The notes under the pieces were generated by a model. It had not been told where the DNA came from. It worked only from the letters and a program-made list of their open reading frames with translations, and made no database searches. From positions 1 to 56,131 of the forward strand of contig SFCB01000172.1 in the NCBI GenBank assembly GCA_004367505.1: a DNA stretch of 56,131 bases. Direction: 5' to 3'. This document shows, in pieces, positions 1 to 56,131 of the stretch. This DNA is from Chloroflexi bacterium OHK40. GTDB taxonomy: Bacteria > Chloroflexota > Chloroflexia > Chloroflexales > Chloroflexaceae. Every line of letters starts with the position of its first letter. The stretch's first letter is position 1. Made by a program: the position numbers and the translations under genes.

Positions 1-109
1 AGGGGCTCCTGCTCCTTGGCGGGTCAGCCGCTTGCTCGGCGTCAGGAAGCCATTCTCGGTTTGACTAAGCCTGCGAAAAAGCTAAGTGACAGAGCAGAGC
101 TAACCACCA

Positions 110-146
110 GGCACTGTAGCGGTGTCGCGAGCGCCGCTACAGTGCC
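110..146 (-). terminator. Hairpin overlapping the stop codon of the first gene
   Basis: A perfect 13-bp inverted repeat (GGCACTGTAGCGG at 110-122, its complement at 134-146) encloses an 11-base loop. The TAG stop of the minus-strand gene (137-139) lies inside the right arm. On the minus strand the stem sits at the end of transcription, so an intrinsic terminator-like role is plausible, but no U-run follows it. It could instead be a transcript 3'-end stabiliser. Confidence 0.5.
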
Positions 147-1117
147 CGGTCTGGCCGTAGCACATACTCCCACCAGTTATTGAGCACGCCATCAGTGCTG
201 CCGGGAACACGGGGCAGGTGGTCGAGCCACCAGAGGTGGTGCGCGCGCATATCACCGCCGCCCCACTCAGCGGCGCGCATCTCGCGCGGGGGCGCGCTCA
301 GATCGGGGAATGCGTACCAGGCATCGGCCCGGCTGAGCACCGAACGCGGGTTGCCCCAGTCGTAGTCAGCCTGGCTGCTGGGGGCGAAATGCACATTGCC
401 ACATTCAGCCCGACCCGGGGAGCGCTGCTCGTAGCGGGTGAAACGCTCCCACAGGTTGCGCTCGCCACGGTGGTTCCGGTAGACGTAGGCCATGATCGAC
501 TCGACCCGGTGGCCAAAGTTCTCGAGCATGCAGCCCACGTCGCGCTCGTAGTTAAAGCCCATCACTACGAAGCGCCGGCCACACGCCTCGCCGCCGGCAA
601 GGGGCGGTGAGTTGCACCAGATCGCGCCGGCCCCAACCATGTGGCTCTCGTAGTAGCCCGCGTAGGGAAAGGCAAACAGCCAGACTTCATCGATCGCCCC
701 GGCGAGCACCTTGCTGGTGAGGCCGAACTCGGCGAGTATCCGGTGGTAATCGGCCGCATCGGGCTGGTGGAAGCCGCCGCGACGGGCCCAGCAGCGCAGG
801 TACTCGGCATCGTCGTAGACGAACCCATCCACCTTGGGCGGGTACCCGTCCACCACGTGATGTTCGACGACCTCGTAGCGCGCCAGGCCGCCCGAGCAAG
901 CCCGCAGGTCGTCGATATACTGGCGGGCCAGGCCATCGGGGTTGTGCCAGCCGAAGTGCTCGTGGAGTCGCCGCCCGCCGTGGGCCTCCAGCACCGGGTC
1001 GTGGACAACCATGGCCACCCGCAGAGTGATCGGCTCCACCCGCGCTGGCGCTCCGCGCAGCAGGGGTCTCGCCTCCTCGCCGCGCTTCCCGCTGCCGCCG
1101 AACAGCCAGTCGAGCAT
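137..1117 (-). CDS. Conserved protein of unknown function, about 326 aa
   Basis: I do not recognise a named family. The protein is soluble-looking, with no signal peptide or membrane segment. It is rich in His, Trp and Tyr, with stretches such as VAMVVHDPVL near the start, NFGHRVESIMAYVY in the middle and LNNWWEYVL near the end. The clustered His, Glu and Asp residues would suit a metal-dependent enzyme, but that is inference. A start upstream at 1183 is open, but the ATG at 1117 has AGGAG seven bases before it, while the ATG at 1123 is only one base from AGGAG. The gene is the last of a minus-strand run that begins with the glycosyltransferase upstream, from which it is separated by 83 bases. 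A 13-bp hairpin covers its stop codon. Confidence 0.75.
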   Translation of the reverse strand: MLDWLFGGSGKRGEEARPLLRGAPARVEPITLRVAMVVHDPVLEAHGGRRLHEHFGWHNPDGLARQYIDDLRACSGGLARYEVVEHHVVDGYPPKVDGFVYDDAEYLRCWARRGGFHQPDAADYHRILAEFGLTSKVLAGAIDEVWLFAFPYAGYYESHMVGAGAIWCNSPPLAGGEACGRRFVVMGFNYERDVGCMLENFGHRVESIMAYVYRNHRGERNLWERFTRYEQRSPGRAECGNVHFAPSSQADYDWGNPRSVLSRADAWYAFPDLSAPPREMRAAEWGGGDMRAHHLWWLDHLPRVPGSTDGVLNNWWEYVLRPDRAL

Positions 1118-1200
1118 GGGCATTCTCCTGTCAAATCGGGCTAGCACCTCAACGGCTCCTATCGCCGCGCTGGCGGACCGCAAGCGTACTGCGGAAGCAG

Positions 1201-2469
1201 TTAGCCCGATCCCATTGCCAGGCGATAGGCCGACTCCGCCGACGGCGCGAGCTGATCCCAGCTGAAGCGGGCTGCTGCAGCGCGGGCCCCCGCAGCCAGC
1301 CGTGTGCGCAACTCCGGATCGTCGATCAGCCGGATCACGGCGCGCGCGAGGGCGCCTGGATCGCCGGAAGGCACCAGGAGGCCACTGGCGCCGTGCTGAA
1401 TGAAGCTCCTCGCCTCGCCAACGTCGCTCGCCACTACCGCCAGGCCCGCGCCTAGCAACTCCAGCAGCTTTGCCGAACAGCGCGCCCGGTTCACCAGGGT
1501 ATCACGCGCCGGGGCCAGAGCCACCTGCGCGGATGCCAGCACACCGGGGATCTCCGGGGGCTGGAGCCACCCCCGGGCATCGATCATCGCCAGGAAGCCG
1601 GCACGTCGCGCCAGCGCCAGCAACTCCTGCTCCTCGCCGTGCTCGCCGCGCCCAACGACCGTGATGCGCACCGCCGGGCGAGCCTGGTGGATGGCGGCCA
1701 GGGCCGCCGCCAACGCGTGCAGATCGAGCTCCCAGAAGCGCGTGTAGAGGAGCAAGCGCGGCACGGCGGCATGCCCGATTGCCCCGGGCGCGCGTTCCGA
1801 CTCCGCAGCCCCGGACGCTGCCGGGCTCCCGGCAACTCCGTTCGGCAGATAGAAGACCCGCGAGGGTGACACGCCCATCGCCCACACCAGGCTCTCCAGA
1901 GTCCGGCTAGCCACCGTGACGGCGTCGGCACGGCGGGGCAGATCCTGCTCTTGCCAGGCGAAGAGGGCTCTGGCGGGGCCGGGGTAGGAGAGCAGATCGT
2001 TCCATCCGCCGGCGCCCTCCCAGTCGTCCATATCCACAACGAGGGGCAGGCGCGGAGTGGTAGCCCGAGCAATGTAGGCGGCCAGGCCCCCATAACCCTT
2101 GGGCTTGAACAGGTGGAGCAGATCTGGGTCCTCGGCGCGGGCAAGGCGCAGCAGGCTCACACTCAACTCGGCCACGGCGGCCGGGCCGGTCGTGCGCGGG
2201 GCGGGAGCGTGCACCACCGGCACCGCACCGTGGATCACGCGCGTGCCAGCGTCCTCGGGATGGTGAACAGCAGGCGCGATGATCGTCACGCCGTGGCCCC
2301 GCCGGGCGAGGGCCTGGGCCAGCGGCAGCATACGTGCCACCAACGTGCCCTTCGGTCGAATCCCGAACGGCGCGAGCATCGCGATGCGCAGCGGCCTCAC
2401 TGTTGGCGCGCCGGGGGGCAGAGCGGTGCGCGCCGGTGCGGATGGGGCGGAGGGCACCATGCGGTCCAT
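1201..2469 (-). CDS. Glycosyltransferase family 4 (GT-B fold)
   Basis: A 422-residue GT-B glycosyltransferase, likely transferring a sugar from a nucleotide donor to a glycan or lipid acceptor at the cytoplasmic face. The N-terminal half opens with a Rossmann-like strand (RIAMLAPFGIRPKGT) typical of GT4 acceptor domains. The C-terminal half carries the donor-site signature ELLGAGLAVVASDVGEAR followed by GLLVPSGDPGALARAVIRLI, the usual GT4 end. The first ATG abuts a GAAGG sequence. The ATG three codons in, at 2460, has better spacing from the same sequence and may be the true start. No polysaccharide cluster surrounds it, so the product cannot be named. Confidence 0.85.
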   Translation of the reverse strand: MDRMVPSAPSAPARTALPPGAPTVRPLRIAMLAPFGIRPKGTLVARMLPLAQALARRGHGVTIIAPAVHHPEDAGTRVIHGAVPVVHAPAPRTTGPAAVAELSVSLLRLARAEDPDLLHLFKPKGYGGLAAYIARATTPRLPLVVDMDDWEGAGGWNDLLSYPGPARALFAWQEQDLPRRADAVTVASRTLESLVWAMGVSPSRVFYLPNGVAGSPAASGAAESERAPGAIGHAAVPRLLLYTRFWELDLHALAAALAAIHQARPAVRITVVGRGEHGEEQELLALARRAGFLAMIDARGWLQPPEIPGVLASAQVALAPARDTLVNRARCSAKLLELLGAGLAVVASDVGEARSFIQHGASGLLVPSGDPGALARAVIRLIDDPELRTRLAAGARAAAARFSWDQLAPSAESAYRLAMGSG

Positions 2470-2531
2470 CCTTCGTGCACACTCCGTGGGCGCCCTGGCG
2501 TAGCGGGGGCAACGCAGTGGGGTGCCAGCGC

Positions 2532-3932
2532 CTAAGCGCTGCGCCCACGGCGAATAATCTCCATCATCTCGGGCACCCGCGTCACCTTCACCCTGGGGCG
2601 GCCCTGAGCCGCACCCTGCTCGGCCTCGTAGCTATCCAGGGTGCGCCAGTCGGCGTAGCTCACATAGTCCACGCCACGCTCGTGCAGGAGCGCCTCGATC
2701 GCCCCATCGCCGGGAGCGGGGGTGAGCACACCATTCTTGACGTCCTCGATCATGGCGGCCACGGTGGCGGCGGCATCGGGCTTGTTGGTACCGATCACGC
2801 CTGAGGGGCCACGCTTGGCCCAGCCCACCACATACTCGCCCGGCACGTTCTCGCCACTGCCGTGCTCCGTCACACGGCCAGCCACATTGGGGATCGTGCC
2901 TCCCGCGTTGTTAAAGGGCACACCCGGCAAGGGCACGCCGCGATAGCCCACCGAGCGCAGGATCAGCCCGCACTCTATCGTCTCGAACACACCGGTGCCT
3001 CTGGCCCGCAGGCTGCCGTCGGGCCCCATCTGCAGCTCGTTTCGCTCCACGCGCACAGCCTTCACCGCGCCCCCCTCACCGAGTATCTCGACCGGGGAGA
3101 CGAGGAAGCGCATCACGATCCGGCGCGGCGCACCGCTGAGCGGCCGGGCAGCGTAGGCACGCAACAGCTCCAGGTTGCGGGCAGCGGTCTTATCATCGCG
3201 GAGGCCCGCTTCACTCTGGGGATCAAGCTGGAGGTCAGCCGGGTCAACCACCACGTCCACGCCGGCGAGCTCACCGAACTCTTTCAGCTCGGGGGTGGTG
3301 AAAGCGGCCTGGGCCGGTCCACGGCGCCCTAGCATCACCACCTCGCGTACCTTGCTTGCCCGCAGCGCCTCCAAAGCATGGTCAGCGATGTCGGTCTTCG
3401 CGAGCTCCTCCGGGTCCGTCACCAGAATCCGGGTGACATCCATAGCCACGTTGCCGTTGCCCACCACGAGCACGCGCTCATGGCTGAGATCAAACTGCAT
3501 GTCGCGATAGTCGGGATGGCCGTTGTACCAACCCACGAAGATGGTGGCCGGCACACTACCCTGAAGCTCCTCGCCGGGGATGCCCATCTTGCGATCGGAT
3601 TGGGCGCCAACAGCGTAGACAATCTGGTCGTAGTGGCGCTTCAAATCCTCGTGCAGCAGATCCTTGCCAAACGTCACGTTCCCGAAGTAGCGCACACCCT
3701 CGCTGGCGGCCAGCTTATCATACACGCGGGTGACGGCCTTGATCGACTGATGGTCGGGAGCGACACCCTCGCGCACGAGACCATGGGGTGTTGGCAGCCG
3801 GTTGAAGATATCGATGCGAACGGCGACATCCTTCTGCTTGAGCAGGGCCTCGGCGGCATAGAACCCGGCCGGGCCGGCGCCGATAATGGCGACGCGCACG
3901 GGGCGTGCGACGGTTCCCAGGGGCTCGCTCAC
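2532..3932 (-). CDS. FAD-dependent ferredoxin/adrenodoxin-NADP reductase (FprA-like)
   Basis: A 466-residue flavoprotein moving electrons between NADP(H) and a ferredoxin. It has the full FprA/adrenodoxin-reductase layout: an FAD-binding GxGxxG (IIGAGPAGFYAAEALL) near residue 18, the family stretch PHGLVREGVAPDHQ, an NADP-binding motif (VVGNGNVAMDVTRIL) near residue 155, and the C-terminal GWAKRGPSGVIGTNK that places the flavin. It starts with GTG, chosen because GAGGAG lies six bases upstream. No ferredoxin or P450 gene is adjacent, so the partner is unknown. Confidence 0.93.
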   Translation of the reverse strand: MSEPLGTVARPVRVAIIGAGPAGFYAAEALLKQKDVAVRIDIFNRLPTPHGLVREGVAPDHQSIKAVTRVYDKLAASEGVRYFGNVTFGKDLLHEDLKRHYDQIVYAVGAQSDRKMGIPGEELQGSVPATIFVGWYNGHPDYRDMQFDLSHERVLVVGNGNVAMDVTRILVTDPEELAKTDIADHALEALRASKVREVVMLGRRGPAQAAFTTPELKEFGELAGVDVVVDPADLQLDPQSEAGLRDDKTAARNLELLRAYAARPLSGAPRRIVMRFLVSPVEILGEGGAVKAVRVERNELQMGPDGSLRARGTGVFETIECGLILRSVGYRGVPLPGVPFNNAGGTIPNVAGRVTEHGSGENVPGEYVVGWAKRGPSGVIGTNKPDAAATVAAMIEDVKNGVLTPAPGDGAIEALLHERGVDYVSYADWRTLDSYEAEQGAAQGRPRVKVTRVPEMMEIIRRGRSA

Positions 3933-4312
3933 GGTATACTCCTCGGATCGCTAGTGCATGTCTCGAACAGGTTGAGCCGTCTGCGGAGGGCTGGAGCGTC
4001 TCGGAACGCCGTCTGCTTGTGGTGCGCCGGTTTCTCGTGCTCGGTTCCCGCTCCAGGCGGTTGGCGGTCGTGGCCGGGCGAGGTGGCGCTCACGTGGCAG
4101 CCTACGCCCGTGGCGCGTACCCGCTGGCGTGCCAGCGCCTACAGTTGGCACGGGGGCCGCCAGCCCTGGAGGCAGGCGCCTGCGACAGGCCAGGCCCGGG
4201 GAGCGCTTGTGAGAGATGCCACGTGCTCGCCAATCTAACATGCGCACTTGCGCGTGTCAAACCCCCGGCCGCACCGAGTGCTTCCGGCCCACCAGTACAG
4301 GGCACGGCCGGC
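3933..4312. other. Intergenic region with a dispersed repeat
   Basis: No convincing gene lies in these 380 bases. The part nearest the reductase (3961-4053) is a copy, on the minus strand, of a repeat also found at 39253-39345 and 42961-43030. The rest is GC-rich with short inverted stretches, and I see no promoter I would defend. Confidence 0.5.
3961..4053 (-). repeat. Dispersed repeat R1, copy A
   Basis: Read on the minus strand this segment shares blocks with copies at 39253-39345 and 42961-43030. With the 42.9-kb copy it shares GCACCACAAGC followed by a GGCGTTC block. With the 39.2-kb copy it shares CGCTCC, CCCTCCGCAGA and GCTCAA in the same order. All three are intergenic. Identity is partial, so this is an old repeat family. 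No terminal inverted repeats or coding capacity were seen. Confidence 0.6.
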
Positions 4313-5734
4313 TCAGGGTGTGGGTGTTACCGGGTCGGGCGTCGCTGCGGGGGGCTCGGGCGTCGCTGCGGGGGGCTCAGGCGTCGCTGCGGGGGGCTCG
4401 GGCGTATCGGTCGCGGTGGGCTCCTGCGGCTCAGGCGTGGCCGTCTCTTCAGGCTCAGCCGTCGGCGTAGCCACCACCACCGTCGGCGGGAAGCGTAGCA
4501 CCACCTGAACAACAGGCGCCTCGCCATCCAGCCGTACGCCCTCCGGCAAGGCGAATACGGGGGTGAGCTGATAGACGCCCGGGCCCAGCCCCGTCGCATC
4601 CACGGAGGCGCGGAGCGAGTCCTGGCTCAGGGCATTCAAGGCGGCCCCGGCACCAGCGAGCCTGACGGTAACCACCACCGGGTTCACGGTTGCCTGGAGG
4701 CCCGCGCCCACCCCACTCAGGGCCACGCTGGCGGGCAGTTCGGCCACAAAGGGACGCGCTATCGGCGCCACCGCCACCGTCACGCGCACTTCGTCGGGCT
4801 CGCCCACCTGGGGCGCGGTATCCTCGGGGAAGACGATCCCGAGCACGCCGGTGATGGTCCGGTTGGCACCGCTAATGCCGATCGGCTCGGTGCTAAGGGC
4901 GACAACAGCATCCAGCGGGCCGGAGCTGCCGGTCAGAGCGATCAGCGGCGGCTCTACCGTCACACCGGTCACCTCGTAGCCGGCGGCTGGCAGGCCCACG
5001 ACAACGGGCTGCACGGGCACAAGCTTGAGGCCCACCACCGGGTTGATCGGGATCTGCACCGTGACGGTGGTGGGGTCGAGCTGCACCCCATCGATCGTCG
5101 CACCACCCGCCCCTAGAGGGGTAAGCGTCAGGGGAGCCAGGTAAGTGGCTCGTAGCTGTTCGATATTGGCGGTCGCCCGAGCAACCTCCACCCGCTCCAC
5201 CCGGCTCTGGGGGCCGCTCACCGCAACCGTCTCCACGGGCTGCCCGTTGAGCGTCACGCGGGTCTCACCGCGCTCGAAGCTGAACGGCAAGTTCCCGAGC
5301 ACCTCCACCTCGATCGGTACCATGCGCGTGGCGAGTTGCTCCAGGCGGATGGGCACCGACGAGGGCTCGAAGCCCCCCTCGGGCACATTAAACGAGACGT
5401 TGCTGCGGGTGGGCTGCACATTCACCGGCACGATATGCTCGCCCGGCCCCAGGCCGCTCAGGTCCACCACCGCCCGGATGTCCACCTGGCGGAGATTGGC
5501 GAGCTGCAGCCGATCGGTGCTCAGGGTGATATCAACAGTTGGGAGGACGGGGTCGGGCAACCCGTTCTGGTCAACGATCACCAGGCCCTCGGCGAGATCA
5601 ACGGCCTCAAGCGGCACGTCGGGGAAGGTAACCGTCTCCTCCGGGTTCTGGCTGAAGGAGACGAAGGCCCAGAGGGAGAAGCTCAGGCCCATCGCGAGCA
5701 GCGCCCGAAGCAACGCCGCGCGGAAGTTCGACAT
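4313..5734 (-). CDS. cdaR: YbbR-domain protein, CdaR-like partner of the diadenylate cyclase
   Basis: A 473-residue envelope protein expected to bind and modulate the cyclic di-AMP synthase encoded just upstream. It has one N-terminal membrane segment (residues about 8-28, LRALLAMGLSFSLWAFVSF) and then about four YbbR repeats, each with a V-x-V-x-G/N pattern. The C-terminus is a low-complexity tail of Pro-Glu-Pro-Pro-Ala-Ala-Thr units encoded by a 21-bp tandem repeat. The start lies seven bases after the cdaA stop, matching the standard cdaA-cdaR order. The tail is probably an extracytoplasmic spacer and is not part of the family core. Confidence 0.9.
   Translation of the reverse strand: MSNFRAALLRALLAMGLSFSLWAFVSFSQNPEETVTFPDVPLEAVDLAEGLVIVDQNGLPDPVLPTVDITLSTDRLQLANLRQVDIRAVVDLSGLGPGEHIVPVNVQPTRSNVSFNVPEGGFEPSSVPIRLEQLATRMVPIEVEVLGNLPFSFERGETRVTLNGQPVETVAVSGPQSRVERVEVARATANIEQLRATYLAPLTLTPLGAGGATIDGVQLDPTTVTVQIPINPVVGLKLVPVQPVVVGLPAAGYEVTGVTVEPPLIALTGSSGPLDAVVALSTEPIGISGANRTITGVLGIVFPEDTAPQVGEPDEVRVTVAVAPIARPFVAELPASVALSGVGAGLQATVNPVVVTVRLAGAGAALNALSQDSLRASVDATGLGPGVYQLTPVFALPEGVRLDGEAPVVQVVLRFPPTVVVATPTAEPEETATPEPQEPTATDTPEPPAATPEPPAATPEPPAATPDPVTPTP
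4337..4399 (-). repeat. 21-bp tandem repeat encoding a Pro-rich tail
   Basis: Three near-identical 21-bp units lie inside the 3' end of the YbbR-domain gene, differing at one base in the third. Each encodes seven residues of the PEPPAAT type, in frame. Such arrays change copy number easily, so tail length may vary between strains. Confidence 0.85.
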
Positions 5735-5740
5735 CGGGAG

Positions 5741-6559
5741 CTACTTTCCCTCGTCCTCAAGCGGCACGCGCAGCAGGCCAGCGAGCATACTGCGCAGACG
5801 GCCCTCGGTGAGGTAGCTGGCCATGCGGCCGTCCTGCACCAGTGAGATCGCGCCCGTCTCTTCGGAGACGACCACAGCGATCGCGTCGGTCTGCTCGCTG
5901 ATCCCCTTGGCGGCGCGGTGGCGGGTCCCATAACGGCGCGGGCCGATCACATCTTCGCTGAGCGGCAGCACAACGTTCGCGGCGAGAATACGGGTGCCAC
6001 GCACGATCACCGCCATATCGTGGAGCGGCGAGTTCGGGTAAAAGATATTGAGTAGCAACGGCGTCGAGATGCGCGAATCGAGCAGCACACCGCGGTCGGC
6101 GTACTCCTGGAGCTGGGTGGTTCGCTCGATCACGATCAGCGCGCCGACACCCTGCTGTGAGAGCTGCGAGGCGGCGCGGGAGATGATCGTGATCGTCTCG
6201 AGGATCTCCGAGCGATTTGCCCCGGTGAGCGGGCGGCCGATCAGCTCGCTGGAGCGGCCCAGGCTCTCCAGGGCACGGCGCAGCTCAGGCTGGAAGAGCA
6301 CCGGTACGGCGACGATCAAGGTCGGGGTGATGATCGTCGTCAACAGCCAGGAGAGCGTCTGGAGCTGATCGCCGGCCACCGTACCCACGATGATCGCCAG
6401 GGCGAGCACAATCCCCACGCCACGGAGCAACTGCACCGCGCGCGTGCCCCGGATCACCCCGAGCAGCCAGAAGAAGAGCAGCGCGACGATCAGAATATCG
6501 AGCAGCGCAAAGGGCGAGGTGAGCGGGTTGAGGCGCGCCCAGAGACGAGAGAGATCCAT
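5741..6559 (-). CDS. cdaA: Diadenylate cyclase CdaA
   Basis: A 272-residue membrane-bound enzyme that condenses two ATP into cyclic di-AMP. Three hydrophobic segments occupy roughly residues 15-85, followed by the DAC domain. The RHR motif is present as GTRHRAAKGISEQTDA, and the C-terminal VVVSEETGAIS is typical. The usual Asp-Gly-Ala motif reads Asp-Met-Ala here (LHDMAVIV): the catalytic Asp is kept but the Gly is replaced by Met. The start at 6559 gives the normal N-terminus; an upstream in-frame start at 6625 would add 22 unlikely residues. cdaR follows six bases downstream. Confidence 0.93.
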   Translation of the reverse strand: MDLSRLWARLNPLTSPFALLDILIVALLFFWLLGVIRGTRAVQLLRGVGIVLALAIIVGTVAGDQLQTLSWLLTTIITPTLIVAVPVLFQPELRRALESLGRSSELIGRPLTGANRSEILETITIISRAASQLSQQGVGALIVIERTTQLQEYADRGVLLDSRISTPLLLNIFYPNSPLHDMAVIVRGTRILAANVVLPLSEDVIGPRRYGTRHRAAKGISEQTDAIAVVVSEETGAISLVQDGRMASYLTEGRLRSMLAGLLRVPLEDEGK

Positions 6560-6690
6560 GAGTAGACAATTAGCGGTTGGCGCCGCGCAGGTACACCACG
6601 CGCCATCCAGAGAGACGAGCCGCAACGTACAGGGTACAGGCCCCGCGCATCTCTGTCAACGCGGATCAGGCTCATGTCACAGCCCTGTAA

Positions 6691-6942
6691 GCTGATCTCG
6701 GCTCGGACGACGGGCTCTTCTCACGCGCCGAGCAAGAGGCGCTCCTGGCGACGCTGAGAGCAGCCACGCTCACGCGGCTCCCACAGACGAGTCACGCGAT
6801 TCATTCGGCGTGGCCCGAAGATGTCGCCCGCGCGATCATCGCCTTCAAGGGCGCCACGCCGTCAGAATGCAGCGTGCCGCGTCCCGACAGCTGCGGCCCT
6901 ACCGCGCCTGGCGCTGTTGCTGCATGCGCGTCGCGGCGGTGA
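6691..6942 (+). pseudogene. Relic of an alpha/beta-hydrolase C-terminus
   Basis: A plus-strand frame opens directly after a stop (6688-6690) and has no usable start. It reads DDGLFSRAEQEALLATLRAA, then TRLPQTSHAIHSAWPEDVARAIIAF. This matches the end of alpha/beta-hydrolases, where the catalytic His sits in a G-H-x-x-H-W-E-x-P context and is followed by an amphipathic helix ending in AF. Here the His appears in SHAIH. The frame then runs into the end of the TPR gene on the other strand. The rest of the hydrolase is absent, so this is a decayed remnant left by a deletion. Confidence 0.5.
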
Positions 6943-9900
6943 GTAACGCCTCGACCCGCTCAGTCTCCACGCCCTCCATCTTGAGCATGCGGGTGTAGAG
7001 CTGCACGGCCTGGCCGTACTCTTCGCGGCGCATCAGCATATCGCCAAGCATGTAGTAGGCCTCAAGATCGCGCTGATCCAGACCGATAATCTGGTGCAGC
7101 TCGGCGATGGCATTATCGTACTCGCGCTGCTGGGCGAAGATCCGCGCAATCTGCTTCTTCTCAGCGATCGCGTCGCCCTTGCGCGCGGTAAGCGTGTACA
7201 TCAGCGCGAGCCACTGGCGGGCATCCACATCGTTCGGCGCGATCTGCACGATCCGGTCGTACATCTGGCGGGCCCGCTCGTGGTCGCTGAGCATCCAGTG
7301 GACCTGCGCGGCCTCCTGGAGCGAGGCCACGGCATCTTTCAGCTGGCCGGCCTTGCGCTGCAGCTCGCTGGCGCGTACCAGACCCTCCACGCCCTTGTCG
7401 AGATAGCCACGGCGCAGCTGCAGGCGGGCCAGGCGCCCGCTGATCGCGATGTGGTTCGGCGCCAGTTTGAGCGCGTACTCCAGCATCTCAATCGCCCGGT
7501 CGAGCTGCTGGCGCTCCTCATAATGCGTCGCCAGATCGTCGAGCTGGGCCAACGCCTCCGGCAGCTTCCCCTGGCGGAAGTAGACATCGGCGAGCTTGGT
7601 GTAGATCGCGCGGTCGTAGGGCAACAGCGCCCTGGCCTCCAGTAGCGCCTGCTCGGCGCCGACCAGATCATCGCTAGCGGCGTAGGCTTCCGCCATGCGG
7701 CGCACCATGTCGCCCTTGCTGAGCGGCACGGCGAAGGGATGCTTCACGCCCGGGTCGGGGGTACTCCGGCTGGCCGCCGACTGGCCTCGCCGCAGCATCT
7801 CCAGGGCCTCCTCGGCATTGCCGAGGGCAATGTGGCTATCGGCGGCGGCCTGGTAGACGAGTACGGGCGGGAGGAGGGCCTCCACCTCATCGGCCAGCAG
7901 GGCCTCGGCCTGCTCCAGTTCCAGGATGGCCGAGGTATGTTGCCCGGCCTGCTGCTGGATAATGGCGAGGATGTAGTGCAGCACAGCCGCGTCGGAGATG
8001 AGCAACGCACTACGGTACTCGGCCTGCACCGGGCTGAACTCGCCTGGCCGCTGCTTGAGCAGCTCCAGCACCGAGGCCAGCGAGTCCCACACTGCGGCGG
8101 GCTGGTCGCCCATCAACGCCAGCGTGATATTCAGGCGGGCAACGGCCACCGGATCGTCGGGCGCGCCGAGCTCCAGGGCCCGGCGGAACTCGCCGAGGGC
8201 CGCTTCGTAGCGCTCGAGCCGCAGCAGGGCCAGGCCATACTGCGTGTGGACCTCACGGTTGCGGGGCGACCACTGGATCAGGCGGCGAAACTCTTCGAGC
8301 GCCTTGTTCGTCTGGCCGAGGCGCATGTAGGTATTGGCCACCTGCACCAGCTGGACCACCGCCTCATCGGTGCGATTGGCGTTGCGCAGTAGCTCAGCCA
8401 GGCGTGAGCGCGCGTTGACGGTATCGGGCGAAAGTTCAATAAAGCGGTAGTAGACATCGATCGCCTGCTCGGGCTCACCGCGCACGCGGAAGGTGTCGAT
8501 CAGCAGCTGGTATTTGGCCAGGGCCTCTTCGGGGCGACCCTGGCGCTCATAGACCTCGCCCATGCGCAAGTGGATAGGGAGGTAATCCATGTCCAGCCGG
8601 ATCACCTCGTGGCAGGCATCGAGGGCGGCCTCGAGCAGACCCTGGTCGAGGTACTTGCCGCTCAAGCTCACCCAGTTGGCGAGCTCCTCGCTCAGGCCAT
8701 CCATCGGCAGCGGCGTCGCCGGGGCGTGGGGCTGATCATCCGGCAGGGGCAGGCTTTCGAGCAGGATCACCGCCTCGGGAAGGGGGGCGAGCGCGGCGCC
8801 TCCGGAGCTCTCGGGGCTCGCGACCCGATCGCCCCGGAGAAAGTCGGTGATCGGGCGAATCTTACCCCAGGTCTCCGCCATCGGCTCCTCGGGCGGGGGC
8901 GGCTCAGGCTCGGGCTCGGGGGCGGTGAGGGCGCCAGTGCCAAGGGTGCGCAGCTTGGCGAACATGTTGCGCTCCGAGAGCTCCTTGGAGCGCTGCTTGA
9001 ACTCAGCGGCCCGCTCGCGCCCCCAGCGCTTGCTCTCCAGGAAACTGGCCAGGGTGCCATAGAGCGCGGCGGCGCGCGCGATATCGCCGATCTGCTCGTA
9101 GATCGTCGCCGCGTTCTCGTACATCTGCACCAGGTCTTCGGCCTCGGCCCGGCCGATCGACTCGAGATCGACCAGCCGGATGGTCTGCTCGAACTCCTGG
9201 GCAGCCTGTGGCAACTGGCCGAGCTCGCGATAGCTCATGCCAAGCGCGAAGTGAGCCGAGAGGGCGTACTCGGGGTCGGGGGTGGCGCGGGTGAGCACCC
9301 CCACGGCCGCCCGATGGTCACCACGCTCCTGGTAGAGCAGCCCGAGCGAGTAGAGCACGTCGGCCCGCTCGAGGCCGGCCGCCACCGCCTGCTCGTACAG
9401 CGCGATGGCCTCCTCGGATGCGCCGGCCTCCTGGCGCTGCTGGGCCTGCTCGACGAGCTTTTCGAGCTGGAACTGCTGCGACCGGAGGGCGCCCGTCATC
9501 CCGACGAGGTTCAGGCGTGGCTCAGAGCTGGCGGCACCACCGGCGGCGCCGGTATCGTCGGCGCGGGCAAGGCCTGCTGAGCGGGCCATCGCATCGCGGA
9601 TGGCGACGATCAGGTCCTTTGCCTCGCGGCTGTTCGGGTCCAGGCGCAGGGCGAGTTCGGCAGCCTCGGCGGCCTGATCGAGGCGGCCAGCATCAAGGGC
9701 ACGCTGGGCGAGTACCAGGTGCTCACGGGCGGCGTCGAGGCCGGCGCCAAGATCTTCGTAGAGCCGTGCCAGGCGAGCACGCTGCTCGTCGGCGTCGGGG
9801 CGGAGCTTGAGCAGCTCGCGGAGCGCCTCCACAGCCTGCGCGGGGCGACGCTGGGCCATGTGCAGATCGGCGAGCGCGCCATAGCTCTCTGCGGCGGCGC

Positions 9901-10177
9901 GGGCATCGCCCTGGCGGGCCTGCACCTGAGCGATATAGCCGGGATAGAGCGGATTGCTCTGGTCGGCGGCACGCAACTCCTGGAAGATCTGCAGCGCCCG
10001 GTCGAGCTTACCGGTGTTGAAGAGCGCCACGGCCGCCGCGATCCGAGCATCGGTCTCCTGGGGGAACTCCTGGAGCGCCCGGACGGCGGCCTTGAGCGCC
10101 TCATCCCACTGACCCTGGCGCGCCAGCTCGCGGCTCTGCTCCATCGCCCGGTCGAAGATTGAGCGGTTGCCAGCCAT
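6899..10177 (-). CDS. Very large tetratricopeptide-repeat protein
   Basis: A 1,092-residue protein built almost entirely of TPR helices, with canonical A-x-x-x-Y-x-x-L-x-x spacing across residues about 12-200, 240-400 and 500-1080. A Pro/Glu-rich linker (residues about 420-450, including EPEPEPPPPEEP) separates two TPR superhelices. It has no signal peptide, membrane segment or enzymatic domain, so it is most likely a cytoplasmic scaffold. Typical repeats read ALAKYQLLIDTF and AIEMLEYALKLAPNH. No Shine-Dalgarno is visible before the chosen ATG. The client is unknown, and neighbours (cdaA, argF) do not reveal it. Confidence 0.9.
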   Translation of the reverse strand: MAGNRSIFDRAMEQSRELARQGQWDEALKAAVRALQEFPQETDARIAAAVALFNTGKLDRALQIFQELRAADQSNPLYPGYIAQVQARQGDARAAAESYGALADLHMAQRRPAQAVEALRELLKLRPDADEQRARLARLYEDLGAGLDAAREHLVLAQRALDAGRLDQAAEAAELALRLDPNSREAKDLIVAIRDAMARSAGLARADDTGAAGGAASSEPRLNLVGMTGALRSQQFQLEKLVEQAQQRQEAGASEEAIALYEQAVAAGLERADVLYSLGLLYQERGDHRAAVGVLTRATPDPEYALSAHFALGMSYRELGQLPQAAQEFEQTIRLVDLESIGRAEAEDLVQMYENAATIYEQIGDIARAAALYGTLASFLESKRWGRERAAEFKQRSKELSERNMFAKLRTLGTGALTAPEPEPEPPPPEEPMAETWGKIRPITDFLRGDRVASPESSGGAALAPLPEAVILLESLPLPDDQPHAPATPLPMDGLSEELANWVSLSGKYLDQGLLEAALDACHEVIRLDMDYLPIHLRMGEVYERQGRPEEALAKYQLLIDTFRVRGEPEQAIDVYYRFIELSPDTVNARSRLAELLRNANRTDEAVVQLVQVANTYMRLGQTNKALEEFRRLIQWSPRNREVHTQYGLALLRLERYEAALGEFRRALELGAPDDPVAVARLNITLALMGDQPAAVWDSLASVLELLKQRPGEFSPVQAEYRSALLISDAAVLHYILAIIQQQAGQHTSAILELEQAEALLADEVEALLPPVLVYQAAADSHIALGNAEEALEMLRRGQSAASRSTPDPGVKHPFAVPLSKGDMVRRMAEAYAASDDLVGAEQALLEARALLPYDRAIYTKLADVYFRQGKLPEALAQLDDLATHYEERQQLDRAIEMLEYALKLAPNHIAISGRLARLQLRRGYLDKGVEGLVRASELQRKAGQLKDAVASLQEAAQVHWMLSDHERARQMYDRIVQIAPNDVDARQWLALMYTLTARKGDAIAEKKQIARIFAQQREYDNAIAELHQIIGLDQRDLEAYYMLGDMLMRREEYGQAVQLYTRMLKMEGVETERVEALLTAATRMQQQRQAR

Positions 10178-10260
10178 AGTGCTTCGCAGTGCAACATGCC
10201 AACGTCACTATGCACCAGGCGCGCTCCAGAGTCGCGCTCGTGCAGCGTGCATGTTACATC

Positions 10261-11196
10261 CTACAATCCTAGAAGGGTAAGGATCAACGCTTTCTGCACG
10301 TGGAGCCGGTTCTCAGCCTGCTCGAAGATCACCGACCGGGCCCCATCGACCACCTCGGCCGTCACCTCCTCGCCGCGATGGACGGGGAGGCAGTGCATGA
10401 AGACAGCCCGGGGGCTGGCCTCGGCCATCAGGGCCGCATTGACCTGGTACGGCTGGAAGGCGGGCCGGCGGCGGGCGGCCTCGTGCTCCTGGCCCATCGA
10501 GGCCCACACATCGGTGTAGACGGCGTCGGCGCCAGCGGCGGCTTCGGCGGGCGAGGCGCTCACGGTGATTGTCGCATCGTTCGCGGCGGCCACACGCTCC
10601 GCCAGATCCAGGATCTCCTGGTCGGGCCGGTAGTCGGGGGGGCAGCCCACGGCGACACTTACGCCGAGCGCCGCGCCGAGCAGCATCAGCGAATGGCAGA
10701 CGTTGTTCCCGTCGCCCACATAGGCCAGGCGCAAGCCCTGGAGGCGGCCGAAGTGCTCGCGCAGAGTGAGCATATCGGCCAGGGCCTGGCAGGGATGCTC
10801 ACGATCGGAGAGCGCGTTGATCACCGGCACGCTGGCATGGCGGGCCAGCGTCTCCACGGTGGCGTGCCGAAAGACCCGGGCGGCAATCGCCTGCACCCAG
10901 CGGCTGAGGTTACGGGCCACGTCGGGCACACTCTCGCGGCCGCCCATGTCGATGTCGTTGGCGGAGAGGTAGGAGCCGTGGCCGCCGAGCTGGGTCATGC
11001 CGGCTTCGAAGGCCACCCGTGTGCGCAGCGAAGGCTTCTCAAAGACCAGCGCCAGGGTACGGCCACGGAGCGGAAGCTCAGGGTGAGCACCACGGCCAGC
11101 GGCATGCCACTCGGCCTTGAGCCGGGCAGCCCGCTCAAGCAGCGCCTCGGCCTCCGTGCGGCTCAGGTCCCCGGCGGAGAGAAAGTGTTTCAGCAT
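10261..11196 (-). CDS. argF: Ornithine carbamoyltransferase
   Basis: A 311-residue enzyme making citrulline from ornithine and carbamoyl phosphate in arginine synthesis. Carbamoyl-phosphate contacts are visible as SLRTR (usually STRTR) near residue 55, HPCQ in REHPCQALADMLTL, and the C-terminal MHCLP. The ornithine-binding signature DVWASMGQE separates it from aspartate carbamoyltransferase. The ATG at 11196 is preceded by AGGAAGG at good spacing; an upstream start at 11238 would add 14 unneeded residues. No other arginine genes are in the window. Confidence 0.96.
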   Translation of the reverse strand: MLKHFLSAGDLSRTEAEALLERAARLKAEWHAAGRGAHPELPLRGRTLALVFEKPSLRTRVAFEAGMTQLGGHGSYLSANDIDMGGRESVPDVARNLSRWVQAIAARVFRHATVETLARHASVPVINALSDREHPCQALADMLTLREHFGRLQGLRLAYVGDGNNVCHSLMLLGAALGVSVAVGCPPDYRPDQEILDLAERVAAANDATITVSASPAEAAAGADAVYTDVWASMGQEHEAARRRPAFQPYQVNAALMAEASPRAVFMHCLPVHRGEEVTAEVVDGARSVIFEQAENRLHVQKALILTLLGL

Positions 11197-11324
11197 CGCG
11201 ATCCTTCCTGGGACAACCACCAAGGTCTTGCCTGGCAATCTGGAGCGGTATGGAGTTGCTCGCCCGTCGCTACCCGGCTCCTGGCTCGTACGGGCCTGTC
11301 GATGGCGTTCTGCAGCGGCTCACA

Positions 11325-11405
11325 CGGGAGCACAATCGCGACGGGTGCCTGCGAGTGGGATGCCCGCGCTCCCAGGCCGGGCTCACGACCCCTATGAGAT
11401 TGCTC
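11325..11405. repeat. Dispersed repeat R2, copy A
   Basis: About 80 bases upstream of argF match a segment near 26262-26333, sharing CACACGGGAGC, CAATCG, GATGCCC, CGCTCCCAGGCCGGG and CACGACCC in the same order and spacing. The outer blocks GGGAGC and GCTCCC are inverted, so a transcript would fold into a long hairpin. Confidence 0.6.
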
Positions 11406-11423
11406 TATCGTAGCAGAGTCACA

Positions 11424-12197
11424 TTACGTTCCAAGCTCACGGCGCCCGAAGCGCTGCAGGTGCTGCTGCTTCTTCTGCTCAAAGCGCTGGGCCGGCGCGA
11501 TCCGGCGGTAGTCCCCGGCATCGATAATCGTAATCTCATCGCAGAGCTCGCGGTCGCTCAAGCGCGAGAAGATTCGCTGGTCGATATCCTCTGGTTTACG
11601 GTTGCTGGTGATCACCGTCGGGAGCTTGTAATTATAGCGATGATTGATCAGCTGGAACAGCTTCTCGCGGGCCCAGGGGGTTGCATTCTCGGTGCCAAAA
11701 TCGTCGAGCACCAGCACGTGGGCGCCGCGCACCTGCTCGAAGCGTTCATCGTACTCCACCTCGGAGTTCGGCCCGAATGTCGAGCGCAGGTGGTCGAGCA
11801 GATCGGGCACCACGGCGAAGAGCACTGTCATCAGGTTCTCGCGCAGCACCTGGTTCGCAATCGCGGCGGCCAGGTGAGTCTTGCCGCAGCCAAAGCCCCC
11901 GAAGAGGATCAGCCAGCCGCTGGGATGCTCAGCGAACTTGCGCGCGCGGGCGTAGGCGCGGGCCACCCCCGGCACACCGGCGTCGAAGTTCTCGAAGGTC
12001 TTGCCGCTAAACGGACCGAGGTTACTCATCGTCAGCAACTGCTGACGGCGTAATTGCTGCTTCTCGGCGGCACGGCACTGGCAGGTGACGAGCTCACCGA
12101 ACTCGGGGTGGCCGTACGGAACATCGCGCACGAGGTAGCCAGCACCCTTGCAGCGGGGGCAGAGCGGCTCGGCGGCCTGGCTAGAGGTCGCTATCAT
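11424..12197 (-). CDS. DnaC/DnaI-type AAA+ helicase loader
   Basis: An approximately 257-residue ATPase expected to load the replicative DnaB helicase. The N-terminus has a Cys4-like cluster (CPRCKGAGYL and a later CQC), as seen in DnaC-like proteins of this type. The AAA+ core has Walker A (GGFGCGKTHLAAAI), Walker B (VLVLDDFGTE) and a sensor-I region ending in TSNRKPEDID. The start at 12197 overlaps the end of the DnaD-like gene by 17 bases and has GGGAG upstream. An alternative ATG at 12293 would extend the overlap to 113 bases. The overlap implies translational coupling with its primosome partner. Confidence 0.87.
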   Translation of the reverse strand: MIATSSQAAEPLCPRCKGAGYLVRDVPYGHPEFGELVTCQCRAAEKQQLRRQQLLTMSNLGPFSGKTFENFDAGVPGVARAYARARKFAEHPSGWLILFGGFGCGKTHLAAAIANQVLRENLMTVLFAVVPDLLDHLRSTFGPNSEVEYDERFEQVRGAHVLVLDDFGTENATPWAREKLFQLINHRYNYKLPTVITSNRKPEDIDQRIFSRLSDRELCDEITIIDAGDYRRIAPAQRFEQKKQQHLQRFGRRELGT

Positions 12198-12894
12198 CGC
12201 TCCCTCGGCGGAAGAGGTCACCGAAGGCGCCGCTGGTGTACTTCGCAACGTCGATAGGTCCGTCGGCGCGATACGCCGCATCCTGTCGTCCATGGGCGGC
12301 CCACCTCTCAAGCACCTTACGAATGTAGCGCCAGGAGCGGGCGTTGGCGCGCACCGCTTCGCGCATTGCCTCCTCGATCCACTCGGCCGGGTAGCGCTCC
12401 TCGGCCTCCCGTAGCTCCTCCACCAGCATCGGCGTGACCAGGCCAATATTCTGCTCGTAGAGGCCGATCAGCGGCGGGCGTTCTGCCGGGGCCTCTGCGG
12501 CGGGTGCCAGGGCCACCTGGGCGGCGCCCACCTCGGCGGCCCAGGCCCGGTTCGCGGCCGTGTTGACAAGATACCAGTTGACGATACGGCCATCGGCTGG
12601 CAGGGCGAGGTGGATCAGCGTGCCCCGCCGCACGGCCGCGTCGAGACCCTCGGCCAGCAACTCCTCCACCGGTCGCAGCCGCGAGACCGCCCGCAGTGAG
12701 CGCCGCAGGGTGCGATCGGCCAGCAGATCGTCCCAACTCAGGCGGCGCGGCGTGCTGCGCTGGCGGCTCAGCCGGTAGAAGATCTGCAGCGTCACCTTCA
12801 GCTCGCTCGGCAGCGTGATCGCGGGCACAACCTCGCTGAAGAGCTCCGGCGGCAGGCCCACAAGTGCCTCGGTTGAGAAGCCGGTAAAGGCCAT
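12181..12894 (-). CDS. DnaD-like replication-initiation protein
   Basis: A 237-residue protein resembling the DnaD/DnaB primosome group of Gram-positive bacteria. The C-terminal region (residues about 145-205) is a DnaD domain, with the family-end pattern Y-x-x-x-I-x-K-V-L-E-R-W seen as WRYIRKVLERWA. The N-terminal part (ITLPSELKVTLQIFYRLSRQ) resembles the winged-helix DnaD N-domain. It overlaps the DnaC-like gene, so the two probably form a helicase-loading unit. A minus-strand extended -10 lies at 12965-12973. Confidence 0.8.
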   Translation of the reverse strand: MAFTGFSTEALVGLPPELFSEVVPAITLPSELKVTLQIFYRLSRQRSTPRRLSWDDLLADRTLRRSLRAVSRLRPVEELLAEGLDAAVRRGTLIHLALPADGRIVNWYLVNTAANRAWAAEVGAAQVALAPAAEAPAERPPLIGLYEQNIGLVTPMLVEELREAEERYPAEWIEEAMREAVRANARSWRYIRKVLERWAAHGRQDAAYRADGPIDVAKYTSGAFGDLFRRGSDDSDL

Positions 12895-12964
12895 GGAGCA
12901 CCCGGGATGGTGTTGCGGGAGCGCTGGCGTCGCTGCCCGCGACGCGCTACTTGCTGTGCTGGAT

Positions 12965-12973
12965 ATGGTACCA
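12965..12973 (-). promoter_or_regulatory. Candidate extended -10 for the DnaD-DnaC pair
   Basis: On the minus strand the sequence reads TGGTACCAT: a TG-n extension followed by TACCAT. It would start transcription about 65 bases before the DnaD-like start. No convincing -35 was seen. Confidence 0.35.
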
Positions 12974-13453
12974 CATCCGCCCGCGTGGGCGGCACGGCTG
13001 TGACGAAACCTTTCGTGCGTCGGCGGCGTTCATACCCAGTTGCCCCGCCCCGGCCAGCCCTCGCGCGGGCCTTGAAGGGGCCAGGCGACGGCGGCTCCCT
13101 CACATAAGGCGGAGAGTTGCACTCGCGCCTGGGGAGGGCAGAGGCGTGCTGGGGCATCCCGGCTCAGCCGTTCTGTCGCCCTTGAGTCTCTGCGGTGGGC
13201 CTGAAGCACCGCATGACCCCGGATGCCCGATGGCCGCCGGCCCATGGGGCACTGGCCGTCACACCCGCGTGGCGCCCATGCTCCTGGCACATCAATTGAT
13301 TAACGTGACCCCGAGGGCGTCGTCGCGATCCCCCTTGCTGCCGAGGTCGGGTGGGAGCGGCGGCGCCCTCGTTGCGTGGCCCGCTCCCGCAGCTGCGCGT
13401 AGCCTGGAGCGCGCCACGGCAGTACGCTGCGGCTGCTGAGGGGAAACACAGGT

Positions 13454-13476
13454 GATGTGCAAAGTATGTGCATATC
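13454..13476. promoter_or_regulatory. Operator-like dyad abutting the MFS -35 box
   Basis: GATGTGC at 13454-13460 and GCATATC at 13470-13476 are inverted arms (6 of 7 matching) with a 9-base spacer. The right arm ends one base before the -35 hexamer, a position suited to a dimeric regulator of the exporter. No regulator gene is adjacent. Confidence 0.45.
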
Positions 13477-13477
13477 A

Positions 13478-13507
13478 TTGACAAACATGCAACATTTACG
13501 TTATACT
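13478..13507 (+). promoter_or_regulatory. Sigma-70-type promoter of the MFS exporter
   Basis: A perfect -35 (TTGACA, 13478-13483) is followed after 18 bases by TATACT (13502-13507). Predicted transcription starts near 13514, giving a leader of about 30-40 bases. Confidence 0.75.
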
Positions 13508-13552
13508 TGAAGTATTGGACATTTTGCCGGAAGAACCTTTCAGGTGGCAACC

Positions 13553-14845
13553 GTGAACCGCAGCCGCTCGCAGCTGACCTTTATCTTTCTGACCGTTTTC
13601 ATCGACCTGCTCGGCGTAGGCATTGTCCTGCCGCTGTTACCGTTTTACGTCAAGCTGATCGAGGCCGATAGCCCGGTGTGGCTGACGCAGAACCACGCGC
13701 TGATCGTCGGCGCGCTCACGGCCTCTTACTCGCTATTCCAGTTCCTCTTCGCGCCCATTCTGGGCAGCCTGTCGGACCGGTTCGGGCGCCGGCCCGTACT
13801 GCTACTCAGCCTCGCGGGCGCCGGGCTCTCGTACCTGCTCTTCGGAATGGCCGACCGGCTAGCGCCGCTGGGAGCGGGCGCGGTACTGGCTGCGCTCTTC
13901 GTCTCGCGGATCGTGGCCGGGATTACTGGCGGGAGCATAAGCACTGCTCAGGCCTATATCGCCGACATCACCCCGCCGCAGGAACGCGCCCGCGGCCTGG
14001 GGCTGATTGGCGCCGCCTTCGGGCTCGGTTTTATGCTCGGCCCGGCCCTGGGCGGCCTGTTGAGCGGCATCAGCCTGAGCGCGCCGGCCTTCACGGCGGC
14101 GGCGCTGATCTTCGCCAGTGTAGCCTTCGGCTTCTTCAGCCTGCCTGAGTCGCTCCCGCCCGAGCAGCGCAGCGCCCGCGTGAGCAGCCTGAACCCCTTT
14201 GGCCGGCTCGGCGCGGTGCTGGGTCGCATGGCGATCCGCCCCCTGGTAATAAGCGTGCTACTGCTCAACCTCGCCTTCGCCGGGCTGCAAAGCAACTTCG
14301 CCGTCTACAGCGACGTTCGCTTTGGCCTCGGGCCCAGCGCGATCGCCTACATCTTCGCCTTCATCGGCCTGATGGCGGTCATCATGCAGGGGTTCCTGAT
14401 CAGCCGGCTGGTGCGCTGGTTTGGCGAGGCGCGTCTGGCAGTGGCCGGGATGGCGCTCATGGCCCTCGCCTTCGGCCTGATCGCGGCGGCGTCCGCTGCC
14501 TGGGCGCTGTACCCCGCCGTCGCACTGCTCTCCGTGGGTAGCGGCATGGCGACGCCGAGCCTCACCAGCCTGATCTCACGGCGGGTCTCACCGATGGAGC
14601 AGGGCTCCGTTCTCGGCGGTGTGCAAGCCTTCACCAGCCTGGCCATGGTGATCGGGCCCCTGATCGCCGGGCTCCTCTTCGACATCGTGGCGCCTGCAGC
14701 GCCCTACCTCGCCGGCGTGGCGCTGATCGCCGGCGCGGCGGTTGTGCTGGCGGCAGCCCTGCGGCCCGAACTCGCCCGCAGCCCGGCCCACGAACCCCGG
14801 GCGACCAGCGCCCCGGTTCCAGCAGAGGTGGAGCAGGGGGTGTGA
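13553..14845 (+). CDS. MFS drug/metabolite exporter, TetA-like
   Basis: A 12-helix major facilitator protein of about 430 residues, most like the DHA1/TetA proton-coupled exporters. The first helix reads LTFIFLTVFIDLLGVGIVLP. The loop 2-3 signature is present as GSLSDRFGRRPV, and a related loop follows helix 8. The start may be GTG at 13544 or GTG at 13553. The second is preferred because AGGTGG lies five bases upstream. It has its own strong promoter and an operator-like dyad, suggesting induction by a substrate. The substrate cannot be read from sequence. Confidence 0.9.
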   Translation: MNRSRSQLTFIFLTVFIDLLGVGIVLPLLPFYVKLIEADSPVWLTQNHALIVGALTASYSLFQFLFAPILGSLSDRFGRRPVLLLSLAGAGLSYLLFGMADRLAPLGAGAVLAALFVSRIVAGITGGSISTAQAYIADITPPQERARGLGLIGAAFGLGFMLGPALGGLLSGISLSAPAFTAAALIFASVAFGFFSLPESLPPEQRSARVSSLNPFGRLGAVLGRMAIRPLVISVLLLNLAFAGLQSNFAVYSDVRFGLGPSAIAYIFAFIGLMAVIMQGFLISRLVRWFGEARLAVAGMALMALAFGLIAAASAAWALYPAVALLSVGSGMATPSLTSLISRRVSPMEQGSVLGGVQAFTSLAMVIGPLIAGLLFDIVAPAAPYLAGVALIAGAAVVLAAALRPELARSPAHEPRATSAPVPAEVEQGV

Positions 14846-14900
14846 CGGATTTCCTGCCCTCCCCCGTGCCGGGGCGCGGAAGCGCGCGGCTACGGAGCGT

Positions 14901-14923
14901 GAAGCCCGCCTGCGCGGGCTCCC
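14901..14923. repeat. REP-like hairpin repeat, copy 1
   Basis: A 23-base segment containing AGCCCGC, a 4-base loop and GCGGGCT. An identical segment occurs at 15019-15041. Short GC palindromes of this kind between genes resemble REP elements. Confidence 0.65.
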
Positions 14924-15018
14924 AGGGCCGCCGGGGGCGGTGGGCTGGCGGGCCGGATGGTCCTACACCCCTGTCCCCTCACGCGCCTTAGCGCTGAAGC
15001 GCGCAGCAACAGATCCGC

Positions 15019-15041
15019 GAAGCCCGCCTGCGCGGGCTCCC
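15019..15041. repeat. REP-like hairpin repeat, copy 2
   Basis: Identical over 23 bases to 14901-14923, with the same 7-bp stem and 4-base loop. It lies just upstream of the candidate uvrA promoter. Confidence 0.65.
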
Positions 15042-15056
15042 GCTGCTTCCAGACTG

Positions 15057-15065
15057 TGGTATACT
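15057..15065 (+). promoter_or_regulatory. Extended -10 promoter upstream of uvrA
   Basis: The sequence TGGTATACT joins a TG-n extension to a near-consensus -10 (TATACT at 15060-15065). No good -35 is present, as expected for extended -10 promoters. Transcription from about 15072 would leave a leader of roughly 170 bases. Confidence 0.5.
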
Positions 15066-15088
15066 TCGTAGCACGACTGTTCCGACGC

Positions 15089-15120
15089 AGCGCCGCCAAC
15101 CACGTCACAGGCGGCGCTTT
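15089..15120 (+). terminator. Terminator-like hairpin in the uvrA leader
   Basis: AGCGCCGCC (15089-15097) pairs perfectly with GGCGGCGCT (15110-15118), followed by a short T stretch. It lies about 20-50 bases after the predicted transcription start, so it could attenuate uvrA or end a short RNA. A second hairpin (7-bp stem, 15184-15100 region on the next line: 15184-15200) follows before the gene. Confidence 0.45.
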
Positions 15121-15244
15121 CGTCTGCCGGGTGCTCGCGCCGAAAGCGGGCGCTGGCTGTCCTTAATCACCGGTAGGATCGGACGGGGCCCGAGGCCCCG
15201 GTTGGCGTGAACATACTCCCCATTAGACAGCAGGGGTGAGGGGC

Positions 15245-18200
15245 ATGGCCAGGGATACGATCGTCATCAAGGGCGCGCGTGAGCATAACCTGAAGGGGAT
15301 CGATGTTGAGATCCCGCGGGACCGGCTGGTGGTGCTAACGGGCGTGAGCGGCTCGGGGAAGAGCTCCCTCGCCTTCGACACACTCTACGCCGAAGGCCAG
15401 CGCCGTTACGTCGAGAGCCTGTCGGCCTACGCGCGGCAGTTCCTTGGCCAGATGGAGAAGCCCCGCGTCGATCTGATCGAGGGCCTCTCGCCGGCGATCG
15501 CGATCGAGCAGAAGAGCGCCAGCAAGAACCCGCGCTCCACCGTAGGCACCGTCACGGAGATCTACGACTACCTGCGCCTGCTCTTCGCCCGCGTGGGTAC
15601 CCAGCACTGCCACCAGTGCGGGCGCCCTGTGGCCTCCCAGAGCGCCGAGCAGATGGTCAAGCGCGTGCTCGCGCTCCCACCTGGCACTCGCTTTATGATC
15701 CTGGCCCCCCTTGTCTCCCAGCGCAAGGGCGAGTACCGGGATATGTTCGCCGAGGCGAAAGCCGAGGGCTTTGTGCGCGTGCGGGTGGACGGGGAGATCC
15801 GTGGGCTCGACGAGGAGATCAAGCTCAACAAGAAGGTCAAGCATACCATTGAGGTCGTGGTAGACCGGATGGTGATGCCTGCCGGGGTAACACAAGCCCC
15901 CGGGGACCCGGGGAGCCGGGAGTCCGCTGACAGGAGCGTGGGTTTCGCGGAGGCAGCTGCCGGCAGCGAGTGGGACGCTTTTGTGACGCGCCTCACCGAC
16001 AGTATCGAGCAGGCGCTGCGGGCCGGCGAGGGCTCGGTGATTATCAGCATCCAGCACGAGCGGCGCCCGGCAGACGAGCAGGGTTCCAATCCAACCCTCC
16101 ACTCTCAGCCCTCAGCCCTCGGCCCGCAGGACGAGTGGCTGATGAGCGAGAGCAACACCTGCCCGAACTGCGGGATCTCCTTTCCCGAGCTCACCCCGCA
16201 GATGTTCTCGTTCAACTCACCCCAGGGCGCCTGCCCTCAGTGTGCCGGCCTCGGCACCCGCCTGGAGGTGGATCCGGCCCTGCTCGTGCCCAACGAGACC
16301 CTCAGCCTCCACGCCGGCGCGGTCACTTACTGGGGCGAACTGCGCAAGAAGACCGACTCCTGGGCTTATAAAGCGCTCGTTTCGATCGCGGCGCACTACG
16401 GCTTCAGCCTCGATACACCCTGGAGCGAGCTGGGCGAGCGCCAGCGTCACGCGATCATTCACGGCAGCGGCAAGGAGAAGATCCGCTTTACCTGGTCAAG
16501 CGAGAGCGGGAGTCGCGGCGAGTTCCACCGCACCTGGGAGGGCGTGGCCGCCGAGATCCGCCGCCGTTTTATGCAAACGGGGAGCGATGCGGCGCGCGAG
16601 TTCTATACCCAGTTTATGAGCGAGCAGCCCTGCCCCGCCTGCGCTGGCGCCCGCCTGCGCCCCGAGAGCCTCGCCGTACGGGTGGCTGGCCTGAGCATCC
16701 GCGAGGTGACCCGCAAGAACATCACCGAGGCCTACGAGTGGGTACGGGCCCTGGCCCACCCCGGCGAAGGCAGCGCCCTCGATGAGACCCAGCTCCAGAT
16801 TGTGGAGGACGTGCTCAAGGAGATCCGTGAGCGCCTCGGCTTCCTCAACAACGTCGGCCTGCACTACCTCAGCCTGGAGCGCCCCGCGCCAACGCTCTCC
16901 GGCGGCGAAGCCCAGCGCATCCGCCTGGCCTCGCAGATCGGCTCCGGCCTCGTCGGCGTGATGTACATCCTCGATGAGCCCAGCATCGGCCTGCACCAGC
17001 GCGACAACCGTAAGCTGCTCAACTCGCTCCTGCGCCTCCGCGATCTTGGTAATACGCTCGTCGTCGTCGAGCACGACCTGGAGACCATGCAGGCCGCCGA
17101 CTGGATCGTCGACTTTGGCCCCGGCGCTGGTGTAAAGGGCGGCGAGGTGGTGGTCGCCGGGCCGCCCGCCGTGGTCGAGCAGCACCCGGCCTCGCTCACG
17201 GGCCAGTATCTCAGCGGGCGCCTGGAGATCGCTGTGCCCCGCCGGCGCCGGGCACCCCTCGCGGTCAGCGCGATCGCCGCGCGGCTCGCTCAGACCGCCG
17301 CGAGCGTACCGCCCCGCCGTGGGCGCCCGCCCCGGGTGCAGGAGCCCGGTAGCGCCGGGGATCAAGAGGCCTGGCTGGCGATCGAGGGCGTGACTCTCAA
17401 CAACCTGCGTGATGTCAGCGTTCGCTTCCCGCTCGGCTGCTTCGTCTGCGTGACCGGTGTGAGCGGCTCGGGGAAGTCCTCACTGATCACCGAGACGCTC
17501 TACCCCGCCCTGGCCAACCGGCTGAACAAGGCCCAGCTCAAGCCGGGCCCCCACCGGGCCCTCAGCGGCCTCGAGTACCTTGATAAGGTGATCGATATTG
17601 ATCAACAGCCGATCGGGCGGACGCCCCGCTCCAACCCGGCCACCTATGTCAAGCTCTTCGATCTGCTGCGCGAGCTCTTCGCCCAGACGCCCGAGGCCAG
17701 GCTGCGCGGCTATGAGGCTGGCCGCTTCTCCTTCAATGTGAAGGGCGGCCGCTGCGAGACCTGCGAGGGTAATGGCGAGATCAAGATCGATATGCAGTTC
17801 CTCGCCGACGTGTGGGTGCGCTGTACCGAGTGCAAGGGCCGGCGCTATAACCGCGAGACGCTCCAGGTCAAGTATAAAGGCAAGACCATCGCCGATGTCC
17901 TTGATATGGACGTGCAGACGGCGCTCGAGTTCTTCGACAATGTCCCCCGGGTGCGCCGCATTCTCCAGACGCTCCACGACGTCGGGCTGGACTATATCAA
18001 GCTTGGCCAGCCGGCCACCACGCTCTCCGGCGGTGAGGCCCAGCGTGTCAAGCTCGCGAAGGAACTGGCCCGCGTGGCCACCGGGCGTACGCTCTATATT
18101 CTGGACGAGCCCACTACCGGCCTGCACTTTGCCGATGTTCAGCACCTGCTGCGGGTGCTCCACCGCCTGGTCGATGCGGGTAACACCGTGGTGGTGATCG

Positions 18201-18391
18201 AACACAACCTCGATGTGATCAAGACCGCCGATTGGGTAATCGACATGGGCCCCGAGGGCGGCGACGGCGGGGGCATGGTGGTGGCACAGGGGACCCCCGA
18301 GGAGGTGGCCCGGGTCGAGGCATCCCACACGGGCCAGTTCCTGCGCGATATCCTGCTGCCAGACCATGCCCGGCGGGTTGCCGCCGATTAA
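15245..18391 (+). CDS. uvrA: Excinuclease ABC subunit A
   Basis: A 1,048-residue UvrA, the damage-recognition ATPase of nucleotide excision repair. Both ABC modules are complete: Walker A motifs read [16 protein letters not shown] near residue 35 and [16 protein letters not shown] near residue 740, and both LSGGEAQR signature motifs are present. Zinc sites are visible as CPNCG...CPQC in the first half and CETC...CTEC in the second. The ATG at 15245 is chosen because AGGGG lies eight bases upstream; a GTG at 15236 is the alternative. It is longer than usual because of two low-complexity insertions (residues about 215-240 and 270-295). The second contains DNA with TCAGCCC heptamer repeats. Confidence 0.97.
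16105..16125 (+). repeat. TCAGCCC heptamer repeat inside uvrA
   Basis: Three consecutive 7-base units (TCAGCCC, TCAGCCC, TCGGCCC) lie in frame within uvrA and encode part of a Ser/Pro/Gln-rich insertion. Such heptamer runs look intergenic in character, so this resembles a repeat tolerated inside a surface loop. Confidence 0.6.
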
Positions 18392-18526
18392 GCCACACCC
18401 GGCCACGAGCCCACGCGGTGGCGTACTCATCGCCAGCAGGTACAAGCTCTAGCTGGCATGGCACGCATCGGCGGGGAGGCGCGGAGGAGCCGCAAGCCCC
18501 TTCGCTGCACCCCTGCCTGCACGCCA

Positions 18527-19474
18527 TCAGACCGGGTTTGGGATGACGCCCTTCGCGCCCGACAGGTCACAGTCACTGAGATCGACATCGCTCAGATCGG
18601 CGCCGGTGAGATCGGCATCGGCCAGGCTAGCCTCGCGCAGCACCACCCCCTGGAGTTGGGCGCCGCGAAGGCTACAGCCACTGAGGTTGGCCCGGCTCAG
18701 GTTGGCCCGGGTGAGGATCGCCCCGTCCAGGCACGCCCCGCTGAGGTAGGCGCCGCTGAGGTTGGCCTCGCTCAGGTCGGCGCCACTGAGGTTGGCCTCG
18801 CTCAGGTTCGCCTCGTAGAGGCTGGCGCCGATGAAGTTCGCATCGCTCAGCGTGGCATCACGCAGGTTGGCCCCGTGCATGCTGGCGCCGCTGAGGTTCA
18901 CACCGGCCATACTCGCGCCCGCCAGGCTCACCCGGTTGAGGTTAGCCCCGCTGAGGTTCGCGCCGCCAAAGTTCACCAACTGAGCTTCGCGCAGCTGAGC
19001 CTCGCTCAGGTTCGCGCCGATCAGAATAGTGTCGCGCAGGTCGGCGCCGCTCAGGTTGCAGAGGCTCAGGTTGGCACCGTAGAGGTTCGCGCCGCTGAAG
19101 TCGGCCGCGCCGAGGTTGGCGCCGCGCAAGTTGGCGCCACTGAGGTTTGCGTGCTCCAGGTTGGCCCAGGTGAGGTCGCTCTTGCGCAGATCGGTGTCGC
19201 TCAGGTCGGCACGGACGAGTTGGGCCCAACCGAGGCGGGCCTCACGCAGATTGGCCCAGCTCAGGTTGGCCGCGCCAAGCTCGCTCACGCTCAGATCGGC
19301 GCGGAAGAGGTTGGCATCGCTCAGGCGGGCACCGGCGAGATTGGACTCGCTGAGGTTGGCGCCACTCAGATTGGCGGCGCTCAGGTTGGCGCCACTCAGA
19401 TTGATACCAACCAGCCAGAGCGGGCCGGGGCGATTGAGTAGATCGAAGATCTGGTCCGGAGTAAGATCAGCCAT
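18527..19474 (-). CDS. Pentapeptide-repeat protein
   Basis: A 315-residue protein made almost entirely of A(N/D)LSx pentapeptides (about 55 units) from residue about 25 to the end. This predicts a long right-handed quadrilateral beta-helix of roughly 14 coils. A short helical cap, MADLTPDQIFDLLNRPG, precedes the repeats. The start at 19474 has GAGGAG six bases upstream. It follows the V4R gene by 20 bases and is probably cotranscribed. Some relatives mimic DNA and protect gyrase, but nothing here shows that. There is no signal peptide. Confidence 0.93.
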   Translation of the reverse strand: MADLTPDQIFDLLNRPGPLWLVGINLSGANLSAANLSGANLSESNLAGARLSDANLFRADLSVSELGAANLSWANLREARLGWAQLVRADLSDTDLRKSDLTWANLEHANLSGANLRGANLGAADFSGANLYGANLSLCNLSGADLRDTILIGANLSEAQLREAQLVNFGGANLSGANLNRVSLAGASMAGVNLSGASMHGANLRDATLSDANFIGASLYEANLSEANLSGADLSEANLSGAYLSGACLDGAILTRANLSRANLSGCSLRGAQLQGVVLREASLADADLTGADLSDVDLSDCDLSGAKGVIPNPV

Positions 19475-19494
19475 AGAGCGCTCCTCAGCTCGCA

Positions 19495-20172
19495 TTAGCC
19501 TGTTGGCACCCGGGGGGTTTTGCTAACCAGCCAGATCGAGGCGGGGGCACCCATGGAGCGGCAGGCCACCTGCTCCACCTCGAAATCTTTGCCAGTCTGC
19601 CAGTGGAGCGCCTCCTGGATGGCGCCCGTCTGGATCCAGCCGATAGGCTCGCCGGCAACCTTACCGGCGCTCATGGGGCAGTCGTAGTCGAGGTAGGCCC
19701 AGGCCTCGCCCCGGTCTTCGAGCTCGAGATGGCGCTCCTGGCCCACGGCCTGGCTGAGGCGGCGGAAGCCGGCCTGCATCGCCGAGAGACCCATCTTGAT
19801 CTGCGTGGAGACGGGGAGCACCTTGGATGCGAGCAAGGCTGCGGTGCCGAAAAGGGCGCCCTGGTGTTCGATCGCGTAGCGGGCGCTGCTGCGGCCAATG
19901 CGCAGGGCCATGCTGCGGGCGGCGCGCCCGAAGAAGTTGAGCAAACCGGCATTAAGCGAGGCGTAGTGATAGAGCGTGAGACCGGTGGTCACTTTGAGCT
20001 GCTCGGGCGGGTAGGCGGCGATGAACTGTTCCAGCTTTGCCTGGCGCAACACCACGGCGAGCCCGTTCTTGCCGATCACCTCTTCGGCGGCCAGGAGCGC
20101 CCAGCGCATATAGGCATCGACGAGGAGAATGTCGGTCGCCGGGTCATGATCGGTCCGGTCCCGGATCTCCAT
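19495..20172 (-). CDS. V4R (4-vinyl reductase-like) small-molecule-binding domain protein
   Basis: A 225-residue soluble protein. Its C-terminal 60 residues (CPMSAGKVAGEPIGWIQ, then EVEQVACRSMGAPASIWLV) follow the V4R pattern: an early Cys, a helix reading G-x-I-Q-E-A-L, and a Cys-x-x-M-G strand before the end. V4R domains bind hydrocarbons or act with bacteriochlorophyll 4-vinyl reductase BchJ. The N-terminal half is helical and unassigned. A ribosome site (AGAGGAG) lies eight bases before the ATG. It shares the strand with DUF3037 and HipA-like genes upstream (115-base gap) and the pentapeptide gene downstream. A sensor role is inference. Confidence 0.65.
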   Translation of the reverse strand: MEIRDRTDHDPATDILLVDAYMRWALLAAEEVIGKNGLAVVLRQAKLEQFIAAYPPEQLKVTTGLTLYHYASLNAGLLNFFGRAARSMALRIGRSSARYAIEHQGALFGTAALLASKVLPVSTQIKMGLSAMQAGFRRLSQAVGQERHLELEDRGEAWAYLDYDCPMSAGKVAGEPIGWIQTGAIQEALHWQTGKDFEVEQVACRSMGAPASIWLVSKTPRVPTG

Positions 20173-20287
20173 AGGCGCAACTCCTCTGCAAACCGGGCGG
20201 TGGACGGGCGCCGGGCGCCATGGTTGCTAGCATACCACGAGGGCGGCGCGCTGCGCTCGTCCCGGCACGACGGCACACCACTACCCC

Positions 20288-20671
20288 TCAGAGCACCATC
20301 CGAGTAAAGATCCGCTCAAGCGTCGCGGGCGGGTCGTCGCAGAGGCCAGTGTGTACGGGTGAGGGCTGGACGACAGTACTCCGTGGCGCTGTGAGCCAGC
20401 GGAAGCGTTCGTAGAGCGGGAGTTCGCCGATGGGGCCGGCAGCGGCGCCACCCCGACAAACAAGCGGGATGTGATCGAGCTGCGCGGCGATCGGTTCGAG
20501 ATCGAGCGTGGGCGCAAGCGCGCGCACCCGCCCGGCATCGAGCCGCAGGCGAGCCGCGAGGAAGCGACGCTGGCGGCAGAGCAACACCACGCCAACGTTT
20601 ACGAACTCGCCGCGCTCGACTCGCGGCACCACCCGGATGACCGCATACTCAAATGCGCTGAGCGCGGGCAT
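20288..20671 (-). CDS. DUF3037 family protein
   Basis: A 127-residue protein beginning SAFEYAVIRVVPRVERGEF and continuing VNVGVVLLC, the characteristic DUF3037 opening. The function is unknown. The start at 20671 has GAGGAGG six bases upstream and lies inside the end of the HipA-like gene, giving a 23-base overlap and probable coupling. DUF3037 genes are commonly found next to this kinase type, so the two probably act together, perhaps as an effector and partner. That is inference. Confidence 0.85.
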   Translation of the reverse strand: MPALSAFEYAVIRVVPRVERGEFVNVGVVLLCRQRRFLAARLRLDAGRVRALAPTLDLEPIAAQLDHIPLVCRGGAAAGPIGELPLYERFRWLTAPRSTVVQPSPVHTGLCDDPPATLERIFTRMVL

Positions 20672-21443
20672 CGACCGCCTCCTCGACAAACAGGCGCGGC
20701 GCCTGAACCCGCGTGAGCAGGTACTCGACGTAGGCGGCCCGCTGCTCCGCAGCGCTCGCCGGAAGTCCCTCGCCCATGGGCGTGTCACTCAGCCATGCCT
20801 CGGGCACGGCTGCCACCAGCCCCTCCACGAGATCGGGCGTCACCCGGGCGGCCAACTCGGCATCGACGGCGCGGATGTCACCGGCTGCGGGCAGGAGCAC
20901 ATGGTCCCGAATGGCCGGAAAGCGCGTGACGGCCCGCTCGCGCCAGTTCGCCCAGGTGTGGTGAACATAGAGCGCGGCGCCATGGTCGATCAGATAGAGC
21001 TGCCGGTGCCACAGCAGCAAATTGGTGTTACGCGGCGTACGGTCGACGTTGGTGATCAGCGCGTCGAACCAGACCACCCGGGCCGCCAGGTCAGCGTCCA
21101 CCCGGGGCACGTGCAGCGGGTCGAAGGCCAGGGCGCCTGGCAGATAATCGAGCGCCAGGTTCAGCCCGGCGCTCGCCTCCACCAGCGCCTGGATCTCCTC
21201 GTCGGGCTCGTTCCGACCCAGGGCCGGGTCGAGCTCGACGAGCACCAGTTCGGGCACCGGGAGGCCAAGGGCACGGCCAAGCTCGCCGCAGATCAGCTCG
21301 GCCACGAGCACTTTGGGGCCCTGGCCGGCACCCCGGAACTTCAGGACATAAAGGCCGTCGTCGTTGGCCTCGACGATCGCCGGAAGCGAGCCGCCCTCGC
21401 GCAGCGGCGTCACGTAGCGGGTAGCCATCACGGTGCGTAGCAT
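20649..21443 (-). CDS. HipA-like kinase (HipA_2 type)
   Basis: An approximately 264-residue protein of the short HipA-like kinase family. A nucleotide-binding Lys sits in YVLKFRG (about residue 35). The catalytic loop reads ITNVDRTPRNTN, with Asp at about 134 and Asn at about 141, and IDHG (Asp at about 153) takes the place of the metal-binding DFG. It lacks the long N-terminal lobe of HipA and no HipB-like HTH gene is adjacent. The start is uncertain: GTG at 21467, ATG at 21443 and ATG at 21428 are all open, none with a strong ribosome site. The gene overlaps DUF3037 by 23 bases. The kinase substrate is unknown. Confidence 0.83.
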   Translation of the reverse strand: MLRTVMATRYVTPLREGGSLPAIVEANDDGLYVLKFRGAGQGPKVLVAELICGELGRALGLPVPELVLVELDPALGRNEPDEEIQALVEASAGLNLALDYLPGALAFDPLHVPRVDADLAARVVWFDALITNVDRTPRNTNLLLWHRQLYLIDHGAALYVHHTWANWRERAVTRFPAIRDHVLLPAAGDIRAVDAELAARVTPDLVEGLVAAVPEAWLSDTPMGEGLPASAAEQRAAYVEYLLTRVQAPRLFVEEAVDARAQRI

Positions 21444-21517
21444 AGAGCTCTGGCTGATCCTCTTCACGATCGGGGTGGGCGATCCCGGCTGTCCGTCCAG
21501 GTTGCCGTGGCCGGGCG

Positions 21518-23317
21518 CTAGGGTGCCAGCCGGAAGATGTAGCCGGTTCGTGCCGGAAGGCTCGCGAGTGGCGTGTACCCCGTGACGCCGTTGGCATCCA
21601 CGCTGAGCGGCGCCGGGGCCGCTTCGGGCGCGCCGTAGATCGGCTGGAGCCCATAGGTGCCTGCGGGTAGCCCGCCGGCCGCCAGATCCAGCCTCACCCC
21701 GGTTGCCGGCTCCCCGCCAAAGTTGATCAGCACCAGGGCCAGATCGTCGCCAGCGCGGCGCAGAAATGCGGCCACGCTACCGCTATCGGCGCTGAACGGC
21801 ACGAAGTCGCCGGTGGCGAGGGCCGGGGTGGCTACGTGGAGATGCACCAGTTCGCGGTAGGTGTTGAGCAGCGACGCGGGATCGTCCTGCTGGGCGGCGA
21901 CATTCTTCTCCGAGTAGTCGGGCTGGGGGTTGCGCCAGGGCACCCCGGTGGTGAAACCGGCACTCGCCCCCCCCGTCCACTGCATCGGGGTGCGGATGTC
22001 CTCGTCGGGCTTCAGGCCAAGCTGGCCAAGCTCTTCGCCATAGTAGAGGAAGGGCATACCCGGAAGCGTCAGCAGAGCCAGGGCGGCCAGCTTCGCCTTC
22101 GTCACATCGTTGTCCAGCTGGTTCATGGCCCGGTTCTGGTCGTGGTTTGTGAGGAAAGGCGCCCAGCGCTGGAAGGGGAGGGCCAGATTGGCCGCCTGCA
22201 CCGCTTCGAGATAGGGACGGGCGAGGCCCACATCGGCGGCACCGAGGGCCTGGGCGCCGATATTGAACTCGAAGTAGTAGTCCATCTGGTCGGGGTAGTA
22301 GGGCGGCAGATTGGTCGGGTCACCATCAAAAATCTCGCCGACGGTGTAGGTACCGGGGAGCTCGGCCTCAAGGAAGGCCCGATACTCACGCAGCCACTGG
22401 TGCGTCTCGGGCGTGTTCTCCTGGGCAGCCTGGTACTCCACAAGATGCTTGATCGCGTCCATGCGGAAACCGGCCGCGCCCATCTCCGCGATCCAGAAGC
22501 GGCTGATCCGCCTGATCTCCTCGGACACGGCGGGGTTGCGGAAGTTCAGGTCGGGCATTTCGCTCCAGAAGAGGCCGTAGTAGAACTCATCGGCCACGGG
22601 TGAGGGGTGCCAGACCTCATTGTTGAAAGGCCCGCGATAGGTAGGTTTGACGGCCGACCACAAATACCAGTCGCGGTAGGGCGAGGCGGGATCGCGCAGG
22701 GCCTCCTGGAACCATGGGTGCTGGGATGAGGTGTGGTTGATCACCAGATCGATGATCACCTTGATGCCACGGCGCTCGGCCTCGGCCACCAGGCGCTTGA
22801 AGTCGTCGGCGGTGCCGTAATCGGGCTCCACGCTGTAGTAATCGACCGCGTCGTAGCCGTGATAGCTGGCAGCGGCGGTGATCGGCATAAGCCAGATGCA
22901 GGTGGCGCCGAGATCCTGGCGGCTGGCGGGATCGCCGTCGTTGATGTAGTCGAGCTTCTGGATGAGGCCGTTCAGGTCGCCGTTGCCGTCGCCGTCGCTA
23001 TCGTAGAAGGAGCGCACGAAGACCTCATAGCAGACGGCGCCGTCCCACCAGCCGGGCTGGAGCGCGAAGGGCGCGGCGGTGGGGCCCGGGGTGATTCGCG
23101 GCGGCGCCGTGGGCAGGCGCGGGTCGGGTGTTGGGGTTGCGCGGCGCGCAGGCGCGGTTGGAGCCACGGCAGGAGCGGTGGTCGCCGCCGCTGCTTGCGC
23201 GGGGGTAGGCACGACTGGCGGGCTCGCCTGGTCGGGAGCGGGCGTGGGGGCAGACGGCTGCCCACAGGCGGCAAGCAACGCCGCGCAGGCGAGCAGCAGG
23301 ATCAGCGGGCGGGGCAT
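21518..23317 (-). CDS. GH13 alpha-amylase-family lipoprotein
   Basis: A 599-residue secreted glycoside hydrolase acting on alpha-glucans. A lipoprotein signal is clear: a hydrophobic stretch followed by lipobox LAAC with the lipidated Cys at residue 18. An Ala/Pro/Thr linker runs to about residue 85. The catalytic (beta/alpha)8 barrel then shows the four GH13 regions: DLVINHTSSQHPW, GFRMDAIKH with the nucleophile Asp near 287, TVGEIF with the acid/base Glu near 326, and LTNHDQNR with the stabilising Asp near 391. A C-terminal beta domain follows. The start has GGAG five bases upstream. Alpha-glucosidase or maltogenic activity cannot be separated from amylase by eye. Confidence 0.92.
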   Translation of the reverse strand: MPRPLILLLACAALLAACGQPSAPTPAPDQASPPVVPTPAQAAAATTAPAVAPTAPARRATPTPDPRLPTAPPRITPGPTAAPFALQPGWWDGAVCYEVFVRSFYDSDGDGNGDLNGLIQKLDYINDGDPASRQDLGATCIWLMPITAAASYHGYDAVDYYSVEPDYGTADDFKRLVAEAERRGIKVIIDLVINHTSSQHPWFQEALRDPASPYRDWYLWSAVKPTYRGPFNNEVWHPSPVADEFYYGLFWSEMPDLNFRNPAVSEEIRRISRFWIAEMGAAGFRMDAIKHLVEYQAAQENTPETHQWLREYRAFLEAELPGTYTVGEIFDGDPTNLPPYYPDQMDYYFEFNIGAQALGAADVGLARPYLEAVQAANLALPFQRWAPFLTNHDQNRAMNQLDNDVTKAKLAALALLTLPGMPFLYYGEELGQLGLKPDEDIRTPMQWTGGASAGFTTGVPWRNPQPDYSEKNVAAQQDDPASLLNTYRELVHLHVATPALATGDFVPFSADSGSVAAFLRRAGDDLALVLINFGGEPATGVRLDLAAGGLPAGTYGLQPIYGAPEAAPAPLSVDANGVTGYTPLASLPARTGYIFRLAP

Positions 23318-23549
23318 CGGCGCTCCATGCAGGAACCGCGAAGGGCCGCGAAAGACGACTTCTGGCGTCGGCTGGCATTATACGCTATGGCAGACCGGGG
23401 CGGGAACGTGGGGTATCGTTCTGCGCCCACGTACAGCAACCTGCGGCGCCCCGTCTGATGGCGCTCCAGCGCCGTAAACGCAGATTCTGGCATGTCCGCC
23501 GTGGAGCCGGCTCGGGACGCACGGTCCCTACGCCGGCGGCGCCTGATGG

Positions 23550-24206
23550 CTAGCCAGCGGCGCCGGAGCGCAGTCGGGCCGCCAGATCGGCGAGGCCGGC
23601 GGCGAAGATCTGGGCGCCACCCTGGGCAGGGTGGCGCAGCCTGGTGTGGGGAATGCCGAGAGCCTCCAGCGCAGCGGCGGCCACCTTGCCCATGGCAGCC
23701 ACGGGCACCCCGTGAACAAGGGCGTAGACCCGTGCCAGGAAGGGTCGCCCGAGGGCCAACTCGGCGGCCCGTGGCAGGCGATTGCTCTGCTCATCGCCGG
23801 GACGGTGCGGGTGCAGCGGGTAGGCGTTCCAGCCCACCGCGAAGAGCCCATGCGCGCTGAGCTCACGGTACACAATCGTAGCCGTCTGCTCGGCGCTCAC
23901 GCGACCATCGTCGGTTGCCAGCGCAAAGCCTCGCTCCGCGCCGAACTGGCCAAGCGGCATGAGCCCTGCCAGGAGCAATCGCTCGCTCGTGAAGGGTACC
24001 CCGGTGCGCCGCGCGCCGTTGTAGCCCGGAGCCTCGCCAACCAGCAGCAGATCGGGGCCGCGCTCACGGGCCAGGCGTAGCGCCAGAGCCAGGTTGCGGC
24101 GGCGCAGGGCATTGCCCGGAGGCCCCTCGATCGCATACATATTTACCGCGTCGGGCGGCGCCGGCAGGGCCGCCAGATCCGCGATGAGCCCATCGATCGC
24201 GTCCAT
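23550..24206 (-). CDS. Uracil-DNA glycosylase superfamily protein
   Basis: An approximately 218-residue UDG-fold protein. The first active-site motif reads GEAPGYNGARRTGVPFTSER, the middle has WNAYPLHPHRPG, and the second motif is HPAQGG near the end. These match the UDG superfamily layout of a G-E-A-P-G loop and an H-P loop, but not classic family 1 or the 4Fe-4S families, since the paired cysteines are missing. The likely role is removal of deaminated bases. The start at 24206 is chosen by length; upstream ATGs near 24248 also exist. It diverges from the sugar kinase gene. Confidence 0.8.
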   Translation of the reverse strand: MDAIDGLIADLAALPAPPDAVNMYAIEGPPGNALRRRNLALALRLARERGPDLLLVGEAPGYNGARRTGVPFTSERLLLAGLMPLGQFGAERGFALATDDGRVSAEQTATIVYRELSAHGLFAVGWNAYPLHPHRPGDEQSNRLPRAAELALGRPFLARVYALVHGVPVAAMGKVAAAALEALGIPHTRLRHPAQGGAQIFAAGLADLAARLRSGAAG

Positions 24207-24338
24207 GGCACACACGGCTTCTGTCCTGTTCCTGTGCAGCAGCCCCATCATACCCGTGGCGCTCACAAGCGTCCAGAACTTATGGTACTCTGCCCTCCAT
24301 CCGCGTTCGCCGCCGTGCAGGCAGAAGTGAGGGCCGCG

Positions 24339-25304
24339 ATGAAGCGTCTGCTCGTGTGTCTCGGGGAGATCCTGATCGATTTCCTCCCACTGGAAGAGGA
24401 CGGTGAGGTCACCGGCTTCGCGCTGCACCCGGGGGGTGGGCCCTACAATGTGGCGGTAGGGCTGGCCCGCCTCGGGCAGCCTACCGCCTTCGTGAGCAAA
24501 GTGGGCGCCGACTTCTTCGGGCGCCGCCTGCGCCGCGCCGTGCGCGCGGAAGGGATCGATGACACCTGGCTCCTCGACTCGCCGGCACCGACGACACTGG
24601 CCTTCGTGGCCCACGAGGACGGCGAGCCCGCTTTCACCTTCTACGGCGAGGGCACGGCCGATACGCTGCTCACCACCGAGGACCTGCCCCCCGGGCTCTT
24701 CGAGCGCGCCAGCCTGCTGCATATCGGCGGGATCAGCCTGTTGCGTGGCAGCACCCCGGCGGCCGTCCTCGCCGCCGCCGAGCGGCTGCACGGTCACGCC
24801 CTCGTCTCCCTCGATATCAACGTGCGCCCGAAGCTCGTGCGGGATGAGCCCGCCTACCGCGCGACGATCGCCCGCGCCGTGGCAGCCAGCGATCTGCTCA
24901 AGCTCAGCGCCGCCGATGTGGCCTGGCTTGCGCCCGGCGCCGACCCGGCGGCCTACGCCAGGGAGCAGGTGGCCGCCGGTCCGGCGCTGGTGGCGCTCAC
25001 CCGTGGGGGCGACGGCGTGACCGGGCTCCGCCGCCGCGACGGCGCCCTGGAGGCCATCGATGTGCCGACGTTCCCCGTCGCGGTGGCCGACACCGTGGGC
25101 GCCGGTGATGCCTTCACGGCAGGGCTCCTCGCCGCCCTCGCCGAGCGTGGCGCACTCTCCCGGCCCGCCATTGCGGCCCTACCCACGGAAGAGCTCCAGG
25201 ACTGCCTGCGCTTTGGCGCGGCCACCGCGGCCATCGCCTGTACGCGCCCCGGGGCCAACCCGCCCCGCCGCGACGAGGTGGCCGCCTTCCTGGCCGAGCG
25301 CTAG
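24339..25304 (+). CDS. PfkB-family sugar kinase (fructokinase-like)
   Basis: A 321-residue ribokinase-fold enzyme phosphorylating a sugar, probably fructose. The first PfkB signature appears as GGGPYNVAVGLARLG near residue 30. The second, with the catalytic base, is DTVGAGDAFTAGLLA near residue 250. The early CLGEILIDFLP is typical of fructokinases of this group. GTGAGGG lies five bases before the ATG. The gene stands alone in its strand block, with a possible promoter in the 130-base gap shared with the glycosylase. Confidence 0.9.
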   Translation: MKRLLVCLGEILIDFLPLEEDGEVTGFALHPGGGPYNVAVGLARLGQPTAFVSKVGADFFGRRLRRAVRAEGIDDTWLLDSPAPTTLAFVAHEDGEPAFTFYGEGTADTLLTTEDLPPGLFERASLLHIGGISLLRGSTPAAVLAAAERLHGHALVSLDINVRPKLVRDEPAYRATIARAVAASDLLKLSAADVAWLAPGADPAAYAREQVAAGPALVALTRGGDGVTGLRRRDGALEAIDVPTFPVAVADTVGAGDAFTAGLLAALAERGALSRPAIAALPTEELQDCLRFGAATAAIACTRPGANPPRRDEVAAFLAER

Positions 25305-25416
25305 TACGACAGCGAGCGTTTGCGTTACCACAGCGGCCCCGGAGCGCGCGCCGGGCACGCCACTGCGCGGGTGGTGAAGGCGCCAGAGCTCCCCGGGCAT
25401 GGCTCCGCTTGCCCAG

Positions 25417-25435
25417 GATACCTACCTGGGGTATC
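25417..25435. promoter_or_regulatory. Operator-like dyad upstream of the thioredoxin-fold gene
   Basis: GATACC (25417-25422) and GGTATC (25430-25435) form a perfect 6-base inverted repeat with a 7-base centre, about 70 bases before the start codon. It could bind a dimeric regulator; no partner is identifiable. Confidence 0.35.
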
Positions 25436-25506
25436 ATGAGGTAGGGCCGGCATACCCGCGCCGCCCGGAATCCGTCCTCAATAAGCAAGAGAGAGAGTAC
25501 TAGCCG

Positions 25507-26115
25507 ATGGCTGTCACACGCGAGCGCTTCGAGCAGGGCCTCACCTACGAGGGCTACAAGGCACAGATGACGCGCAACCGCGAGCGCTTCGAGGAGAACG
25601 AGCGCACGGTCGTATTCGCCGAGGAGGACCTTCGCTTCTTCCGCCAGCTCCCCCAGGAGTTGCACGTCCTCGTGCTTGCCGAGGACTGGTGCGGCGACGT
25701 GATCAACAACCTGCCGGTGCTCGGCCGGCTCGCCGAGCTGAGCGGCAAGCTCAACCTGCGGGTCTTCCTGCGTGACCAGAACCTCGACATCATGGACCAG
25801 TACCTGAACGCGGGCACGTACCGCTCGATCCCGGTCTTTGTATTCTTCGATGAGGATTTCCGCGAGCTCGGCCACTGGATCGAGCGCCCGGCGCGCATCA
25901 GCGAGCTGCGGAGCGCGGCGATGAAGGAGCTCTTCGCCACCGCGCCCGAGCTCCAGGGCATTGCGCCGGACACCTCGCCAGCGCAGATGCCCGAGGCCGC
26001 CCGCGAGCGGATCATGCAGTTCTATGGCGCCTTCCGCGCCGAGCACCGCGCCACCTCCGACGCCGAGGTCGTGCGCGAGCTCCGCGCCCTGATCAGCCGT
26101 GGCCTCGGGCTCTAG
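25507..26115 (+). CDS. Thioredoxin-fold protein with a single active-site Cys
   Basis: A 202-residue protein of the thioredoxin-9-like group. The active-site region reads LAEDWCGDVINNLP: Trp-Cys-Gly-Asp, so the second Cys of CxxC is replaced by Asp. The cis-Pro loop is YRSIPVFVFF. A helical C-terminal extension follows (residues about 140-202). With one Cys it is more likely a thiol-binding or monothiol protein than a classic oxidoreductase. A weak purine-rich ribosome site (GAGAGAG) precedes the ATG. A SelW-like gene follows 324 bases downstream. Confidence 0.82.
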   Translation: MAVTRERFEQGLTYEGYKAQMTRNRERFEENERTVVFAEEDLRFFRQLPQELHVLVLAEDWCGDVINNLPVLGRLAELSGKLNLRVFLRDQNLDIMDQYLNAGTYRSIPVFVFFDEDFRELGHWIERPARISELRSAAMKELFATAPELQGIAPDTSPAQMPEAARERIMQFYGAFRAEHRATSDAEVVRELRALISRGLGL

Positions 26116-26149
26116 TTGCTCACCACGCTCATCGCGTCGGATGGGGGCT

Positions 26150-26177
26150 TCAGGGCGCCTCTGGTAGGGCGCCCTGA
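26150..26177 (+). terminator. Hairpin downstream of the thioredoxin-fold gene
   Basis: TCAGGGCGCC (26150-26159) pairs perfectly with GGCGCCCTGA (26168-26177) around an 8-base loop, 35 bases after the stop codon. No U-run follows, so termination is plausible but unproven. Confidence 0.4.
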
Positions 26178-26261
26178 GGGCCATTCCGCACCATCACCGT
26201 GGCCAACCACGATCGCAAGCCTATCCAGGTTGTGCATTCGGTGGGCTGAACGCACACACGG

Positions 26262-26333
26262 GAGCGCAATCGAGCCACCAGGTGGGCAGGATGCCCACGC
26301 TCCCAGGCCGGGCCGCACGACCCGGATGAATTG
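26262..26333. repeat. Dispersed repeat R2, copy B
   Basis: Shares ordered blocks with 11325-11405, including CACACGGGAGC, GATGCCC and CGCTCCCAGGCCGGG. The outer GGGAGC/GCTCCC arms are inverted. Both copies lie between genes. Confidence 0.6.
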
Positions 26334-26439
26334 CCTTCGTTGCACCCACGATTCGCTGATCGGCACCTCGTAGACCCGGCGTGCTGCGTCGATGCACGCG
26401 CGGCCAGGCATCGAGGTTCAATAGAAAAGGGGCAAACCG

Positions 26440-26709
26440 ATGGAGCTACCAACCGAAGGCCGCAAGCCGGTGAAGGTGAGCATCGTCTACTGCGCGTCCT
26501 GCGGCTACGAGCCCCAGACGCTTGAGCTCACCTCGGTGTTGATGAAGACCTTCCTCTACGATCTGTCGGCGATCGAGCTGATCCCCTGGGCCGACGGCGC
26601 CTTCGACGTCGTTGTCGATGGTGAGCTCGTCCACTCGATGTACCGCGATGGTGGCTTCCCCGAACACGAGACGGTGATCAACGCGGTGCGGGCTCGCCTG
26701 GGAGCATAG
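26440..26709 (+). CDS. SelW/Rdx-family thioredoxin-like protein
   Basis: An 89-residue protein of the SelT/SelW/SelH (Rdx) family. The redox motif near the N-terminus is YCASCGY, a CxxC in which both positions are Cys where eukaryotic SelW has Sec second. The C-terminal half (FDVVVDGELVHSM, then GGFPEHETV) matches the Rdx conserved F-x-V-x-x-D-G...F-P pattern. AGGGG lies seven bases before the ATG. A redox-sensing or thiol-exchange role is known for the family in general; the partner here is unknown. Confidence 0.88.
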   Translation: MELPTEGRKPVKVSIVYCASCGYEPQTLELTSVLMKTFLYDLSAIELIPWADGAFDVVVDGELVHSMYRDGGFPEHETVINAVRARLGA

Positions 26710-26908
26710 GCCCCGTCGCACCCTGACCAGGGGCGGAGACGACAGCGGAGATGACAGGGCGTCTGGCCTGCCAGCGGGCCGGGCGCCCTGTCAACGTCGG
26801 CGCCGGCATCCGGGGAATTGGTAGCAATTCTCAGCGCCCCGGATGACCAGTTGCTGCCCACGCCAGACGCGGAGCCTGCACCCCCGGCGACGATCCAGGC
26901 GACGCCTG

Positions 26909-26917
26909 TGGTATGAT
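26909..26917 (+). promoter_or_regulatory. Extended -10 upstream of the small membrane protein
   Basis: TGGTATGAT combines a TG-n extension with TATGAT (26912-26917). Transcription near 26924 would leave a leader of about 20 bases before the ATG at 26945. Confidence 0.5.
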
Positions 26918-26944
26918 GCCACTGGCTGTCTGAAGAGGGGTGAT

Positions 26945-27286
26945 ATGGGAGGATTCCGCTTCGACTGGCGCTGGGTAGCGCTGATCGCCTTCGTCGCCAT
27001 CCTGGCCAACGCCAGCACGCTGCCGTGGGCCGTGGTAGCCCTGACCCTGGGTGTGAGCGGCGGCTACCTGCTCTGGCTCGCCTGGCGGGCCTGGGGGATC
27101 GGCGGGGGCGGGCGCGGCGACTCTCGCCGCGTGACTTACTGGCGTGGCCAGCGGATCGAAACAGCCGGCCCAACCCGGCGCTATCGGCCCCGCACCTGGG
27201 AAGAGCTCGCACCAATCGCCCTCTACGGGCTGGTGGGGCTCGCCCTGGTTCTTGGGGCCATTGCCGTGCTGGCCCGAAACCTGTAA
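26945..27286 (+). CDS. Small two-helix membrane protein
   Basis: A 113-residue protein of unknown function with hydrophobic segments at about 8-48 (WVALIAFVAILANA, then VVALTLGVSGGYLLWLAW) and 88-110 (IALYGLVGLALVLGAIAVLA). A basic, glycine-rich loop joins them. AGAGGGG lies just before the ATG and an extended -10 lies upstream. The stop codon overlaps the start of a possible 23-residue ORF. Confidence 0.8.
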   Translation: MGGFRFDWRWVALIAFVAILANASTLPWAVVALTLGVSGGYLLWLAWRAWGIGGGGRGDSRRVTYWRGQRIETAGPTRRYRPRTWEELAPIALYGLVGLALVLGAIAVLARNL

Positions 27287-27357
27287 TGATCGAGGAGTTG
27301 GCGTCGCTCGCGCTGCCGCCTGCGCCCATCGGGCAACTCACCGACGCGCAGGCCTGA
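27286..27357 (+). CDS. Possible 23-residue coupled ORF
   Basis: The stop TAA of the membrane-protein gene shares its last base with an ATG (TAATG). The frame runs 23 codons: MIEELASLALPPAPIGQLTDA plus two more, then TGA. A strong hairpin (27363-27396) begins six bases later. The arrangement resembles a coupled last gene, but so short an ORF can occur by chance and has no ribosome site of its own. Confidence 0.3.
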   Translation: MIEELASLALPPAPIGQLTDAQA

Positions 27358-27362
27358 GAATC

Positions 27363-27396
27363 CTCAGAGGTGGAGCCTTGCGGCCCCACCTCTGAG
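27363..27396 (+). terminator. Strong hairpin after the membrane-protein unit
   Basis: CTCAGAGGTGG (27363-27373) pairs perfectly with CCACCTCTGAG (27386-27396), with an inner GCC/GGC pairing in the loop. No U-run follows. It probably closes the upstream transcript. Confidence 0.55.
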
Positions 27397-27446
27397 AAGA
27401 GAGGAGAAGGAGATGGAGCGAGTATAACATCTCCCCACAGGCCAGT

Positions 27447-27464
27447 ATGTGTTCCAGATCACAT
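27447..27464. promoter_or_regulatory. CRP/FNR-type site upstream of the dynamin-ctaA operon
   Basis: The sequence TGTGT-N6-TCACA (27448-27463) differs from the CRP consensus TGTGA-N6-TCACA at one position and has flanking A and T that extend the palindrome. Candidate -10 elements lie close downstream (CATAAT at 27469-27474, TAAACT at 27482-27487). With the second, the site centre would be near -40, a class II activator position; with the first it would overlap the promoter. Confidence 0.5.
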
Positions 27465-27508
27465 CTTTCATAATCTCCCCTTAAACTCATGCGAAGAGGC
27501 TTAACACA

Positions 27509-29275
27509 ATGGCATTCCTTGAAGGGCTGCTGCGCCGCAAGCGCCTGATCACCGAGCGCCAGGATGCCCTGCTCGCCGAGCTGCGGGCCGCCCTCCAACG
27601 CCTCGACGCCGCCTTCGAGCGCTTCGGCGCCGATGTGGACCCGGCCGACCAGCGGACGCTCCGGGAGACGCTCGCACACCTCGATGAGCTCTTCCTGATC
27701 GTTGTGGCCGGCGAGTTCAACTCCGGCAAGTCCAGCTTCCTCAATGCCTTGCTCGGCGAGCAAGTGCTCCCCGAGGGGGTGACCCCCACCACCGACGCGA
27801 TCACCATCCTGCAGCACGGCGACGAGATCGCCAGTGAGCTGCGCTCCAGCGGCCTGCGCGTCACCAGTTACCCCGCCGAGGTACTACGCCAGCTGACGAT
27901 CGTCGATACGCCTGGCACTAACGCCGTGATCCGCCACCACGAGCACCTCACCCGCGAGTTCATTCCCCGGGCGGACCTCGTGCTCTTCACCACATCGGCC
28001 GACCGGCCCTTCACCGAGAGTGAGCGGGGCTTCCTGGAGTTGATCAAGGAGTGGGGCAAGAAGATCGTCATCGTCCTCAACAAGATCGACATCCTCACCG
28101 AGGCCGAGCGCGAGCAGGTGCTCGGCTTTATCCGCGAGAATGCCCGCACGCTCCTCGGCGTCACCCCTGAGCTCTTCGCCGTCTCCGCCCGCCAGGCCAT
28201 CCGCGCCCGCCAGGCCGAGGGTGAAGAGCGCGAGCGCCTCTGGGAGGCCAGCCGCTTCGGCGAGATCGAGCACTACGTCCTCGACACGCTCGATGAGGAG
28301 ACCCGCGTGCGCCTCAAGCTGCTCTCGCCCCTCGGTGTGGCCCAGCGCCTCACTGGCAAATACCTCGGCGTGACTGAGAGTCGCCTGGAGACGCTACGGG
28401 CCGACCTGGAGACGATGGACAACGTGGAGCAGCAACTTGACCTCTTCAAAGAGGATCTGCAGGGCGACGTCAAGTATTACCTGGGGGAGATCGACCAGAT
28501 CCTGAAGGACCTGGTGGCTCGCGGCGACGCCTTCTTTGACGAGACGATCCGCCTTGGCCGCATCCGCGACCTGATGAACGCCGAAACGTTCCGCGCCATG
28601 TTCGAGCGCGAGGTGGTAGGCGACCTGAACCAGCAGATCGACGCGAAAGTCGGCGCCCTCGTCGACTGGATGGTGGAGAAGAACCTGCGCCTTCAGCAGA
28701 GCACCGACGAGTACATCAAGCGGCGGGCCAGCCAGCACAGCGAGCGGCTGATCGGGAACGTCGGCGGGAGCTTCGACTATAACCGCCGGGCGCTGCTCGA
28801 CTCGGTGGGCCGGGCGGCCAGCGATGTGATCGCGACCTACGACAAGCAAACGGCTTCGGCTGAGCTCGCCGACGAGGTGCGGGCCTCGCTCGCGGCCACC
28901 GCGATTACCCAGGCTGGCGCCGTGGGCCTGGGAGCCGTGGTCGTGGCGCTTGCCCACGCCGTCTGGCTCGATGTGACGGGAATCCTGGCGGCCACGATGG
29001 TGGCGATCGGCGGTTTTGCGCTCCTGCCCGCCAAGCGGCGCCAGGCGAAGAAGGCGCTGCGCGAGCGGGTGGATGCGATGCGCGCCCGGCTGCGCGAGAG
29101 TGTTGAACGGCAGTTCGAGCGCGAGACGGAACGCTCGATCGGGCAGATCCGCGAGCGTAACGCGCCGTTCACACGCTTTGTACGCGCCCAGCGCGGCCAG
29201 CTGAGCGAGCTGCAGCAGAGCTTCGCCGACCTCGACACGACCCTCGGGCGCCTGCGCAAGGAGATCGATCAATGA
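27509..29275 (+). CDS. Bacterial dynamin-like GTPase
   Basis: A 588-residue membrane-remodelling GTPase. The GTPase domain has the P-loop GEFNSGKSSFLNALLG near residue 72, the G2 threonines in GVTPTTDAI, G3 as IVDTPGTNAV, and G4 as NKID. A long helical stalk follows. Near residues 470-510 two hydrophobic stretches (GAVGLGAVVVALAHAVW, ILAATMVAIGGFALLP) form the membrane paddle. A coiled C-terminus closes the stalk. Its stop overlaps the ctaA start by four bases (ATGA), so the two are translationally coupled. Why a dynamin is tied to heme A synthase is unclear. Confidence 0.92.
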   Translation: MAFLEGLLRRKRLITERQDALLAELRAALQRLDAAFERFGADVDPADQRTLRETLAHLDELFLIVVAGEFNSGKSSFLNALLGEQVLPEGVTPTTDAITILQHGDEIASELRSSGLRVTSYPAEVLRQLTIVDTPGTNAVIRHHEHLTREFIPRADLVLFTTSADRPFTESERGFLELIKEWGKKIVIVLNKIDILTEAEREQVLGFIRENARTLLGVTPELFAVSARQAIRARQAEGEERERLWEASRFGEIEHYVLDTLDEETRVRLKLLSPLGVAQRLTGKYLGVTESRLETLRADLETMDNVEQQLDLFKEDLQGDVKYYLGEIDQILKDLVARGDAFFDETIRLGRIRDLMNAETFRAMFEREVVGDLNQQIDAKVGALVDWMVEKNLRLQQSTDEYIKRRASQHSERLIGNVGGSFDYNRRALLDSVGRAASDVIATYDKQTASAELADEVRASLAATAITQAGAVGLGAVVVALAHAVWLDVTGILAATMVAIGGFALLPAKRRQAKKALRERVDAMRARLRESVERQFERETERSIGQIRERNAPFTRFVRAQRGQLSELQQSFADLDTTLGRLRKEIDQ

Positions 29276-30234
29276 ACCGCCGCTTCGCCATCTTTGCCTG
29301 GGCCAATGTGGCCTACAACCTGCTTGTTATCCTCTGGGGCGCCTTCGTGCGGGCCACCGGCTCCGGCGCGGGCTGCGGCGCCCACTGGCCCCTCTGCGAC
29401 GGCCAGGTGATCCCACGGGCACCGGGCACCGAGCAGCTGATTGAGTTCTCCCATCGTCTCACCAGCGGCGTGGCCCTGCTGGGCACCGTTGCCCTGCTCG
29501 TCTGGGCGTTCCGGGCCTACGAGCGTGGCCACCACGTCCGGCGCGGCGCCGTGGTCAGCATGGCCTTTATGCTGCTCGAGGCGCTCCTGGGCGCGGGCCT
29601 GGTGCTCTTCGAGCTGGTGGCCACCAACGTCTCGGCGGCCCGGGCAGTGGCGGTGGCCCTCCACCTGGCCAATACGTTCCTGCTGCTCGCGGCCCTCACC
29701 ATCACCGCGTGGTGGGCCAGCGGTGGGGCGCCGATCGGCCTGCGCGGCCACGGACAGCTCCCCTGGCTCCTCGGCGTGGGCCTGGTCGGCACGATGCTGG
29801 TCGGGTCGAGCGGGGCGATCACCGCCCTCGGTGATACGCTGCTACAACTCGGCGCCTTGCCCGGCGGCGTGAGCCAGTCCATCGGGCCGGACTCCCACCC
29901 GCTGGTGCGGTTGCGGGTGCTCCACCCGATCATCGGCACGCTGGTCGGCCTCTATACGATCGTCCTCGCCCGGGCCGTCACTGCCCGCCGGCCAGACCCG
30001 ACCGCCCGCCGGTTCGCATGGGGCCTGGTCGGGCTCTTCTGCGCCCAGATCCTCATCGGCGGCCTCAATGTGACCCTCAAGGCACCCGTGTGGATGCAGC
30101 TGGTTCACCTGCTGATGGCCGACCTGACCTGGATCTGCCTGGTGCTGCTCACCGCCGTGGCCCTCGCCAGGCCCGCCGCCATCACCCACCCGGCCCCCCT
30201 CCCTCGCGCGCAGCCCACGGGGATGGCGGGCTAA
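29272..30234 (+). CDS. ctaA: Heme A synthase, CtaA/COX15 type
   Basis: A 320-residue protein with eight membrane helices that oxidises the heme O methyl group to make heme A for cytochrome oxidase. The extracytoplasmic loop 1 has a Cys pair (CGAHWPLC) as in Bacillus CtaA. Heme-ligand histidines are visible in FSHRLTSG, ALHLANT, VLHPIIG and LVHLLMADL. The start ATG overlaps the dynamin stop. No oxidase subunit genes or ctaB are in the window. A CRP/FNR-type site precedes the operon, which would suit oxygen-responsive control. Confidence 0.93.
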   Translation: MNRRFAIFAWANVAYNLLVILWGAFVRATGSGAGCGAHWPLCDGQVIPRAPGTEQLIEFSHRLTSGVALLGTVALLVWAFRAYERGHHVRRGAVVSMAFMLLEALLGAGLVLFELVATNVSAARAVAVALHLANTFLLLAALTITAWWASGGAPIGLRGHGQLPWLLGVGLVGTMLVGSSGAITALGDTLLQLGALPGGVSQSIGPDSHPLVRLRVLHPIIGTLVGLYTIVLARAVTARRPDPTARRFAWGLVGLFCAQILIGGLNVTLKAPVWMQLVHLLMADLTWICLVLLTAVALARPAAITHPAPLPRAQPTGMAG

Positions 30235-30466
30235 CGCTCCGCGTACCACGCCCCAGCCACTCGCAACCGCACGGCCCACGAGGCTGGGGCACGAACGCTC
30301 CACTGCCCGAATCCGCACCCGCCCTGCCATCGACGTGCGGTGCTCCGGTGCCTGGTTCTCGGCGCATGCGAAAAGGTTCGCAATCACCCCCCGCCGCTCC
30401 CAGGTGGCTGGTGGAGTGATCGCACCGTTCCGAAACGCGCGGGAACATGAACGCCATCCCATACGG

Positions 30467-30472
30467 TATAAT
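30467..30472 (+). promoter_or_regulatory. -10 element of the CBS-domain gene
   Basis: A perfect TATAAT lies about 54 bases before the ATG. No matching -35 was found at 16-18 bases. Confidence 0.5.
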
Positions 30473-30525
30473 GCCAGTACCCCACACGTACACGATTCAG
30501 CCGAGGCAGCGTGAGGAGATCGCCA

Positions 30526-30987
30526 ATGAAGACGGTTCGCAGGCTACTGCACGCCCGGGCTGGGGGCATCTGGACGATCGGCCCGGAACGGGCCGCGAGC
30601 GACGCGCTGCGCTTGATGGCGGAGAAGGACGTAGGCGCGCTACTCGTGCTCGACGGCGAGCGGCTGATCGGGATCGTCACCGAGCGGGATGTGGCGCGTA
30701 AGCTGGCGCTGCACGGACGCGACCCGGAGCGCACGTCCGTGCGCGAGATCATGAGCGACCGGGTGCTCTATGTGCGCCCCGAGCAGACGATCGAGGAGTG
30801 TATGGCGCTGATGACCGACAAGCACCTGCGCCATCTCCCGGTGATCGATGGCGGGCGCGTTCTCGGCATGATCTCTATCCGCGATGTGGTGGCTGATGTG
30901 ATCGCCGAGAAGAGCTTTATCATCGAGCAGCTCGAGAACTACATCTACGAGATCCCACCCCACAGCCGCGCCCAGGGGGTAGTCTGA
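30526..30987 (+). CDS. Stand-alone CBS-pair protein
   Basis: A 153-residue protein that is one Bateman module. CBS1 covers about residues 10-65 (ASDALRLMAEKDVGALLVL, then LIGIVTERDV) and CBS2 about 75-130 (TIEECMALMTDKHLRHLPVI, then VLGMISIRDVV). Such modules bind adenosine nucleotides and regulate partners. GAGGAG lies seven bases before the ATG. The C-terminal tail YEIPPHSRAQ is short. No partner enzyme is fused or adjacent. Confidence 0.92.
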   Translation: MKTVRRLLHARAGGIWTIGPERAASDALRLMAEKDVGALLVLDGERLIGIVTERDVARKLALHGRDPERTSVREIMSDRVLYVRPEQTIEECMALMTDKHLRHLPVIDGGRVLGMISIRDVVADVIAEKSFIIEQLENYIYEIPPHSRAQGVV

Positions 30988-31043
30988 GCGCCGGAGTCGC
31001 CCCACCTCCCCCCGGCGCGCCCGTCGCTCCAACGCGCGCCGGC

Positions 31044-32902
31044 GTGGCCGACACGCCCGCTACGCTCTACCACCGGCGCGTAGCATCCTTTGCCGCCCTG
31101 CGCGACGCCACGGCGCAACGCTGGGGGCAGGTGGCGAATCTGCGCCTCGGGGTCGCCATCGGCACACTCGTGGCTGCTGGCGCGGGCTGGTGGTATGGCC
31201 TGCCCGCCCTGCAATGGCTCGCCGCCCTGCTCGCCGCCGCCTTCCTCGCGCTGGTGGCCTTTCACAACCGCCTGCGCGCCCACCGCGACCGCTTTGCGGC
31301 CCTGCACGAAGTGAACCGCGCGGGCTCGCCCGCCTCACCCGTGACTGGGCCGCGCTGCCCCTGCACCACCCCGCCCGCCCCGCAAGCCCCTCGGCGCTAG
31401 CCATCGCCCACGACCTCGACCTCCTGGGTGAGGCCTCACTGCAACATCTGCTCGGCACCGCCCGCACCCCCGCGGGCCTCGCGACGATCGAAGCGTGGCT
31501 GCTCAACCCTGCTCCCCCCGCCGAGATCCGGCGGCGGCAGGCCGCCGTGGCCGAACTCGGGCCACAGATCGATCTGCGCGACGACGTTGCGGTGCTTGCC
31601 AGCCAGGCTGGCGAGAGCCAGGCTGCCTACGAACGCTTCGCGGCCTGGGCCACCGGCAAGCCCTGGCTGCTCGCGCGGCCCTGGTTGCGCGCGCTCACAC
31701 TGCTCTCGCCCGCGCTGCTCCTCGCTGGCGCCGGCGCGCAGATCGCCGGCTTCACCACCCTCCCACTCTGGGCACCATTCCTCCTGCTGAACATGCTGCT
31801 CACCGCGCTGTTCGGCTGGCGCAGCCTGGAGACGCTCGCGCAGCTGTATGATCGGAGCGCGCTCCTGGCTGCCTACGCGGCCGTCTTCGCCCGCATCGCA
31901 GCGGCCCCCGCTCACGCCGAGGAGCTACATCAACTCCAGGCCGGCCTCGGCAACGGTCGGGCCCGGGCCGACCATCGCCTTGGCCGCCTCGGCGCCATCG
32001 CCGCCGCCGCCGAACTTAGCCGCTCACTGCTCTACCCCGCGCTTCAGTTCGGCCTGCTCTGGAGCTTCCAGGTGGTTGCGTTTGCCGAACGCTGGCGCCA
32101 GAGCTCCGGCGAGCGGGTGGGACCCTGGCTCACCGCGCTTGGTCGCTGGGAGGCCCTCGCCGCCCTCGCCGCCCTCAGCCACGATCACCCCACATGGCGT
32201 TTCCCGCTGGTCGATGCGTGCGAGCCACCGCGTCTGCAAGCGCGCGGGCTCGGCCACCCGCTCCTCCCACCCGAACGCTGCGTCGCGAACGACGTCACGA
32301 TCGGGCCGCTCGGGAGTGTCCTGCTCCTCACCGGCTCGAACATGTCGGGCAAGAGCACCCTGCTCCGCGCCATCGGCACCAACGTTGTACTGGCACAGGC
32401 AGGCAGCGTCGTTTGTGCCCATGAACTGAGGCTTCCACCCCTGGCGCTCGCCACGAGCATGCGCGTACAGGACTCGCTGGCGCAGGGTGTCTCCTACTTT
32501 ATGGCGGAGTTGCGCCGCCTTAAGGCGATCGTCGACCAGGCGGAGGCCGCGCGCGAGGCCGGCGCCCCGCTGACGCTCTACCTGCTCGACGAGATCCTCC
32601 ACGGCACCAATAGCGCCGAGCGCCTCGTGGCGGCCCGCCGGGTGATCAGCCATCTGATCGCCATCGGCGCGATCGGCGCTGTCTCCACCCACGACCTGGC
32701 CCTCGCGGCGGCGGAGGGGATCACCGGCGAGGTGCGGCTGGCCCACTTCCGCGAGCAGTTCGTCGATGGCCCCGCTGGCCCCGAGTTGCGCTTTGATTAC
32801 CTGCTTCGGCCTGGCCTCGCCACAAGCACCAATGCGCTACGGCTGATGGCGCTGGTTGGTCTGCCCGCCGGCGATCAGCCCGCCCATGCTCCTATTTCTT
32901 AA
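31044..32902 (+). pseudogene. MutS-like membrane ATPase, frameshifted
   Basis: Two frames together make a typical 600-residue MutS-related protein. The 5' frame (31044 to about 31325) has two membrane helices (LGVAIGTLVAAGAGWWYGL, LQWLAALLAAAFLALVAF) and ends in HRDRFAALHEVNR. The second frame resumes with GLARLTRDWAALPLHHPARP and continues to the end. The clamp/lever region is followed by the ATPase: GSNMSGKSTLLRAIG, then LYLLDEILHGTNSAE. The join lies in a CGCGCG tract near 31321-31327, where two extra bases or one missing base break the frame. The start at 31044 is GTG without a clear ribosome site. This may be a sequencing error. Confidence 0.8.
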
Positions 32903-33072
32903 AGGATTATGAAAAAACTGTCATCTTCCAGCCTCCACAGGCAGGGGCCAACACGGTAAGATGAGGAGCACACCGCTCCAGCAAACATCACCCCTCCGTC
33001 TCTGGTCATTGGAAGGCGCCAGTACCAGTGGCGCCACAAGCTACAGGGCGAAGGTACCCGGGTCATGTTGCG

Positions 33073-33117
33073 CCGGTAGGCCACCGGGGGTTAGGATCAG
33101 CTTTGTGCATCAAAGCT
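33073..33117 (+). promoter_or_regulatory. Two hairpins in the leader of the DUF4388 gene
   Basis: CCGGT/ACCGG (33073-33087) and AGCTTTG/CAAAGCT (33099-33117, 5-base loop) stand in series about 45-90 bases before the start codon. They may shape the 5' leader or the second may be an operator. I could not match them to a known RNA class. Confidence 0.35.
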
Positions 33118-33160
33118 GCCCTCCTTTCTCTCACCATCACTGCCACCGGGGAGCGTCACG

Positions 33161-33910
33161 ATGAAGCTTGAAGGTTCGCTTGAGACATTTCCACTCCGCG
33201 AGCTGATCGACATGGGCATCTACAGCTCGGTCGTCGGCGTGCTGAATATCTATAGCGCCGGCGAGACGGGCCGGCTCTACTTTCGAGATGGCTCGCTCTA
33301 CCATGCCGAGCGCGGCACAGCATGCGGGATCGAGGCCCTGGCCCAGCTGCTGGAGCTGCGCAGCGCCGATTTTAGTTTTGTGAGCGATGTGGTGAGCAGC
33401 GCCAGTTCGCTGGATGGGCACCTGCACCACTTCCTCCAGACGGCCGAGCGGCTCGCCACCCGCTGGCGCCAGATCAGGCCCTACGTCCCAACCCTGGATC
33501 TGGTGCCACGCCTGTTACTCGGCCAGGAGGCGGCGCAGCGGCGCACCAGCCCCGCGAACTATGCCGTCCTCGGCGCCATTGACGGGCAGACTACCCTGCG
33601 CCAGCTTGCCACCGCCTGCGGCTGGGCCGAGATCGACCTTGCTGAGAGCGTCGTCCAGCTCTGCCTCGACGGGGTCGCTGAGCTACAGCCACCCCATGCC
33701 CGAGGGGAGCGCGAGGAGCACCCGCGCGAACAGCAGTCGCGATCGGCGGGCCTCTTCGACCGCATCCGCGCCCAATCGGCAACCTCCCGCCCCGAGGAAC
33801 GGCGCGCGGCTGAGCAGGCGCCCCGGCTTGCTCCAGAAGACCTGATCCTGCGGGTCCTGCGCAGCTCCGGCGAGTTATGGCCCGACAACCACCGTCCCCG
33901 GACCGGCTGA
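33161..33910 (+). CDS. DUF4388 (PATAN) protein
   Basis: A 249-residue protein whose first 100 residues are a DUF4388 domain: MKLEGSLETFPLRELIDMG, a strand pair GVLNIYSAGETGRLYFRDGS, then LYHAERGT. DUF4388 domains occur in signalling proteins, often with response-regulator parts. A second helical region (about 125-175) resembles winged-helix repeats of such proteins, and a charged tail closes it. GGGGAG lies seven bases before the ATG. The function is unknown; a signalling adaptor is the best guess. Confidence 0.82.
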   Translation: MKLEGSLETFPLRELIDMGIYSSVVGVLNIYSAGETGRLYFRDGSLYHAERGTACGIEALAQLLELRSADFSFVSDVVSSASSLDGHLHHFLQTAERLATRWRQIRPYVPTLDLVPRLLLGQEAAQRRTSPANYAVLGAIDGQTTLRQLATACGWAEIDLAESVVQLCLDGVAELQPPHARGEREEHPREQQSRSAGLFDRIRAQSATSRPEERRAAEQAPRLAPEDLILRVLRSSGELWPDNHRPRTG

Positions 33911-33919
33911 CGCAAACCC

Positions 33920-33949
33920 TTGCCACTCTACCACACTACGTGCTAGAAT
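33920..33949 (+). promoter_or_regulatory. Promoter upstream of cmk
   Basis: TTGCCA (33920-33925) and TAGAAT (33944-33949) are separated by 18 bases, and the -10 carries a TG-n extension. The predicted start is near 33956, about 70 bases before the ATG used for cmk and two bases before an in-frame TTG at 33958. Confidence 0.6.
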
Positions 33950-34026
33950 AGGGCGTATTGAAGCGCCAGCGGGTGATCCCCCTGGCAGGTAGTGTGTGGC
34001 ATTACCACCGGACGCGCGGCCCTCGC

Positions 34027-34698
34027 ATGGATCTCCCCTCCGTCATAACGATCGACGGCCCGGCTGGGGCGGGCAAGAGCACCCTCGGCGCCCTGCTCGC
34101 CGAGCGCCTCGGCTATCTCTATTTCGACACCGGGCTGATGTACCGGGCCCTCACCCTGGCCGCTATGCGGGCCGGGATCGACCTGCACGAGCGCCAGGCG
34201 GTCGAGGCGCTTGCCGCCCGCACTCGCCTGGAAGTCACCGAGCCTCGTGTCAACGATGGGCGCCAGTACACCGTGCTCGCCGACGACACCGACGTGACAT
34301 GGGCCATCCGCGACCCGGCAGTGGAGCGCAATGTCTCGCTTGTCTCCAGCTACCCCGGGGTGCGCCGTGAGCTGACGCGCCAGCAGCGGGCGATCGGCCA
34401 GCGGGGGCGCGTCGTGATGGTGGGGCGCGACATCGGGAGCGTGGTGATGCCCGACGCCGAGCTGAAGATCTTCCTGCAGGCCTCGCTGGACGAGCGGGCC
34501 CGCCGGCGCGCCAATGAGCGCGTGGATGCCCCGCCCGTGGCCGAAGTGCGCGAGGCGATTGCCCGCCGCGACGCCCTCGATGAGCATGTGATGCGCCCCG
34601 CCCCCGACGCCGTCGTGCTGCATACCGACGGCCTCTCGCCCGCCGAAGAACTGGCCTGGATCCTCGACTACCTGGGCCGTCGCCCGGGGTCGGCCTGA
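34027..34698 (+). CDS. cmk: Cytidylate kinase
   Basis: A 223-residue P-loop kinase phosphorylating CMP/dCMP with ATP. Walker A is ITIDGPAGAGKSTLGALLAE. The acceptor-site region reads FDTGLMYRALTLAA. The family signature GRDIGSVVMPDA follows near residue 140, then the lid-region arginines in ARRRANER. The ATG at 34027 gives the usual N-terminus but lacks a ribosome site. An in-frame TTG at 33958 is nearly leaderless relative to the promoter. Confidence 0.95.
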   Translation: MDLPSVITIDGPAGAGKSTLGALLAERLGYLYFDTGLMYRALTLAAMRAGIDLHERQAVEALAARTRLEVTEPRVNDGRQYTVLADDTDVTWAIRDPAVERNVSLVSSYPGVRRELTRQQRAIGQRGRVVMVGRDIGSVVMPDAELKIFLQASLDERARRRANERVDAPPVAEVREAIARRDALDEHVMRPAPDAVVLHTDGLSPAEELAWILDYLGRRPGSA

Positions 34699-34780
34699 TT
34701 GGGCCCGTGCCGCCCATGCCCGCCATGATCGACCTCGCCGACAGGCCCGGGTGCGCCACCAGCGTGGGAGCAACCAAGCC

Positions 34781-36274
34781 ATGATCAACTGGGTGCGCCA
34801 CCTCCTCCAGCTCGATGCCGAGGCCGCGATCGACCTCGGCGAGGGCGAGGAGATTCTTCACGTGACGGGCCGCCACTGGGTCGTGCTGCTCGGTCGCCTG
34901 GTACTGCCGGTGTTCGGGATACTCTTCTTTGGCGGGCTGGCGTTCTACCGGGCTATCGGCGGGAGTTTCCTGGTAGTAGAGACGGGCCCCCCGGCCGGGC
35001 TCGATTTCTTCAACTGGCTCCTGATCGCCGCTACCGTCGGCCTGATCCTGATCTGGTTTGCCCTCTTCGTGCGCGGCCCCAAGGCCCGCCGCGCCCGTAC
35101 CATCGTGGTGGGCATCGGCGCCGGCCTGGTGCTGCTGATCTACTTCCGCTATACCGGCGGGAGGATCTTCTACATCGACCCCTTCCTGTACGGTGGCCAG
35201 CAAACCGATACGTTCAACATTCTGCTGATGTTGCTGGCTGTGGTGAGCGCGCTGTTTGTGCTCTTCACGTTCTACGACTGGCTGAATGACGAGCTGATCG
35301 TGACGAACCAGCGAGTGGTCTACGACAACGACCAGGTGTTCATCCCCCGGCTGCTTGAGCAGCGTGTGCAGGAGCAGATCTTCCTGGAGGATGTGCAGGA
35401 CGTTGCGGCAACCACGAAGACCTACCCGCAGCACTTTCTCAACTATGGCACGGTTGTCGTCAAATCGGCCCGGATCGGTGGCAACATCACTTTTGACGCC
35501 GCAACAAGGCCCATGGCGGTGCAGAAGGCGATTATGGACCAGGTGCGTGCCATGCGCAAGCGCATGACCACCGCCGAATTTGACCGCATGATTGAAGACC
35601 GGGTGTATGGGAACAAACCACCCCGCGAAAAGCAGCGCATTGTGCTCCACCAGACTCGGACGATGCGCGCGCTGACCTGGCTGTTCATCGAGAATCCCCA
35701 AGTTGATGAGGATACCGGAACGATCACCTGGCGGCCCCACTGGCTCTTCCAGCTCCAGGCCCTGATTGGTCCGCTCGTGCTGCTGCTGGTGGGGCTCCTG
35801 GTGCTGGCGATCGGTTCACGGCTCTTCCTCGTGCCGGTGGGCTGGCTCGCGCTCGCCACCCTGCTCCTGGTGATCGTTGTGGCCGCCTGGACCGCCTGGG
35901 AGATCGAGGACTATCAGAACGACCGCTACATCCTCAGCCCCACCAATGTGATCGATATCGAGAAGAAGCCTTTTGGCCCGGAGGACCGCCGGCAGGCTAG
36001 CCTCGGCGCCCTGACCAATATCTCCTTTACGACCACGTTCATCAGCAATCTCCTCGGCTATGGCGATGTGGTGCTCGAAACGGCCGGCGCAGGCGGGAAG
36101 TTCACCTTCTCGCGGGTGCCACGGCCCAATGAGGTGGTGACGATCATCAACGAGTACAATGTGCGCTTCAAGCGTGGTGAGAAAGAGAAGGCCCTCAACG
36201 ATACCCTGGACCTGCTCGCTCGCTACCACGAAGCCCAGCAACGCCACAATGAGCTCAACCGTCCCACCGCCTAG
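34781..36274 (+). CDS. Membrane protein with two bacterial PH domains
   Basis: A 497-residue protein with repeated architecture: two pairs of membrane helices (residues about 35-120 and 320-380), each followed by a bPH2 domain. The first PH region opens with DWLNDELIVTNQRVVY and the second with DYQNDRYILSPTNVIDIEKK. Membrane-tethered bPH2 proteins are common but poorly understood. GGGAG lies 11 bases before the ATG. The next gene begins 89 bases downstream, and the following two are coupled by overlap. Confidence 0.85.
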   Translation: MINWVRHLLQLDAEAAIDLGEGEEILHVTGRHWVVLLGRLVLPVFGILFFGGLAFYRAIGGSFLVVETGPPAGLDFFNWLLIAATVGLILIWFALFVRGPKARRARTIVVGIGAGLVLLIYFRYTGGRIFYIDPFLYGGQQTDTFNILLMLLAVVSALFVLFTFYDWLNDELIVTNQRVVYDNDQVFIPRLLEQRVQEQIFLEDVQDVAATTKTYPQHFLNYGTVVVKSARIGGNITFDAATRPMAVQKAIMDQVRAMRKRMTTAEFDRMIEDRVYGNKPPREKQRIVLHQTRTMRALTWLFIENPQVDEDTGTITWRPHWLFQLQALIGPLVLLLVGLLVLAIGSRLFLVPVGWLALATLLLVIVVAAWTAWEIEDYQNDRYILSPTNVIDIEKKPFGPEDRRQASLGALTNISFTTTFISNLLGYGDVVLETAGAGGKFTFSRVPRPNEVVTIINEYNVRFKRGEKEKALNDTLDLLARYHEAQQRHNELNRPTA

Positions 36275-36301
36275 TGACGTGGCCTCCTGCTGATGCCGGG
36301 G

Positions 36302-36307
36302 TACAAT
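36302..36307 (+). promoter_or_regulatory. Possible -10 before the large envelope protein
   Basis: TACAAT lies about 57 bases before the ATG at 36364. The -35 region is poor, so this is only a candidate internal promoter. Confidence 0.3.
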
Positions 36308-36363
36308 GCCCCACCAGCCCGTTTCCTGCAGCGGGGTCCTATCTGTCCACGCCCGGGAAGATC

Positions 36364-38271
36364 ATGGTGAAACGCCGGCTCCTCCTCGCGCTGCTCGGCC
36401 TGATCGCCGCCATTGCCCCCCTCACCGCCCGGGCCCAGGAGCAGCCTCCCGTGAGCCTGGAGGTGGAGGCGGGCTTTGACGGCGCCGGTGCGTACCGGGT
36501 AGGCCACTGGTTCGGCGCCACGATTGTGGCCGCCAACGATGGCGGTGACCTGCGGGGCACGATCGAATGGCGCTTCCCCGGCGCCAGCGGCACGACCTTC
36601 CGCTATGCGCTTGACCTCCCACGCGGCGCCCGCAAGCGGATCGTCCTGCCGGTGGTGACAAGCGAGACCCTGCGCAGCGCGACCGTCGCCTTTGTGGCCG
36701 ACAACGCCGAGCTGGCGCGGCGCCAGGTGCGCCTGCAACCGATCACCAGCGACCAGGTAGCCGTCGGTGTGGTGAGCAGCGATCGCACGTTGCTCACCAG
36801 CCTGCGCGCCGCCACCTTCGCCAACGGCCTTGATACGACAGTCGTCCATCTCGACGCGCTACGCCTCCCCGAGGATGCGGCGCTGCTTGCCGGGCTGGAC
36901 GCGCTGTTCATCCACGATGTCGCCACGGCCGACCTGACGAGCGCCCAGCGTGACGCCCTGGCCCTCTGGACGCGCCTCGGGGGCCAGTTGGTGGTTGGCG
37001 GTGGGCCGAACGCTGAGCGCACCGCCCCGGGACTGGACGCACTGCTGCCCGTGGAGGTGGGCGCGCTCCGTCCGGCGGTGCCGGCCGAGGGGCTGGCCGC
37101 CCTCGCCGGGCGCGACGACCTCGCCGAGGGTGTTGGGGAGCTCACCGCGAGCGCCACCACCGTCCGAGCTGGCGCGACAACCCTCGACAGCACGGGCTTG
37201 CTGATCAGCCGTGACGAAGGCGCCGGCAGGGTGATCTTCGCCGCCTTCGACCTGGCCGCGCTGCGGGCCTGGGCAGGGGAGGCGGAACTCTGGGCAAAGG
37301 TGGTGTCGATCGAGGAGCGGGCCCAGATCGGCCATAGTTTTCGTCTGCGCAGCGAGAACCTCCTGCGCGACACGCTTCAGCTGCAGGCGCTGCGCCTGCC
37401 CTCCACCGGGCTGCTACTGCTGCTCATCGCGCTCTATATTGCCGTCGTCGGCCCGCTCAACTTCTGGGCCCTGCGCCGCGCAGGGCGGATTGAACTGGCC
37501 TGGGTTACCACCCCGCTGATCGTGGCGCTCTTCCTTGGCGCAGCCTACGGCGCCAGCTTTGTGCTGCGAGGTAATCGCCCGCAGCTCACCCAGCTCACCG
37601 TGGTCCAGGCCTTCGAGGGCGCCAGCCAGGGCCAGGCAACCGGATTCCTGGCGATCTTCTCGCCCCAGCGCCGCACCTATACGCTCGACTTCGAGCCCAA
37701 TACCCTGATCACCCCTACCACCTTCGAGGGCTTCCAGTTGCGCGCGGTGGATGTTGTTGGCGACGATAGCAGCACCAGCGTGCGCAACTTGCTCATGGAC
37801 GTCTCGTCGCTGCGCACGCTGATGGTTGAGCGGCCGGTGAGTAGCGTGCCTGCGGTGACAAGCGCGCTGACCCGTGATGCTGGCCAGGTGAGTGGAATGG
37901 TGCGCCTCGACGAGGGCCCCATCCTGCATGATGCCCAACTCGTCTACGGCTCCTCCTCGCAGCAACTCGGCGACCTGCAGCCCGGCCAGGAGGCGGCCAT
38001 CGACCTGCGCACAACCCTTGAGAACTTTCCCGACCAGGTGGTCCTGACCCAGGGCGGGAGTATCAACCGTGACCGGGTGATGTACAGCCTCTTCGGTTAT
38101 GATCGCTTCGCCACGGGAGGACCAACCTTCCAGGGCACGAAGGGCCTCCCCGAGATCGATGGCGTCTACCTGATCGGCTGGGCCAACGGCCCCGCTCTGC
38201 CTCTCCGCCTCGCCGATGCGCCCGGCAACCAGCAAGGGGAGACGCTCTACGTGATCCGGCTGGATGTATGA
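36364..38271 (+). CDS. Exported membrane-anchored protein of unknown function
   Basis: A 635-residue protein with a signal peptide (MVKRRLLLALLGLIAAIAPL, cleavage after ARA near residue 24). A large extracytoplasmic part follows, including a glutamine-amidotransferase-like alpha/beta region (LFIHDVATADLTSAQRDALA, then LGGQLVVGGGPNAE). Two membrane helices lie near residues 345-400 (LLLLLIALYIAVVGPLNFWA and TTPLIVALFLGAAYGASF). The C-terminal 230 residues are beta-rich. The stop overlaps the ABC ATPase start (ATGA), so it probably belongs to the transporter unit. Confidence 0.78.
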   Translation: MVKRRLLLALLGLIAAIAPLTARAQEQPPVSLEVEAGFDGAGAYRVGHWFGATIVAANDGGDLRGTIEWRFPGASGTTFRYALDLPRGARKRIVLPVVTSETLRSATVAFVADNAELARRQVRLQPITSDQVAVGVVSSDRTLLTSLRAATFANGLDTTVVHLDALRLPEDAALLAGLDALFIHDVATADLTSAQRDALALWTRLGGQLVVGGGPNAERTAPGLDALLPVEVGALRPAVPAEGLAALAGRDDLAEGVGELTASATTVRAGATTLDSTGLLISRDEGAGRVIFAAFDLAALRAWAGEAELWAKVVSIEERAQIGHSFRLRSENLLRDTLQLQALRLPSTGLLLLLIALYIAVVGPLNFWALRRAGRIELAWVTTPLIVALFLGAAYGASFVLRGNRPQLTQLTVVQAFEGASQGQATGFLAIFSPQRRTYTLDFEPNTLITPTTFEGFQLRAVDVVGDDSSTSVRNLLMDVSSLRTLMVERPVSSVPAVTSALTRDAGQVSGMVRLDEGPILHDAQLVYGSSSQQLGDLQPGQEAAIDLRTTLENFPDQVVLTQGGSINRDRVMYSLFGYDRFATGGPTFQGTKGLPEIDGVYLIGWANGPALPLRLADAPGNQQGETLYVIRLDV

Positions 38272-39251
38272 CCGCAATCGTTGAGACAACCAATCTGACA
38301 CGGCGCTATGGCTCGACCCTGGCGCTGAACAGCCTCAATCTGAGCATCCCCCAGGGCGCGATCTACGGCTTTATCGGGCCGAACGGCGCCGGTAAGACGA
38401 CGACGATGCGCATCCTGACCACGCTGCTGCTCCCTAGCGAGGGCGAGGCCTACGTGGCTGGCCACTCGGTGGTGCGTGAGCGCGCGGCGGTGCGGCGCTC
38501 CGTAGGCTTCATGCCAGACTTCTTCGGGGTCTATGATTCCATGAAGGCCCACGAGTACCTGGACTTCTTCGCCGCCTCGTACGCCATTCCCCCTGAGCGC
38601 CGCCCCAGGCTGATCGACGACCTGCTGGCGCTAGTGGACCTCTCACACAAGAAGGACTCCGATGTGATGGGGCTCTCGCGGGGCATGAAGCAACGTTTGA
38701 GCCTGGCCCGCACGATGCTCCACGATCCGGCGCTGCTCATCCTCGATGAGCCCGCGAGCGGGCTCGACCCACGCGCGCGGGTGGAGCTGCGCGAGCTGCT
38801 CAAGGAGCTGCGCAGCATGGGCAAGACGATCATGATCAGCTCGCACATTCTCACCGAGCTCGCGGAGATGTGCACCCACATCGGGATCATCGAGCGGGGC
38901 ACCCTGCTGGCATCGGGCGACGTAACGACGATCATGCGCTCGCTACAGCCCCACCGGATCTTTGAGGTGCATGTGCTCAGCGCTGATGAGGAGCCACTCG
39001 CGACGACGCTCGCCACGGCGGCGGCGCTCGCCCGCGCGCAACCTCACGTGCTGGAGGTGCGTGAGTTGCCCGAGGGCGACCCACCTCAGCTCCAGATCGA
39101 CTTCGACGGCGACGACCGGGCCGCAGGCGCGCTGCTCGGCGCGCTGGTGGCAGGTGGGGTGGTGGTGAGCCACTTCGCCGGCCAGGTGAGCGATCTCGAA
39201 GAGATCTTCCTGCGTGTGACCGAAGGCTCGGCCTACGGGGGCACGAACTAG
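38268..39251 (+). CDS. ABC transporter ATPase without an adjacent permease
   Basis: A 327-residue ATP-binding subunit of the ABC-2 exporter type. Walker A is GPNGAGKTTTMRILTTLL, the signature is LSRGMKQRLSLAR (GMKQ rather than SGGQ, usual in this group), Walker B is LLILDEPASGLDP, and the switch His is in ISSHIL. A C-terminal accessory domain covers the last 100 residues. The start overlaps the upstream gene by four bases. Such ATPases normally precede a six-helix permease, but here a 362-base repeat-bearing gap follows. Confidence 0.92.
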   Translation: MTAIVETTNLTRRYGSTLALNSLNLSIPQGAIYGFIGPNGAGKTTTMRILTTLLLPSEGEAYVAGHSVVRERAAVRRSVGFMPDFFGVYDSMKAHEYLDFFAASYAIPPERRPRLIDDLLALVDLSHKKDSDVMGLSRGMKQRLSLARTMLHDPALLILDEPASGLDPRARVELRELLKELRSMGKTIMISSHILTELAEMCTHIGIIERGTLLASGDVTTIMRSLQPHRIFEVHVLSADEEPLATTLATAAALARAQPHVLEVRELPEGDPPQLQIDFDGDDRAAGALLGALVAGGVVVSHFAGQVSDLEEIFLRVTEGSAYGGTN

Positions 39252-39613
39252 CGCACGAACCGGGAACCAGAAGCCCAGCGAACCGTATGCGAACGGCATT
39301 CTGACGCGCTCCCACCCTCCGCAGATAGCTCAATGTTTCGAGCAAGGCTCCAGTGTCGCTTGCGGGCGATCGACGGGACGGTGCGGCCCGGCAGCGCGGG
39401 CGAGCCTGAAACACGCCACGAGCATGTGGGGCGCTGTACACCCGGGCTGACACAGCGGTAGTGCGCCGCTCCAACGCCCTGGTGAGACCAGCGCTTGAGG
39501 CACCTGGCCCGCCGCTGCCCACACGCTACCCCGGCAGGACGGCCATCGGCGCAACATTCACCTGCGACCGCGCGTCGAAGAGCGTAGCGGAGCATGAAAG
39601 CCACGGAGGACCC
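39252..39613. other. Intergenic region where a permease gene would be expected
   Basis: The first 95 bases are a copy of repeat R1 (39253-39345). The remainder is GC-rich with no convincing gene. The ribosome site GGAGG for the next gene lies at its end. Confidence 0.5.
39253..39345 (+). repeat. Dispersed repeat R1, copy B
   Basis: Shares ordered blocks with 3961-4053 (minus) and 42961-43030: CACGAACC, GGCATTCTG, then CGCTCC, CCCTCCGCAGA and GCTCAA. It starts right after the ABC ATPase stop. Confidence 0.55.
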
Positions 39614-40204
39614 ATGAGCGACCAGTACACCGAGCAGGATACTGAGCGTGCGCGGCAGGCCGAGCGTTCGGCCGCAGGCATCGAGACGCGGCAGCTGCGG
39701 CTACCCGCCGGAGCGGGCTACGCGGCGGCCAGCCCGGCGGCACCGGCCAGGTCAAACGTGATTGGCGTCGGGCTGGTCGTGCTGGGCATACTCCTGTTGC
39801 TCGGCCGCATCGTGACCCTGCCGCTTGAGCTCGAGGCCGGCATGGTGCTGCTCACGATCGCCTCAGTCTTCTACTTCTTCGGCTTCTGGCGCCGGATCTA
39901 CGGCCTGATCATCCCGGGGAGCATCCTCGCCGGGTTGAGCGTGGGCGTCACGCTCGCCGATGTGACCAACGGCGTATCCGTGCTGTGGGGGCTCGCTCTG
40001 GGCTTCCTGGCGATCTACGCCCTCGGCTCGGCGCTGTTCAAGCAGCGTCACCCATGGCCCGTGATCCCGGCGGTGATCCTCTTCGCGGTCGGCACCATCG
40101 TCGCGGTCACGAGCCTGCCCAGCTTATTTGGCGCCACCCTCATCTGGCTGCCGCTCCTGCTGATTGGCGCCGGGCTCTACCTCGGCCGGGGCCGCCAGCC
40201 TTAA
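39614..40204 (+). CDS. Multi-helix membrane protein of unknown function
   Basis: A 196-residue protein with a polar N-terminus of about 50 residues and then six closely packed hydrophobic segments (for example VIGVGLVVLGILLLLGRIV, MVLLTIASVFYFFGFW, PVIPAVILFAVGTIVAVTSL). It ends in LYLGRGRQP. GGAGG lies four bases before the ATG. The design is like small DUF5668-type or phage-shock-associated membrane proteins, but I cannot assign it. Confidence 0.78.
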   Translation: MSDQYTEQDTERARQAERSAAGIETRQLRLPAGAGYAAASPAAPARSNVIGVGLVVLGILLLLGRIVTLPLELEAGMVLLTIASVFYFFGFWRRIYGLIIPGSILAGLSVGVTLADVTNGVSVLWGLALGFLAIYALGSALFKQRHPWPVIPAVILFAVGTIVAVTSLPSLFGATLIWLPLLLIGAGLYLGRGRQP

Positions 40205-40414
40205 CGAACGCAGTGAGAACCGGGCCCCGGAGACCCGGCTACGGCCCAGCCGTTCCGAGCCATGCGGTAGCGTATGCTCGGACAAGAACGCCAGACCGCA
40301 GGCCACCTCCTTGCACAGGGGGCGGCCTCTCTGTGCGGCACCTGGATCTTTTGCACAGGCACCTGCCAGACAAGATTGGCAAGAATGACCATAGCTGATC
40401 GGGAAGAATTTCCC

Positions 40415-40420
40415 TATACT
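40415..40420 (+). promoter_or_regulatory. -10 element upstream of amt
   Basis: TATACT lies about 185 bases before the amt start. No good -35 is present at 17-18 bases. A sigma-54 site was looked for and not found. Confidence 0.45.
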
Positions 40421-40426
40421 CGCACC

Positions 40427-40605
40427 AGACTGTAAACGCCACCGAACACTGTAACGCAACCACGCCGTTCCAGAGGTTCATCGCCAACGAAGGCGAGGAG
40501 CCTGGTTGCAGGTGGCATCCAACCGGGATGTTGGCGACGAAGCCCCCACGATCTTGCACATCGTGGGGGTGCTTTGCATGGCGCATTGTATAAAGGGAAC
40601 TGACG
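40427..40605 (+). promoter_or_regulatory. Structured amt leader, candidate riboswitch or attenuator
   Basis: Four helices can be drawn in order. A 7-bp helix (GCAACCA 40456-40462 with TGGTTGC 40503-40509) encloses a hairpin (TCGCC 40481-40485 with GGCGA 40492-40496). Next is CATCC 40516-40520 with GGATG 40526-40530. Last comes a perfect 10-bp hairpin (CCCCCACGAT 40543-40552 with ATCGTGGGGG 40560-40569, 7-base loop), 36 bases before the start codon. The last stem is terminator-strong but lacks a U-run. The layout, folded domain then stable stem, fits a cis-acting RNA. It does not match the glnA motif or other classes I know. Confidence 0.5.
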
Positions 40606-41835
40606 ATGGACGCGATCAGTGGTGCCGACACAGCCTGGATCCTCATCTCGAGCGCGCTGGTGATGCTGATGACTCCCGGACTGGCATTCTTCTACGGCGG
40701 CCTGGTACGCCAGAAGAACGCCCTCTCGACGATCATGCACAGCTTTGTGATGCTCGGGCTGGTGAGCGTACTCTGGGCACTGATCGGCTACAGCCTGGCC
40801 TTCGGGCCGAGCATCGGCGGAGTGATCGGCGGGCTGGACTACTTCGGCCTGAACGGGGTGGGCGCTGAGCCAAACGACGCTTACGCGGCCACCATCCCAC
40901 ACCAGGCCTTTATGATCTACCAGATGATGTTCGCGATCATCACCCCGGCGCTGATCTCGGGGGCCTTCGCTGAGCGCAAGCGCTTCAAGGCCTTTCTGAT
41001 CTTCTCGGCGCTCTGGCTGCTGCTCGTCTACGTCCCGGTGGCCCACTGGGTCTGGGCAGTGGGCGGCTGGATCCGCACCCTCGGGGCGCTCGACTTCGCC
41101 GGTGGCACGGTGGTTCATATTACCTCAGGGATCTCGGCACTCGTCTGCGCGCTGGTGCTGGGCAAGCGCAGCGGCTACGGCAAAGAGCCGATGGAGCCCC
41201 ACAACGCCACGTACACCATCCTGGGCACGGGCGTGCTCTGGTTCGGCTGGTTCGGCTTCAACGCCGGCAGCGCCCTCGGCGCGGGCACACTGGCCGTGGC
41301 AGCCTTTGTGAACACCCACCTGGCGGCAGCGATGGCGGCCCTGGCCTGGATGACGGCAAGCTGGGTGCGTCACAAGCGCCCCAGCGTGCTCGGCGCGGCG
41401 GCCGGCGCGGTGGCAGGCCTGGTGGGCATTACCCCCGCCGCCGGCTTTGTCACTCCGATGGCCGCGATCATTATTGGCTTCCTGGCCGGGGTGGGTTGCT
41501 TCGCGGCGGTGGAACTGGTGGTGCGAGGGCGGGTAGACGATGCCCTGGATGTCTTCGGTGTCCACGGCGTTGGCGGGATCATCGGCGCCCTGGCCACCGG
41601 GATCTTCGCGACCACGACGGTCAATCCAGCAGGCTTCGACGGCCTGCTCTACGGCAACCCCGGCCAGCTGCTCACCCAGCTCATTGCCGTGGTGGTCACC
41701 GCTGTGTATGCCGCTGCAATCACCTACGTACTGCTGAAGGTGATCAACCTGGTGGTCGGGATTCGCGTCTCCCCCGAGGAAGAGGCCCGTGGCCTGGACA
41801 CGAGCCTGCACGGCGAGACGGCCTACCAGATCTGA
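40606..41835 (+). CDS. amt: Ammonium transporter (Amt family)
   Basis: A 409-residue, 11-helix channel for ammonium. The twin pore histidines are present: the first in GGTVVHITSG and the second in DVFGVHGVGG. Family stretches include LMTPGLAFFYGGLVRQKN at the start and GAFAERKRFKAF. There is no long signal sequence. AAGGGA precedes the ATG at normal spacing. A GlnK/PII gene usually follows amt, but here an 87-base gap leads to a 39-codon ORF and a terminator. Confidence 0.96.
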   Translation: MDAISGADTAWILISSALVMLMTPGLAFFYGGLVRQKNALSTIMHSFVMLGLVSVLWALIGYSLAFGPSIGGVIGGLDYFGLNGVGAEPNDAYAATIPHQAFMIYQMMFAIITPALISGAFAERKRFKAFLIFSALWLLLVYVPVAHWVWAVGGWIRTLGALDFAGGTVVHITSGISALVCALVLGKRSGYGKEPMEPHNATYTILGTGVLWFGWFGFNAGSALGAGTLAVAAFVNTHLAAAMAALAWMTASWVRHKRPSVLGAAAGAVAGLVGITPAAGFVTPMAAIIIGFLAGVGCFAAVELVVRGRVDDALDVFGVHGVGGIIGALATGIFATTTVNPAGFDGLLYGNPGQLLTQLIAVVVTAVYAAAITYVLLKVINLVVGIRVSPEEEARGLDTSLHGETAYQI

Positions 41836-41922
41836 TCGGTGGGGAGCGGGCCACCCCTCCGGTACCCGATGGATCGGCCCGGTGAATCGAGGATTCTGTA
41901 GCACTGGCTCAGGAGGTATCCC

Positions 41923-42042
41923 ATGGAACTGATCATCGCCACCATTCTTGTCGCCGGAACTGTCCTCGCGTGGCTGGTGTTGCCCGCAGGCGCCGAGGCT
42001 ACCACCAGCACCAGCACTGTGCCTGCCCGCACGACGGCGTAA
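41923..42042 (+). CDS. 39-residue single-pass membrane microprotein linked to amt
   Basis: The ORF reads MELIIATILVAGTVLAWLVL followed by PAGAEATTSTSTVPARTTA. One hydrophobic helix (residues 2-20) is followed by a small, Thr/Ser-rich polar tail. A perfect ribosome site (AGGAGG, six bases before the ATG) and a strong terminator 23 bases after the stop frame it as the last gene of the amt transcript. It is too short for routine gene calling. A regulatory or stabilising subunit of Amt is a reasonable guess, since no PII gene is here, but nothing proves it. Confidence 0.7.
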   Translation: MELIIATILVAGTVLAWLVLPAGAEATTSTSTVPARTTA

Positions 42043-42064
42043 GCCTGCCCGTTGCCTGACACTG

Positions 42065-42098
42065 GCCCCTCCTCACAGCGCTGAGGAGGGGCTTTTTT
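42065..42098 (+). terminator. Intrinsic terminator of the amt unit
   Basis: GCCCCTCCTCA pairs perfectly with TGAGGAGGGGC around a 6-base loop and is followed at once by six T residues. This is the clearest intrinsic terminator in the window. Confidence 0.95.
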
Positions 42099-42151
42099 CC
42101 TTACCCTTCGCGCGCCATGTTTCCCGATCCGGCTCGCAGCATCCCCGATTT

Positions 42152-42181
42152 TGCGGCATCGAGCTCCACACAGATAAAATT
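42152..42181 (+). promoter_or_regulatory. Promoter of the AP2-like gene
   Basis: TTGCGG (42152-42157) and TAAAAT (42176-42181) are separated by 18 bases, giving a start near 42188. A weaker alternative is TATGCT a few bases downstream with a TG-n extension. Confidence 0.5.
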
Positions 42182-42248
42182 CTGGTATGCTGATCATGCA
42201 TACCGCTTGAGGCCTCAAGAATCGACGTGACAGAGGAGCTACCCGACG

Positions 42249-42911
42249 ATGCTGCGCCGAACACCGACGGGCACGCCTGAGGAGCGCACGGCCGATTGTA
42301 GCCCCGCGCCCGCCGACGACCCGCTGGCGGCCCTGCGCTACACCCCTCCACCTCCGATTGAGGAAGCATTGATCGCGAGCCTGCGGGCCGAGCAGCCGGC
42401 GCTCACCCGGGCCCAGGCCGAGGCGACGCTGCGGAGCTTCCCCGAGCCCGATGCGCGCAAGCTCCCCCCTCGCCTGCGCCCGAAGACGACCAGGCACAAG
42501 GGCATCACCCGGATCGACCACCCTGCCAAGCGTACCTTCGGCTACTTCGTACGGGTGACGTGGAACAAGCAACGTCGCAGTAAGTTCTTTTCCGACTCGG
42601 TCTACGGCGATCGGCTGGCCGCCCTGAGCGCCGCCCTGGAGTGGCGCAACGAGGCCGAGCGCGAGCTCGGAAAGCCCCGCACCGAACGCCAGGTGATCGG
42701 CGTCTCCCGCACCAGCACCGGTATCGTCGGGGTGCGCCGCACCGTCAAGGACGGCCGCGAGGTTTATGAAGCCACCTGGCGGGAGGGCAACCGCATCCGC
42801 CGCACCTCCTACTCGATTGCGAAGCACGGTGAGCGGCGGGCCCTCAGCCTCGCCCGCCGCGCCCGCGAGCGCTACGAGCGGCTGCGTCAGCGCACGCCCG
42901 CCGGCGAGTAA
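42249..42911 (+). CDS. AP2/ERF-like DNA-binding protein with two repeats
   Basis: A 220-residue basic protein with two AP2-like modules. The first (about residues 82-135) reads KGITRIDHPAKRTFGYFVRV then a helix ALSAALEWRNEAERELG. The second (about 148-205) reads GIVGVRRTVKDGREVYEATW then a helix ALSLARRARERYERL. Each is a three-strand sheet plus helix, as in plant ERF and bacterial homing-endonuclease-associated AP2 domains. No HNH nuclease is fused. GAGGAG lies ten bases before the ATG. It may be a free-standing DNA binder; its targets are unknown. Confidence 0.78.
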   Translation: MLRRTPTGTPEERTADCSPAPADDPLAALRYTPPPPIEEALIASLRAEQPALTRAQAEATLRSFPEPDARKLPPRLRPKTTRHKGITRIDHPAKRTFGYFVRVTWNKQRRSKFFSDSVYGDRLAALSAALEWRNEAERELGKPRTERQVIGVSRTSTGIVGVRRTVKDGREVYEATWREGNRIRRTSYSIAKHGERRALSLARRARERYERLRQRTPAGE

Positions 42912-42960
42912 GCCGCCTCCGCAGCCCGGTTGGGATGGACCCCGACCCGACGGAGGCAAG

Positions 42961-43030
42961 CCCACGAACCAGAAACCAGGAATGGGAGCACCACAAGCGG
43001 ATGGCGTTCTGGCCCGATCATGCCCTCCGA
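42961..43030 (+). repeat. Dispersed repeat R1, copy C
   Basis: Shares CACGAACC, AGAAACC, GCACCACAAGC and GGCGTTC blocks with the copy at 3961-4053 read on the minus strand, and CACGAACC and ATTCTG-like blocks with 39253-39345. Confidence 0.6.
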
Positions 43031-43094
43031 TGCCAGCCCGATCGTACCGCGCAGCCCGCGAGCCTGGTGGCTCACCACCCCGATCGTGCACCGT

Positions 43095-43119
43095 AGAGAC
43101 GCCCCATCGGGGCGTCTCT
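43095..43119 (+). terminator. Perfect 11-bp hairpin with 3-base loop
   Basis: AGAGACGCCCC pairs perfectly with GGGGCGTCTCT around ATC. It lies about 185 bases after the AP2-like gene and directly before the 20-bp tandem array. There is no U-run on either strand, so its role as a terminator is uncertain. Confidence 0.45.
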
Positions 43120-43123
43120 CCAT

Positions 43124-43220
43124 GATCCAGGGCATCGCACCGCGATCCAGGGCATCGCACCGCGATCCAGGGCGTCGCACCGTGATCCAGCGCGTCGCAC
43201 CGCGATCCAGGGCGTCGCTA
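43124..43220 (+). repeat. 20-bp minisatellite, about five units
   Basis: Contiguous 20-base units begin GATCCAGGGC and end TCGCACCGC, starting at 43124, 43144, 43164, 43184 and 43204 (the last incomplete). Units differ at one or two positions. There are no spacers, so this is not a CRISPR array. Confidence 0.85.
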
Positions 43221-43473
43221 TGCCGCACCAGGCGCGCAGCCGACCTTCCGGCGGCATCGCGCGCCCACGCCGGGGCCACAGCCACAGCCGAGTTATTCGG
43301 GCATGGGAGGTCCGGGGAGGGCTTCGCCCACCCCGAACCTTCACCCTCGATGCCCAACCGGCGAGGTTTGAAAAGCACGAGCCACGGGGCAGGAAGCTGG
43401 AAACAGCCGCGTAATGGGGTTGCGGTAGAGTGCGCAGGTTGCTACGTATAACAGTAGTAAGATCTGATCGACC

Positions 43474-44655
43474 ATGCTGTCGGAGCACACCAGCCTCAAC
43501 GCCGAAAACCCGGCGGCCCTGCTCTGGGCGCGCAACGAGCAACTGGCGCGAGAGTTACAGGTGCGGGAGGAGTTTCTTGCCGGCGTCAGCCACGAACTGC
43601 GCACGCCCCTGAACGCGATACTCGGCATCGCGGAACTCCTCCAGGACGGCCACTACGGGCAACTGACCGAGCACCAGCAGAGCCCGGTGGCAATGATCGT
43701 TCGAAATAGCTACCACTTGCTCGCGCTGATTAACGATCTGCTCGACCTCGCGAAGATCGAGGCGGGGCGCGAAGAGCTGGAACTGGCCCCGGTAATGCCA
43801 GGCGATCTCTGCCGCAATGCGCTGGAGATCGTGCAGGCAAGCGCCACCACCGCCCAGGTACAGCTCCGCGAGCACTGGCCCAGGACCATGCCGAGCATCC
43901 AGGGCGATGGCAGGCGCCTGCTCCAGATTCTGGTGAACCTGCTCGGCAATGGGGTCAAATTCACCCCTGAGGGCGGCGAGGTGGGCCTCGAATATTGCCT
44001 CGATTCCGACGGCACAGCCCGTTTCTGCGTCTGGGATACGGGCATCGGCATCACGCCGGCGCAACAGGAGCGACTCTTCCGGAGCTTTGCCCAGGTAGAG
44101 ACGGCACTCAGCCGGCGCACCCCCGGCACCGGGCTGGGCCTGGCGCTGGTGGCACGGCTCACGCGGATGCACGGCGGGAGTGTAGCCCTGGCGAGCGCGC
44201 CAGGAAGCGGCAGCCGCTTCAGCATCGCCCTGCCCGCCCACGGGCTCGTCCCTGCCGGCCCAGCCGTGCTTGCCCCACCGGCCAGCCCAACCGTGCTGGT
44301 GATCGACGACTATGGCCCGACCGCCGCGCTCACGGCCGCCCAGCTCGAAAGGGCAGGTTTCGCCTGCACGGGCGCGGGGAGTGTGGCCGCAGCCAACGCC
44401 CTCGCCGCCGAGCAGCCACCGCTGGCCGCCGTGGTAACGCCGCCAATGGGCGACCACCAGGGCGCCGCGACGCTCCGCGAGCTGCGGGCCGGCCCCCTCG
44501 CCGCCACACCGCTGGTGCTGGTTGGTGCCGTCGCCCTGCACGATAGCGCCGCGCGGGCACAGGCCGCCGGCGCCGACGCCTACCTCACGCATCCACTGGC
44601 CTCCGGCACGCTCGTGGCGGTGCTGCACGAATTACTGCGGAACAGGGCTCATTGA
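43474..44655 (+). CDS. Soluble histidine kinase fused to a degenerate receiver
   Basis: A 393-residue protein. After a 30-residue coiled lead comes HisKA with the phospho-His in GVSHELRTPLNAILG (His40). The HATPase follows, with N box NLLGNGVKFTPEGG, G1 DTGIGI and G2 GTGLGLAL. A C-terminal receiver-like domain (about 270-390) keeps the acidic pair in VLVIDDYGP. It lacks the phospho-acceptor Asp (the site reads AAVVTPPM), the Thr/Ser (VGA) and the Lys (LTHPL). There is no sensor or membrane domain, so input must come from a partner. No response regulator is adjacent. Confidence 0.88.
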   Translation: MLSEHTSLNAENPAALLWARNEQLARELQVREEFLAGVSHELRTPLNAILGIAELLQDGHYGQLTEHQQSPVAMIVRNSYHLLALINDLLDLAKIEAGREELELAPVMPGDLCRNALEIVQASATTAQVQLREHWPRTMPSIQGDGRRLLQILVNLLGNGVKFTPEGGEVGLEYCLDSDGTARFCVWDTGIGITPAQQERLFRSFAQVETALSRRTPGTGLGLALVARLTRMHGGSVALASAPGSGSRFSIALPAHGLVPAGPAVLAPPASPTVLVIDDYGPTAALTAAQLERAGFACTGAGSVAAANALAAEQPPLAAVVTPPMGDHQGAATLRELRAGPLAATPLVLVGAVALHDSAARAQAAGADAYLTHPLASGTLVAVLHELLRNRAH

Positions 44656-44790
44656 AGCCACGTTGGGCCTTCGGCACGCCGTAGACGCAGCACGCTGCCA
44701 AGCGCTGTCGGGCCGCCGTTGGGGCGCAGAGTGCGCCCCTGCGCATGCGACCAGAGGATGCTGGTGGTATCAAGCCCCCCTTGCACACCC

Positions 44791-44808
44791 GTGCTATAAT
44801 GACAGCAC
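44791..44808 (+). promoter_or_regulatory. Extended -10 with overlapping dyad before the radical SAM gene
   Basis: TGCTATAAT (44792-44800) is a TG-n extended, perfect -10. It is embedded in an inverted repeat GTGCT (44791-44795) and AGCAC (44804-44808), so a repressor bound there would block the promoter. Confidence 0.55.
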
Positions 44809-44833
44809 ACTTGTTTCACGAGTCGGGGGGGCG

Positions 44834-45994
44834 ATGAGCACGACCATCATCATGGAGCCGGATATCCAGCAAAAGCTGGCCATCCTCGGGGGCGAGGCCT
44901 CCGACGAAGTGACGGACGTGCCCGCGACCCAGAGCATCCAGCAGGGCATCAGGCACGCCACCGGCTTTATCTACGACGCCAAGCAAGAAGGCGGCGGCAC
45001 AACCAGGCTCTTCAAAGTTCTCCAAACGAATGCGTGTCGATTCGCGTGCAAATATTGTTACACATCCTGCGCGATCCGGCGCAAACGGACGACGTTTAAG
45101 CCTGACGAGTTGTCAACCACTTTTGTCTCGCTCCACCAGCGGCAGCGCGTTGACGGGCTCTTCCTCTCCTCGGGCATCGTGCCCGACGCCGACACAACGA
45201 TGGAGAAGATGCTCGCCACGGTTGAGCGGCTCCGGCTGAAGGAAGGCTATACCGGCTACATCCACCTCAAGCTCATTCCCGGGGCTGCCTACGACCTGAT
45301 CGCCCGGGCGGTGGAGCTGGCCGACCGGGTGAGCCTGAACCTTGAAGCGCCCAACGCCGAGCGTCTGGCGGCGCTGGCGCCGGACAAGGAGTTCACCGAG
45401 AGCATGTGGGGCCGGATGCGCTGGGCCAGCCAGCTGATAGGCCGGGCACGCCAGGAGGGCCGGCAAGCAGCACGGAGCCTGACTACGCAGTTCGTTGTCG
45501 GGGCCGTGGGCGAGAGCGACCGGGAGTTGTTAGAGACGGTGCAGCGGGCCCACCGCGAGCTGGGGCTCTGGCGGGCCTACTTCTCTGCCTTCCACCCGAT
45601 CGAGCGCTCGCCCCTGGCCGATCAGCCGGCTGAAGACCCGACCCGTGCATTGCGACTCTACCAGTCTGACTTTATGCTCCGGGACTATGGCTTCCGCTAC
45701 GATGAGCTGCCCTTTGACGAACAGGGGCTGCTGCCCCGCGACAAAACCCCCAAGCAAGCCTGGGCCGAGCGCAACCTGCACGAGCCGATCGAGCTGAACC
45801 GGGCGTCCCGCGAGCAACTGCTGCGTGTGCCCGGCATTGGCCCGAGGAGCGCCGATAGGATTATCGCGGCGCGGCGCGAGCGGCGCCTGCGCGATCTGAG
45901 CCAGCTTAAGGCGCTTGGTGTGACCACCAGCTGGGCGGCGCCCTATGTGCTCCTCGATGGGCGGTGGGCGGCGGTACAACTGCCGCTCTGGTGA
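44834..45994 (+). CDS. Putative DNA modification/repair radical SAM protein
   Basis: A 386-residue protein. The radical SAM iron-sulfur site is CRFACKYC (Cys 68, 72, 75), a C-x3-C-x2-C motif. A radical SAM barrel follows, with typical stretches GLFLSSGI and GYTGYIHLKLIPG. The C-terminal 60 residues form a helix-hairpin-helix DNA-binding unit (LLRVPGIGPRSADRIIAAR). This pairing defines the group annotated as putative DNA modification/repair radical SAM proteins; the reaction is not established. The start at 44834 is chosen by the family N-terminus and a G-rich upstream site. Its end overlaps the converging MscS gene by 52 bases. Confidence 0.9.
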   Translation: MSTTIIMEPDIQQKLAILGGEASDEVTDVPATQSIQQGIRHATGFIYDAKQEGGGTTRLFKVLQTNACRFACKYCYTSCAIRRKRTTFKPDELSTTFVSLHQRQRVDGLFLSSGIVPDADTTMEKMLATVERLRLKEGYTGYIHLKLIPGAAYDLIARAVELADRVSLNLEAPNAERLAALAPDKEFTESMWGRMRWASQLIGRARQEGRQAARSLTTQFVVGAVGESDRELLETVQRAHRELGLWRAYFSAFHPIERSPLADQPAEDPTRALRLYQSDFMLRDYGFRYDELPFDEQGLLPRDKTPKQAWAERNLHEPIELNRASREQLLRVPGIGPRSADRIIAARRERRLRDLSQLKALGVTTSWAAPYVLLDGRWAAVQLPLW

Positions 45995-47628
45995 AGCGGC
46001 GCGATCCCACCGAGCGCCCGCTGGGAGAGCACCACGTGTCGTGCCGCAGTCACCACGGCGGCCTCGGGCTGCATAGCGATCCGCTCGCGGTCGAAGGCCA
46101 GCTTGATCGCCAGGCGTAGCTCGCGGGCCATCTGCTCGTGGCGGCCAGGCTTGACCCTGGTGATGGTGCGAAGTGTGACGAAGCCGTCGCCAAACTCCTC
46201 GATACCCTGAACCACCGTCGGCTCCAGCACCTCGGAGAAGCGCTCGTCAAGCTCACGGCCGGTCTGCGCGATCACCCCAAAGACATGCTCAAGGTCGGCG
46301 TCGTCGCTCACGGTAAGCAACACCACCGCGTAGACGTAGCCCTTCGAGTAGTTGACGATCTCGCCGATCTGACCATTGCGCACCAGGTGCAGCTGGCCGT
46401 CTGCGCTCCGGATGCGCGTCGTGCGCACATCGATCATCTCAACCACTCCACGGGCATTGCCGGTCTCGATATAGTCCCCCACCAGAAACAGATTTTCGAA
46501 GAGGATAAAGAGCCCTGAGATCAGATCGGTGGTGACGGGCTGCGCGGCGAGGCCCACCACCAGGCCCACACCGCCCAGGGCAACCAGGATCGGCCCGATA
46601 TCGAAGCCCAGGGTCGCCAGGATCAGCAGGCCCCCGCCGAAGAACACCACGTACTGGGCGGCGCTCTTGAGCAGGGGAGCGAAGGTGAGCCGCTGCTGCC
46701 ACTGGGCGTCGCTCAAGTCGCCGCGCACCAGGAAGAAGGTGTTGACCAGGAGCTTGAGCACCTCGATCAGCACCAGGCCCAGGAAGACGATCCCGATCGC
46801 CTGGATGATGCGCGTTCCGTAGCCGGCCAGGCCGGCCAGCGGGCCGATCTGGGCCATCGCCAGGCTGATCGCCTGGACGTAGATGATGTACTGGAGCGCG
46901 CGGCTGAAGAGCGGCACCAGGCCCCGCAGATGGTCGTAGAACCGGTCGAGCTGCCGGTTGCGCAGGTAGTTCTCGCTCAGCGCATCGACGGTGTTGATAA
47001 TCGAGCTGAGCAGGCCCACCAGCATACGTCCGCCCTGCACGATCAGGAAGATCCGCAGGGCCAGGCTCAGTAGCGCGCTAGCGCCGGGGGGCAGGCCGAG
47101 CAAGCGCGCCACCGCGATCAGCACCAGCAACCAGACCCCGATCCGCAGTGTCTGGCGCAGCAGCCGGAAGAAGAAGGCCAGGCGCTCATCGCTGATGCGG
47201 ATCGCCTCGACGCGGCGCGCCTGGCGTTCGAGCAGTGGCAGGAGCCGATCCGCCAGCCTGAGGCCGTAGCGGGTGAGCGCCACCAGCGCGCCTGTCAGGG
47301 CCAGACCTACGGCGAGGCGCTGCCAGAACCCTGGTGGCAGCGCGGTAGTGAGCAGGGTGGTAGTGGCCGCGCGCACGCTGCCACCCTGGAGCATGATCGA
47401 GCCGTTGAAGATCAGCAGCGCGGCGGCGCAGAGTAAGAAGAGCAGCAGCATACCCGAGCGAAGCAGGCGCTGCAGCCGGACCATGTCGAGCCGCTCGGCG
47501 AAAGGCAGCCTGCCAGCGAGCCGGGCGAGCCGGATCAGCACGAAGGTCACGCCGCCGAAGAGCGCGGCCAGGCCAAAGAACTGGGCGACGCTGAGGAAGA
47601 TGTCGTTGAGCAGGGTGCTCGACTCCAT
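45943..47628 (-). CDS. MscS-family mechanosensitive channel with extra helices
   Basis: A 561-residue channel. About seven hydrophobic segments precede the MscS core. The core pore-lining helix region reads GVGLVVGLAAQPVTTDLISG, then FILFENLFLVGDYIE begins the beta domain, and VRNGQIGEIVNYSKGY matches the family beta-domain end. The C-terminal vestibule ends in a short polar tail. The start at 47628 fits the first helix; a longer in-frame upstream extension to 47793 looks non-coding. The ribosome site is weak. Its 3' end overlaps the radical SAM gene, so transcripts converge. Confidence 0.9.
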   Translation of the reverse strand: MESSTLLNDIFLSVAQFFGLAALFGGVTFVLIRLARLAGRLPFAERLDMVRLQRLLRSGMLLLFLLCAAALLIFNGSIMLQGGSVRAATTTLLTTALPPGFWQRLAVGLALTGALVALTRYGLRLADRLLPLLERQARRVEAIRISDERLAFFFRLLRQTLRIGVWLLVLIAVARLLGLPPGASALLSLALRIFLIVQGGRMLVGLLSSIINTVDALSENYLRNRQLDRFYDHLRGLVPLFSRALQYIIYVQAISLAMAQIGPLAGLAGYGTRIIQAIGIVFLGLVLIEVLKLLVNTFFLVRGDLSDAQWQQRLTFAPLLKSAAQYVVFFGGGLLILATLGFDIGPILVALGGVGLVVGLAAQPVTTDLISGLFILFENLFLVGDYIETGNARGVVEMIDVRTTRIRSADGQLHLVRNGQIGEIVNYSKGYVYAVVLLTVSDDADLEHVFGVIAQTGRELDERFSEVLEPTVVQGIEEFGDGFVTLRTITRVKPGRHEQMARELRLAIKLAFDRERIAMQPEAAVVTAARHVVLSQRALGGIAPLHQSGSCTAAHRPSRST

Positions 47629-48055
47629 TCCGGTTCGTCCCTGGGGTTGCCGCCACCCTGCGCCAGTGCCACCTGACGGTTGGCGCCGCAGGAGTGCTAC
47701 CGCGACGGCGTGGTAAGCGCGGGGTCTACCGCCGATCGATTCGGGCTGTCGAAGCGGGAGGATCTGGCATCTATTGTACAACCCCGGGCCCACCGCGCCC
47801 TGGCCAGCTGGTCAGGGTTGTGACGTAACCTCCTGGACATCCGCGCGGTGCCAGCCCCTCGCCCGCGCGAAAGGGAGGAGAACAGCGGCGCAGCATCCCG
47901 ACGCGGCCACAGCGATCGCCTGGGAGCCGTGGCCAGACGACCAGGCCCCGCGCACGTGGGGGCAGCCCCTGGCGCCGAGGCGGGCGGCCACGGGGCGCCC
48001 GTGCCGACCCATGCTTCACGCCCCTGCGGGGAGACTTCCAGCGCGTCAGCCAGCG
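47629..48055. other. Intergenic region, 427 bases
   Basis: A possible minus-strand -10 (TACAAT, plus-strand positions 47773-47778) could serve the MscS gene with a leader of about 140 bases. I see nothing else: no gene, repeat or strong hairpin. Confidence 0.4.
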
Positions 48056-48778
48056 CTAGCGGCGGCTCGATCGAGCGCCGCGTACTCCAGCGCCCACCAG
48101 ACCTCCATCATACACAGCGGCTCGGCAAGCCGCGCCGGTCAGCTCCTCGAAGCGGGCCAGGCGATAGCGAAGCGTATTGGCGTGGACCGCCAGGGCGCGG
48201 GCGGTGGGGCCGATCTGCTGGCCGTGAGCCTGGTACTGCCTCACGGTCTGTTCGAGCAGGGCCCCGAACGCGCCCTCGGCCTGGAGCGGAGCAAGGTAGC
48301 GTTGAAAAAGAAGCGCGCCAAGCTCCGGCTCGGCGACGATCGCCGCGTGCAGCGAGAGATCGTCGAGGCCGAAGGTTCCGACGCGGCGCATCCTGAGGGC
48401 CGCCTCGAGCACCCGGCTCGCCGTGGCGAAGGAGTGCTCGACGCGCTCGATCGGGCCAATCGCGCCCACCCCGATCGTCGCGCTGAGTGTACCGAGCGCC
48501 GGGCGCCGTGAAGCGATCCCGGCCACGTCGCCGTCGACGATGCCGACGAGGCAAGCGGCCCCTGGGGCACGGCAACTGAGCTCGATCTGGTGCTTGAGCG
48601 TCTCGACGGCACCAGGATCGCGCGTACGGGCGCGGAGGGCCAGGTAGCTGCGATCGAGGAGCAGCCCGTAGACCGGGCCACGGTTGTAGAGCTCGGCAGA
48701 TTCGATCGCGGCCCTGGGCATGCGGGTGATCGTCGCGCCGACCCTGCTCCACCGCTCCGCCGACCCGGACGCTGTCAT
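48056..48778 (-). CDS. Short PucR/CdaR-type transcriptional regulator
   Basis: A protein of 221-240 residues depending on the start (48721 or 48778; neither has a good ribosome site). The middle resembles the GGDEF-like region of PucR regulators. The C-terminal helix-turn-helix is clear: ALAVHANTLRYRLARFEELTG near residues 195-215. Full PucR proteins are 400-550 residues, so the N-terminal sensory domain is missing. It diverges from the acyl-CoA ligase unit and may regulate it. Truncation by rearrangement is possible. Confidence 0.72.
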   Translation of the reverse strand: MTASGSAERWSRVGATITRMPRAAIESAELYNRGPVYGLLLDRSYLALRARTRDPGAVETLKHQIELSCRAPGAACLVGIVDGDVAGIASRRPALGTLSATIGVGAIGPIERVEHSFATASRVLEAALRMRRVGTFGLDDLSLHAAIVAEPELGALLFQRYLAPLQAEGAFGALLEQTVRQYQAHGQQIGPTARALAVHANTLRYRLARFEELTGAACRAAVYDGGLVGAGVRGARSSRR

Positions 48779-48804
48779 CGCGCGGCTGCTCAGCGAGTGC
48801 GCCT

Positions 48805-49197
48805 ATGACTACCGCTCCCACATCGCCCTGGCCTGATGACCCGACCCTGCGGCGCTGGCGCGACGGGCTGAAGGAACACGTCGGCCTGAGTACGGTCGAG
48901 GTCGAGGCCCGGCAAGCCGCCCTGCTCCAGTTCTGCCGCGCCCATGGCTGCACGCCGGGGACCCTCGTGGCCGCCTGCCGCGACGGGCCGGAGCGCCTGC
49001 AGCGACAGGCCCACTACCTGACCCTGGCCAGCGCCTCCCCGGCCAGGCTGATCGTCCAGAGCTTCCTCATCCACAACGGCGTGAACGTCTTCGGCGAGAT
49101 TGTCTGTATGCCCGCCACCCCTGCCCAGGTGCGCGCCGAGCAGGGCGCCGGGTGGGTAGCCGCAGGCGCGGCACCCACGGGATACGATGATGACTGA
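48805..49197 (+). CDS. Small protein ahead of the acyl-CoA ligase gene
   Basis: A 130-residue protein, probably cotranscribed with the ligase because its end overlaps the ligase start by 11 bases. Its opening half (LRRWRDGLKEHVGLSTVEVE, then ALLQFCRAHG) has a helical pattern like the core-binding domain of tyrosine recombinases, but no catalytic domain follows. It may be a stand-alone DNA-binding remnant or an unrelated small protein. The start is uncertain and lacks a ribosome site. Confidence 0.55.
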   Translation: MTTAPTSPWPDDPTLRRWRDGLKEHVGLSTVEVEARQAALLQFCRAHGCTPGTLVAACRDGPERLQRQAHYLTLASASPARLIVQSFLIHNGVNVFGEIVCMPATPAQVRAEQGAGWVAAGAAPTGYDDD

Positions 49198-50769
49198 CGC
49201 TACTCCTACCCGGGGCACGGTTGTAGGGAAGCGCACCCTGCGCCGCCTGCTCGAGTACCGCGCGGCCACCACCCCCGACCGGCCTTTTGTGATCTTCGAC
49301 GACCTCGCCGGAGGGATCAGCCGGCTGACCTACGCCGAGTTCGATACCCAGGCCAACCGCGCCGCCCACGCCCTGCACGCCCTGGGGATCGGGCGCGGCG
49401 ACCGTGTCAACCTCCACCTCGACAACTGCATCGAGTTCCTGGCGCTCTGGTTCGGCGCGGCCAAACTCGGCGCCGTCATGATGCCGACCAACACCCTGGC
49501 GTCGATCGACGAACTGGCGTACCTGATCGACCACTCGCAGGCCCGGGTGATCGTCACCCACCCGGGGCACCTCGGCACCGCGGCGGAGCTACGCCGGCGT
49601 TGCCCGAGCGTCGCGCACGTCCTCGCCTGCGGTCCAGATGCCGCCCGCGCCGACGCCCCCGACCTGGCGGGACTCCTCGCCGCACAGCCCTCTGGCCCCC
49701 ACCAGTCACAGTTGGCCCGTCCGACGATGTTGCGATTATGTACACCTCGGGCACCACCGCGCGGCCCAAAGGGGTACGGGTGACGAACGCCAACTACATC
49801 TACGCCGGTGAGACAGTAGCCAGAGCGATCCGGCTCGGGCCCGATGACCGACACTACGTCGTGCTGCCGCTCTTCCACGCCAACGCCCAGTACTACTCGA
49901 CGCTCAGCGCCCTGGTGACCGGGGCGAGCCTCGCCGTGATGGCCCGCTTCAGCGCCAGCCGCTACTTCGAGCGCTGCATCGCCCACGGCTGCACCGTCGC
50001 CAGCCTCTTCGCCGCGCCCATCCGCATGATCCTCGCCCAGGAGCACCGGCCCGAGCACCGCGAGAATCAGCTGCGAGTGGTGCTGACGGCCCAGAACAAC
50101 ACCGTGGCCCAACTCGCCGAGTGGGCCGAGCGCTTCGGCGCACCCCTGCTCCAGCTCTACGGCATGACGGAGACAATGGGGCCGCCGCTGATGAACCCGC
50201 TTGACGACCAGCGCGACAACCAGTCGATCGGCATGCCCGCCCTGGGCTATGAGATCCGGCTGGTAGACGAGCACGGCGCCGACGTGGAGCCAGGCCAGGT
50301 TGGACAGATCCTGGTTCGCGGTATCCCGGGCTGGTCGATTACCCCTGGCTACTACCGCAACCCCGAGGCGACCGCGGCCACCATCCGCGATGGCTGGCTC
50401 TGGACCGGCGACAATGCCTACCAGGACGCCAACGGCTACTACCATTTTGTCGACCGCGCCAAAGACATGATCAAGCGCGCCGGGGAGAATGTGGCCGCCA
50501 GCGAGGTGGAGGCGGTGCTGCTCCAGCACCCCGCCGTCTTCGACTGCGCGGTGATCGGCGTGCCCGACCCGCTCCGCGATGAGGCGATCAAGGCCTTCGT
50601 AGTGCTGCGGCCTGGTACCACGGCGGATGTAGACGAACTGATCGCCTGGTGCCGCGAGCGTCTCGCGCGCTTCCGCGTGCCCGAACAGATCGAGTTCCGC
50701 AGCGAGCTCCCGCGCACCGCCGTAGGCAAGATCCAGAAGCACATCCTGCGGCAGCAAGGAACACCCTGA
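49187..50769 (+). pseudogene. Acyl-CoA ligase (ANL superfamily), frameshifted
   Basis: Two frames join to make a normal 520-residue AMP-forming ligase. Frame one (49187 to about 49700) has the N-domain start RTLRRLLEYRAATTPDRPF and GDRVNLHLDNCIEFL. Frame two begins near 49696 and has the P-loop YTSGTTARPKGV, then LYGMTETMGPP, DGWLWTGDNAYQD and the C-terminal Lys region PRTAVGKIQKH. The break lies in a run of five C (49696-49700); one more C restores the frame. The family resembles crotonobetaine/carnitine-CoA or medium-chain acyl-CoA ligases. A sequencing error is as likely as a real lesion. Confidence 0.87.
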
Positions 50770-50990
50770 CGCAGCCGCCCTCGTGGCCCCGGGCCTGCGG
50801 GAGCAGATTGCGCCACCCGCAGCCAGGGCGGATCCAACGCCGGCGGATTGCGCATCCTGAGGAGCGCGCAGCGCGGTATCGTAGGCGTGCGTGCTTCCCG
50901 TCGCGCTAACCTCCGCAGGATACTCACCCGCAGGGAGGTGGCTCAAGCCCTGCACCCGTAGCAGAACGGCATCGTGCCATGCGCGAGATC

Positions 50991-50999
50991 TGCTAGAAT
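50991..50999 (+). promoter_or_regulatory. Extended -10 upstream of the M20 peptidase gene
   Basis: TGCTAGAAT: a TG-n extension with TAGAAT (50994-50999), 34 bases before the ATG. The same nine bases occur at the cmk promoter. Confidence 0.55.
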
Positions 51000-51033
51000 C
51001 GGGGCTCCCATCCGCGTCTGTGGAGCGTCACCC

Positions 51034-52452
51034 ATGCAGAACGAAGCCCTGGAGTTTCTGGATGCCCGCGACGAACAGTTCGCCTTCCTTGCCCGCCAGA
51101 TCTGGGAGCGGCCCGAGATCGCTCAGGAGGAGCACTTCGCTGCGGCCCTGCTCGCCAACGAGCTCGAAGCGGCCGGCTTCAGGGTTGAGCGCGGCGTGGG
51201 CGCGCTGCCCACCGCCTTTGTTGCCAGCTGGGGCAGCGGTAGCCCCCGGATCGGCATCCTCGGCGAGTACGACGCCCTGCCCGGACTCTCGCAGCGCCTC
51301 AGTACCGAGCGCAGCCCCGTACAGCCCGGCGGCCCCGGGCACGGCTGTGGCCACAACCTCTTCGGAGTAGCCAGCCTCGGCGCCGCCCTGGCTGTCCGGG
51401 AACTGCTGCAGCGCCATGGCCTCGCCGGAACCATCCGCTACTACGGCTGCCCTGCTGAAGAGACCCTGGTGGGCAAGACCTTCATGGCCCGCGCAGGCGT
51501 CTTCGACGACCTCGACGCCGCCCTGGCCTGGCACCCCGGCGATATCAACAGCGTCTGGGCGGGCTCATCGCTGGCGATGAACTCGTTCAAAGTCAACTTC
51601 CACGGGCTCGCCTCCCATGCCGCGGTCGATCCGCACAATGGCCGCAGTGCCCTCGACGGCGTGCAACTGATGGACGTGGGCGTGAACTATCTGCGCGAGC
51701 ACATCATCCCCGAGGCCCGCATCCACAGCGTGATCACCAGCGGGGGCCAGGCGCCCAACGTGGTGCCGGCCTACGCCCAGATCTGGTACTTCGCGCGCGC
51801 GCCCCGGCGCGACCAGGTGGAGGCGATCTACGGCCGCATGCTCGACATTGCCAGAGGCGCCGCGCTGATGAGCGGCACCACCTGCGACGTGGAGTTCGTA
51901 ACCGGCTGCTACGAGTTACTGCCGAACACCACCCTCGCGCGCGTGATGTTCGAGAGTATGCAGGCGGCAGGCCCACTGAGCTTCACACCCGAGGAGCAGG
52001 CCTTCGCCCGGCAGCTCCAGGCCACCTTCGCGCCCGGCACGCTCGACCAGGCCTTCAACCTGACGCAGCGCCTCGTCCGCGAGGAGCTGGACCCGGCCTG
52101 GAAGGCGACGCCACTGTGGGAGCAGATCCTCCCCCACAGCGAAACGCCACCGACCCTCCCCGGCTCAACCGAGGTAGGCGACGTGAGCCAGATCACGCCT
52201 ACCGCCCAGCTCACCACCACCTGCTGGCCCCTGGGCACCCCCGGCCATAGCTGGCAGATCGTGGCCTGCTCAGGCTCAAGCATCGGCTTCAAAGGCATGC
52301 AGCTCGCCGCCAGGGCGCTCGCGCTAACGGCCCTCGACCTGTTCCGCAGGCCGGAGTTGCTGGCCGAGGCGAAGGCGGAGTTTACCCGCCGCAAGCAGGG
52401 CCGGCCCTACATCTCGCCGCTTCCGGAGGGCACCACCCCTCCACGGGTGTGA
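51034..52452 (+). CDS. M20-family amidohydrolase (AbgB-like)
   Basis: A 472-residue metal-dependent hydrolase of the M20D aminoacylase/AbgB group, which cleaves N-acyl or p-aminobenzoyl amino acids. Metal-binding residues are visible in GHGCGHNLFG, in the Glu pair of PAEETLVGK, and in AWHPGD. The dimerisation (lid) domain starts near AMNSFKVNFHGLASHAA. The start at 51034 has GGAG seven bases upstream and a close extended -10 promoter. The substrate is not decidable from sequence. Confidence 0.9.
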   Translation: MQNEALEFLDARDEQFAFLARQIWERPEIAQEEHFAAALLANELEAAGFRVERGVGALPTAFVASWGSGSPRIGILGEYDALPGLSQRLSTERSPVQPGGPGHGCGHNLFGVASLGAALAVRELLQRHGLAGTIRYYGCPAEETLVGKTFMARAGVFDDLDAALAWHPGDINSVWAGSSLAMNSFKVNFHGLASHAAVDPHNGRSALDGVQLMDVGVNYLREHIIPEARIHSVITSGGQAPNVVPAYAQIWYFARAPRRDQVEAIYGRMLDIARGAALMSGTTCDVEFVTGCYELLPNTTLARVMFESMQAAGPLSFTPEEQAFARQLQATFAPGTLDQAFNLTQRLVREELDPAWKATPLWEQILPHSETPPTLPGSTEVGDVSQITPTAQLTTTCWPLGTPGHSWQIVACSGSSIGFKGMQLAARALALTALDLFRRPELLAEAKAEFTRRKQGRPYISPLPEGTTPPRV

Positions 52453-52548
52453 ACCATCAGACCACCATGCACGTGGCCCGGCCCCTGCACGACGGCAGGG
52501 AGCGGGCCACATAGTGTCGCATATTCTTGTAGCAGCCGGCGCCCAGGC

Positions 52549-53892
52549 TCAGCCGGGCCAGGAGGGCTCGGCGCCTGGGCCACCCGCACCGGCGTCGCCC
52601 TCGATCGCCGAGGATTGAAGCTCCTGGCCGGCGCGGCCCACTGGGCCAGCAGCAGGCCGGGCCGGCGCATGTCTACCATAGGCGAACTCGAACACAGGTG
52701 CGGCAATGAGCGTTGTTGCCACTGCCATGAGGACCATGATGGTGAACAGCGGGGGCGCAATCACGCCCTGGCTCAGTCCGATGTTGAGCAGAATGAGCTC
52801 CATCAAGCCCCGGGCATTCATCAGCGCCCCGATTGCGACACTTTCACGCTGCTCGAACCCGCTGAGGCGCGCTGCTAGCCAGCAGGCAACCCCCTTTCCC
52901 AGGCACGCCACAAGAATCACCACGGCGGTCAGCAGCCAGAGCCCGGGCGTGTCCACAAGGCCGATCTGAGTATGCAGCCCGGAGTAGACGAAGAAGAGCG
53001 GCAACAGGACGTTGGTGGTCACCGGCTCCAGCGTATGCCGCAAATCGTGGGCAAAGGCGCCACGCGGCATCGCGATCCCCAGAATGAAGGCGCCGAAGAC
53101 CGCGTAGATCCCGACCAGGTCGGTGTACCACGATGCTAACAGAAGCAGGATCATCACCAGCGCAAAGGCCGACGGGCTCACCTGGCCGGTGTGCCCGGCC
53201 CTCTGCCCCAGGTGGCGCAGAAGCCTCCTTCCAACCCCAAGCACAACCAGCGCGTAGACGATACCACCACCGATCGCCATGAGCGCGATCCCGGCATTGT
53301 CGCCGAAGCTCGCGAGCACCACGGCCAGCAGGCACCAGGCGATCGCGTCGTCGCACGAACCGGCAGCCAGCGCCAGGGTGCCCAGCGCCGAACCGGCCAA
53401 GCCCCGCTCGTAGATGATCCGCGCCAGCATGGGGAAGGCGGTGATCGCCATGGCCGAGCCCATAAACAGGGCCGCCTCCCATCCCGATACTCCAGCTGTA
53501 AAGAAGCGCTCGTCACCCCGCAAGGTGAGCGACAGGATGCCCCCGAGGGTGAATGGGACTATAATCCCCGCTAGTGAGACGGCCGCCGCGCCACCGATGT
53601 GCCGCCGCACCAGGCCCACATCGAACTCCAGCCCCACCAGAAACATGTAGCAGACAAGCCCGAGCTGGCTGAGCGCGTAGAGGATTGGTGAGAGCTCCTG
53701 GGGAAAGAGCCAGAGCTGAAGCTCGGGCGCGAGAAGCCCTAGCAGCGAAGGCCCCATCAGGACGCCAGCGATCATCTCGCCCACTACCCTTGGCTGTCCA
53801 AGCCAGCGCGCTGCTGATCCAACAAGCCGGCAGACGATCAGGATCACCGCGAGCTGGAAGAAGAAGTGGATCGCAAGCTCTGCGTTTGTCAT
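52549..53892 (-). CDS. CPA2-family cation/proton antiporter
   Basis: A 447-residue membrane protein with about 12 helices. Family stretches include RVVGEMIAGVLMGPSLLG near residue 35, LGLVCYMFLVGLEFDV near residue 80, the paired-Asp region AAGSCDDAIAWCLLAVVLA near residue 165, and LPLFFVYSGLHTQIGLVD near residue 290. There is no RCK/TrkA-N domain, so it is the short KefB/NapA-like form. GAGGAG lies eight bases before the ATG at 53892. It lies 93 bases downstream of the small membrane protein and may be in one transcript with it. Confidence 0.92.
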   Translation of the reverse strand: MTNAELAIHFFFQLAVILIVCRLVGSAARWLGQPRVVGEMIAGVLMGPSLLGLLAPELQLWLFPQELSPILYALSQLGLVCYMFLVGLEFDVGLVRRHIGGAAAVSLAGIIVPFTLGGILSLTLRGDERFFTAGVSGWEAALFMGSAMAITAFPMLARIIYERGLAGSALGTLALAAGSCDDAIAWCLLAVVLASFGDNAGIALMAIGGGIVYALVVLGVGRRLLRHLGQRAGHTGQVSPSAFALVMILLLLASWYTDLVGIYAVFGAFILGIAMPRGAFAHDLRHTLEPVTTNVLLPLFFVYSGLHTQIGLVDTPGLWLLTAVVILVACLGKGVACWLAARLSGFEQRESVAIGALMNARGLMELILLNIGLSQGVIAPPLFTIMVLMAVATTLIAAPVFEFAYGRHAPARPAAGPVGRAGQELQSSAIEGDAGAGGPGAEPSWPG

Positions 53893-53985
53893 TGCTCTGG
53901 CTCCTCGGCTGAGGGTGCTGGTGGCGCAGGCACGCCTGCACTCGCCGGCTCCTGCCAACAGACGATGGGGGTATCCGGAAGGCTC

Positions 53986-54432
53986 TCAGGTCAACTCGCC
54001 ACCATGGAATCGCCAACGCAGCGAGATGACGCGCATGGGGCCAATCTGCCACCAGTACGTCACCAGGAACACCAGACCGTAATGCGCCAGAAACCTCCAG
54101 GCGTCCCCGTCATCGAATCGAGTCCCGGGCAGCCAGCCGAGGCGAAAGAGCGCAAAGACGGTGCCGCCTTCCACAACCCCTGCGGCAAAGCCGAAGACCA
54201 ACGGCCAGTCTCCATCCCAGCGGTGGCGCTGGATCGCCTGGTAGATCCCGTCCCAGGCTAGCCCGAGCAGCACGACGTAGCCGAGCAGCAGGGGCAATTC
54301 CCAGAAACCCGGGGTCTGGAAGCCGGCCCACACGACCCCGAAATGCCACATGAGCCCGAGCGTGATCGCAAGCCCGAACGTGCCAAGCAGCACCAGTCTG
54401 GTCTGCCAGCGTCCATACAAGGTTGGTGTCAT
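53986..54432 (-). CDS. Four-helix membrane protein coupled to the FAD enzyme
   Basis: A 148-residue integral membrane protein with four hydrophobic stretches: LVLLGTFGLAITLGLMWHF, LPLLLGYVVLLGLAWDGI, WPLVFGFAAGVVEGGTVFAL and YGLVFLVTYWWQIG. It is unrecognised. Its ATG overlaps the FAD-enzyme stop by three bases (ATGA), implying coupling and a joint task, perhaps anchoring or substrate supply. The ribosome site is weak, as expected for coupled translation. Confidence 0.8.
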   Translation of the reverse strand: MTPTLYGRWQTRLVLLGTFGLAITLGLMWHFGVVWAGFQTPGFWELPLLLGYVVLLGLAWDGIYQAIQRHRWDGDWPLVFGFAAGVVEGGTVFALFRLGWLPGTRFDDGDAWRFLAHYGLVFLVTYWWQIGPMRVISLRWRFHGGELT

Positions 54433-56131
54433 GGTTTCACCCCCCGTACCCACTTGAGCCACTGCACGATGGACTGCGCACTGCTGAGCCGGCGCACGCC
54501 GAGGGCTCGCTGGGCCCACAGGGACTCGACTGAGCGGAACGCGGCCAGCTGGAGGCCGAGAAAGGAGTCTACGGCAGCCACTGGACCGCCGAGGGTCATG
54601 GCGCCCGCCGCGTATACCCGGCCATCGCCGTTGCGCAGGCCCGGAACTTCGAAGTCGTTCTCGACGTGAAGCCGCTCCAGCGGATTGAGCGCCAGGTTGT
54701 AGTGCCGCACCAGGTCCTGCAGCAGGGGGTTCGCCTCGATGGTAGCATCGAGCCCGGTGGCATCGATGATGAAGTCTGTAGCGTAGCTCAGCTCGCCCCG
54801 CACCTGCCCGCGCGCCCGAACCGTCGTGCTCAGCCGCCCCGCAGAGTCGCGCTCAACCCGCTCCACCTCCCCAAAGGCCACCTGGTACCATCCCTCTCGC
54901 AGGCCGCGCTCGATCAGCTCTACCCAGTCGCGCCGGCGCGCCGTGGTGGTGCCACCCCACTCCCCGAGCAGCCGCTTGCGGTCCGCAGGTGAGGCCCGCT
55001 CGAGCTGCTTGCGCTGGGGCCCCGTCCAGCATCCGCGCGGCCAGTTGAAGGGTTGGAGCTCGAAGTGCTGGTGGACCGCGCGCTGCGCCATGCCAGAGCG
55101 CCGGCCCGCCGCGAGCGGGCTGCGCATCAGGTGGATCACCCCGATCTGCGGGTTGTGAGCCCGCTCCTCTGCGATGCGCTGCAAGATGCGCGAGGCCACG
55201 ATCCCCCGCCCTCGGACCATCACGAGCCCACCGTGCCGTCGCAGCCGCTCGTAGATCTGGTCGTGGGCCTCGTAGGCGTTCACCACATCGGTGAAATCGC
55301 CCGTAGCCTCGCGGTAGCGCTGCAGATCAGGCAGCACCTGGATGGCGGGGTAACCGATCGCCAGATGCAGGTAGCGCGCGATCAACAGGCCATGGGCCGG
55401 GGTGCCGGCCGGCGCCCCGGTGCCCCGGGTGGAGTAGGCCACAACATAGCGCCCGTCGTCGGTCTGGCGGATGGCGCGCACGCGACCGTAGCGGAAGATC
55501 TGCTCCCAGCCGATCCGCCGCGCCTCACGGTCCAGCGCGCGGAAGACATTGCCAATGCGGGGGGTGTAGGTCTGAGCGAGGCTGGGCTCGCCGAAGATCT
55601 GCCACCAAACCCCGGCCGCCCGCCCCACCGCGCCGCGCCGCAGCTCCCACCAGATCTCCCGTAGCGCGTATCCGGGCCAGCCCCAGATGTTGTCGGGCGT
55701 GGACTCCGAGTTCGAGCGGAGCCGCTCGTGGTCGGGGATCTGTGAGTTGCCGCAGAGCAGCTGGTAGTGGCCATAGGGCTTCGGGTTGACGCCCAGCGCC
55801 ACGATCTGATCCACCGGCACACCGCAGATTCGCAGGTAGTCGATCCAGGCGAAGCTGCCGAGGCCCGCGCCAACCGCGCCGTACTCGGCAACGATCGTTG
55901 GCACCCCGAGGGCCTCCAGGTCGCGCAGCGCAACCTGCCGCGCCCGAAAGATCGCGGGCGGCCACGCTGGCAGCGGGAGCGAGGATGGGCCCCTCGCCCG
56001 GAGCGCGGGCGCGACCGGGGCCATGCTGGCTGGCGCATCTGGACTGCCACCGACGACCGTCCCCTCGCCGGCGTCCAGCACCGTCCCCTCGCCGGCGTCC
56101 AGCACCGTCCCCTCGCCGGCGTCCAGCACCG
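54429..56131 (-). CDS. FAD/NAD(P)-binding oxidoreductase, 5' end beyond the window
   Basis: At least 566 residues, open to the right edge. A glycine-rich segment (AEYGAVGAGLGSFAWIDYLR) and a Rossmann-like GRGIVASRILQRIAEE in the middle suggest two nucleotide sites. The end, VYAAGAMTLGGPVAAVDSF, resembles the closing FAD motif of N-hydroxylating monooxygenases and related flavoproteins. I cannot name the substrate. The visible N-terminus consists of VLDAGEGT octapeptides encoded by a 24-bp tandem repeat, so the true start may be further right, or internal at the Met of ASMAPVAP (about residue 36). It is coupled to the four-helix membrane protein. Confidence 0.7.
   Translation of the reverse strand, partial: VLDAGEGTVLDAGEGTVLDAGEGTVVGGSPDAPASMAPVAPALRARGPSSLPLPAWPPAIFRARQVALRDLEALGVPTIVAEYGAVGAGLGSFAWIDYLRICGVPVDQIVALGVNPKPYGHYQLLCGNSQIPDHERLRSNSESTPDNIWGWPGYALREIWWELRRGAVGRAAGVWWQIFGEPSLAQTYTPRIGNVFRALDREARRIGWEQIFRYGRVRAIRQTDDGRYVVAYSTRGTGAPAGTPAHGLLIARYLHLAIGYPAIQVLPDLQRYREATGDFTDVVNAYEAHDQIYERLRRHGGLVMVRGRGIVASRILQRIAEERAHNPQIGVIHLMRSPLAAGRRSGMAQRAVHQHFELQPFNWPRGCWTGPQRKQLERASPADRKRLLGEWGGTTTARRRDWVELIERGLREGWYQVAFGEVERVERDSAGRLSTTVRARGQVRGELSYATDFIIDATGLDATIEANPLLQDLVRHYNLALNPLERLHVENDFEVPGLRNGDGRVYAAGAMTLGGPVAAVDSFLGLQLAAFRSVESLWAQRALGVRRLSSAQSIVQWLKWVRGVKP
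56056..56131 (-). repeat. 24-bp tandem repeat at the right edge
   Basis: Three identical 24-base units begin at 56056, 56080 and 56104, with a fourth cut by the window end. In the FAD-enzyme frame each encodes eight residues, VLDAGEGT. The unit length is a multiple of three, so copy-number change would not shift the frame. Confidence 0.9.

Follow-up and report, generated by a model that had tools for sequence, protein, structure and literature searches.

A conserved structured leader with an attenuator-like layout precedes the ammonium transporter gene amt in Chloroflexi bacterium OHK40 and eight relatives

We analysed a 56,131-nt stretch of DNA from Chloroflexi bacterium OHK40 (contig SFCB01000172.1 of assembly GCA_004367505.1), here called the window, in which the ammonium transporter gene amt is preceded by a long, foldable leader (Table 1). 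The initial annotation had described a folded leader with all of its arms visible between a TATACT box and amt, and every arm that it named is indeed present in the sequence between that box and the start codon. Beside the enclosing helix there is an extra pairing, GCCACC with GGTGGC (40438-40443 with 40511-40516). The hairpin that we call P1 combines a 5-bp top stem (TCGCC/GGCGA) with a lower stem (GGTTC/GAGCC), and the last, 10-bp hairpin is perfect and ends 36 bases before the ATG. As a whole, the leader is only marginally more stable than expected by chance: its fold reaches -65.7 kcal/mol, compared to -57.6 +/- 4.4 for shuffled sequences (z -1.84), and 8 of 200 shuffles were as good. Because the whole-leader fold is only somewhat better than its shuffles, structural support was taken from relatives.

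Table 1. Features of the amt leader and gene in the window, with the evidence for each.
Feature	Position	Strand	Basis
probable amt promoter -10 box, TATACT	40415..40420	+	sequence; TATACT/TATAAT in 7/8 relatives
enclosing helix, GCAACCA/TGGTTGC	40456..40509 (40456-40462 with 40503-40509)	+	sequence and fold; window only
P1 hairpin, hexaloop AACGAA at 40486-40491 (A1, G4)	40475..40502	+	covariation over six leaders
small hairpin between P1 and P2, CATCC-AACCG-GGATG	40516..40530	+	fold
P2, GGC-GACGAA-GCC, loop G1 and G4	40533..40544	+	pattern in 9/9 leaders
terminator-type hairpin, 10 bp, 7-nt loop	40543..40569 (40543-40552 with 40560-40569)	+	covariation over nine leaders
weak U-tract, TGCTTTGCAT	40570..40579	+	sequence; 5-8 T in a row in eight relatives
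amt, ammonium transporter, 409 aa	40606..41835	+	TIGR00836, 488 bits (cut-off 343)

A promoter scan gave no sigma-70 match at the TATACT box. In the seven relatives that have it, the same motif, or TATAAT, stands 210-281 nt ahead of the start codon, and in the window 191 nt ahead of it; none was found near P1 in the remaining relative, G033. An inverted repeat, GGGAA-GAAT-TTCCC (40401-40414), abuts the box in the window and is not seen in the aligned relatives. Three leaders of the genus labelled g2 (L083, L084 and L090) all have TGGATCNATTGACTGTAG some 40 nt 5' of their TATACT box, a spacing that would be odd for a -35 box; it is possibly an activator site. At the other end of the gene, about 230 bases past the amt stop codon, stands a strong intrinsic terminator (42064-42093; 12 bp, then TTTTT).

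The genome of the window (G000; 6.9 Mb in 301 contigs) is one of 12 among 41 genomes of the family that carry a close Amt (62-100% identity), other full-length Amts being only about 34-42% identical. The leader DNA itself had no BLAST match outside G000 in these 41 genomes. Alignment brought out a common core just before amt in nine leaders, namely that of the window, three from g2 and five from a further genus, g16, so that three related genera are represented; the core is absent before the amt of G020, G038 and G031 (Amt identity 62-74%). A covariance model built from the nine cores (R1) and run against 158 genomes of the class returned the nine amt leaders at 59 bits or more, all directly upstream of amt. 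Other matches, at 20 places in 17 genomes, scored at most 30.5 bits in a search whose stricter filters lost some weak matches, and were not counted as instances. Sixteen of the 20 were checked, for the P2 core only: it was present in five, three times within perfect GGCGGCGAAGCCGCC-type hairpins, and these candidates were rejected.

Conservation is clearest at the downstream end. Over the nine leaders, 98.9% of the cells of the terminator-type hairpin are paired and 6 of its 10 pairs have changed on both sides. In 500 shuffles neither this proportion of paired cells nor the covariation score was ever attained, and six double-changed pairs came up three times; slid controls stayed at or below 45% of cells. 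In eight of the nine leaders the hairpin is followed by 5-8 T, compared to only TGCTTTGC in the window. The attenuator suggested by the initial annotation is thus supported by the eight relatives, where the 10-bp hairpin has the classical form of an intrinsic terminator and covaries strongly. Just upstream of it, P2 has the form GGC(GRYGAW)GCC in 9/9 leaders, preceded by a T (TGGC), and is the most conserved element of the leader. Its stem is invariant and hence gives no evidence of covariation; the loop varies at positions 2, 3 and 6 and has G4 in all nine. In every leader the 3' arm of P2, GCC, is also the base of the terminator hairpin. A conserved terminator ahead of the first codon and, overlapping its 5' base, a further conserved element make up the arrangement typical of attenuators, and we consider it highly likely that this leader is a real, conserved attenuator of amt. 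The functional unit probably runs from P1 through the terminator, about 40475-40579 in the window. The hairpin itself presumably terminates transcription, least surely in the window given its poor U-tract.

Whether P2 forms before the terminator has been made was predicted from folds that use assumed transcription starts. Its probability exceeded 0.5 in three of the nine leaders (0.62 in the window and above 0.9 in two others) and was at most 0.18 in the remaining six; in g16, RNAalifold favours a different small helix there. Across G000 there are 16 copies of the P2 pattern TGGCGRYGAWGCC, compared to 10 for a reverse-read control, and among the eight of these sites with loci a terminator was seen by eye only at that of the window.

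P1 carries a hexaloop of the type AAYGNN in six of the nine leaders, those of the window and of g16, the five g16 loops being AATGGN. Counted over these six, and leaving aside the three g2 leaders, which have no such hairpin, 7 of 9 pairs are double-changed and 88.9% of cells are paired. None of 500 shuffles reached either value, and slid controls gave at most 4 of 9 pairs and 51.9% of cells. For this count all six pieces were cut relative to the loop at one common distance, which places the row of the window by its loop, and the five g16 leaders are close relatives whose cells are not independent events. RNAalifold recovers P1 unaided in the five g16 leaders. Within single leaders, a hairpin of the quality of P1 arose in 1 to 42 of 1000 shuffles; for that of the window (5 bp, A1/G4 hexaloop, in the 75 nt before P2) it was matched or beaten in 7 of 1000. 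In the three g2 leaders there is no A1/G4 hexaloop hairpin within 75 nt before P2. They have instead a conserved hairpin whose pentaloop contains AAYG, 108-110 nt before P2, with a further hairpin in between; both show some double changes, over three sequences only.

Upstream of P1 the picture changes. Nothing in the eight relatives is recognisable as a counterpart of the leader 5' of about 40470, so the conservation of the enclosing helix cannot be counted: it is there in the sequence and fold of the window, and no homologous sequence can be recognised in these relatives. The small hairpin likewise has no hairpin counterpart in the eight relatives, and its CCAACC recurs in two of the three g2 leaders. 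Of the arms named by the initial annotation, the last hairpin and P1 are the ones that covariation in relatives supports. In G033, the region upstream of amt (L086:1060-1350) is, by eye, repeated DNA up to about 15 nt before P1, and the unit from P1 to the terminator is intact, again by eye, despite the adjoining repeats.

Two hexaloop hairpins, the second embedded in a terminator, are the design of targets of ANTAR-domain proteins as described in two papers (PMC3369931, PMC8934654), the first of which also places such targets upstream of ammonium-transporter and PII genes (Ramesh 2012). The amt leader resembles these RNAs (EutV/eut, NasR/nasF, AmiR/amiE) in several respects: loop 1 has A1 and G4 in 6/9 leaders, loop 2 has G4 in 9/9, the second hairpin shares its 3' arm with the base of an intrinsic terminator in 9/9, as in the type known from Firmicutes and Proteobacteria, and the leader precedes a nitrogen gene in a genome that encodes ANTAR proteins. 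Yet it departs from them in others. Loop 2 begins with G, A1 being found in 0/9 leaders; the P2 stem has just 3 bp, the minimum for the tandem hairpins of an ANTAR target; and the g2 leaders have their pentaloop hairpin 108-110 nt upstream, with no nearby hexaloop. The linker between P1 and P2 is 36 nt long in the window (40497-40532) and 36-44 nt in the five g16 leaders, versus 2-25 nt for known targets, a range given for Actinobacteria in PMC8164766, and 5-12 nt for eut in PMC3369931. Two further results bear on these departures: changing A1 impaired EutV activity (PMC3369931), and 20 nt added to the linker abolished EutV antitermination (PMC8934654). The actinobacterial survey of ANTAR RNAs allowed for one variation in the hexaloops (PMC8164766).

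Our best reading, to which we give a probability of roughly 0.45, is that amt is controlled by transcription attenuation, with a REC-ANTAR RNA-binding protein as the reader of the leader. By default, RNA polymerase would meet the GC-rich terminator upstream of amt and much transcription would stop there. Upon a nitrogen signal, a kinase would phosphorylate a REC-ANTAR response regulator, which would then bind the P1 hexaloop and subsequently that of P2. With P2 held, the GCC at the base of the terminator would be occupied, the terminator prevented and amt made; P2 can block the terminator in this scheme because both use the same GCC. These steps are modelled on the anatomy of the leader, on the ANTAR proteins that the genome encodes and on the mechanism published for EutV. 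The leader would thus work like an ANTAR target, and we do not file it as one, because A1 of loop 2 and the linker length fall outside the definition, P2 is weak alone, the A1/G4-R1/G4 pattern matches a single related group, genomes devoid of the element have ANTAR genes too, and the DNA around glnA and PII genes showed no second target.

ANTAR domains occur in 41/41 genomes of the family and in 0/14 control genomes, E. coli included. This co-occurrence does not discriminate, since 32 family genomes without the element have ANTAR genes as well. G000 encodes three ANTAR proteins. Pfam identifies two of them as REC-ANTAR, one of which aligns nearly full-length with the EutV entry 6wsh/6ww6 (E 5e-38), and the third looks like a REC-ANTAR protein from its sequence. 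The ANTAR protein of contig 251 gives a near full-length alignment with both EutV and Rv1626 (PdtaR). Following the EutV numbering in PMC8934654, residues R142, K143, E160, Y/F at 164 and R175 are kept in all three proteins and M172 with N173 in two, as compared by eye; none of the three keeps R177, which is T, S or K, and two have Q for R168. The contig-251 paralogue differs from EutV in having R and D at M172 and N173 (by eye).

We also scanned 1.07 Mb of DNA from the family and class, a total that sums both strands and counts overlapping loci repeatedly, for pairs of hairpins followed by a terminator, with any loop. This yielded 31 matches. Loops A1/G4 then R1/G4 account for five, which are the five g16 amt leaders and hence one related group; as first loop, C1/G4, with 8, is commoner than A1/G4. 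The scan misses the leader of the window, whose U-tract is too weak. No second target turned up in the DNA surrounding 21 glnA and 5 PII-gene matches from eight genomes, and among the open-access titles and abstracts on ANTAR or amt leaders that were listed, none describes the element. A wider set of 109 amt leaders from many phyla, taken without the window, included 17 with a terminator-like hairpin. Five of the 109, those of g16, have A1/G4-R1/G4 with a terminator; the full A1/G4-A1/G4 pair with a terminator is found in one other, from Nitrospira, with a 27-nt linker and in a genome with one ANTAR match. This leader (L060:2740-2845) consists of GGGAC-AATGCT-GTCCT, ACGGAC-AAAGGC-GTCCGT and an overlapping terminator-like hairpin, and by its sequence is a candidate canonical ANTAR target.

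The same P2/terminator exclusion could serve other readers. As a structured leader of a nitrogen gene, the element is comparable to the glutamine (glnA/glutamine-I) riboswitch and other Rfam leaders, and a small-molecule riboswitch for glutamine, 2-oxoglutarate or ammonium could use the invariant GGCGRYGAWGCC and the AAYG-loop hairpin as part of its site and act through the same terminator. The conserved letters in the loops of P1 and P2, the multibranched structures that single-sequence folding gives around P1 for some leaders of g16, such as that of G033, and the lack of a canonical PII in what was found in G000 would all fit. But unlike those known leaders it has no match at gathering score: a search with 4227 Rfam families returned none in the window, a search of 40200-40700 at lax thresholds found one sRNA match at chance level (E 5.7), and the 12 amt loci gave nothing relevant. 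The initial annotation had failed to fit the leader to the glnA glutamine motif, and none appeared in the searches of the window and amt loci; its proposal of a riboswitch with a folded ligand domain is not supported, the upstream domain being unconserved between genera and without a match to any Rfam riboswitch even at lax thresholds. A closing helix for P1, taken from single g16 folds, was tried over the five g16 leaders and found no support, with 1 of 5 pairs double-changed and 76% of cells paired, a value that 88 of 500 shuffles reached. On this one candidate helix, then, no multi-helix aptamer with covariation emerged. There are, moreover, few conserved unpaired bases for an aptamer, the DNA 5' of P1 is not conserved between genera, and the nine instances found in all are every one at amt. 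A riboswitch is hence rather unlikely, and a new class of them, limited to a few related Chloroflexota genera where canonical GlnB/GlnK was not found (in G000, the genome examined), sensing ammonium, glutamine or 2-oxoglutarate and attenuating amt, is distinctly so; the reader of this RNA is likely a protein, of the ANTAR type, rather than a ligand.

Attenuation through a different RNA-binding protein, through an RNA or by an intrinsic RNA switch would explain why terminator and P2 are conserved yet the A1 of loop 2 and the linker escape the ANTAR definition. It is unlikely, albeit the least so of the alternatives, given that no other candidate reader is indicated and that six leaders show the ANTAR-type A1/G4 in loop 1. 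Hairpins of the kind GGCGGC-GAA-GCCGCC with T-runs nearby are found elsewhere in the family (L166, L177, L180) and the U-tract of the window is weak, as could be expected if the terminator were unregulated and did no more than reduce or insulate transcription of amt, with P1 and P2 incidental. This reading is improbable: P1 covaries, and the P2 loop letters and the 5' GGC are preserved, although dispensable for a terminator. Ribosome-mediated attenuation through a leader peptide is very improbable: short frames do run through P2 in single leaders, for instance from an ATG at 40528 in the window, but by eye there is no common start (the distance from ATG to GGC is 5 nt in the window but 10 nt in g2), a TGA in G032 breaks the TGG-CGR frame that g2 and g16 have, and the idea was rejected for want of a frame shared among leaders.

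Canonical PII controls Amt elsewhere, and the initial annotation had stated that no PII gene is present in the window. Genome-wide, this roughly holds. A profile search with PF00543 matched two genes of G000 (L112 and L113, on contigs 47 and 53), and neither matched an NCBIfam PII model at cut-off. Both directly follow Sbt_1 bicarbonate-transporter genes, two pairs that look SbtA-SbtB-like. Among the seven relatives searched for the family (all but G002), four had no match. The guessed PII gap may thus be real, and control at the RNA level is a reasonable way to fill it, although absence from draft genomes is weak evidence. If amt were attenuated through an RNA-binding protein that is itself controlled by phosphorylation, this would account for how amt could respond to nitrogen supply without canonical PII. 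Should a REC-ANTAR protein be the reader, natural targets go beyond the accepted rules of A1 in both loops and a short linker; otherwise the element is a new class of attenuator. In the three remaining relatives the PII-family matches lie in frames longer than 430 aa, and the one examined, from G001, is a CBS-DUF190 protein. The gene for this PII-like protein (L215:1408-2715) lies directly upstream of amt on the same strand and ends about 370 bases before it.
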